From Candidatus Caccoplasma merdipullorum (GTDB lineage: Bacteria > Bacteroidota > Bacteroidia > Bacteroidales > G3-4614): DNA of 37,268 nucleotides. The stretch spans positions 1 through 37,268 of the forward strand of contig JADIMW010000034.1 of the NCBI GenBank assembly GCA_017694415.1. The letters run 5' to 3'. The notes beneath the pieces are model-generated. The model was given only the letters and a program-made list of their open reading frames with translations, ran no database searches and had not been told where the DNA came from. Positions 1-37,268 of the stretch are shown piece after piece. The translations under genes and the position numbers were made by a program. Position 1 is the first letter of the stretch. Each line of letters opens with the position of its first letter.

Positions 1-2163
1 GAACATCTGTTTTTTGCGCTCCCATGTTGTGCCTTCGTCATAGCTCAAATATACCGATACTTTTTCTCTTCCTTTTGCTCCGTCATTTATCGGCAACGAT
101 TGCAGTGTCCTGTTCTGGTCGTAACCGTCAACCTTGGCTGTGTATTCCAGTATGTCGCCGTTACATGCGTTTACGTTGAGGTCGGGCCATGTGGATTGTG
201 TTCCCCATGTCTCACCGCCGTCGGTCGATTTTACATATCCGCGCGCTCCGCTGCGACGTACGCTCATAAGTATTGTTCCGTCGTTAAGTTCGGCTACCTT
301 TGCTTCGTCGCCTCCGCTATATGCCTGATTGGAGACTTTCCATGTTACTCCGTTGTCATCGGAATATACTACATAGTTGTAAAGCGTTCTGCCTCTGTTT
401 ACGGCTGTTACGAACATTATACGCCCGTTCTTGCTTGCATTTTCTCCTGTCTGACGGGTGAGACATAAACCGCGGCCTGAGCCGAAGAATGCCGCTGTTC
501 CGTTAAGGCGGGTATTATCACCACCGCAACTCGAACCCCAAATCTGCGAGGTGATATCGCCAGCCCCGCCTTCTTCTACTGCCGTCCATGTTCTACCTCC
601 GTCGGATGAACGGCTGATGAACGATACGATAGGATCGGATGCGGATGATGCCCACAATCCGTTACCTCCTACGAATGCTGCTACTATGTCGCCGTTGGGG
701 GCTACTACCAATGCGCAGTCGCCACGGCCGTTGCTTGCATCGGAGGCTATTGCTATGGGGTATTCTTCACTCCATGTATATCCGCCGTCTTCGCTTATGC
801 GGGCAATTATGTCGATTCTGTTTGCCAAGTCGCCTTCGCTGTTCCACCTGCGGTCGATAGCTGTTACGATGTTACCGTTGGGAAGTATTACCATTGCCGG
901 AATACGATACCCTACCGAACCGTTATCGCCGGGAGCATACATTTTTTTGCGGGCGAGCAATATTTCTCTGCTACCATCGGGATTTCCGCCTGCTACGTTA
1001 AAGGTCTCTGCTCCTGTGGTAAGGGAGAGGAGTGCTGCATCGAGTTTATTTCCTTCTACTGCATTATCAGCAACTTCTGCCACTACCCACAGATATGTGG
1101 TTCCTTTTGAGAGGGTGCCTTGTGTTGTAAGATTGCATACCATGTCGCCTGCTGCGGGAGTAAACTCACCTAACAATGTTGCACCTGATGCTGTCCTGTC
1201 GTCGAACGTGGATGTGGACGTGGAATAAATCTTGACTTTTGCATAGTCGCTTATAGCGGTGGATCCGTCGAGATTTATCTTGACGGATTGCAACGTGGCT
1301 GTTCCGGTAGATACGGTTACGGCTGCCGAAAGTATCGGGTCGAACTCGTTCTGACGTCCTGTAAAGTCGCTGTTCTGCGTTACCGTTACGCTTGCTATCA
1401 TGCCTTCTGCTGCCGGTGCGGTATATCCTTGCAGTGTTGCATTGTTGTTGTTTCCAGACATGTCGGTAACAGAAAGAGAGGTAAAGTCGTCGGTCAAATC
1501 GTACGCGGCGACGCACATGTCTTTCAGTTCGCTGCTCAATGCTTCATAACTGTTGGCGTTCATGTCGGCTGTTGCCTGCGCCTGTGTCAACGCTCCTCTG
1601 TAAAAACGGACATTTGCTATGCTTCCTGCATAATAACGGGTTACCTCGTCATTGTAGTAGCCTGCACCCAGAATAAGGTCGCGTGTGGAATTGAAGACCA
1701 TCTCTGCCGTGAGAGATTTACCGGTTACGGCCGAACCGTTAACATACGCACTTCCGGTTCCTGCATTTCGGTCAAATACTATAACGATATGCGTCCATGT
1801 CCCGCTTGCATTGCCGCTGCTTATAACCGTATCTATGGGGCGTAAACCTTTGGTCCCGGTATCCGTAGGCACTCCGGTTGCGGTACACGCATATCCGTTT
1901 GTCAGGATATAAGCCTCGTATGCTGCGTCTTTGTCATCGCCTGCTCTATATCCCAAAAAACGTGCGGCATTTGTCCATGCGCTCGGTTTCAACCACATGG
2001 AGAAAGAGAGACTTTCGTCTGCTGCCATCTGGAAATCTGCCGAGTTCGGTATCAAAACATACTGGTCTGTTCCATTGAATGTCAAAGAACTTGTAGGTGC
2101 TGCTTTTATGAGTATCATACTCATAAAGACGCCTACGAACGTTAGTAATAATTTTTTCATCAT
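1..2163 (-). CDS. Secreted LamG-GH33 exo-alpha-sialidase, partial (C-terminus beyond left edge)
   Basis: The frame is open from an ATG-ATG pair at 2163 to base 1 (721 codons, no stop), so the C-terminus is missing. The N-terminus (residues 1-22) is a signal peptide. Residues about 25-245 look like a LamG/concanavalin-like domain (FNGTDQYVLIP..., SMWLKP, WTHIVIVFDR). Residues about 250-400 resemble the N-terminal domain that precedes BNR-repeat neuraminidases in Bacteroides. Residues from about 410 on are a six-bladed sialidase propeller: a YRIP motif at 419-422 (the FRIP signature, whose Arg belongs to the sialate-binding Arg triad) and five Asp-boxes of the SxDxGxTW type, the last just inside the edge. 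The family removes terminal sialic acid from host glycans outside the cytoplasm. No nan catabolic genes lie in the window. It is a single gene behind a consensus promoter. Substrate linkage cannot be read from the sequence. Confidence 0.93.
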   Translation of the reverse strand, partial: MMKKLLLTFVGVFMSMILIKAAPTSSLTFNGTDQYVLIPNSADFQMAADESLSFSMWLKPSAWTNAARFLGYRAGDDKDAAYEAYILTNGYACTATGVPTDTGTKGLRPIDTVISSGNASGTWTHIVIVFDRNAGTGSAYVNGSAVTGKSLTAEMVFNSTRDLILGAGYYNDEVTRYYAGSIANVRFYRGALTQAQATADMNANSYEALSSELKDMCVAAYDLTDDFTSLSVTDMSGNNNNATLQGYTAPAAEGMIASVTVTQNSDFTGRQNEFDPILSAAVTVSTGTATLQSVKINLDGSTAISDYAKVKIYSTSTSTFDDRTASGATLLGEFTPAAGDMVCNLTTQGTLSKGTTYLWVVAEVADNAVEGNKLDAALLSLTTGAETFNVAGGNPDGSREILLARKKMYAPGDNGSVGYRIPAMVILPNGNIVTAIDRRWNSEGDLANRIDIIARISEDGGYTWSEEYPIAIASDASNGRGDCALVVAPNGDIVAAFVGGNGLWASSASDPIVSFISRSSDGGRTWTAVEEGGAGDITSQIWGSSCGGDNTRLNGTAAFFGSGRGLCLTRQTGENASKNGRIMFVTAVNRGRTLYNYVVYSDDNGVTWKVSNQAYSGGDEAKVAELNDGTILMSVRRSGARGYVKSTDGGETWGTQSTWPDLNVNACNGDILEYTAKVDGYDQNRTLQSLPINDGAKGREKVSVYLSYDEGTTWERKKQMF

Positions 2164-2307
2164 ACTCTTTCTTGTTTTTTATATTAGTAATTATAGAAGG
2201 GCTATTGTTTAGAAATTTTCCTGTTTCTGAACGTTGCGGTTAAGACAGGATGCTTTATTTTCGGATATAAAACCCCGTATTATTTATTATATAAATACAC
2301 AATTTTC

Positions 2308-2340
2308 CAAATATAGTAACAATTTTATTTTATATCCAAA
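2308..2340 (-). promoter_or_regulatory. Bacteroidales sigma promoter of the sialidase gene
   Basis: On the minus strand TTTG (2340-2337) is followed after 21 bases by TATATTTG (2315-2308), matching TTTG-N19-21-TAnnTTTG. The predicted start lies near 2301, which gives a leader of about 140 bases before the ATG at 2163. Confidence 0.75.
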
Positions 2341-2384
2341 TTTTTTTATACATTTTTATTATCAGCCAGTAATATGTAAAATAA

Positions 2385-2421
2385 AAAATATGGCAGAATA
2401 CGCATATTCGGTATTCTGCCA
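2385..2421 (-). terminator. Terminator downstream of pyrF
   Basis: TGGCAGAATA (2391-2400) and TATTCTGCCA (2412-2421) form a perfect 10-bp stem with an 11-base loop. On the minus strand the stem is followed by a U-rich run, so it should end the prfA-DUF4153-pyrF transcript before the sialidase promoter. The rest of the 2164-2513 gap is AT-rich and I see no gene in it. Confidence 0.75.
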
Positions 2422-2513
2422 CATTTGATATTTGACAGGCTTTCTCTTTTCTCTTATTTGGAATTGCCTATATGATTCGACTTATATTGTTTGCCTATTT
2501 AAAATTGGTTATG

Positions 2514-3344
2514 CTATATTATTGCTGCCGTTTTGAGGATTTGCTCCATTTCATTCTGAACTGCAGTTGCGGCTTTTGTTGCTGCTTCGGCAAAGTCTGT
2601 CCCTGACGATGCATATATTATGGCTCTTGACGAATTTACTATCAACCCGCAATCGGGCGTCATTCCGTATTTGGCTACATCGGCAAGACTTCCTCCCTGC
2701 GCTCCTACTCCGGGAACCAACAGGAACGAGGTGGGGGCTACTCGTCTTATGTCGGCAAAGCGTTCGCCTTGTGTCGCTCCTACTACATACATCATAGAAT
2801 CGTCTCCTGCCCATGTCTGCGACACGCGGATTACTTTTTCGAAGAGTTTCTCTCCGTCTTTGTCTTCTGTCAGTTGAAAATCGAACGACCCTTTGTTCGA
2901 CGTTAACGCCAACAAGATTACCCATTTTCCGTCGTATCCCAAAAACGGTTTTACGCTGTCTTCTCCCATATAGGGGGCGACGGTTACGGCATCTACTCCG
3001 ATATGCTCGAAGAATGTGCGGGCGTACATCTGCGAGGTGTTGCCTATGTCGCCGCGCTTTGCATCGGCTATTATAAACTGGTCGGGATAGTTTTCTTTTA
3101 TGTACTTAACGGTTTTTTCGAATGCCGTCCACCCGTCGGTTCCGATACTTTCGTAAAATGCGAGATTGGGTTTATAGGCGATGCAGAGGTCGGCCGTAGC
3201 GTCTATTATGGCTTTGTTGAAAGCGAATATGGGGTCGGCGTCGGACAATATATGCGCCGGTATTTTTTTTATGTCGGTATCCAGTCCCACGCAAAGAAAC
3301 GAGTGTTTGCGCCTGATGTTTTCTAAGAGTTCTTGTCGTGTCAT
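2514..3344 (-). CDS. pyrF: Orotidine-5'-phosphate decarboxylase, type 2
   Basis: A 276-residue cytoplasmic enzyme that decarboxylates OMP to UMP, the last step of de novo pyrimidine synthesis. The substrate-binding LCVGLDTD lies at residues 17-24. The catalytic motif [11 protein letters not shown] runs from residue 94, with Asp94, Lys96 and Asp99 as the expected charge network. VPGVGAQGG near residue 210 is the phosphate-binding loop. The length and the long insert after the catalytic motif fit the type-2 subfamily rather than the shorter E. coli type. It starts 12 bases after the stop of the DUF4153 gene and is the last gene of the prfA operon. The ATG at 3344 is the only sensible start. pyrC lies in a separate operon at 26201-27550. 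Confidence 0.97.
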
Positions 3345-3356
3345 ATCTTTTTGTTT

Positions 3357-5099
3357 TTATGGTTGTTTCTTGAACAGGTAGCCTTCGATAGTGTTTATCG
3401 TGATTTCTCCGCCGGGCGATTTTTTGATGCCTATCGCCGTTATTATAATGCAATGCTGTTTTGTATCGCTCCGGGCTATGATTGGCTGCATCTCGTATTT
3501 CCCGTTTTTTTCGTCTTCTGCGAGTTTATTTATCTGTTGTACGGCGATTTCCAGCGTGTCGGACGATGATTCTTCAATTATTTCCGAAATCGGTATTGGT
3601 ATAATATCCGATCCTGTCTCTACATTTATGTTGCCTATGTATTTATCTACTCCGATAAATTCTCCGTAGCCTTCGGGGACTTTAATGCTTGTCCCCGGCA
3701 GTACTCTTCCGTAGAAAAACCTGTCTTCGTCTTGGCTGTGCCAGAATCCTGTTATCGCATAATCGATGTTTACATTTTCTTTTATCAAATCGCTGATGCT
3801 TCCTCTGCCGAAGTTTGTCTCCATGTATTCCATCTTTTCGGTTGCTGCGGCAACTTCTTTATCGGGTGTTGCAGCACACCATTGCTCGTATTGCTCTTTT
3901 GTAAGCGGAAGGGTGTTTTGCCCGTTTTGGGTAAATGCTTTTTCTATGTCGCTATGGAGTATGTTTCGCGTTATTGAGGTATAGTTTACGGGGAATACGG
4001 ATGTAATGAGGAAAACGGCTGCGAACGATATGGGTATCCAGCTTATTCGTTTTGCTCTTGTTACGAACAGTACCACGCATACCATATAACACCAGATATT
4101 GAATGTTATTATGTACAGGCGGTTGATTGTTATGCCGTAGTCGCAGAAGCGGCGGATTATGCCGACTGTCATAAGTAACAGCAACGGCAATATCAGTATC
4201 GGCAGCCACCGCGCTATTTTTTCATCCCATTTGCCGGCTTTGGCCTTTCTTACGGGGTATATGCAAAATTCCACTATCAGGCAGCCGAGCATCAGCAGGG
4301 TTACCAGCCACGATACCCACCCTGTGGGTAATTCCCATGTAACGAGTATTTTTGCTCCGTATATATACAGAACCGCCATGTATCCTGCCGTAAGTGGCAG
4401 AAACAGATAACGTAATGCAAAGGTAAGGATATTGCCGGGTAAGGGGCGATTGTCGTGCTTGGCTTCTCCTTGCGGCAAGAAGCCGATAAACAGCATAATG
4501 ACGAGCAGCAGGTTGCAGAATATCGACACATACCGATAGCTTTCATATGGTATTTCTATCCCGAACAGGCGGTTGAGGGACACGACCAGAAGGGATATGC
4601 CGCTGCACATGACTCCTCCGAGGATATTGGCTATTATAAAGGATTTGAAACTCCTTATTGCAAAGTTCCAACTCGGTATGTCATCTTTTTCCTTGAAGAA
4701 TGAGAGGAAAAAGAGGGTGAGCCACAATGAAAAGATTGCGGCTCCGTGGGCTATGCCTATTTCAATGCTGTATTTCTCGGCTGTTACGAAATAGAGTGTT
4801 ATGCTGTCTGCCAACAATGCAATGTGTGCTACGGATTGAATGAAGATTTTCCGTATTTTGCTCTTCACTTCTTCGCTCCATAGATGAAGGGTTAGGGTGA
4901 GTATAGTGCCTACCGAGAGATAATAGATTGTTATTAGAAATAATCTTTGGTCGGGGAACTCTCCTTCTACCGCTACATAATAGCATAACAGGCATGTGAG
5001 TGCCAATACGAAACTGACGGTTGCGGGGAATCGTTTGAAACAGCTGCTTATTGCATCGGTTATTTTGCCTGCGGCTCTTTTTATTATTGAGTCGGTCAT
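3357..5099 (-). CDS. DUF4153-family integral membrane protein
   Basis: A 580-residue protein with a short cytoplasmic N-terminus followed by about a dozen hydrophobic segments between residues 25 and 380 (for example FVLALTCLLCYYVAV, IALLADSITLYFV, ILILPLLLLMTVGII). A soluble C-terminal part of about 200 residues follows, with a lysine-rich middle. The overall pattern matches DUF4153 membrane proteins, which have no assigned biochemical role. The gene sits between prfA and pyrF with gaps of only 19 and 12 bases, so it is almost certainly co-transcribed with them. There are no obvious catalytic motifs in the C-terminal domain, which ends in a Gly-rich strand (KSPGGEITINTIEGYLF). I am fairly sure of the family and cannot give a function. 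Confidence 0.85.
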   Translation of the reverse strand: MTDSIIKRAAGKITDAISSCFKRFPATVSFVLALTCLLCYYVAVEGEFPDQRLFLITIYYLSVGTILTLTLHLWSEEVKSKIRKIFIQSVAHIALLADSITLYFVTAEKYSIEIGIAHGAAIFSLWLTLFFLSFFKEKDDIPSWNFAIRSFKSFIIANILGGVMCSGISLLVVSLNRLFGIEIPYESYRYVSIFCNLLLVIMLFIGFLPQGEAKHDNRPLPGNILTFALRYLFLPLTAGYMAVLYIYGAKILVTWELPTGWVSWLVTLLMLGCLIVEFCIYPVRKAKAGKWDEKIARWLPILILPLLLLMTVGIIRRFCDYGITINRLYIITFNIWCYMVCVVLFVTRAKRISWIPISFAAVFLITSVFPVNYTSITRNILHSDIEKAFTQNGQNTLPLTKEQYEQWCAATPDKEVAAATEKMEYMETNFGRGSISDLIKENVNIDYAITGFWHSQDEDRFFYGRVLPGTSIKVPEGYGEFIGVDKYIGNINVETGSDIIPIPISEIIEESSSDTLEIAVQQINKLAEDEKNGKYEMQPIIARSDTKQHCIIITAIGIKKSPGGEITINTIEGYLFKKQP

Positions 5100-5118
5100 C
5101 GTTTTAATGTGTGGCGGT

Positions 5119-6228
5119 TTACAGTTCGCTTTCTTTCAGCCGCTCTGCATTTTCGGCTATCATAAGGTGGTCGATGCAGTCTTGTATGTCGCCGTCCATG
5201 AATGCTGCCAGATTGTATATCGTGTAGTTGATGCGGTGATCGGTGATGCGCCCTTGCGGATAGTTGTATGTACGTATTTTTGCTGAACGGTCGCCGGTGG
5301 AGACCATGGTTTTGCGCTTGCCGGCTATTTCATCGAGATATTTCTGGTGCTCTTTGTCGTATATGAATGTCCTGAGGCGAGCCAATGCGCGTTCTTTGTT
5401 TTTGGGTTGGTCGCGTGTTTCGGTACATTCTATCAGTATTTCTTCTACTACGCCGGTATTGGGGTTTTTCCAGTTATAGCGCAAGCGTACTCCGGATTCT
5501 ACCTTGTTTACGTTCTGCCCTCCTGCTCCTCCTGAACGGAAAGTGTCCCATTTTATCTCGCCTTCGTTTATTTCAACGTCGAACTGTTCGGCTTCGGGAA
5601 GTACGGCGACCGAGGCTGCCGACGTGTGTACGCGTCCTTGTGTCTCGGTTACGGGTACTCGTTGTACGCGATGTACGCCGGATTCGTATTTGAGCGTTCC
5701 GTAAACCTTGTCGCCGGATACGGAGCATATTATCTCCTTGTACCCTCCGCTGGCGCCTTCGCTTACGCTCGATACTTCGAGTTTCCACCCTTTCGATTCG
5801 CAATATTTCAGATACATGCGGAACAGGTCGCCTGCGAATATGGCGGCTTCGTCGCCTCCTGTTCCTCCGCGTATTTCGAGTATGGCATTTTTATCGTCTT
5901 GCGGGTCGCCGGGTACGAGCAACAGTTTTATCTGCTCTTCTATTTCGGGCAGGCGCGCCGTGCTTGCATCGAGTTCTTCTTTGGCCATCTGCCGCATCTC
6001 GGCATCGGTTTCGCTGTCGAGTATCTCTTTCGCCTCGTTTATGTTGTTGAGGTGTTGCAGATATTCTTTTTGCGCTGATACGATTTTTTCCAACTCCTTG
6101 TATTCTTTCGTAAGTTTTACGTATCGTTTCTGGTCGGCTATTACTTCGGGGTCGGTTATAAGCGTGGCGACTTCTTCGAAACGGAGTTTCAGCGTTTCAA
6201 GTTTTTCGAGTAGTGTATCGTTGCTCAT
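5119..6228 (-). CDS. prfA: Peptide chain release factor 1
   Basis: A 369-residue class I release factor that reads UAA and UAG in the ribosomal A site and triggers peptide release. The coiled N-terminal domain occupies residues 1-105. The codon-recognition tripeptide is PVT at residues 192-194, in RVQRVPVTETQGRVHTSA (the PxT form expected for RF1 rather than the SPF of RF2). The peptidyl-transferase-centre GGQ motif is at 236-238 in RSGGAGGQNVNK, whose Gln is normally methylated by PrmC. The length is normal for the family. It heads the prfA-DUF4153-pyrF operon. A strong hairpin sits only about 40 bases upstream and no consensus promoter is visible between them (see findings). Confidence 0.98.
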   Translation of the reverse strand: MSNDTLLEKLETLKLRFEEVATLITDPEVIADQKRYVKLTKEYKELEKIVSAQKEYLQHLNNINEAKEILDSETDAEMRQMAKEELDASTARLPEIEEQIKLLLVPGDPQDDKNAILEIRGGTGGDEAAIFAGDLFRMYLKYCESKGWKLEVSSVSEGASGGYKEIICSVSGDKVYGTLKYESGVHRVQRVPVTETQGRVHTSAASVAVLPEAEQFDVEINEGEIKWDTFRSGGAGGQNVNKVESGVRLRYNWKNPNTGVVEEILIECTETRDQPKNKERALARLRTFIYDKEHQKYLDEIAGKRKTMVSTGDRSAKIRTYNYPQGRITDHRINYTIYNLAAFMDGDIQDCIDHLMIAENAERLKESEL

Positions 6229-6260
6229 ATATGTTGTTGCTCTGTTTTCTGAGTGCGAAG

Positions 6261-6310
6261 ATAATAAAAAGGCAGATTCGGATAAAATTATTTTATCCTT
6301 GTCTGCCTTT
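6261..6310 (-). terminator. Terminator of the aromatic operon, just upstream of prfA
   Basis: AAAGGCAGA (6268-6276) pairs with TCTGCCTTT (6302-6310), and GGATAAAA pairs with TTTTATCC inside it, with a 3/3 internal loop and a tiny apical loop. On the minus strand the stem is followed by TTTTATTATC. This is a long factor-independent terminator for the transcript ending with tyrA. Confidence 0.75.
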
Positions 6311-6339
6311 GTCGTGATTATTGAACTGCGGTCGGCCGG

Positions 6340-7113
6340 TTACTTCAGCTTCTCCCGTATTTCGTTAAGGTACTTTATCATTCCTTTTCCGTCGCGACGG
6401 CTTATCATCTCCTGCAATACCGACAACTGTTTTTGTATTAAATCGAGTTGCGCAGGGGTATTGGGGTTGAACAGGATTTCTGTCAGAAGATAATCGTCTT
6501 CCGACAATAGCCCGCGTGCTATGTCCATGTGCTTTTTGAATGTCGTTCCGGGAGCGTCCTGATGCTTCATTACCGATGCAAATACAAGAGTGGATGCGAA
6601 CGGTATGGAGAGCGAATAGGCTATCGTTTCGTCATGTTCCTTGAACGTGTATTCGAATATGTTGAGGCGCAGCCTGCTGTACAAATCGCGAAAGAAGGTT
6701 TTTCCCAAATGGTCGGATTCCGATATTATTATGGTATTCTGCGTACTCAGATCGGAGAGATTGGCGAATGTCGGCCCGAACATCGGGTGCGTGGAGACGA
6801 ACGGCCTGCCTGCCTTTTTGTAAAATTCGGGCAGGCCTGTCTTCACGGATGCGATATCGGATATTATGCACCTCTCGGGCAGATACGGCAGGATTTTCTC
6901 GAACGCATCGATGGTATATTTTACCGTTACTGCGTTTATAAGGAGCTCGGGAGCAAATTCCTTTACTTCTTCGGGACTGGTGAAACGGTATGTGTTGAAT
7001 GTAAATCTCAACCGCTCGGTATCGGTCTCGAACATGGCTACTTCGTGTTCGAAACTTAATACGTCGGCAAAGAACGAGCCCATCTTGCCGGCTCCCATTA
7101 TCAATATCTTCAT
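6340..7113 (-). CDS. tyrA: Prephenate dehydrogenase
   Basis: A 257-residue NAD(P)-dependent enzyme that oxidatively decarboxylates prephenate to 4-hydroxyphenylpyruvate, the precursor of tyrosine. The N-terminal Rossmann motif is MKILIMGAGKMG (GxGxxG at residues 7-12), followed by an acidic residue at the end of the second strand (FETD). Conserved TyrA segments follow: ISDIASVKTG near 100 and STHPMFGPT near 125 (the His-Pro-Met-Phe-Gly-Pro signature of the substrate pocket). The helical dimerisation domain fills the C-terminal half. There is no ACT domain, so feedback control by tyrosine is not obvious from the sequence. It is the third gene of the attenuator-controlled operon and starts 22 bases after the DAHP synthase/chorismate mutase stop. 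It is followed by a strong terminator. Confidence 0.95.
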   Translation of the reverse strand: MKILIMGAGKMGSFFADVLSFEHEVAMFETDTERLRFTFNTYRFTSPEEVKEFAPELLINAVTVKYTIDAFEKILPYLPERCIISDIASVKTGLPEFYKKAGRPFVSTHPMFGPTFANLSDLSTQNTIIISESDHLGKTFFRDLYSRLRLNIFEYTFKEHDETIAYSLSIPFASTLVFASVMKHQDAPGTTFKKHMDIARGLLSEDDYLLTEILFNPNTPAQLDLIQKQLSVLQEMISRRDGKGMIKYLNEIREKLK

Positions 7114-7135
7114 ATTCCGCTCTTTTTCTCGTGTT

Positions 7136-8203
7136 TTACTTGTTCTGCAAAACGGTCATCTGCTGCCGTACGGACTCTTCGTGTATAGCCTGCATTACGA
7201 CTTTCATGAAATCGCCGTCCATGCCTGCTGCTTTTGCTTTTTCTATACGGTTGCCGAGTATCTCGTCGTATCGGGTTGCCTGCAATACGGTCATGTCGTG
7301 TTCTTTTTTGAACTGTCCTATTTCACGGGATACTCTCATGCGTTTTGCCAGCAGGTCTATCAAATCGTTGTCGAGATGGTCAATCTGGTTTCGCAAGTCG
7401 GATATGTCCTCGGTGGTATGTGTCTCGCGGATTACCAATGACTTGAGTATGTTGTCCAGAACTTCGGGGGTTACCTGTTGGTTCTTGTCGCTCCATGCGT
7501 AATCGGGCGAGCAGTGCGATTCTATTATCAATCCGTCGGCTCCGAGGTCCATCGCCTGCTGCGACAACGGCGCTATCAAATCGCGGCGGCCGCCGATATG
7601 GCTTGGGTCGCAGAATATCGGGAGGTCGGGTAACCGGCGGCGCAACTCAATAGGTATGTGCCACTGCGGGGCATTGCGATATACTTTTTCGTCGTAGCTG
7701 CTGAACCCGCGGTGTATTGCGCCTATCCGACGAAGTCCGGCATTGTAGATTCGCTGTATGCCGCCTATCCAGAGTTCTATGTCGGGGTTTACGGGGTTTT
7801 TTACCAGTACCGGGATGTCGGCTCCTTTCAGCGCATCGGCTATCTCCTGCATGGCAAAGGGATTGGTTGTGGTTCGCGCTCCTATCCAAAGTATGTCGAC
7901 ACCGTATTTCAATGCTTCCAATACATGGTACTGGGTTGCTACTTCGGTTGCTACGTACATGCCGGTTTCTTCTTTTACGCGACGCAGCCACAACAGGCCT
8001 TCGCTTCCGATTCCTTCGAAGCCTCCCGGTTTGGTGCGGGGTTTCCATATTCCTGCACGGAATATCTTTATTCCGCGTGCGGCCAAATCGTGTGCGGTTT
8101 CGAGTACTTGTTCTTCTGTTTCGGCACTGCACGGGCCGGCTATTACTATAGGGCGTTTGGTATCGACTCCGGGCAACTGAATGGGTTTGAATTGCATTTC
8201 CAT
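7136..8203 (-). CDS. Bifunctional DAHP synthase / chorismate mutase
   Basis: A 355-residue fusion. Residues 1 to about 255 are a type I-beta DAHP synthase (GPCSAETEEQ at 23-32; the KPRTKPGGFEGIG phosphoenolpyruvate/metal loop at 54-66; IGARTTTNPFAMQE; the CDPSHIGGRR metal site). It condenses phosphoenolpyruvate and erythrose-4-phosphate, the first shikimate-pathway step. Residues 266-355 are an AroQ-type chorismate mutase (DLRNQIDHLDNDLIDLLAKRM...), which converts chorismate to prephenate. The order DAHP synthase then mutase is the usual one in Bacteroidales. The fusion lets the mutase domain act as a prephenate/chorismate-sensing part of the synthase in related enzymes; that role here is inferred. 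It sits between the aminotransferase and tyrA, with 27- and 22-base gaps. Confidence 0.96.
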   Translation of the reverse strand: MEMQFKPIQLPGVDTKRPIVIAGPCSAETEEQVLETAHDLAARGIKIFRAGIWKPRTKPGGFEGIGSEGLLWLRRVKEETGMYVATEVATQYHVLEALKYGVDILWIGARTTTNPFAMQEIADALKGADIPVLVKNPVNPDIELWIGGIQRIYNAGLRRIGAIHRGFSSYDEKVYRNAPQWHIPIELRRRLPDLPIFCDPSHIGGRRDLIAPLSQQAMDLGADGLIIESHCSPDYAWSDKNQQVTPEVLDNILKSLVIRETHTTEDISDLRNQIDHLDNDLIDLLAKRMRVSREIGQFKKEHDMTVLQATRYDEILGNRIEKAKAAGMDGDFMKVVMQAIHEESVRQQMTVLQNK

Positions 8204-8230
8204 AATTTTCTGTTTTTTATCGTTTATTTT

Positions 8231-9421
8231 TTATTTGTTTATTGTCTGTTTTATTCTGTTTAATGCCTGTCGCAGCTTGTCTTCGGTTGCGCATAGCGAT
8301 ATTCGGATAAATTTGTCGCCTTCTGACCCGAAGACTATTCCGGGTGTTGCAAATACGCGGGCTTCGTAGAGGAGACGGTCGGCCAGTTCGGCTCCGTTTT
8401 TAAAGGTCTCGGGGACTTTTACCCAGAGGAACATTCCGCGTTGTGCCGGGTCGAAACTGCAATTTAGCGTACGGGCTATTTCTTCGGCCAACTCGCGACG
8501 GGGTTTATATACGGAATTTATCTCTTCGTACCATGTCTTGTCGGCATGGAGGGCTTCTGCGGCTGCTATCTGCATGGGGCGGAATGTTCCTGAATCGATA
8601 TTGCTTTTTACTCGCAGTACCCAATTTACGAATTCGGCATTGGAGGCCAGCATGCCTACTCTCCATCCGGGCATATTGTGCGATTTGCTCATTGAATTGA
8701 GTTCGATGCAGACTTCTTTTGCACCCGGTACGGAGAGTATGCTCAACGGCTTGTCGTTGAGTATAAAGCTGTACGGGTTGTCATTTACTATGACGATGTT
8801 GTGGCGGCGTCCGAATGCTACGAGGTTTTCAAACAATTCGCGCGATGCTACTTTTCCCGTGGGCATGTTGGGGTAGTTTACCCACATGAGCTTTACGTTC
8901 GACAGGTCGTTTTTTTCTATTTCTTCGAAATCGGGAAGCCAACTGTTTTCTTCTTTTAGGTTGTATGTTATTATGTTTGCTTCGGCCAAGCGGCTTACGG
9001 ACGTGTAGGTGGGATATCCGGGATTGGGGACCAATACTCCGTCGCCGGGGTTTACGAATGCGAGGGTTATGTGCAGAATGCCTTCTTTGGAACCGATGAG
9101 CGGCTGTATCTCTTTTGCGGGGTCGAGCGTTACGCCGAACCACTTTCCGTACCATTCGGCAAATGCTTCGCGCAACTGCGGGATTCCGACATACGGCTGG
9201 TATCCGTGGGCATTTGCTTTTTCGGCTTCGTTGGACAGTGCGGCTATTACCTCGGGGTGCGGCGGACGGTCGGGACTGCCTATTCCCAGACTTATTACGT
9301 CTAATCCGCGGGCGTTCATGTCGGCTACTTCTTTCAGTTTTTTGGAGAAATAGTACTCGCTTACGTTACTTACTCTCCTTGCCGGCGTAATTGCTTTTTT
9401 GCTGTTAGTATCTTCTGCCAT
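8231..9421 (-). CDS. PLP-dependent class I/II aminotransferase (probable aromatic aminotransferase)
   Basis: A 396-residue fold-type I aminotransferase. Recognisable parts are the cofactor-phosphate region IGSKEGILHITL near 109-120, VLVPNPGYPTY at 129-139, the Asn-Pro-Thr-like segment NYPNMPTGK at 182-190, the NDNPYS loop, and the Schiff-base lysine K246 in NSMSKSHNMPGWRVG. Sequence style is close to the LL-diaminopimelate/alanine aminotransferase-like group. Position at the head of a Phe/Tyr operon behind an aromatic-codon leader suggests it transaminates phenylpyruvate and 4-hydroxyphenylpyruvate; that substrate is inferred from context. The ATG at 9421 lies only 12 bases after the U-tract of the attenuator terminator, so the gene's expression depends directly on that switch. 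No Shine-Dalgarno sequence is visible. Confidence 0.92.
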   Translation of the reverse strand: MAEDTNSKKAITPARRVSNVSEYYFSKKLKEVADMNARGLDVISLGIGSPDRPPHPEVIAALSNEAEKANAHGYQPYVGIPQLREAFAEWYGKWFGVTLDPAKEIQPLIGSKEGILHITLAFVNPGDGVLVPNPGYPTYTSVSRLAEANIITYNLKEENSWLPDFEEIEKNDLSNVKLMWVNYPNMPTGKVASRELFENLVAFGRRHNIVIVNDNPYSFILNDKPLSILSVPGAKEVCIELNSMSKSHNMPGWRVGMLASNAEFVNWVLRVKSNIDSGTFRPMQIAAAEALHADKTWYEEINSVYKPRRELAEEIARTLNCSFDPAQRGMFLWVKVPETFKNGAELADRLLYEARVFATPGIVFGSEGDKFIRISLCATEDKLRQALNRIKQTINK

Positions 9422-9433
9422 AGTCGTACAAAT

Positions 9434-9463
9434 AAAAAATCCCGCTCTTTTTCAAGAACGGGA
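9434..9463 (-). terminator. Attenuator terminator hairpin
   Basis: TCCCGTTCTT (9463-9454), a GAAA tetraloop (9453-9450), AAGAGCGGGA (9449-9440) and six U residues (9439-9434). It is a compact 10-bp stem with one G-U pair and a GNRA loop, ending 12 bases before the aminotransferase ATG. Confidence 0.88.
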
Positions 9464-9520
9464 CCTTGTAATATTTTTAATTTTCCAATCTCTTGTCATA
9501 CGCACGAAATCCCGCTCTTA
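9434..9520 (-). promoter_or_regulatory. Phe/Tyr transcription attenuator (antiterminator/terminator switch)
   Basis: Reading the minus strand, the 13-base sequence AAGAGCGGGATTT occurs twice: at 9519-9507, starting inside the leader stop codon, and at 9449-9437. Between them lies TCCCGTTCTT (9463-9454). It can pair with the first copy (antiterminator, 10 bp with one G-U, loop of about 46 bases) or with the second (terminator). The two structures are mutually exclusive. A ribosome that finishes the leader would cover the first copy and let the terminator form. A ribosome stalled at the Phe/Tyr codons would leave it free to form the antiterminator. Confidence 0.85.
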
Positions 9521-9580
9521 CTTGTTGCTGAAGTAAAAGTAGTAATAAAAGTATGCGAATACAGAGATATTCTTTATCAT
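9518..9580 (-). CDS. Phe/Tyr-rich leader peptide of the aromatic operon
   Basis: A 20-codon reading frame from ATG at 9580 to TAA at 9520-9518. Residues 8-17 read FAYFYYYFYF: four Phe and five Tyr in ten codons, far beyond chance. It uses both TTT/TTC and TAT/TAC codons. It begins about 18 bases after the predicted transcription start and its stop codon overlaps the antiterminator arm. This is the layout of a leader peptide whose translation senses charged tRNA-Phe and tRNA-Tyr. The peptide itself probably has no function. The downstream genes make exactly these two amino acids. Confidence 0.88.
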   Translation of the reverse strand: MIKNISVFAYFYYYFYFSNK

Positions 9581-9604
9581 GGTCTTTTTGTTTTTTAGAC
9601 TGTG

Positions 9605-9635
9605 CAAATTTAGAGATAATTTTTGTTTGCGCAAA
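9605..9635 (-). promoter_or_regulatory. Bacteroidales promoter of the leader and aromatic operon
   Basis: On the minus strand TTTG (9635-9632), 19 bases, then TAAATTTG (9612-9605): an exact TTTG/TAnnTTTG match. Predicted start near 9598, about 18 bases before the leader ATG. The remaining stretch 9636-9801 is AT-rich and shows no gene. Confidence 0.78.
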
Positions 9636-9801
9636 TTTTTTTCTTGTTTTTTATTTATAAAATTCGAGTTTTGTTTTTGTTTTATATCCTGCTGTTTTTT
9701 ATTGTACGTATTGTTTTTTGCCTGAGGGTTTTATTGTGGTATTCTTTTACGTTCGGGGCATTTTTCCATAACGGATTATGACGTTTCTACGTTCTTCTTT
9801 T

Positions 9802-10800
9802 TTACTGCTTCGGGAACGCGTATATGGAATTTTTATCCAACATGCTCTTTTCTTTTACCCGTATTTTGAGCTGGTGTATGTAATCGGACATGTATGCTAT
9901 GTGCGAATCGTAAAAGTTGTGTTTTTTACTGAATAAGGCGAATGCCATCCGTGCCCACATTATCGCGGATTCATAACGGTCGTTCAATTCTTCGTATATG
10001 GCCATATTGGCGGCGGCTTTTCCTTGCAGTGCCTTGTTTGTGGTATTCTCGAAAACGTATTCCCATAAATAGGAGGCTTCGTCGTATTTTTCTTCTTTCC
10101 AGTATTTATCGGCTTTCCGCATAAGCGGATATATTGAGACGAAATAGATTCGTCCTACTTTTTCTCTGTAGGGGAGGTATATTTCTGAGACTTTGTTGCT
10201 GAGCGCAACCATTGCCTCTGCTATGGTTTCCCGCTGTTCCGGTAACGATGTGATTGCTTCTTCCAACGAATATCCCGAACCTTGCCATGTAAGGGTATCG
10301 TTTACAGTATAGGTCATAGGGCCGTTGGATTCGGGTATAATCATCGTTATATTGGCTCGCAGTATATATCTGCGCGTGGAAAGATACCAGTCGCTGTCGA
10401 GCGTATCGGCGAACAATTCGGGGGATACGGCCAGTTCGTTGAGCGTTATTATGGACTTGCGTCCTAAATATTCGGCAAGTATTTCTGCGTGGTCTTCTTC
10501 TATCGCTTTTCCCGTAGGCGTGTCCATCATATACGATTCTACGGCTTGTGAATATATCGAATTTTTTAACGACGTCATCATCATCCCGAAAAATATGCCT
10601 CGCACGGTATCGGTCGGCAGGGTCTCTATTTCGGATACGGCCGTGTCCTTGACATTATATACGACGGCTATCGGTTCTGCTCCGGGGAGCAATATCTGCG
10701 GCGGACGGACTATATCATATTCGACATATCGTAATGATGAACATGAAACGGATGTTATCATTATGACAGTCGCCAATATATAATACTTGATTTTATCCAT
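9802..10800 (-). CDS. DUF6340-family lipoprotein
   Basis: A 332-residue exported lipoprotein. The signal peptide MDKIKYYILATVIMITSVSC ends in a lipobox with the acylated Cys at residue 20. The mature part begins with the strand SSLRYVEYDIVRPPQILLPGAEPIAVVYN, typical of DUF6340 proteins in Bacteroidales. From about residue 225 it becomes helical with TPR-like repeats (YDEASYLWEYVFENTTNKALQGKAAANMAIYEEL, ESAIMWARMAFALF). It is expected on the periplasmic face of an outer or inner membrane. The role is unknown; TPR-like halves usually mediate protein contacts. It is transcribed alone: the upstream gene ends 302 bases away and a TACATTTG -7-like element lies at 10879-10872 without a clear -33 box. 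Confidence 0.82.
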   Translation of the reverse strand: MDKIKYYILATVIMITSVSCSSLRYVEYDIVRPPQILLPGAEPIAVVYNVKDTAVSEIETLPTDTVRGIFFGMMMTSLKNSIYSQAVESYMMDTPTGKAIEEDHAEILAEYLGRKSIITLNELAVSPELFADTLDSDWYLSTRRYILRANITMIIPESNGPMTYTVNDTLTWQGSGYSLEEAITSLPEQRETIAEAMVALSNKVSEIYLPYREKVGRIYFVSIYPLMRKADKYWKEEKYDEASYLWEYVFENTTNKALQGKAAANMAIYEELNDRYESAIMWARMAFALFSKKHNFYDSHIAYMSDYIHQLKIRVKEKSMLDKNSIYAFPKQ

Positions 10801-11102
10801 ATCGGTTGTTATTGTCTGTTATCCGGGTTCTTGCCGCCGATTCAAAGCGTCTTCTTATTTGATGAATATTGCAAATGTAATCAAATATTTTGTCTTTTAT
10901 AATATTGCTTTGTATTTCTGCCTTTTGTCCTGCGCCTGCAAGTACTGGAAACGTTGCCGCCGAGATACGCCTGTTGTTTTATAATGGTACGGGAGTGTCT
11001 TTTCGGGAGTGTTTATTTGTTATGAAATATGAAAAAAGCCGTACCGGAAATTTGTTTTTCGATACAGCTTGTTTGTTGTTTTTGCTATTTTGGTTTAAGC
11101 AA
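10801..11102. other. Intergenic region between the DUF6340 gene and the acyltransferase gene
   Basis: About 300 bases, AT-rich near the DUF6340 start. The minus strand carries TACATTTG (10879-10872), a -7-like box without a good -33 partner. GGTACGG (10984-10990) and CCGTACC (11041-11047) could form a 7-bp stem, but the loop is long and there is no U-run. I see no gene here. Confidence 0.4.
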
Positions 11103-12266
11103 TCAGCGGTCGGTCTTTTTTGCCGTCATCGGCAGCAAGTGTTTTGTAAGGTAGCGTCTTACCGGCTCGTCGTAGAGTTTAAGGCAGATGTATGCGAGCA
11201 GTATGTTGCCGAAGAACAGCAGCAGCGCCACTGGCCAGACTTGCGGGAAGGTCAGCCCTTCGCGCCAGACCCATGCATAGAACAGATACATGAACGGATA
11301 ATGGATTATATATACGGGGTATGAAATGTCGCCGAGGAACTTGCATATCCGGGATGAGATTTTGTCGGTGGTTTTTCCGGAAGCTCCGAGATATACCAGT
11401 ACGGGGAATATTATTATTGTGCAGACGGAATCGTATATTCCGTTTTTCCACGGGGTGTTTCCGTCGCCTATATACGGGAGCGTGAGTAAAACCGCAAGAA
11501 TGGCCGAGCAGAGCCAGAATGCCCCGCGGATTTTTACCGGTTTGAAAATGCGCGACATCAACAGTCCGGCCGAGAAGGAGAAGGTGAGCCGTAGGAATCC
11601 TCCGGGCAGATTGTAGTCGGCCAACGTCCACCCTACTCCCAAATGTCCGTATCCCGAAAGGTTGGTAACGGCAAAGGCTGAAAGGGCTGCTGCGGAGAAT
11701 GCAACGAGCAGGGCAAGTTGTTTTGTGGTAAACCGGCGTATGAATAGTGCATATAACAGATTGCCTATATATTCGAAAAAGAGAGACCACGTGGGCCCGT
11801 TAAGGGGATACATTTCGCCGTTTCCTCTTACTTCACTGCCTGTTCCGGGGAGTTCGGGTATAAGGAAAAGGTTCAACAGTAATGCCAACAACAGCATGGT
11901 AACGGGTACGGCTGTGCCGTTCCACTGCTCGCAGCCTTGTATATAGAATGTTATGGCTCCCAACACGGCGCCTAATACTACCATGGGGTGCAACCGTATG
12001 AAACGGCGTTTTACGAATTGACGGAGGGTCATGTTTTTCCAACGGTCGTCGTATGCGTAACCGACTACGAATCCCGACAGTATGAAGAAGAAATCGACGG
12101 CCATATATCCGTGGTTGAATTTCTGATCTATCGGACTGGTGGCGAATCCTTCGAATATGTGATACCAGATTACCAGCAAAGCCGCTACGCCTCTTAACCC
12201 GTCGAGCAACTCGTAATGGGGTTTTGAATCGGCGAATGTTGCCGACGAGATTATTGTTTTTGACAT
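11103..12266 (-). CDS. Acyltransferase 3 (OafA/YrhL-type) membrane protein
   Basis: A 387-residue protein with about ten membrane helices, belonging to the acyltransferase-3 family that O-acylates sugars of surface polysaccharides or other extracytoplasmic acceptors. The N-terminal ELLDGLRGVAALLVIWYHIFEGF contains the family motif Arg-x10-His (R25, H36). MAVDFFFILSGFVVGY is the conserved second segment. The first helix is unusually close to the start (residue 18), and the C-terminus is a short basic tail. It is monocistronic. The gap to the Crp/Fnr-family gene downstream in coordinate order is 97 bases and holds a -7 box and a palindrome that could be a Crp/Fnr operator. The natural substrate cannot be told from the sequence. 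Confidence 0.92.
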   Translation of the reverse strand: MSKTIISSATFADSKPHYELLDGLRGVAALLVIWYHIFEGFATSPIDQKFNHGYMAVDFFFILSGFVVGYAYDDRWKNMTLRQFVKRRFIRLHPMVVLGAVLGAITFYIQGCEQWNGTAVPVTMLLLALLLNLFLIPELPGTGSEVRGNGEMYPLNGPTWSLFFEYIGNLLYALFIRRFTTKQLALLVAFSAAALSAFAVTNLSGYGHLGVGWTLADYNLPGGFLRLTFSFSAGLLMSRIFKPVKIRGAFWLCSAILAVLLTLPYIGDGNTPWKNGIYDSVCTIIIFPVLVYLGASGKTTDKISSRICKFLGDISYPVYIIHYPFMYLFYAWVWREGLTFPQVWPVALLLFFGNILLAYICLKLYDEPVRRYLTKHLLPMTAKKTDR

Positions 12267-12301
12267 TTTACGTGGATTCCGTTTTTACGTTTTTATGGTT
12301 G

Positions 12302-12309
12302 CAAAGGTA
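12302..12309 (-). promoter_or_regulatory. -7 element of the acyltransferase promoter
   Basis: TACCTTTG on the minus strand (12309-12302) matches TAnnTTTG. No TTTG box lies 19-21 bases upstream; that space is taken by the palindrome at 12331-12346. The predicted start is near 12296-12298. Confidence 0.5.
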
Positions 12310-12330
12310 CTGCTTTGCTTTTTGTAAAAA

Positions 12331-12346
12331 TTTGACCTATGTCAAA
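12331..12346. promoter_or_regulatory. Candidate Crp/Fnr-type operator, TTTGAC-N4-GTCAAA
   Basis: A perfect 6-bp inverted repeat with a 4-base spacer (TTTGACCTATGTCAAA), the geometry of FNR-like sites. Its centre is about 40 bases upstream of the predicted acyltransferase start, where class II activators bind, and it replaces the missing -33 box. The gene for a Crp/Fnr-family protein ends 18 bases away. Confidence 0.5.
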
Positions 12347-12363
12347 ATATGCGTCGGGCGTAT

Positions 12364-12927
12364 CTATTCTTTTGCTCTTAAACGGCTCAGTGTCGAGGGG
12401 GTTATTCCGAGGTACGATGCGATATATCCCAGATTTGCTGTTCGGCAGACATCGGGGAACTGCTTTTTGAACTCTTTGTAGCGTTCTTTGGCGGGCAGGG
12501 TAAGGCGTTCTTTATGACTGCGGTGCAGTCGCCTGTATTCGTTTTGGTGTATTATCCTGCCCCAATTGCTGAGTTCGATGTTTGTGGTGAAAAGGTTTAT
12601 CAAATCGGGAATCAGTATTTTATAGGCTTCTACTTCTTCGAGGGTTTCGACGAACTCTTCGCTCGGCTTGTTGTAGTAGAGTTCGTCCATGCTGAAAACT
12701 ATGCCGCCGTCGGACGAGAATGACGTAGTAATTTCCTCGCCATCGACAAGCCAAAAGGAACGGGTCATTCCTTTTTCTATGAAGTATGCATATTTGCAGT
12801 ATCTGTTTTCTTGTATGAGCTGGTATTTTTTTGGATACCGGCACGGTTCTACTTTTGCAAGCAGGGTATTAACTGTTTCGTCGGATACGGGGCATAATGC
12901 CCGCATGTTGCTTATTACCTTGTTCAT
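12364..12927 (-). CDS. Crp/Fnr-family transcriptional regulator
   Basis: A 187-residue protein with a cyclic-nucleotide-binding-like beta-roll (residues about 25-115; YPKKYQLIQENRYCKYAYFIEKGMTRSFWLVDGEEITTSF) and a C-terminal helix-turn-helix (about 165-186; ANLGYIASYLGITPSTLSRLRAK). The size and layout are those of the short Crp/Fnr regulators common in Bacteroidota, whose effectors are mostly unknown. There is no Cys cluster for an FNR iron-sulfur centre, and the cNMP pocket residues are not obviously conserved. The recognition helix contains TPSTLSRLR, typical of the family. It has its own consensus promoter. A palindrome upstream of the neighbouring acyltransferase gene is a plausible target. 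Confidence 0.92.
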   Translation of the reverse strand: MNKVISNMRALCPVSDETVNTLLAKVEPCRYPKKYQLIQENRYCKYAYFIEKGMTRSFWLVDGEEITTSFSSDGGIVFSMDELYYNKPSEEFVETLEEVEAYKILIPDLINLFTTNIELSNWGRIIHQNEYRRLHRSHKERLTLPAKERYKEFKKQFPDVCRTANLGYIASYLGITPSTLSRLRAKE

Positions 12928-12955
12928 ATATTTGACCGGCAGTATGTTTTGTTTG

Positions 12956-12986
12956 CAAATATATGAATGACGACAGTATTTACAAA
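12956..12986 (-). promoter_or_regulatory. Promoter of the Crp/Fnr-family gene
   Basis: TTTG (12986-12983), 19 bases, TATATTTG (12963-12956) on the minus strand: an exact match to the Bacteroidales consensus. The predicted start near 12949 leaves a leader of about 22 bases. Confidence 0.75.
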
Positions 12987-13032
12987 GGCTTGCGGCGTAT
13001 GCAGTCTGCCTGTACCGGTTCGTTTGTACGGA

Positions 13033-14148
13033 TTACGGCGGGGGGAGTACGTTCATCGGGGCATAGTATCCGCCGTTGTATGGCCCCCACTCGTTCCATG
13101 GCGTCAGTACGGCCTGCAGGTTGTTATCGCCGAACGTGTTGAGCTGTACTATGGGGTTGTTCCGACAGTTTATGTATATCAACGACGGACATAGTGATAC
13201 GTCGAGGGTACTTATGGCGTTTTCGCAACAGTTTACCCGTTGCAGTAATGTGCGCCCTTTCAAATCCAAATCGGATATGTTGTTGTACGAACAGTCGATA
13301 GAGTTTATGGAATTGCTGTTTTCTATCCACAGGTATGTGAGGGAATTGTATGAGCAGTCGAGTGTTGTCAATGAAGTACAGTCGCCGATATAAAGGTGAG
13401 TCATGTTGTTGTTGCTGCAATAGAGGTTCTGCAACTGTTCTTGCCCCGATACGTTCAGTTGGGTTATGTTGTTGCTGTCGATGTTCAGGTTTACCAGCCC
13501 GGGCAGGTCGGAGGCATTGAATTCCGTAAGGTTATTGTATCCGCAGGAGAGTGTCTGCAATGATTTGCATCCGTCGATATTTATCGCGGCGAGTTTACAT
13601 CCTTGTATGTTGAGTGTTTGCAACGTCTCGGATTGGCCGGCATCGAACATGGTGATTGGATTGTCGCCGCAGTTGAGTATTTTAAGCGATTTGCATGGTG
13701 TTATGTCGAGCGTCGTTATTTTGTTTTTATAACAGATAAGGCGTGTCAGTGCGGTGCATCCGTCGAGGTTGAGGGTTGTCAGATTGTTACGGGAGAGGTC
13801 GGCGGTTTTGAGCGACGTGCATCCGTCTATCTCTACCGACGTGATGTGGTTGCGCGACAGGTCGAGGTTTTGCAGCGAGGTGAAATTTTTCAGCGAGATG
13901 TTGCCGCTTAGGGCATACCCGCGCCAGTTTATGTTTTTTACATTGCCGTTCTCCCATACGACTCCTGTCCACGATGCGGGGTTGGAGAGATCCTTTATTC
14001 TTAACATGTCGGCATTTGTACGTCCGCCTTGTGCCGTACTGCTGTTTAAAAACGATATTAATGCCGAGACTTCGTCCGTATTCTGGCTGTTTGCATTTAT
14101 TACCGCAAAGAATAGTGCGGCCGACAGGAGCAGGGTAGTTTTTTTCAT
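13033..14148 (-). CDS. Secreted leucine-rich-repeat protein with twelve 21-residue repeats
   Basis: A 371-residue exported protein with a Sec signal peptide (MKKTTLLLSAALFFAVINANSQ). A capping segment (SWTGVVWENGNVKNINWRGYALSGNISL) leads into twelve uninterrupted repeats of exactly 21 residues (residues 89-340). The repeat pattern is approximately CtsLttLdCsyNniTtLdidg. The Cys/Leu at the start and the LxxLxCxxN core resemble the short bacterial LRRs of internalin J-like and BspA-related surface proteins. Cys recurs at two repeat positions in many copies and could stack as a ladder. The protein ends in a Pro/Tyr/Gly-rich tail (PYNGGYYAPMNVLPPP) with no recognisable type IX secretion domain or anchor. 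LRR proteins of this type bind proteins or host surfaces; the ligand here is unknown. It follows the CvfB-like gene by 44 bases. Confidence 0.85.
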   Translation of the reverse strand: MKKTTLLLSAALFFAVINANSQNTDEVSALISFLNSSTAQGGRTNADMLRIKDLSNPASWTGVVWENGNVKNINWRGYALSGNISLKNFTSLQNLDLSRNHITSVEIDGCTSLKTADLSRNNLTTLNLDGCTALTRLICYKNKITTLDITPCKSLKILNCGDNPITMFDAGQSETLQTLNIQGCKLAAINIDGCKSLQTLSCGYNNLTEFNASDLPGLVNLNIDSNNITQLNVSGQEQLQNLYCSNNNMTHLYIGDCTSLTTLDCSYNSLTYLWIENSNSINSIDCSYNNISDLDLKGRTLLQRVNCCENAISTLDVSLCPSLIYINCRNNPIVQLNTFGDNNLQAVLTPWNEWGPYNGGYYAPMNVLPPP

Positions 14149-14184
14149 ATTCCGTTGTTTTGTTATTGAAACAACGCGGAATAT
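14147..14184 (-). promoter_or_regulatory. Hairpin covering the leucine-rich-repeat gene start
   Basis: On the minus strand ATATTCCG (14184-14177) pairs with CGGAATAT (14154-14147), and TTGTTT (14174-14169... read 5' side) pairs with AAACAA (14160-14155), with a two-base CG bulge and an 8-base loop. The 3' arm ends with the AT of the ATG start codon at 14148. No U-run follows, so this looks like a translation-blocking hairpin rather than a terminator. Confidence 0.5.
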
Positions 14185-14192
14185 GGAATGGT

Positions 14193-15038
14193 TTACTTCT
14201 CGGTACGGGGCCGGAGTTTTATTTTGTCGGGCGTTATTTCTATTTTGTGTTCTTTATAAAGTGCTCCTATAGCTTTTTTATAACTTTTCTTGCTGCATCC
14301 GAATATCGCGGCTATCTGCTCGGGCGACGACGCGTCGGTTACCGCGAGCTCTCCTCTGTTCCGTCTTAATTCGGCAAGTATCTGCTCCGACAACGCTCCT
14401 ACCGAACCATACCCTTGCTCTCGTACTGTTATGTCTATTTTGCCGTCGGGTCTTACTCTTTTTACATATCCGTCGAGCTGCTCGCCTATTTGTACGGGTG
14501 AATAGAGTTCGTTTTCGTATATCATCCCGCGGTGTAAATTATCGACTATGACCTTGTACCCTATATCGGTTTTCTGATATACCAGTATTTTTACTTGTGC
14601 ATTGAATTTGTATTCGGGCTTTATGTTTCCGAGATATTTTTCTATTTTGGCTGATGCGGCTATTCGTCCGCTCTCCATGTCGTGATAGATATATACGATA
14701 TAGCGTTTGTCGGGTTTCATCTTTACGCGTTGCCCGCGGAACGGAACGAGTAGTTCTTTTGGCAGACCCCAATCGAGGAAAGCTCCTATGCCGTTTACTG
14801 CCGATACTCGCAGATAGGCGAATTCGCCGACCGTGGCATAGGGGCGCATGGTTGTAGCTATTATGCGGTCTTCGGAGTCGAGATAGAGAAATACTTCTAT
14901 TTCGTCGCCGGGTTTCGCTCCTTGGGGTACGTATTTGCGCGGAAGGAGTATTTCGCCGTCTTCTCCTCCGTCGAGGTACATGCCGAAATCAACTTCTTTT
15001 TTTATTTTCAACTTGTTGTATTTTCCTATCTGCGACAT
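14193..15038 (-). CDS. cvfB: CvfB-like S1-domain RNA-binding protein
   Basis: A 281-residue cytoplasmic protein of the CvfB/YitL family, which is built of three S1-type RNA-binding domains followed by a winged helix. Residues 1-65 (KYNKLKIKKEVDFGMYLDGGEDGEILLPRKYVP) and 70-135 (YLRVSAVNGIGAFLDWGLPKELLVPF) are the first two S1 units. Residues about 140-215 are the third (GYKVIVDNLHRGMIYENELYSPVQIGEQLDGYVKRVRPDGKIDI). Residues about 220-280 form the winged helix (AAIFGCSKKSYKKAIGALYKEHKI). In staphylococci CvfB affects virulence-gene mRNA levels; its molecular role in Bacteroidota is not established. Its promoter (TAATTTTG at 15072-15065) overlaps the divergent promoter of the EFR1 gene. Confidence 0.9.
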   Translation of the reverse strand: MSQIGKYNKLKIKKEVDFGMYLDGGEDGEILLPRKYVPQGAKPGDEIEVFLYLDSEDRIIATTMRPYATVGEFAYLRVSAVNGIGAFLDWGLPKELLVPFRGQRVKMKPDKRYIVYIYHDMESGRIAASAKIEKYLGNIKPEYKFNAQVKILVYQKTDIGYKVIVDNLHRGMIYENELYSPVQIGEQLDGYVKRVRPDGKIDITVREQGYGSVGALSEQILAELRRNRGELAVTDASSPEQIAAIFGCSKKSYKKAIGALYKEHKIEITPDKIKLRPRTEK

Positions 15039-15060
15039 TTGCCTGTTTTATTTTTGTCCG

Positions 15061-15093
15061 GTTGCAAAATTATCCCTTTTAAAGTTATATTTG
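15061..15093. promoter_or_regulatory. Overlapping divergent -7 elements (cvfB-like gene and EFR1 gene)
   Basis: Minus strand: TAATTTTG at 15072-15065, pointing to the cvfB-like gene. Plus strand: TATATTTG at 15086-15093 with an imperfect -33 box GTTG at 15061-15064 (21-base spacer), pointing to the EFR1 gene. The two promoters share the same 33 bases, so polymerase binding on one side should hinder the other. Confidence 0.5.
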
Positions 15094-15123
15094 CATGTAT
15101 AATCTGCGGAATTTGTTACTGTA

Positions 15124-15900
15124 ATGATATTTTATTTTTCGGGAACGGGAAATTCGAAGTGGGTTGCCGATTCTATTGCCGACAATACGGGGGAACATAC
15201 GCTGTCTATGGCTGAAGCTATACATGGCAGGGATTTTATTTTCGAACTGTCGGACGACGAGGTTCTGGGTTTTGTCTTTCCTGTGCATGCATGGGGTTTG
15301 CCGCTGATTGTGATTCGTTTTATATCGCAGATACGGATTGTGAATTACTCGTGCCAGTACGTCTTCTTCGTCATGACATGCGGGGATGATACCGGCTTGG
15401 CGCCCAATCTTTTTGTGAAGGCATTGAATCGGCACGGACTGCATTGTAACGGTGGGTTCTCGGTACAGATGCCTAATTCGTATATCTTGATGCCGGGCTT
15501 CGATATTGACTCGAAAGCCGTACAGAAGGATAAACTTGCCAAAGGAAGCGAAAGGGTTAAGGAAATATCGGCATATATAAATAATCGGAAAAACAGGTTT
15601 GCCTGTCATAAGGGGGTGTTTCCCGCCCTTAAGACTTATATCCTGAAGCCTCTGTTTTTCAAATACATGATTGACGACAAGCCTTTTCATATCGAGGGCG
15701 CTTGCGATATGTGCAGGGTTTGCGAACATTCTTGTCCTGTTTCGAATATTCACCTTAAGGGGGGAGAGCCTGTATGGTCGGGGCATTGTATCATGTGTTT
15801 GGCTTGTATCCACAGATGCCCTTCGGGTATAATACAATATGGTAACAGGACTCAAAATAAAGGCCGATATTTCCTCAACTATAAGGAGTGTATAAAATAA
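15124..15900 (+). CDS. EFR1-family flavodoxin-ferredoxin fusion protein
   Basis: A 258-residue electron-transfer protein. The N-terminal flavodoxin-like domain starts with MIFYFSGTGNSKWVAD, where SGTGNS (residues 6-11) is the FMN-phosphate loop. The C-terminus carries a two-cluster ferredoxin: Cys194, 197, 200, 204 (CDMCRVCEHSCP) and Cys222, 225, 228, 232 (CIMCLACIHRCP), each CxxCxxCxxxCP and so each able to bind a 4Fe-4S cluster. Family members (EFR1) are common in anaerobic gut bacteria and are thought to shuttle electrons between flavin and iron-sulfur centres; the partner is unknown. It is transcribed alone, divergently from the cvfB-like gene. Confidence 0.92.
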   Translation: MIFYFSGTGNSKWVADSIADNTGEHTLSMAEAIHGRDFIFELSDDEVLGFVFPVHAWGLPLIVIRFISQIRIVNYSCQYVFFVMTCGDDTGLAPNLFVKALNRHGLHCNGGFSVQMPNSYILMPGFDIDSKAVQKDKLAKGSERVKEISAYINNRKNRFACHKGVFPALKTYILKPLFFKYMIDDKPFHIEGACDMCRVCEHSCPVSNIHLKGGEPVWSGHCIMCLACIHRCPSGIIQYGNRTQNKGRYFLNYKECIK

Positions 15901-16054
15901 CAGAACAATATGTTTTTTTAGAGAGTTATTTACTACCTTCGTATTCGCGGCGGCGTTGCCGGAATTTGGTCGGGGTTGTTTTCGAATCGATTAATTGATA
16001 CCGACTTGCACTGTCGGCCAATTGTTTTATGTTGAATTTAATTATCGGTATGTG

Positions 16055-16888
16055 ATGAGACGAGGTATTTTTTTCTTTATAGCCGTTTCGGCATTTTTGG
16101 TATCTGCGTTTTGCTCTTGCTCTAAAACAGGCGGCAACGGCAATCGGAACGACGGTTTGAATCGTCCGGACAGTTTAAGTCTGGAAACCGTCGAGGACTC
16201 TGCGACGTATCATCTTTTTGGCAATCCTTCATTGCCTGCAATTAAGGCGTATATTTCTTTAACTGCTCCGTCTGTTTCCGATACTTCGGAAGTAGCATCG
16301 AAAGCGAGGAATGATTTTATGATTAATATCATGGGGGGTAAATATTCCAATCTTTCTTTGGAGAAGGCTGCCGGAAGTTTTATCGATGCCTGTATCGAAG
16401 AATATAAGGAGCATGTGGAAAGTGAAGCGAAAAACAGAAAGAGTACGGCAAATGAGGCATGGATGAATTATGAGACTTATATTTCTACTTCGTCCGTATA
16501 TAATAATAACGGTTTATGGTGCTATCTGTGCAACTCGTATATTTACACCGGCGGCGCCCACGGATTGAGTACGAGTATCGGTTTTGTTTATGATGTTTAT
16601 GATTCGATGCCGGTTACTTTGAACGATATTTTCGATGAGGAATCGCTGCCAGCGGTATTGGAAATGATTAAAGGGTATATCGACGGATTGGATGATGCGA
16701 AAGCCTATTGGAAAGAGCTTGTTACGGTATCGGAAAATTTTACCGTAAACGAAGAGGGTATTACATGGTATTACAATCCGTACGAAATTGCTCCGTATTA
16801 TATTGGGATTACGGCTGTTCCCGTGTCGTTCGACAAACTTAAGCCGTATATAATTAAAGATTCTCCTATCAACTCAATTATACGGTAA
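16055..16888 (+). CDS. DUF3298-domain lipoprotein (RsiV-like extracytoplasmic domain)
   Basis: A 277-residue exported lipoprotein. I place the start at 16055 (MRRGIFFFIAVSAFLVSAFCSC), because an ATG 60 bases further upstream would add a non-hydrophobic stretch before the signal peptide. The likely acylated Cys is residue 22 (Cys20 is also possible). The mature part matches the DUF3298/PdaC pattern: NSYIYTGGAHG (GGAHG at 166-170), LNDIFDEES and the C-terminal EEGITWYYNPYEIAPYYIGITAVPVSFDKL. Related domains occur in RsiV, which binds lysozyme, and in peptidoglycan deacetylase PdaC; whether this one binds host lysozyme is untested. It lies 8 bases before rsmG and is probably in the same operon. 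An imperfect -7 box TACCTTCG sits at 15934-15941. Confidence 0.88.
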   Translation: MRRGIFFFIAVSAFLVSAFCSCSKTGGNGNRNDGLNRPDSLSLETVEDSATYHLFGNPSLPAIKAYISLTAPSVSDTSEVASKARNDFMINIMGGKYSNLSLEKAAGSFIDACIEEYKEHVESEAKNRKSTANEAWMNYETYISTSSVYNNNGLWCYLCNSYIYTGGAHGLSTSIGFVYDVYDSMPVTLNDIFDEESLPAVLEMIKGYIDGLDDAKAYWKELVTVSENFTVNEEGITWYYNPYEIAPYYIGITAVPVSFDKLKPYIIKDSPINSIIR

Positions 16889-16896
16889 ATGTATTA

Positions 16897-17529
16897 ATGG
16901 AATCGTCAATAATCAAGTATTTCAAAAATCTCTCGGACAGGCAGATTGAACAATTTTCGGCTCTCGAAGGATTGTATAGAGAGTGGAACGAGAAGATAAA
17001 TGTCATTTCGCGAAAGGATATTGACAATTTATATGTTCACCATGTCCTGCACTCACTCGCAATAGCCAAAATAATTACTTTTACGCCCGGAAGCAAAATA
17101 TTCGACGTTGGTACCGGAGGGGGATTCCCCGGGATTCCGCTTGCCATAATGTTTCCGGACTGCGACTTTTTTCTGATTGACCGTACCGGTAAAAAGATTA
17201 AGGTTGCTACCGATATTGCCGCACAAATAGGGCTTGAGAATGTCAGGTTGGCGCAGTGCGATGCGAGCGAGGTTAAGGAACAATTCGATTTTGCAGTCAG
17301 CCGCGCGGCTATGGGCATGTCGGACCTCGTACGGTTATGCCGCAAGAATATCGCCAAACACCAGCAAAACGCTATTCCAAACGGTGTCATCGCTCTTAAG
17401 GGGGGAGAACTGCAACACGAAATTGCGCCTTTTAAAAAAATAGCCGTAGTATATAACCTTGGCGATTTTTTCGACGAGGAGTATTTTATAACGAAAAGAG
17501 GGGTTTTCGTCCCTGTAGTAAACAGATGA
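16897..17529 (+). CDS. rsmG: 16S rRNA (guanine-527-N7)-methyltransferase
   Basis: A 210-residue Rossmann-fold methyltransferase (RsmG/GidB). It methylates N7 of G527 of 16S rRNA using S-adenosylmethionine. Typical elements are EGLYREWNEKINVISRKD near residues 25-43 (family signature), HVLHSLAIA, the SAM motif IFDVGTGGGFPGIPLAI at about 68-84, and DRTGKKIKV (motif II). AVSRAAMGM and VIALKGGEL are the later family motifs. Length is normal. It lies 8 bases after the DUF3298 gene and 3 bases before the MBL-fold gene. Confidence 0.97.
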   Translation: MESSIIKYFKNLSDRQIEQFSALEGLYREWNEKINVISRKDIDNLYVHHVLHSLAIAKIITFTPGSKIFDVGTGGGFPGIPLAIMFPDCDFFLIDRTGKKIKVATDIAAQIGLENVRLAQCDASEVKEQFDFAVSRAAMGMSDLVRLCRKNIAKHQQNAIPNGVIALKGGELQHEIAPFKKIAVVYNLGDFFDEEYFITKRGVFVPVVNR

Positions 17530-17532
17530 TAT

Positions 17533-18174
17533 ATGCTTAACATAAAAAGATTCTCGTTTAATCCGTTTTCGGAAAACTGTTTTGTCGTATGGGACGACAA
17601 GACCAAAGAGTGCGCCGTAATAGATGCGGGTTGCTATTATGCCGACGAGGAGGAGGCTTTGGCAGATTACATCGACAAAAACGGCCTTACGGTAAAATAC
17701 ATGCTGGCTACCCACCTTCACCTCGACCATTGTTTCGGGTGCAGTTACGTTTCGCAACGCTACGGCGTGAAGTTAAGCGCATCGGCCGATGAGGCTTTTT
17801 TGCTCGATATTATGCCTCAACAGGCTGAAATGTTCGGGATAAAGCTGAACGCCCCTGTACCGCATATCTCCATTGCGGTAAAAGAGGGCGACCGTTTTAC
17901 AGTCGGGGAATACGATTTTACAGCTATATCCGTGCCGGGGCATTCGCCGGGAAGCATAGTATATTACTGTAAATCGGAAAATATCGCTTTTGCCGGGGAC
18001 GTGTTGTTCAGAGAAGGGATTGGCCGCACCGACCTGCCCGGCGGAAGTTACAGGATGCTCGCCGAAGGTATTCGCACCAAACTGTTTACGTTGCCCGAAA
18101 ATACGAGGGTATGCTGCGGACACGGCCCGGATACTACAATCGGTTATGAACGGGACTTCAACATGTATTTGTAA
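17533..18174 (+). CDS. MBL-fold metallohydrolase (glyoxalase II-like)
   Basis: A 213-residue metallo-beta-lactamase-fold hydrolase. The metal-binding motif THLHLDHCFG (His61, His63, Asp65, His66) is intact. Later ligands are HSPGSIVYY (His near 137), FAGDVLF (Asp near 156) and CCGHGPDTTIG (His near 196), the set expected for a binuclear Zn/Fe site. Size and motif spacing are those of the glyoxalase II/YcbL group, which hydrolyse thioesters or related substrates; the true substrate is not evident. It is the last gene of the DUF3298-rsmG-MBL operon, with a 3-base gap to rsmG. Confidence 0.93.
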   Translation: MLNIKRFSFNPFSENCFVVWDDKTKECAVIDAGCYYADEEEALADYIDKNGLTVKYMLATHLHLDHCFGCSYVSQRYGVKLSASADEAFLLDIMPQQAEMFGIKLNAPVPHISIAVKEGDRFTVGEYDFTAISVPGHSPGSIVYYCKSENIAFAGDVLFREGIGRTDLPGGSYRMLAEGIRTKLFTLPENTRVCCGHGPDTTIGYERDFNMYL

Positions 18175-18500
18175 GGACGGGACAATTCTGCTTATTCAAA
18201 CGGTACATTTTGCCACGATGCCGCATACTATAATGTTTTCGGATAAATAGCGAAGGAGGTACTGACTATCATCTCAAAACTGAGATACACTTTACAATAA
18301 TGCAAAATATAAATAAAATATCGTTTGTGAAAGGCTAACATTCTATTGTCTCCCGGTTATTGATATATGTATCATATTGTTATAAAAAATCCAGAACTTG
18401 GAAATAAGTTCTGGATTTTACATTTACATCTATTATTAAGTACAGGCTTTATTATTTCAAACTATTTTTATTTGAAAAAGAAACGATTTATTGTTATCTT
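18175..18500. other. Convergent intergenic region between the MBL-fold gene and the lipoprotein gene
   Basis: About 325 AT-rich bases. It holds a small hairpin (ATCTCA 18271-18276 / TGAGAT 18281-18286) and the strong bidirectional terminator at 18386-18419. I see no gene or RNA signature. Confidence 0.5.
18386..18419. terminator. Bidirectional terminator
   Basis: AAAATCCAGAACTT (18386-18399) and AAGTTCTGGATTTT (18406-18419) form a perfect 14-bp stem with a 6-base loop. A-rich and T-rich ends make it usable on both strands, for the plus-strand MBL-fold transcript and the minus-strand lipoprotein transcript. Confidence 0.82.
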
Positions 18501-19448
18501 TTATTCGGATATCAAATTGAACTTCGTAGATATTTCTTTTTGGTCTATTGCTTGTCTAACGTTGAATCTTTTTCGTTGTGTCGCATATCCTGCTTTTTCA
18601 CAAGAAATTTCTATCTGTACGTCTCCCGAATTATTATATGTTAAACCTTTTATATCGAATGATTCTGTACTTTCATACGGAGTCGTTCCTAAATAATTTT
18701 GATTTGTATTTTTTACGTCATGAGTTGAAGATACTACTCTCCAATAGACATCGGCACCCTTAGGTGCAGAATCTACATACCACCTTATTATCGTATGTTC
18801 CAATGCGGTATCTCCGCCTCCTGTTACTTGTTTATTTTTTTCTTGCGATGGAGAATCTGCTCTTTTAAGGAAATATGCTATTCTATTCCAATCAATATCG
18901 TTCAACGCGTTTACATATGCATTATTTAAAGCCTCTGCTGCGATACCGAAATTGTTATAGTTCCCGCTTACAGACGCTCTTCCTGTTATTGCGGTTCGCG
19001 GATATACCTGTTTCCTGTTTTCATCATATATCTGAATATCCAAACAAACAGTTCCCATCCAGCCCATACCTGATAGATAGCTTACTTGAAACTGGGTTAT
19101 TTCTGCTTGCAACATATAATCAGTATTTATGTCCGAATCGAGTTCAAATCCCATGGTTTGCATGTACTTTTTCATACTTTCGGATACGAATGGTATTATG
19201 TTGGGATATGTACTTACAGCAGGACGCTTGATATTCAGGGCAACATCATATTTACTCAAAACTTCATTACTCGAACGTTTATCTGCAACATTGAGCCTTA
19301 TACCATAGTCCAAATTGATATAAATATTTGATTGAGGCAATTTAGACAATGTCAAAGGTATTGTCTGCGAAGGCATTGTTATAACACTTGGTGCTCCACA
19401 TGAAGTAACTATGAATACTAATACTACTAAAAAAAGAACTTTTTTCAT
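18501..19448 (-). CDS. Uncharacterised lipoprotein with PEGA-like C-terminal domain
   Basis: A 315-residue exported lipoprotein: MKKVLFLVVLVFIVTSC with the lipobox Cys at 17. Residues about 40-200 (LDYGIRLNVADKRSSNE..., SMKKYMQTMGFEL, DYMLQAEITQFQVSY, VCLDIQIYDENRKQVYPRTAITGRASV) resemble the YajG-like layout seen in several outer-membrane lipoproteins. Residues about 220-300 look like a PEGA beta-domain (SAPKGADVYW, YLGTTPYEST, VQIEISCEKAGYATQRKRF). PEGA domains usually bind cell-wall or surface glycans or pack against other surface proteins. It is preceded by an exported protein with a 12-base gap, so the two form an operon. The function is unknown. Codon use is more AT-rich than in the neighbouring housekeeping genes. 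Confidence 0.75.
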   Translation of the reverse strand: MKKVLFLVVLVFIVTSCGAPSVITMPSQTIPLTLSKLPQSNIYINLDYGIRLNVADKRSSNEVLSKYDVALNIKRPAVSTYPNIIPFVSESMKKYMQTMGFELDSDINTDYMLQAEITQFQVSYLSGMGWMGTVCLDIQIYDENRKQVYPRTAITGRASVSGNYNNFGIAAEALNNAYVNALNDIDWNRIAYFLKRADSPSQEKNKQVTGGGDTALEHTIIRWYVDSAPKGADVYWRVVSSTHDVKNTNQNYLGTTPYESTESFDIKGLTYNNSGDVQIEISCEKAGYATQRKRFNVRQAIDQKEISTKFNLISE

Positions 19449-19460
19449 GTTTTCTATTTT

Positions 19461-20000
19461 TTATTTGTTTATAATCTTTATTAATTTAGCCGATGCCTCA
19501 GTCTTGTATATGAGCGTTTTACCTGTGGCTGTTGCAGTTGTGGTAATGGTGGGTTCGAATAAGACGTCCGCACCGTATTCCTTTGCAAGATTTATTAGGC
19601 GGTAGAGGGCTAATCGTCTTACTATTTCTTCAGCCGGTATATAATTCGAATCGGAATTATATATATCAGTGCTTCCGATATAGCCTAAACGCACTACTCC
19701 ATCGCAACTTTTATAATCCAAATACCTTTTCCCGTTTTCTTTTATTATATCATATACCAATGTAAATTCTTCATTTTCTTCGTATATTTTTCTACTTTTC
19801 TTGGAATTATCGGAATATACAATAGCTGTCGCGGTTATTGTTTTCAATATTGTATAATCATTTCTACTCAGATTCAAGTCTCGAATAGATACTGCAGGTA
19901 TATTACTTATTGCCGTAGTCGGTATTAAATCTTGGGCATTAACACTTAATGGAATAAGCAAAATGAACACCAAAGCCACTTTTAATAGACACTTCTTCAT
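19461..20000 (-). CDS. Uncharacterised exported protein, first gene of the IR-flanked operon
   Basis: A 179-residue protein starting at 20000 (MKKCLLKVALVFILLIPLSVNAQ, a Sec signal peptide with cleavage after Ala22). An ATG 36 bases upstream would put charged and polar residues before the signal and is rejected. The mature part is small and mixed alpha/beta, with ITATAIVYSDNSKKSRKIYEE, a short YLDYKSCDGVVRLGYIGS segment and the ending LAKEYGADVLFEPTITTTATATGKTLIYKTEASAKLIKI. The last segment is the kind found in proteins that sit with a companion lipoprotein. I do not recognise the family. The predicted 5' region contains no consensus promoter in this orientation; see the inverted-repeat segment. 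Confidence 0.7.
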   Translation of the reverse strand: MKKCLLKVALVFILLIPLSVNAQDLIPTTAISNIPAVSIRDLNLSRNDYTILKTITATAIVYSDNSKKSRKIYEENEEFTLVYDIIKENGKRYLDYKSCDGVVRLGYIGSTDIYNSDSNYIPAEEIVRRLALYRLINLAKEYGADVLFEPTITTTATATGKTLIYKTEASAKLIKIINK

Positions 20001-20213
20001 AATAATAAGTTTTATGTTACACAATGATTCTTGCATTACTGGATTACTGGATTACTATATCCTTATGTTAATACAATGATTATATATTCTTATTTAAGAG
20101 TTCATATTATACTATTTTTGATACACAAACTATTCTTATATCTGAAACTATACTTTATATGGATACAATTTCTTTACATATATTCTCATCATGTTTCATA
20201 TATTAACTGGCAC

Positions 20214-20232
20214 AATCTCTTGATAAGAGATA
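20214..20232 (+). repeat. Left 19-bp inverted repeat (IR-L)
   Basis: AATCTCTTGATAAGAGATA. It is the exact reverse complement of 20388-20406. The site is itself nearly palindromic, with 8-base arms around an asymmetric GAT centre, the kind of anatomy seen in site-specific recombination sites. Confidence 0.85.
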
Positions 20233-20387
20233 AAGCATAAACATATATATCTGTATTATATACAATTACAAAATCATCAATATACATTACTAATTATTAT
20301 TGAAAGAAAAATATTATGATACATTAAATTTTATCTAAGAATATTCTGTTTATTTCGGCATTTTACGTACCTTTGCTGAAGAATAAG
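20233..20387. other. 155-bp segment between 19-bp inverted repeats: candidate invertible promoter
   Basis: The segment contains one match to TAnnTTTG (TACCTTTG, 20368-20375, plus strand) close to IR-R and directed out through it, away from the operon at 18501-20000. The -33 position is TCTG at 20345-20348, 19 bases upstream, three of four bases right. If the segment were flipped, the same promoter would lie on the minus strand with a start near 20238 and would read into the gene starting at 20000. No target-site duplication flanks the repeats. Confidence 0.45.
20345..20375 (+). promoter_or_regulatory. Promoter-like sequence inside the inverted-repeat segment
   Basis: TCTG (20345-20348), 19 bases, TACCTTTG (20368-20375). 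It has a full -7 match and a near match at -33. In the present orientation it transcribes toward the end of glgP and has no gene to serve. Confidence 0.5.
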
Positions 20388-20406
20388 TATCTCTTATCAA
20401 GAGATT
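20388..20406 (-). repeat. Right 19-bp inverted repeat (IR-R)
   Basis: TATCTCTTATCAAGAGATT, exact reverse complement of IR-L at 20214-20232. The centre is ATC, reversed relative to the left copy, so the two sites are oriented for inversion rather than deletion. Confidence 0.85.
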
Positions 20407-20519
20407 TATATTTAATCTTTAATCTCGCACTGCAAGTTTTATCTATACAAAATTTATAAAAGACTCTCTACAAATTCTTATTTATGGCATTTTAATACTC
20501 TCGCGCCGTATATTGGCAC

Positions 20520-20560
20520 AAAAAATCATCGCCAGTCGATTTATGTTCGACTGGCGATGA
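20520..20560 (-). terminator. Terminator downstream of glgP
   Basis: TCATCGCCAGTCGA (20526-20539) and TCGACTGGCGATGA (20547-20560) form a perfect 14-bp stem with a 7-base loop. On the minus strand six U residues follow (20525-20520). Confidence 0.85.
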
Positions 20561-20610
20561 CTATCTTATGCAGTAACAGGTTTGGTTACTGCTGTTGTTT
20601 ATGCTTGCTA

Positions 20611-23175
20611 TTATTTATGCTGGAACCATTTTACGTATGCGAAGTCCTGACGGTGCGGGAGCGCCGAGTTCTTCGGGAAGAGACGGAATGCATATTTGTA
20701 TGATCCTGCTCGGAGAACTTGATAGTCGTATCGATACGTGGTAAGGTCGCCTGAGGTTTTTACCATCTCGAGTTCGTATATTACATGTTTCTCTTGTGCT
20801 CCTTCGCCCTCTACGGTTACGACTACTTCTACTCCGAAGCAGTTGGGCAACCCTTTCCTGTCGATGGTTACCTCTATGGGGTAAACCGAGCCGATCTTCG
20901 GATCTGTCAGCAACTCGTCGGGAAGTTTGACATCTACGACTTCTATCTGATCCCATTTTTCTACTATCATGCTCTTCCATACTACAAGCTCTTTGGCGAG
21001 TTTGTAATTGTCGGCTTTGAGCAACGCGCTGCGTTTTGCCTCTTTTTCGTAGAAACGGCTGATATAGTCTTTTATCATTCTGTTCATCGTGAACTCGGGT
21101 GCTATCTGTGCTATGGAGTTCTTGATATACTGTATCCACTCGGGCGAATATCCTTTGCTGTTCTTTGCGAAATACAAAGGTATTATCTGGTTTTCGAGCA
21201 TCGAGTATATGGTTGCGGCATCGAGCTGATCCTGATGTCCTTGTTCCTGGAAGGTGCGTTTGTCGGTCAATGCCCAACCTGCGCCTTCTTTGTATCCTTC
21301 ATACCACCAGCCGTCCAATACGGAGAAGTTCAGAACGCCGTTCATCTCGGCTTTTTCACCTGATGTTCCGGAGGCTTCGAGGGGTCGTGTAGGTGTATTC
21401 AACCAGATATCTACTCCCGATACGAGGCGTTTCGCTATCTTCATGTCGTAGTTCTCGAGGAAGATTATCTTTCCGAGGAACTCGGGACGACGGGATATTT
21501 CGACGATTCTCTTTATCAGGTCTTGCCCCATTCCGTCGGCCGGATGTGCCTTACCCGAGAAAAGGAACTGTACGGGGTACATCGGGTTGTTTACAATCTT
21601 CGAAAGACGGTCGAGGTCGGTGAACAGCAGGTGCGCGCGCTTGTATGTGGCGAAACGACGTGCAAATCCGATAAGCAGTGCGTTGGGGTTTATCTTTTCG
21701 AGGATGGATACTATTCTCGACGGGTCGCCCTGATTTTTCAGCCAGCTTTCGCGGAAATCGTCCTTAACGAAATTGACGAGCTTGCGTTTCATCGTCTGAC
21801 GGAGATTCCATATTTCTTCATCGGGCACATCGTATATTTTTGCCCACAACTGACGGTCTTCCTGTTTGCTGAGTATATCCTTACCCAATTTTTCCTTGTA
21901 GAAGGCTTTCCATTCGGATGCTGCCCATGTGGGGAGGTGTACTCCGTTGGTTACATAGCTTACATGCAACTCGTCGGCAAAATACCCTTTCCATATCGGG
22001 GCGAACATGTGCTGCGATACTTTTCCGTGCAGCCAGCTTACTCCGTTTACTTCCTGACATGTGTTGCATGCGAATACGCTCATCGAGAATTTGTCGTTGG
22101 TTCCGGGATTTTCGCGACCCATATCCATCAAATCGCCGAACGATATTCCCAGTTTTTCGGGGAACTCGTACATGTATTTTCCGAAGAGCTGCTCGTCGAA
22201 ACTGTCATGCCCTGCGGGAACCGGGGTATGTACGGTATAGAGGGATGATGCTCTTACTACTTCGAGAGCTTCGTAGAACGACAGTTTTTCGTTCTGTACG
22301 TATTGTACGAGACGCTGTACGTTTATCAGGGCTGCGTGTCCTTCGTTGCAGTGGTATATGTCTTTCTTGATACCGAGACGCTCCAACATGAGGATACCGC
22401 CGATTCCGAGCATGTATTCCTGCTTCATTCTGTGTTCCCAGTCTCCACCGTAGAGTTGATAGGTTATCGCCCTGTCGGCCTCGCTGTTGGCTACGAGATT
22501 GGTATCCATAAGGTACAGGGGTACTCTACCTACGTTTACTTTCCAGATATTGGCATATACTATTCTGCCGGGATAGGGTACTTCGAGTATTATCGGGTGG
22601 CCTGATTTATCGGTTACCTGCTCGAGCGGGAGCTGATTGAAGTTTTGCTGCTCGTAGTTTGCGAGCTGCTGTCCGTCCATCGAAAGGGTCTGCGTGAAAT
22701 ATCCATAACGGTAGAGGAAGCCTACTGCTACCATATCTACCTTGTAATCGCTGGCTTCTTTAAGATAGTCGCCGGCCAATACTCCGAGACCTCCTGAATA
22801 TATCTTGAGGACGTTGGTCAATCCGTACTCCATGCTGAAGTATGCAACTGAGGGAACGTCCTTGCGGCACGGAGCATCCATATATTTACGGAACTCTTCG
22901 TAGAGAGTGTTTACTCGGTGCATTATGGTCTTGTCTTCGGTAAGGGCTTCGAGTTTGTCGTAGCTCAACTTTTGCAGCATGTGGACGGGGTTACCGCCTG
23001 TGGCTTTCCATAAATCGTAGTCAATATCTTTATAAAGGGAAGTTATTCCATTGGTCCACGACCAATAGATGTTTAAAGACATTTCTTTCAATATCTCCAG
23101 TTTTGCCGGGACCTGCGACTTTATGGTCATTTCTCTCCATTCCGGCAAATTGGCTTCACTTACTTTTATTTTCAT
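20611..23175 (-). CDS. glgP: Alpha-glucan (glycogen) phosphorylase, DUF3417 type
   Basis: An 854-residue GT35 enzyme that uses phosphate to release glucose-1-phosphate from glycogen. The N-terminal DUF3417 region (residues 1 to about 110; [20 protein letters not shown]) marks the Thermotoga-like short phosphorylase group. [34 protein letters not shown] near 105-140 and the PLP lysine K608 in [14 protein letters not shown] are diagnostic, where the Lys forms the Schiff base with pyridoxal phosphate. The C-terminal part (about 720-854) is an accessory beta-domain that reads as a small carbohydrate-binding-like fold. It lies 47 bases after the glycogen synthase stop, so the two enzymes of glycogen making and breaking share one transcript. 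Confidence 0.95.
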
Positions 23176-23222
23176 ACTTTACAATTATAGGTTGTACTTA
23201 TATTTTTTCTTTTTGCGTTATA

Positions 23223-24878
23223 CTATATTTTTTTGCGTTTGTTTTTGTCGAACGCTTTTTTATATACAGTCAGATAGTGTGTGATAAAGCTCTTCCAGTC
23301 GGCTTTCGACGCTGTTTTTGATGCGGCCTTGCACAATGCCGTGTATTTATCGTCGGGCATATCGGCCACCGCCATTATTGTCGAGGCTATTTCGTCGGCA
23401 ACCGAATCGTAATTGGCATCGGTGCGTTCGAACACATATACTCCGGATTTTACAGGGTCGGCTCCGAACTTGTCCTTTACCCACATACCGAAGCCCGACA
23501 GCGATGTGGTTACGGTTGGGATACCGAATGCCACGCTTTCCAACGGGGTATATCCCCAAGGCTCGTAATACGACGGGAATACGGTTAAATCGAAACCTGT
23601 CAGCAGATTGTAGTAACTCATATTTACAACTCCGTCTTTTCCTTTCAGATACGACGGTATGTATATGACATCGAGTTTGTCTTCGGGACGGTTTCCGAAG
23701 TGCAAATCGTGTATTTTCCCTACTATCCTGTCTTCGTTGTAGTTGTACAGATAGTGTGTTATAAAGGGATCCCATATAGGGGTATCGGAATCGATACCTT
23801 TTTTAAGTCTGGAGGCCACATCGTCCCTTACGGCTCCTACCCATGCAGGAACAAGCACAAACGCTATTATCCGACGTTCGCCTTTGTAATTGTTTAATAC
23901 CCGTTTCAGTGAATCGAGATACAGGTCTATTCCTTTATTCCGGTATTCGTTACGTCCTGAGGTTGCAACCAACAGGGTATTTTCGTCTATTTTTTTTCCT
24001 GTAAGGGCTTCGGCTATCTGAAACAGCTTTTTCCTCGCAGCTTTGCGATATGATGCGTATTTTTCGGCCGGCGGGACGATTTCGGGTTCGAAACCGTTGG
24101 GGGTTACTGCCGGTTCGCGCTCGAGCAGCTGCTTGCACTCCTTCGCGGTTATGCTGCTTACCGTGGTAAATGCGTCGGAATACTGAGCTGCGGCTTTTTC
24201 AAGCGAATGTTTCGAATCCATGTTCAATTCGCGCGCCATCTGGTCGCCGAAATAACCGGGCAGATAGTCGTACAGCGGTTTGTTGTTGCTGGCTATCGAA
24301 CGCCCCACGCACGTCGAATGGGTTGTAAATACCGTAACTACCGACGGCAATGTCCTTTTTATGTACAAAAGCCCCATGGCTACTATCCACTCGTCGAAAT
24401 GCGCCACTACTTTGTAGTTTTCGCCTCCGATATATCTGTAATAGTGCTCTATTACTTTTGCTGCGGTTACTCCGAACATGCACGAATCGTCATAATCGCC
24501 GTATGCATGTATCGAATCTACGCCGAAGTCTTCCCACATGCGAGTATAGATCTCGTTCTTATGGGAATAAGTGTCTTTAAAATCTACAAGGATTACTATA
24601 GGGGTACCGGGGACTTTCCACCTCCCTACTCTGACTTTGAATCCGTCTTCTGAAACTTTTTGACGCCAGTCTTTCAGCAGCGTTGCGCTCTCTTTGAAAT
24701 ACTGATTGTCCTTTACCAGATCAGGCCCGATGAATATCGTTCTGTCTTTGTTGATTTCCTGAAGCGTCCTCGCTTTTGTGGAAAGCACCGTGTATATGCC
24801 TCCTACAAGGTTACAAACCTCCCAACTTACTTCAAACAAATAATCTGGACAGAATTGTTTTCCCTTCTCTTTTTCCAT
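23223..24878 (-). CDS. Glycogen synthase, eukaryote-like GT3 family
   Basis: A 551-residue glycosyltransferase. The start [22 protein letters not shown] (residues 15-36) is the glycogen-synthase N-terminal loop in its animal/fungal form (compare [20 protein letters not shown]), and [31 protein letters not shown] near residue 425 carries the catalytic Glu-rich motif of GT3 enzymes. It lacks the KTGGL motif of the bacterial GT5 GlgA. The family transfers glucose from UDP-glucose to the growing glycogen chain. Members in Bacteroidales pair with the DUF3417 phosphorylase, as here. A -7 box TAACTTTG lies at 24990-24983 on the minus strand, with about 97 bases of leader and no clear -33 partner. 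Confidence 0.92.
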   Translation of the reverse strand: [551 protein letters not shown]

Positions 24879-25439
24879 TTTTCAATATAACAATTTATGC
24901 ATGAAACGCCATTATTATAATGTTAATGCGCACATACCTAAGAAAGTTTTCCGCTTTAGCTATTAAGCTACAAAAACCGGCGCAAAGTTACCACTTTTTT
25001 TACATATAATAATGTGTGTGCCCAAATTTTTTATCAACACACTTATTTGCATAATACTGAGTTTATTATGTTTTATGTATTTTCTTTATATATTGTTTGT
25101 CGTTTTTATTGCCGGGAAACGACCTGCAACCGCTATTCCGACTTGTAGCTTCGGGGGGGGCGATACGCTCATCCCCGGACATACCGGCAGTTGTCCGACT
25201 CATCAGTTTTTTTGGCAATATTAACCGAAATTGAAATATCATTATTATTTTCATTGCCGCATACTACCGTTTTATTTCTATATTTGCATTTCAGAATATC
25301 CGGGAATAACGTATTCGATATTGTTTTTTTCCAATCTGCAAGAAATATGCAGTCGGGTACAAGATTTCTCGTAAATATTCGTTTTCCCTAAACTGAATTT
25401 TTAACGGTAACCGAAATTTATTACAACTCGTTTGTTTTC
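24879..25439. other. Divergent intergenic region between glycogen synthase and the mannosyltransferase
   Basis: About 560 bases. The left third is the glycogen synthase leader with its -7 box (24990-24983) and a small TAGCT-ATTA-AGCTA hairpin. The middle (about 25105-25200) is a short, clearly more GC-rich patch with a run of seven or eight G at 25152-25160 inside AT-rich surroundings and no recognisable gene. The right end holds TATATTTG (25279-25286, plus strand) with an imperfect ATTG box at 25253-25256, a probable promoter for the mannosyltransferase gene. Confidence 0.5.
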
Positions 25440-26204
25440 ATGGAATACGATAATGCTATCGACAGGAGGAGCAAGAATATTGTAATCATACCTACTTACA
25501 ACGAAATAGAGAATATCGGGAAAATGCTGGATACGGTAATGGCATTGTCCGAACGGTACGATGTTCTTATAGTCGATGACGGCTCGCCTGACGGTACTGC
25601 CAAAGCCGTGGCAGACAAACAGGAGGTTTACCCGGGCAGGATATTTATAATCGTGCGAAGCGGAAAGTTGGGCTTGGGTACGGCATATATTACCGGATTC
25701 AAATGGGCTTTGCAACGCGAATATGAATATATATTCGAGATGGATGCCGATTTTTCGCACAACCCCGAAGATTTGCCGCGCCTGCACGAAGCGTGCGTTT
25801 CGGGCGGAGGAGACGTGGCTATCGGTTCGCGTTATATTTCGGGTGTAAACGTGGTGAACTGGCCTATAGGAAGGGTTATAATGTCGTACTTCGCGTCGAA
25901 ATACGTACAGTTCATTACCGGCATGAAGATTGCCGATACGACTGCCGGGTTCAAATGCTACAGAAGGGAAGTGCTTGAGACCCTGAATCTCGACAGGATA
26001 CGGTTCAAAGGGTATGCTTTCCAGATTGAAATGAAATTTGCGGCATATAAATGCGGATTCAAACTGATTGAAGTTCCCATAATATTCATCAACAGGGCAT
26101 TGGGTACGAGCAAGATGAGCGGAGGGATATTCGGGGAGGCGTTTCTCGGTGTCATCCGTCTTAAAATAAGTTCCATATTAAAAAGATTTCCATACAGACG
26201 ATGA
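25440..26204 (+). CDS. Polyprenol monophosphomannose synthase-like GT2 glycosyltransferase
   Basis: A 254-residue GT2 enzyme of the DPM1/polyprenol-phosphate-mannose group. [16 protein letters not shown] (residues 15-30), [15 protein letters not shown] (DDGSPDG, the nucleotide-sugar binding loop) and [17 protein letters not shown] (DAD, metal-binding) are the family hallmarks. It transfers mannose (or glucose) from GDP/UDP-sugar to a polyprenyl phosphate, feeding cell-surface glycans or lipoproteins. The last 30 residues are basic with no membrane anchor, so it belongs to the soluble DPM1 type. The stop codon overlaps the pyrC start (ATGA, 4 bases), which implies translational coupling. Confidence 0.92.
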
Positions 26205-27550
26205 ACGGTATTCTTATAAAAAACGCATTGATAATAAATGAAGGCAAACGTTTTATCGGTTCGGTTATAATTAACGGCGAAAAGATTGAACGTATAGTTG
26301 CGGGGAGGGATGCCGTAAACCGCATTGAAGAGGAAGAATACCGTACTTTTGACGCCGACGGGCTGTGGCTAGTTCCGGGGTGCATCGACGACCAAGTGCA
26401 TTTTCGCGAGCCGGGTTTGACATACAAGGCGGATATTGCAACGGAATCGAAGGCTGCGGTAGCCGGCGGTGTTACATCGTTTATGGATATGCCGAACACG
26501 AAACCGCAAACTACTACTCTGGAAGCATTGAAGTGGAAATACGACAGGGCGACTGAAACGTCGGCGGCGAATTATGCTTTTTATCTGGGTGCGACAAACG
26601 ACAACACCGACGAACTGCGAAAGGCCGACTATAATAAAATCTGCGGTGTAAAGGTATTTATGGGGTCCTCCACGGGCAATATGCTTGTGGACAACAAAGA
26701 GACGCTGAAAAGGATATTCTCGGAAGTCCCGGCAATAATAGCCGTTCATGCCGAGAAGGAGGAGATAATAAGACGGAACAGGGAATATTATACCGCACGT
26801 TTCGGGGAGAACCTGCCTGTAATGTTCCACCCGCTGATAAGGAGCGCGGAAGCGTGTTATGCGTCGTCGGCAGAGGCGGCTGAGCTTGCGACAAAATACG
26901 GGGCGAGGCTGCATATTCTGCACCTTTCGACGGAAAGGGAGGTTTCGCTTCTCGGCAATGCGCCTTTATCGGAAAAGCGGATTACGGGCGAGGTTTGTGT
27001 TCATCACCTCTACTTCGACGATAACGACTATGCACGGTACGGCAACAGGATTAAATGGAACCCTGCCATAAAGTGTTACAGCGACCGCGTGGCGCTTGTG
27101 AATGCCGTAAACGACGGAAAGATTGATATTGTGGCTACCGACCATGCTCCTCACCTGCTGTCGGAAAAGGAGGGGACTTGCCTTACGGCTGCGTCGGGCG
27201 GGCCTTTGGTGCAGCACTCGCTGTCGGTTATGACGGAGCTTGCGATGAAAGGCGTCTTCTCGATGGAGACGGTGGTGGAGAAAATGGCTCACTCGCCTGC
27301 CCTTCTTTTCGGAGTTGAAAAGAGAGGGTTTGTACGCGAGGGGTATTATGCCGACCTGGTTTTGCTTAACCCTAACAAGCCATATACCGTTACGCGCGAA
27401 AATATCCTTTCGAAATGCGGCTGGTCGCCGTTCGAGGGGCATAAGTTCCCGTGTTCGGTCGTAACGACCATTATCAACGGAACAGTTGTGTATGACAACG
27501 GTTCTTTCAATACTTCATTCAGGGGAAAACCTCTTACATTCAAAAGATAG
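26201..27550 (+). CDS. pyrC: Dihydroorotase
   Basis: A 449-residue amidohydrolase-superfamily enzyme that cyclises carbamoyl-aspartate to dihydroorotate, step three of pyrimidine synthesis. The metal site is recognisable from [20 protein letters not shown] (residues 60-79), the carboxylated lysine candidate K151 (GVKVFMGSS), H183 (AVHAEKE), H238/H241 (LHILHLST) and D314 (ATDHAPH). One point is odd: the usual HxH of the first metal pair reads Q65-V-H67, so the first His is Gln. Similar QVH forms are, to my knowledge, present in other Bacteroidota dihydroorotases, so I take it as a group trait. It overlaps the GT2 gene by 4 bases and is followed 6 bases later by crcB. Confidence 0.94.
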
Positions 27551-27556
27551 ACGGCA

Positions 27557-27934
27557 ATGAAAGAGATTTTGTTGATCGCTCTCGGTGGCGGAACGGGTGC
27601 CGTATTGCGGTATCTGGTGTCGAAATATGTTACGGAGGTTTCGGACAAGGTGTTTCCGTGGGGTACAATGACGGTCAATATTTTGGGGTGCCTCGTTGCT
27701 GGGATTGTAATAGGGTGTACGATAAAACTTAATCTCCCCGATACTCTCCGCCTGCTGTTGATTGCAGGGTTCTGCGGCGGTTTTACTACATTCTCGGCTT
27801 TTTCGGTAGAGGGGCTGAACTTGCTGCGGCACGGTTATTTCGTACTGTTCGCTTCGTATTTTCTTGCCAATACAGTGGGCGGTCTCGCTGCAGTTTATAT
27901 CGGCTCAAAGTTTATTGTGAGATACGTCAATTAG
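27557..27934 (+). CDS. crcB: CrcB/Fluc fluoride channel
   Basis: A 125-residue membrane protein with four hydrophobic segments that exports fluoride as a dimer of antiparallel subunits. GGGTGAVLRYLVSKY (residues 8-22), the conserved GTMTVNILGCLVAG (near 36-49) and FCGGFTTFSAFSVEG (near 74-88) are the family signatures: Asn in the NxxG segment, and the Thr-Thr-Phe-Ser polar track. No fluoride riboswitch is visible upstream, because the gene is the last of the GT2-pyrC-crcB transcript. Confidence 0.95.
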   Translation: MKEILLIALGGGTGAVLRYLVSKYVTEVSDKVFPWGTMTVNILGCLVAGIVIGCTIKLNLPDTLRLLLIAGFCGGFTTFSAFSVEGLNLLRHGYFVLFASYFLANTVGGLAAVYIGSKFIVRYVN

Positions 27935-28617
27935 GCTTTCGACGAGGTACGGGTTTCCCGATGTGTGCCGATGGTGAAACAATATAAAAGCCGGCACTCA
28001 GCCGATGTTTTTTATTGTTCTTAAAATCTCTTGTTTATTGTCCAACCTTGTTGCGTAAACCATAAACTGTCCGGCTCTTTTGATGATACTGTCCCGGGCT
28101 CAAAATTAAAATCTCCTTTTGCTCGGACTTTCGGGGTTTATTCTCCCACCGGCGAGGGGTGGTACATGAATGGAGGCATGGCGAACCTGTACATGATGAA
28201 AAACGGAGCAAGCAGTTTCGATACCCGTATCTTGCGGTTCAAGAAATCGGATGTTGAATATATTTATTGACGGACTTGTATTTTTAAAAAGTAGAATAAG
28301 CATATTTTGGGGGATAAAAGAATTTTACTCCTTTACGGAAGCTCAAGATTCTTTTATCTCTTTTTTATTATCCGTAAGATTATACGGTTTGTAAAGGTTC
28401 CATATTGCCGGAATAATCTACATAAGTGGTGAGGATGGGTTCGGCAATCCGCGCTTGCCATACGGGAGAGGCTGTTTCCTGCTTATATGCACTCCTTATT
28501 TATGGCAATACCCTACCCTGCCTGTTTTTACGATGAATATTTGCAGTTCGGACTTTTTTGTTTGAACTCTTATGCGCCGGTATTGTTGATAATTAAAATT
28601 ACAACAGACCGATTGCG
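27935..28617. other. Long gap before the efflux operon, with a possible gene remnant
   Basis: About 680 bases. A frame without ATG until its 58th codon, 28031-28270 (+), has a protein-like translation (FGVYSPTGEGWYMNGG, MKNGASSFDTRILRFKK), but I find no family for it. It may be a degraded gene. A strong terminator follows (28313-28366). Further on, CCGTA (28371-28375) / TACGG (28383-28387) is a small hairpin, and AATATTTG (28536-28543) is a near -7 match for the efflux operon. No regulator gene lies in the gap. Confidence 0.4.
28313..28366 (+). terminator. Terminator of the GT2-pyrC-crcB operon
   Basis: GATAAAAGAAT (28313-28323) and ATTCTTTTATC (28348-28358) are perfect complements over 11 bp with a 24-base loop, followed by a T-rich run TCTTTTTTATT. 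It lies well downstream of crcB (ends 27934). Confidence 0.7.
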
Positions 28618-30048
28618 ATGCGCTTTGCCGTTATTTTTACGATTTTATGTTCTGCTTTTTTTCATGTGCCGCCGGTTGAGGGCAGGGACAGGGAGGCGTT
28701 TGTCGATGGCGAACTTCCAAAATATTTCATGACGGATTCGCTTTTTACGGATGAAACGCCTGTTATGGGGTATAAATGGTGGGAGAGTTTCGGGGACTCG
28801 ATTCTCGATTCGTTGGTTACTCTCGCCGTCAAGAACAACCCCGACGTGTTTACCGCAATAGATAATATTATCGCGGCACGCGCTTCGCTGCGCACGGCAC
28901 AGAGCGCATATTATCCTAACATAGGGGTTTCGGCAGGGTGGAGCAAGTCGCGCGGCAGCCGTACTTTAAATTCGGAAAGCGTACTTGCTTATGCCGACGT
29001 TATGCAGGAATACTTGTTTGCGAAAGTAAATGCGAGCTGGGAGATTGATTTGTTCGGGAAGATAATTACCGGCGTAAAAAGCGCAAGGTACAGCTATGAG
29101 GCGGATATCGAGACTTACAATGCCACGATATTGTCGCTTATCTGCGATATGGCGACTTACTACGCCGAGTTGAGGACTTTGCAGCAACAGTACATCGTTG
29201 CGGAGAAGAACATTGCGTCGCAGCGTGCTATAATGGAGATTACCGAGGTACGGTATAATACGGGGCTGGCTTCGCAGCTGGATGTGGCTCAAGCCAAATC
29301 GGTATATTTCAGCACCCACTCGTCGGTTCCTCCTCTCGTCAGCGCAATAAGGCAGCAGATAAACGCCATAACGGTTCTGGCCGGTCTTTTTCCTCCGCAA
29401 CTGTACGACTGGTTGAGTGCTCCGGAGAAACTTCCGGATTATGCGAGGATTATACCTGTCGGTACTCCGGCACTGCTTTTGGAACAGAGACCTGATATTG
29501 TCGCGGCACGCAATATGATTTTGAGTGCAAAGGCTGCCGTAAACAAAGTAAGGAGCAATTTCGCCCCTACTCTTTCGGTAAACGGGAGCTTCGGTTTTGC
29601 TTCGCACAACTTAAACAGGTTGTTCAACAACAAAAGCATTACGTACGATATTACACCTCAACTGAACTGGAACATTTTTCAGGGGGCGGCAACTTTTAAC
29701 GCACTGAAAAGCAGTAAGGCGGAATATGATGCCGCGATAAGGAACTACAATGCTCTGCTGCAAAAGGGGGTTCAGGAGACTGATAATGCCATGGCGGCAT
29801 ATACGGGAAGGGTAAAACAGGTAGTAGAGTTGAAAGAACTTGTCGTTCAGGGGGAGATTACGTTGAAATTGTCGCTCGATTTGTACAAAAGGGGGCTTAC
29901 GAATTTTCAGAATGTTCTGGATGCGCAGCGTTCGCTGCTGGAATACCAGAACTCACTGGTATCGGCTCAGGGAAATGCCTTGTCGTCCCTGATTTCGTTG
30001 TATAGGGCCACCGGAGGGGGTTGGGAAAGTTACGGTTATGATAATTGA
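28618..30048 (+). CDS. TolC-like outer-membrane efflux protein (NodT/OprM family)
   Basis: A 476-residue exported outer-membrane factor that forms the exit duct of the RND pump encoded next to it. MRFAVIFTILCSAFFHVPPVEG is a signal peptide. The rest has the duplicated helical-barrel pattern of OprM/NodT proteins: YKWWESFGDSILDSLVTLAVKNNPDVFTAIDNI near 52-85, LRTAQSAYYPNIGVSAGW near 90-107, a long helical hairpin (AELRTLQQQYIVAEKNIASQRAIMEITEVRYNTGLASQLDVAQAKS), then the same arrangement again (LKLSLDLYKRGLTNFQNVLDAQRSLLEYQNSLVSAQGN). There is no lipobox Cys, unlike OprM itself. It is the first gene of the operon, 6 bases before the adaptor gene. Confidence 0.94.
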   Translation: MRFAVIFTILCSAFFHVPPVEGRDREAFVDGELPKYFMTDSLFTDETPVMGYKWWESFGDSILDSLVTLAVKNNPDVFTAIDNIIAARASLRTAQSAYYPNIGVSAGWSKSRGSRTLNSESVLAYADVMQEYLFAKVNASWEIDLFGKIITGVKSARYSYEADIETYNATILSLICDMATYYAELRTLQQQYIVAEKNIASQRAIMEITEVRYNTGLASQLDVAQAKSVYFSTHSSVPPLVSAIRQQINAITVLAGLFPPQLYDWLSAPEKLPDYARIIPVGTPALLLEQRPDIVAARNMILSAKAAVNKVRSNFAPTLSVNGSFGFASHNLNRLFNNKSITYDITPQLNWNIFQGAATFNALKSSKAEYDAAIRNYNALLQKGVQETDNAMAAYTGRVKQVVELKELVVQGEITLKLSLDLYKRGLTNFQNVLDAQRSLLEYQNSLVSAQGNALSSLISLYRATGGGWESYGYDN

Positions 30049-30054
30049 TTATAT

Positions 30055-31158
30055 ATGAAACGATTATTTGCAGCAATCTTTATAACGAATATCGTTTTTT
30101 TGTTCGGTTGCGCGAAGAAGGATTCCGACTCGCCGCGTACTCCTATGAGGGTGGAGGTTGATAAGCCTTTTGTTAAAAACGTTGTTCTTCACCGCCAATA
30201 CCCCGGTTACGTGTCGGCACAAAACAGTGTGGATATTGTGGCGAGGGTAAGCGGCTATCTGGTCAGCGCGCCTTTTAGCGGCGGGAGCAGGATAAGCAAA
30301 GGGCAACTGCTTTTTGTTATCGAACCCGACCAGTACAAAGATGCCGTGGACAAGGCTGAAGCGGCTCTGGAGAATGCCCAGGCGCAACTGGACTATGCCG
30401 AAAACAATTACGTGCGTATGAGCGAGGCTGCACGCAGCGATGCGATAAGTGAAATAGACCTTATTCAGTCGGCCACGCAACTGCTTTCAGCAAAGTCGAA
30501 CGTAAAGGATGCCGAAGCTGCATTGTCTTCGGCACGGACTACGCTGGGTTACTGCTACATAAGGGCGCCGTATTCGGGGAGGATAACCCTCGGCACATTG
30601 TCGAACGGCAATTATGTAGCCGGAAGTGCGTCGCCGGTGAAACTTGCCACACTGTACGAGGAGAATCTCATGTATGCTTATTTCAACATCGAGGACAGGC
30701 AGTTCGTAAATATGATTGCGGGAAACAGGTCGGTTCTGGGAGATACGGTTTTTGTATCGCTGCAAACCGAGTCGCCGATAATGTTCCCTGCCGTGCTTGA
30801 CTACGTTTCGCCAAATATCGACCTTTCTACCGGTACTTTGCAATTAAGGGCTGAGATAGATAACAGGGAGGGGAGGTTGAAGGATGGAATGTACGTGAAT
30901 ATCTCCCTGCCGTACGGGAAGAGCGATTCGGCCGTGCTTGTAAGGGACGCGTCTATCGGGAGCGACCAGCTTGGCAATTACGTTTATGTTGTTTCGGCCT
31001 CTGATACTGTTGAATACCGGCATATCGAAACCGGCGAACTGGTGGATGATACTTTGCGCATGGTTACGGCAGGTCTCGCGGCCGACGAATTGTATGTTAC
31101 CCGCGCATTGCTGAAAGTAAGGGACGGGATGAGGGTTACTCCTGTTGTCGAACAATGA
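30055..31158 (+). CDS. RND efflux periplasmic adaptor (MexA/AcrA family)
   Basis: A 367-residue membrane-fusion protein that links the inner-membrane pump to the outer-membrane duct. [19 protein letters not shown] is a lipoprotein signal with the acylated Cys at 19. The barrel-sandwich (lipoyl) halves are [36 protein letters not shown] (near 60-100) and [25 protein letters not shown] (near 165-190). Between them is an alpha-hairpin coiled coil ([27 protein letters not shown]...). The remaining C-terminal part is the beta-barrel and membrane-proximal domain. The stop codon lies 16 bases before the pump start. Confidence 0.95.
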
Positions 31159-31174
31159 AAATACTGTTTGTACC

Positions 31175-34100
31175 ATGTTCTCGAAATTTTTTATCGACCG
31201 CCCGATATTTGCCACTGTAACGGCTCTGCTTATGGTGCTCGTGGGGCTGGTTGCCCTGAAAGACTTGCCGATTGCCCAGTTCCCCGACATAACGCCGCCA
31301 ACGGTTCAGGTTACGGCATCGTACCCCGGTGCGAGCGCGGAGACTATCGCCCGTACTGTGGCTGCACCTATCGAGGAACAGGTAAACGGCGTGGACGGTA
31401 TGATTTACATGAGTTCCACTTCTTCTTCGTCGGGGGAATACTCTCTGACTGTTACTTTTGAGGTTGGGACGGATATTGATATGGCTACGGTGCTTGTTCA
31501 GAACCGTGTGAACATTGCTCAGGGGAATCTGCCGTCGGAAGTAATCAGCCAAGGTATTACGACGAAAAAGCAATCGAGCAATATCGTGATGATTTTGTCG
31601 CTGGAATCGGACTCGACCTTATACGACGGCCTTTATCTGTCGAACTACGCGTCTCTGAATCTTACCGACCCGCTGTCGAGGCTCCCGGGCGTAGGCAACA
31701 TTACTGTTTTCGGTACAGGGAATTACGGCATGCGGGTATGGCTTGATCCGGAAATAATGCGTATCAGGGGGGTTACTCCGCAGGAGGTGTATAGTGCGAT
31801 AACGGCTCAAAACGTGGAAGTGTCGGCAGGCGGCGTTGGGCAACCTCCTGTTGCTTCGCCGACGGCGTTCCAATATACTTTGACCGCTAAAGGACGGCTC
31901 GATTCGCCTTCTGAATTCGGAAACATAATAATAAAGGCTCTGCCCGAGGGAGGATATTTGCGGCTTAGGGATATTGCCAGGGTGGAACTCGGAAGCCAAA
32001 GCTACAACACTGTATCGAAACAGGACGGCAAGTCTTCGGCGGCTATCGCCATATACCAGTCGCCCGGCTCGAATGCGCTTGAAGTGGCGGAACTTGTGGA
32101 AGACAAGATTAAGGAACTGTCGGAATCGTTTCCGCAAGGCGTGGTATGCAAAACCGTCCTTAACACTACGGAGTTCGTTTCGGCTTCTATCGACGAGGTG
32201 CTGGTTACTCTCGTCGAAACGACTCTGCTGGTAATGCTGGTTATTTTGCTGTTCCTGCAAAACTTCAGAGCTGTAATAATCCCGTCGCTGACGATTCCCG
32301 TGTCGCTGATATGTACGTTTGCGGTAATGAGCGCGTTCGGATTTTCTATCAATACGCTTACATTGTTCGGCATGGTGCTGGCTATCGCGATTGTGGTGGA
32401 TGACGCGATTGTGGTGGTGGAGAATACTTCACGCTTAATCGACAGCGGGAAATTTACGCCTAAGGACGCGGTTAAGGAGGGGATGAAGGAGATTACTGGG
32501 CCTATTATAGGTGTGGTACTTGTATTGCTGGCGGTATTTGTCCCGACGGCGTTTATTCCCGGTATTACGGGACAATTGTACAAGCAATTTGCGCTTACCA
32601 TTGCTACGGCTACGCTTTTCAGCGGATTTAATTCGCTTACATTGACGCCTGCTTTGTGCGCACTGTTCTTGAAACCGTCGAAGGAAGACAAGTTTGTTTT
32701 ATACCGTTGGTTCGACAAGGTTTATGACAGGACGACGAACGGGTATGTGAGGATTATAACATGCCTGCTGAAGAGGGAAAGGGTTACATTGTCGCTCTTT
32801 GCCGTGATTACGGCTATTGCTGCATGGATGTTTTTAAAACACCCTACTTCGTTTATTCCGCAGGAAGACCAAGGGTATTTTATCGTTTCGGTACAGCTTC
32901 CTCCCGGAGCTTCGCTGCAACGTACGGAAGGGGTTACCGAAAGGATTTCGGGGATACTTGAAGGGTATGACGCAGTTGAGTCTTCGCTGGCAATAAACGG
33001 TTTTTCGGTTATGCAGGGGGGCGCGGCATCGAACAGTGCGACTTTATTTGTTGTCCTTAAGCCGTGGAGTGAACGTAAAAGCAGTGAGAACAGCGTTTAT
33101 GGCATCATCGACAGGCTGAACGGAGAGTGTGCGGGTATCGAGGAGGCGATTGTATTCGCGGTAAATCCTCCTGCTATTCAGGGGATGGGGAACAGCGGAG
33201 GACTTCAGTTCGAACTTGAGGACAGGAACAATCTGGGTAGTGCGTCGCTGCAAAGCGCGATAAACGATATTATCTTCTATTCGTCGGACGTAAAGTCGAT
33301 TAGCATGATGAATTCGTCTTACCAGGGGGAGAATCCGCAGTATTTCCTGAATATCGACAGAGAGAAGTGCGAAATGCAGGGGATTAACTTGAACGATGTA
33401 TTCGGGGCGTTGTCGCTTTACATGGGGTCGGCTTATGTGAACGATTTCGTCTTGTTCGGGAAAGTGTATCAGGTATTGTTGAGCGGCGACGCTGCCGACA
33501 GGAACCGTATATACGACGTTATTAAACTTACCGTCGCAAACAACAGGGGGGAAATGGTTCCGTTTTCTTCTTTTACGTCGATTGAGGAGGTTCAGGGTCT
33601 CGACCTCGTTTCGCGTTACAACATGTATAATGCGGCCGCCATAACTGCTGTTCCTTCGGCAAACGCCAGTTCGCAACAGACTATTGCGGGCGTCGGGGAG
33701 CTGATTGACGAAACGCTCGGTAACAGCTTTGCTTATGAATGGACCGGCGAGGCGTTTCAGGAGAATAACGCCTCTTCGTCTATTGCCATGATTTTCTTAC
33801 TTGCCGTGTTGGTTGCGTTTCTTGTTCTTGCAGCGCAATATGAGAGCTGGACAAGTCCCGTGGCTGTTATCATGGGGTTGCCGTTCGCTATTCTCGGCGC
33901 TGTTAGCGGGTGTATCGTAATGGGTTTGCCGATAAGTATATACAGCCAGATCGGGATTATACTGCTTATTGCTTTGTCGGCAAAGAACGCTATTCTTATA
34001 GTGGAGTTTGCCGCTGATTACCGTGCCAAAGGGTACGACCTGATGACGGCTTCGATTGAGGCGGGGCGTGTAAGGCTGCGGCCGATACTGATGACTTCGC

Positions 34101-34312
34101 TGGCTTTTATCATCGGTGTTATGCCTATGGTTTTTGCTTCGGGCGCAGGAGCGGCAAGCCGTATATCTTTGGGTACGGCAGTGGTTTTCGGCATGTTGTT
34201 CAGTACGTTGCTCGGGACTTTGTTCGTTCCGAATTTCTATCTTTTCATGCAGCGTATTCATGAAAGGGCAACAGGGACAAAGCGGGATTCCGCATCGTCG
34301 GGAGAGAGATAA
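31175..34312 (+). CDS. RND multidrug efflux pump, HAE1 family (AcrB/MexB-like)
   Basis: A 1045-residue proton-driven inner-membrane transporter. I use the ATG at 31175 ([28 protein letters not shown], the canonical N-terminus); a TTG 30 bases upstream would overlap the adaptor gene. The proton-relay residues match AcrB: D409-D410 in TM4 ([15 protein letters not shown]) and K937 in TM10 ([15 protein letters not shown]), against D407/D408 and K940 in E. coli. Porter-domain motifs such as [18 protein letters not shown] and [25 protein letters not shown] are present. As the third gene of a complete OMF-MFP-RND set it should export drugs, bile salts or other amphiphiles. The substrates are not readable from the sequence. 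Confidence 0.97.
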
Positions 34313-34386
34313 TTTTATTTTTTGGCGATTTGTCGGATTATGGGATGGCGGCGGGGCTTCCGTGCCGCTATCTCATTTTTCTTTAT

Positions 34387-34394
34387 TAATTTTG
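34387..34394 (+). promoter_or_regulatory. -7-like box before the ABC-F gene
   Basis: TAATTTTG matches TAnnTTTG 18 bases before the ATG at 34412, but no TTTG lies at the right distance upstream. The leader would be very short. Read-through from the efflux operon is an equally good explanation. Confidence 0.3.
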
Positions 34395-34411
34395 AAGCAT
34401 TGTTATTGACA

Positions 34412-36286
34412 ATGGCTAGTTATCTTCAAATCGACAATCTGACTAAAAGCTACGGGGAGAGAATCCTTTTCGAGGATGTATCGTTCGGCGTATCGGAAGG
34501 TGAAAAGATTGGTATTATCGCAAAGAACGGAACGGGGAAGAGCACTTTGCTGAGAATTATCGCCGGTAAGGAGAGCGCAGACAGCGGGGAGGTGGTTTTT
34601 CGCAAAGGCCTGAGAGTGGGATTCCTCGAACAGACTCCTGTTTTCGGCACCGACGACACGGCTCTGGATGCTTGCATGAGCGGCGACGGAGAGATTCCGC
34701 GCGTGATAGCGGAATATGAGAAAGCTTTGCTCGACGGTAACACCGACAGGCTGAATGATGCCATACACGAAATGGATTGCCGCAATGCTTGGGATTATGA
34801 GGAGAGGTTCAAACAGCTGCTTACGCAATTGAAGATTAAATCGATTGATACGCCTGTTTCGAAAATGTCGGGAGGGCAGCAGAAACGCATCGCTCTGGCA
34901 CGGGTTATTCTGGAATCGCCGGACATGATTATTCTCGACGAGCCGACGAATCATCTCGATATTGAGGTTATAGAATGGCTGGAGGGGTATTTGACACGCA
35001 GCAGGGTTACGCTGCTTATGGTTACTCACGACCGCTATTTTTTAGACCGCGTTTGCAACAGGATTATTGAAATCGACAACAGGAGCATCTATTCGTACGA
35101 CGGCAATTACGATTATTATATTAAACGGCGGCAGGAGAGGATTGACGCCATGTCGAACGAACTGGACAGGGTAAAGAACAGGTTGCGGAAGGAACAGGAA
35201 TGGATGAGACGCCAGCCGCAGGCGCGCGCCGGGAAAGCGAAATTCCGCATAGATGCTTTTTACGACCTGAAGAAACGCTCGGAAACAAGAATCGGCGACG
35301 AGTCGGTAAGCCTCGATGTTGGCGCGTCTTATATCGGCTCGAAGATTTTCGAGGCCGACGGCATATCGAAACGATTCGGAGACAAGGTGATTCTGGATGA
35401 TTTTTCCTATACGTTTGCCCGCTATGAGAAACTGGGTATTATCGGGCGCAACGGAACGGGTAAATCGACGTTTATAAAGATGTTGCTCGGTATCGTTCCT
35501 GCCGACAGGGGGGAATGGAATGTGGGAGAGACTGTCCGTTTCGGATATTACAGTCAGGAGGGGATCGCCTTCGACAACGATAAAAAGGTTATTGATGCCA
35601 TAACGGAGATTGCCGAGGATATTACCGTTAATGAAAAGATTCACTATTCGCCGATGCAGTTCCTTAAACGGTTTCTGTTTTCGCCGGCCGACCAACAAAA
35701 GTATATTCATACGTTAAGCGGCGGGGAGAAATGCAGGCTGCATCTTGCCACGGTGTTGATGCGTTCGCCCAACTTCCTGATTCTGGACGAGCCAACGAAC
35801 GACCTCGATATTGTTACGCTGGGGATTCTCGAGGAGTATCTGCGCGATTTCGACGGCTGCCTTATCGTTGTTTCGCACGACAGGTTTTTCCTCGATTCGA
35901 TTGTTGACCATATATTCGTTTTTGAAGGGGACGGGAAAATAAAGGATTTCCCGGGTTCGTATTCGCAATACCGCGAATGGTGCGAGGAACAGCGTACTTT
36001 AAAAGAGGCGGAGGCTGAAAGGGTTAAGAAAAAAGCTTCTTCCGACAATGTATTGAAGAAGGAAAACAGGAATAATAACCGCATGTCGTTCAAGGAACGG
36101 CGCGAATTTGAAACGCTCACTGCCGAACTCGACTCTCTGAACAAGGAAAAATCGGAACTCGACGCGCTTTTCAACAGCGGCGGTGAGATAGCGGATATAG
36201 CTGAGAAATCGGCACGGTACTCGGATCTTTGTTCGTTGATTGATGAAAAGGAATTGCGCTGGCTGGAACTTTCGGAAAAGGAATAG
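34412..36286 (+). CDS. ABC-F family ATPase (Uup-like)
   Basis: A 624-residue protein with two ABC domains in one chain and no membrane part. I use the ATG at 34412 (MASYLQIDNLTKSYGERILFEDVSF); an upstream TTG would add a hydrophobic non-homologous leader. ABC1 has AKNGTGKST (37-45), MSGGQQKRIALARV and IILDEPTNHLDI. ABC2 has GRNGTGKST, LSGGEKCRLHLATVL and LILDEPTNDLDI. The linker between them is a basic helical region (RRQERIDAMSNELDRVKNRLRKEQEWMRRQ). The last 90 residues are a coiled coil (MSFKERREFETLTAELDSLNKEKSELDALF), as in Uup. ABC-F proteins act on the ribosome or on branched DNA rather than in transport. Antibiotic protection is possible but not indicated. The mfd gene begins 38 bases later. 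Confidence 0.94.
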   Translation: MASYLQIDNLTKSYGERILFEDVSFGVSEGEKIGIIAKNGTGKSTLLRIIAGKESADSGEVVFRKGLRVGFLEQTPVFGTDDTALDACMSGDGEIPRVIAEYEKALLDGNTDRLNDAIHEMDCRNAWDYEERFKQLLTQLKIKSIDTPVSKMSGGQQKRIALARVILESPDMIILDEPTNHLDIEVIEWLEGYLTRSRVTLLMVTHDRYFLDRVCNRIIEIDNRSIYSYDGNYDYYIKRRQERIDAMSNELDRVKNRLRKEQEWMRRQPQARAGKAKFRIDAFYDLKKRSETRIGDESVSLDVGASYIGSKIFEADGISKRFGDKVILDDFSYTFARYEKLGIIGRNGTGKSTFIKMLLGIVPADRGEWNVGETVRFGYYSQEGIAFDNDKKVIDAITEIAEDITVNEKIHYSPMQFLKRFLFSPADQQKYIHTLSGGEKCRLHLATVLMRSPNFLILDEPTNDLDIVTLGILEEYLRDFDGCLIVVSHDRFFLDSIVDHIFVFEGDGKIKDFPGSYSQYREWCEEQRTLKEAEAERVKKKASSDNVLKKENRNNNRMSFKERREFETLTAELDSLNKEKSELDALFNSGGEIADIAEKSARYSDLCSLIDEKELRWLELSEKE

Positions 36287-36324
36287 ATGTGATTGTTTTT
36301 TAAAAAACGGTTTATTGCGGGGAT

Positions 36325-37268
36325 ATGTATGATTATCTGGACATAGTTGCTCTTACCAGGCTTTTCAACACGCCTGAAAGGGGGAAGAAACTGCTCAAGG
36401 CTCTTTCGGGCGGGAAGTGCGAGACGGTTCACCTGCAAGGGTTGCAGGGGTCGGCTGCCGCCGTACTGCTGTCGTCGCTGGCCGGAACGGAGGGGAAATA
36501 TGTTATCGTCGCCAATGATGCGGAGGAGGCGGGGTACATGTATCACGACCTTACCCAGATTTGCGGGGAAAAGGGGGTCTTGTTTTTTCCTTCGGGTTAT
36601 AAACGCGCCGTAAAATACGGACAGATTGATACTGCCAACGTGATACTCCGCACGGAAGCGTTGAACCGACTTGCCGATGCGGACAAGGGGGTTATTGTCG
36701 TAACTTCGCCGGAGGGGATAGCCGAGAAGGTTGTTACGGACAAGACACTGAAAGGGAAGACAATCCGTATTGCGAGGGGGGAACAGATTGAGAGTACCGC
36801 CGTGGCGGATAAACTGTTCGAACTCGGATTTGAAAGGACCGACTATGTTTATGAACCGGGACAGTATTCGGTTAGGGGCAGTATTATAGATGTTTACTCT
36901 TTTTCCGGCAGCTATCCGTACCGCATCGACTTTTTCGGCAACGAGATTGATTCGATAAGGAGTTTCGATATTGAAACGCAGCTGTCGATAAAACAGGTTG
37001 ATGAATTTTATATCGTGCCTGAAATGGCCGAGGCCGAGAAGTACGGTATCTCCCTGCTCGATTTTGTAGATAAGGGAACGGTTTTCGCCTTTGCCGATTT
37101 GAAATGGGCTGTTGAAAGGATTCACGCCATTGCTTCGGAATCGCTCTCTACTCAACTCGTGATTAGCGAAGAGGGGGATACGGAGGCTATGGAGAAGATT
37201 ATTGACGCGGACAGGTTTGCTGAAAAGATTCGGGAATTTTCGCGTATCGACTACGGGGCGAGGTGCTA
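36325..37268 (+). CDS. mfd: Transcription-repair coupling factor Mfd, partial (C-terminus beyond right edge)
   Basis: The first 314 residues of Mfd, open to the right edge. It starts at ATG 36325 (MYDYLDIVALTRLFNTPERG). The visible part is the UvrB-homology module that binds UvrA: AAVLLSSLAGTEGKYVIVANDAEEAGYMYHDL near 47-78, FFPSGYKRAVKYGQID (near 86-101), and YEPGQYSVRGSIIDVYSFSGSYPYRIDFFGNEIDSIRSFD near 170-210, the PGxFSxRGxIxDI...RIxFFGxEIxSIRxFD signature shared with UvrB. Full Mfd removes stalled RNA polymerase and recruits UvrAB; the helicase modules are beyond the edge. It may share a transcript with the ABC-F gene. Confidence 0.95.
   Translation, partial: MYDYLDIVALTRLFNTPERGKKLLKALSGGKCETVHLQGLQGSAAAVLLSSLAGTEGKYVIVANDAEEAGYMYHDLTQICGEKGVLFFPSGYKRAVKYGQIDTANVILRTEALNRLADADKGVIVVTSPEGIAEKVVTDKTLKGKTIRIARGEQIESTAVADKLFELGFERTDYVYEPGQYSVRGSIIDVYSFSGSYPYRIDFFGNEIDSIRSFDIETQLSIKQVDEFYIVPEMAEAEKYGISLLDFVDKGTVFAFADLKWAVERIHAIASESLSTQLVISEEGDTEAMEKIIDADRFAEKIREFSRIDYGARC

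Follow-up and report, generated by a model that had tools for sequence, protein, structure and literature searches.

The region in front of an aminotransferase operon in Candidatus Caccoplasma merdipullorum (Bacteroidales) is very probably a ribosome-mediated transcription attenuator that senses the charging of both tRNA-Phe and tRNA-Tyr. It lies on the minus strand at 9635-9434 of the window, the whole 37,268-nucleotide stretch of DNA that was analysed (contig JADIMW010000034.1). This reading draws on the parts of the element, their exclusive pairing, covariation, gene context and the match of codons to gene content, all taken from the sequence and its comparison with relatives, and from it we infer where transcription starts and ends, that the leader is translated, where the ribosome stands and how the operon responds to metabolism. 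We also consider it likely that the element belongs to a family of aromatic attenuators spread across the phylum Bacteroidota that has been re-tuned in evolution to the genes behind it (mixed Phe and Tyr, Phe-only before pheA alone, Tyr-only where pheA is lost, with Trp added in some), and in which many lineages carry two orthogonal attenuators in series as a two-step starvation gate.

Read along the minus strand, the element consists of a promoter, a 20-codon ORF, AAGAGCGGGATTT, TCCCGTTCTT, a GAAA loop, AAGAGCGGGATTT again and a six-T tract. Its parts, all of which are retained in homologues, and the genes behind it are as follows.

9632..9635, minus strand: -33 box TTTG of a Bacteroidota-type promoter, from the sequence, with a 19-base spacer to the -7 box
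9605..9612, minus strand: -7 box TAAATTTG, consensus TAnnTTTG, from the sequence and homologous loci
9518..9580, minus strand: leader ORF MIKNISVFAYFYYYFYFSNK and stop, 20 codons, aromatic codons 8 and 10-17, kept in homologues
9531..9539, minus strand: region 1 (CTTTTACTT, codons 14-17), pairs with 9523-9515 as the 1:2 hairpin, from the MFE fold and weaker covariation
9507..9519, minus strand: region 2 AAGAGCGGGATTT, 5' arm of the antiterminator, sharing bases with the leader stop codon, from 2:3 covariation
9454..9463, minus strand: region 3 TCCCGTTCTT, arm common to the antiterminator (with region 2) and the terminator (with region 4)
9437..9449, minus strand: region 4 AAGAGCGGGATTT, 3' arm of the terminator, from 3:4 covariation and the RNAalifold consensus
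9434..9439, minus strand: U tract of the intrinsic terminator, six T, predicted 3' end of the attenuated RNA, T tract kept in homologues
8231..9421, minus strand: class I/II aminotransferase, first structural gene (Pfam PF00155)
7136..8203, minus strand: DAHP synthase fused to chorismate mutase (Pfam PF00793 and PF01817)
6340..7113, minus strand: prephenate dehydrogenase, TyrA (Pfam PF02153; NCBIfam prephenate dehydrogenase)

The leader runs from an ATG at 9580-9578 to a TAA at 9520-9518 and holds nine aromatic residues within codons 8-17, just as a preliminary description of this DNA had it, base for base. The exact 13-base repeat AAGAGCGGGATTT, with copies at 9519-9507 and 9449-9437, was likewise found where that description placed it, as were TCCCGTTCTT at 9463-9454, which begins after a 43-base gap downstream of region 2, the GAAA loop and the six-U tract. 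The box consensus of the Bacteroidota-type promoter is established knowledge, and both boxes are present as claimed, but the distance of 18 bases given between promoter and ATG is wrong: 24 bases separate the end of the -7 box from the leader ATG, and 18 bases matches the inferred length of the 5' UTR. This was the sole error found in the observation. An intrinsic terminator thus stands between the leader ORF and the first structural gene, and the genes behind it make Phe and Tyr, the amino acids coded in the leader. The start codon of the aminotransferase (9421) comes 12 nt after the T tract and is left uncovered by the terminator, which speaks for transcription, as opposed to translation, as the step under control.

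A short leader ORF rich in the codons of the regulated amino acids is hard to obtain by chance. No other ORF in the window reaches seven Phe/Tyr in ten codons, none of 60 dinucleotide-preserving shuffles of the window gave a short ORF with eight Phe/Tyr in ten codons, and the fold of the attenuator region scored z = -3.55 against shuffles. One alternative is an ordinary intrinsic terminator that always lets part of the transcription through, in which case the aromatic ORF and the copy of region 2 would be incidental. A good terminator is indeed present, but an aromatic ORF so far beyond chance, a Phe/Tyr mix that tracks gene content (see below) and the covariation of region 2 with region 3 all speak against this alternative, which we regard as very unlikely. 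The covariation was scored on an alignment of 53 non-redundant sequences (<80% identity) that had not been fitted to the tested structures. The antiterminator 2:3 scored 0.316 against 0.201 in shuffled alignments (reached in 0/500), with 72 cells changed on both sides, and the terminator 3:4 scored 0.392 against 0.215; relatedness inflates such shuffle tests, yet slid controls, which retain relatedness, scored far lower (at most 0.114 for 2:3). Since both pairings covary, region 3 co-evolves with two mutually exclusive partners. The 1:2 hairpin is part of the MFE fold as a weak duplex (-7.8 kcal/mol) and covaries only modestly, as expected where coding also constrains the bases of the codon run. 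Beside it, CATAC at the start of the aromatic run (9555-9551) can pair with GTATG downstream of region 2 (9501-9497), a pair also seen in many homologues that may lengthen the 1:2 hairpin. Taken together, the conserved leader, the covariation of 2:3 and 3:4, the promoter and the gene context support the preliminary interpretation of this region as having the anatomy of ribosome-mediated attenuation.

Under attenuation, transcription would start near 9598 and a ribosome would translate the 20-codon leader behind RNA polymerase. With charged tRNA-Phe and tRNA-Tyr plentiful, the ribosome would reach the stop codon and cover region 2, leaving region 3 to pair with region 4, and transcription would end in the U tract near 9434 to give an attenuated RNA of about 160-165 nt. 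Were either tRNA uncharged, the ribosome would stall in codons 8-17, region 2 would be free to pair with region 3, and the polymerase would read on into the aminotransferase, DAHPS/chorismate mutase and TyrA genes. Such a switch would confine the synthesis of aromatic amino acids to times of shortage. We modelled it on the assumption that the ribosome covers 12 bases beyond the A-site codon, a length taken from E. coli. For the window sequence, upstream RNA holds region 3 with a probability of 0.98-1.0 when the A-site lies anywhere from the second codon through one past the last Phe, and the modelled hold falls from two codons after the last Phe; with the ribosome at the stop codon the value is still 0.65, because of other weak pairings. 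The switch boundary lies 1-3 codons past the last aromatic codon in nearly all of 17 loci modelled, with one weak case (L051, ~0.5-0.6). Covariation, together with the model and its assumed footprint, therefore points to a mutually exclusive antiterminator whose 5' arm would be covered by a ribosome at the stop. When no ribosome is included, the terminator wins in the modelled full-length RNA (1.00), and before region 4 is made 2:3 is favoured (0.95 in the window, 0.07-0.98 in relatives); as the antiterminator is so often favoured at that stage, the behaviour of untranslated RNA is poorly predicted by the model.

An alternative-pairing switch does not by itself identify its sensor, and the leader RNA could in principle be read by a riboswitch, a T-box or an RNA-binding protein, with the ORF secondary. 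Against such a sensor, an Rfam scan of the window gave no match to a riboswitch, T-box or leader family at gathering score; extending it to E 10 gave sub-threshold hits only (PyrG_leader, 29.6 of 65 bits; Thr_leader, 20.6 of 55), and no T-box covariance-model match appeared in the window at E up to 10. The RNAalifold consensus fold of the homologues consists of the terminator only, with no conserved aptamer, and the conserved stretch from promoter to region 2 is the aromatic codon run itself. We thus judge a sensor other than the translating ribosome to be extremely unlikely. A nascent leader peptide that stalls the ribosome in the manner of an arrest peptide, sensing a small molecule instead of tRNA charging, would account for C-terminal motifs that are kept within clades, such as KVKREFVCVR in Bacteroides/Phocaeicola. 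This conserved stretch overlaps region 2, however, so RNA pairing explains its conservation; the order of Phe and Tyr varies freely, and codon content tracks the pathway product, as would be expected of tRNA sensing but not of an arrest motif. We accordingly give an arrest peptide next to no credence and retain the sensing of tRNA charging as our reading.

The preliminary description held that relatives with no aromatic leader or no alternative pairing at this place would speak against attenuation, and the outcome of this comparison favoured it: a conserved aromatic leader, covarying alternative arms and a conserved promoter were found in related genomes, in each case upstream of Phe/Tyr genes. 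Starting from the aminotransferase, 80 loci were fetched from other genomes, and nearly all show an aromatic leader with a terminator behind it. Most Bacteroidales have this leader in front of pheA, some 1 kb ahead of the aminotransferase; the operon of the window's genus has lost pheA, and there the aminotransferase comes right after the leader region. By an automatic rule, leader and terminator precede the Phe/Tyr operon in 196/206 gene-bearing loci. Of the ten loci that failed the rule, L099, L109, L112, L181, L201 and L220 show a leader on inspection, and L098 and L110 miss it because the contig ends there. L065 probably lacks it for the same reason, and L101 has no recognisable leader and may be a true absence. 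The promoter motif TAnnTTTG occurs at most 75 nt upstream of the leader ATG in 76/78 homologous loci, with 3.5 expected from shuffles. A covariance model matched 92/295 genomes of the order and 42/296 of the phylum, counts that were obtained with strict filters and are lower bounds, and wherever genes were readable at the fetched matches they were those for pheA, aminotransferase, DAHPS/CM or TyrA. To judge from these comparisons, the same predicted switch precedes the same genes across the phylum Bacteroidota. A search of the organism's own genome for His-codon runs and Trp-rich short ORFs found no further leader.

The codon mix of the putative leaders follows gene content. Both Phe and Tyr codons are present in all 189 of 189 leaders before pheA-containing operons. 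Where pheA is detached and has a leader of its own, the leader core holds Phe and no Tyr, as seen at three loci (L112, L119 and L180). The first of these belongs to the genome under study (G000), whose detached pheA has its own attenuator with the Phe-only leader MKHDTFRFFFFFAFFFCNGRNGVSYSY:

L112 1326-1409 and downstream (G000:C40:44074-44218): leader of the detached pheA, own genome, outside the window

A Phe-only leader also stands at the detached pheA of the close relative G007 (L119), and no aromatic leader was found at the detached pheA of six other species of the window's genus, so that G000 and G007 are the only members of the genus with the Phe-only leader. An independent Phe-only leader, MTRFFTHFFFFFTQQ, stands at the detached pheA of G025 (L180), and the tyrA-DAHPS operon of that genome has the leader MNNTFGYYAFYYYFFYNN. 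No prephenate dehydratase was found in G046, which has two Tyr-only leaders (YYYNYY and YHTYWYYYRY, L223), or in G144, which has a Tyr-rich leader (L220), although both are draft genomes (97% and 90% complete) that could be missing pheA. Overall, leaders with no pheA behind them have a higher Tyr fraction than those before pheA (Mann-Whitney p = 0.001; related genomes are not independent here, the small classes were sorted manually, and the covariance model was derived from mixed leaders). Outside the order, a Trp codon is often added to Phe and Tyr in the leader (L156, L159, L161, L162, L164, L175 and others; e.g., MKRFNTYFWFYYYFFKALPGFERVAVCC), as would suit regulation of DAHP synthase, the enzyme with which the synthesis of all three aromatic amino acids begins.

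Some 20 genomes carry two aromatic leaders one after the other ahead of the operon, each followed by a terminator of its own. Tandem arrangements were called in 18 genomes by the automatic rule and at L034, L178 and L223 by eye, and two further loci (L187 and L240) have two leaders, counted on leaders alone.

Tandem loci: L143, L145, L147, L177, L178, L179, L182, L186, L202 and L215-L218
Tandem loci, continued: L221, L223, L225, L226, L233, L234 and L239, and L034 at 3875-4123

In 38/40 comparisons across 20 tandem loci, region 2 prefers its own region 3 over that of the other module (mean pairing energy -12.9 against -8.4 kcal/mol), and the modules are thus largely insulated from each other. 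We know of no tandem ribosome-mediated attenuators described so far, within a search limited to the open-access literature. If our reading is correct, Phe and Tyr synthesis in a major gut phylum, where amino-acid regulation is poorly described, is under classical attenuation. It would also imply that transcription and translation in Bacteroidota are coupled closely enough for attenuation to work. Operon splits and gene losses would then form a natural experiment in which leader codons track pathway output, and the tandem attenuators would offer a testable circuit design.

The attenuators of Enterobacteria (pheA, trp, his, thr and ilvGMEDA) have a leader ORF in which codons for the end product abound, an alternative of antiterminator and terminator, and a terminator before the first gene. 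The present element shares this anatomy in all three respects; it differs in its interleaved Phe and Tyr codons, its phylum and promoter type, and in that no Rfam model matches it. The E. coli pheA leader is Phe-based, and leaders for several amino acids (thr, ilv) are classical. The latter qualifies the preliminary claim that sensing of two amino acids through interleaved Phe and Tyr codons in a Bacteroidales operon is little described, which is only partly right also because a putative attenuator has already been tabulated for the operon of a relative.

That entry, in Table 7 of PMC1173090 (2005) and drawn from Merino's database, places a putative attenuator before pheA > hisHb > aroAIbeta-aroQ > tyrA of B. 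thetaiotaomicron. Operon and position are the same as here, and the loci of B. fragilis (L061) and P. vulgatus (L060) carry a homologous leader; in the parts of that paper considered here the attenuator is a prediction, given with no leader peptide, sensed amino acid or conservation. In Flavobacterium psychrophilum, of a different class, leader-peptide attenuation was inferred from the transcriptome before amino-acid operons including pheA, whose 5' element is kept in the family and has no Rfam hit (PMC9723704, 2021). The B. thetaiotaomicron transcriptome map reports leader-like sORFs in 5' UTRs, the present case being absent from its main text (PMC7366714), and the main text of a 2010 survey of premature terminators makes no mention of Bacteroidetes (PMC2965389). 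A comparative study of attenuation from 2010 (Lopatovskaya et al., cited in PMC4833913) may already cover the element. The kind is thus known, and an earlier prediction of the site exists for a relative. Sequence comparison adds here which amino acids are probably sensed, the covariation, the spread across the phylum, the apparent tuning to gene content and the predicted tandem form; the last two, gene-content tuning and tandem arrays, are more novel than the rest.
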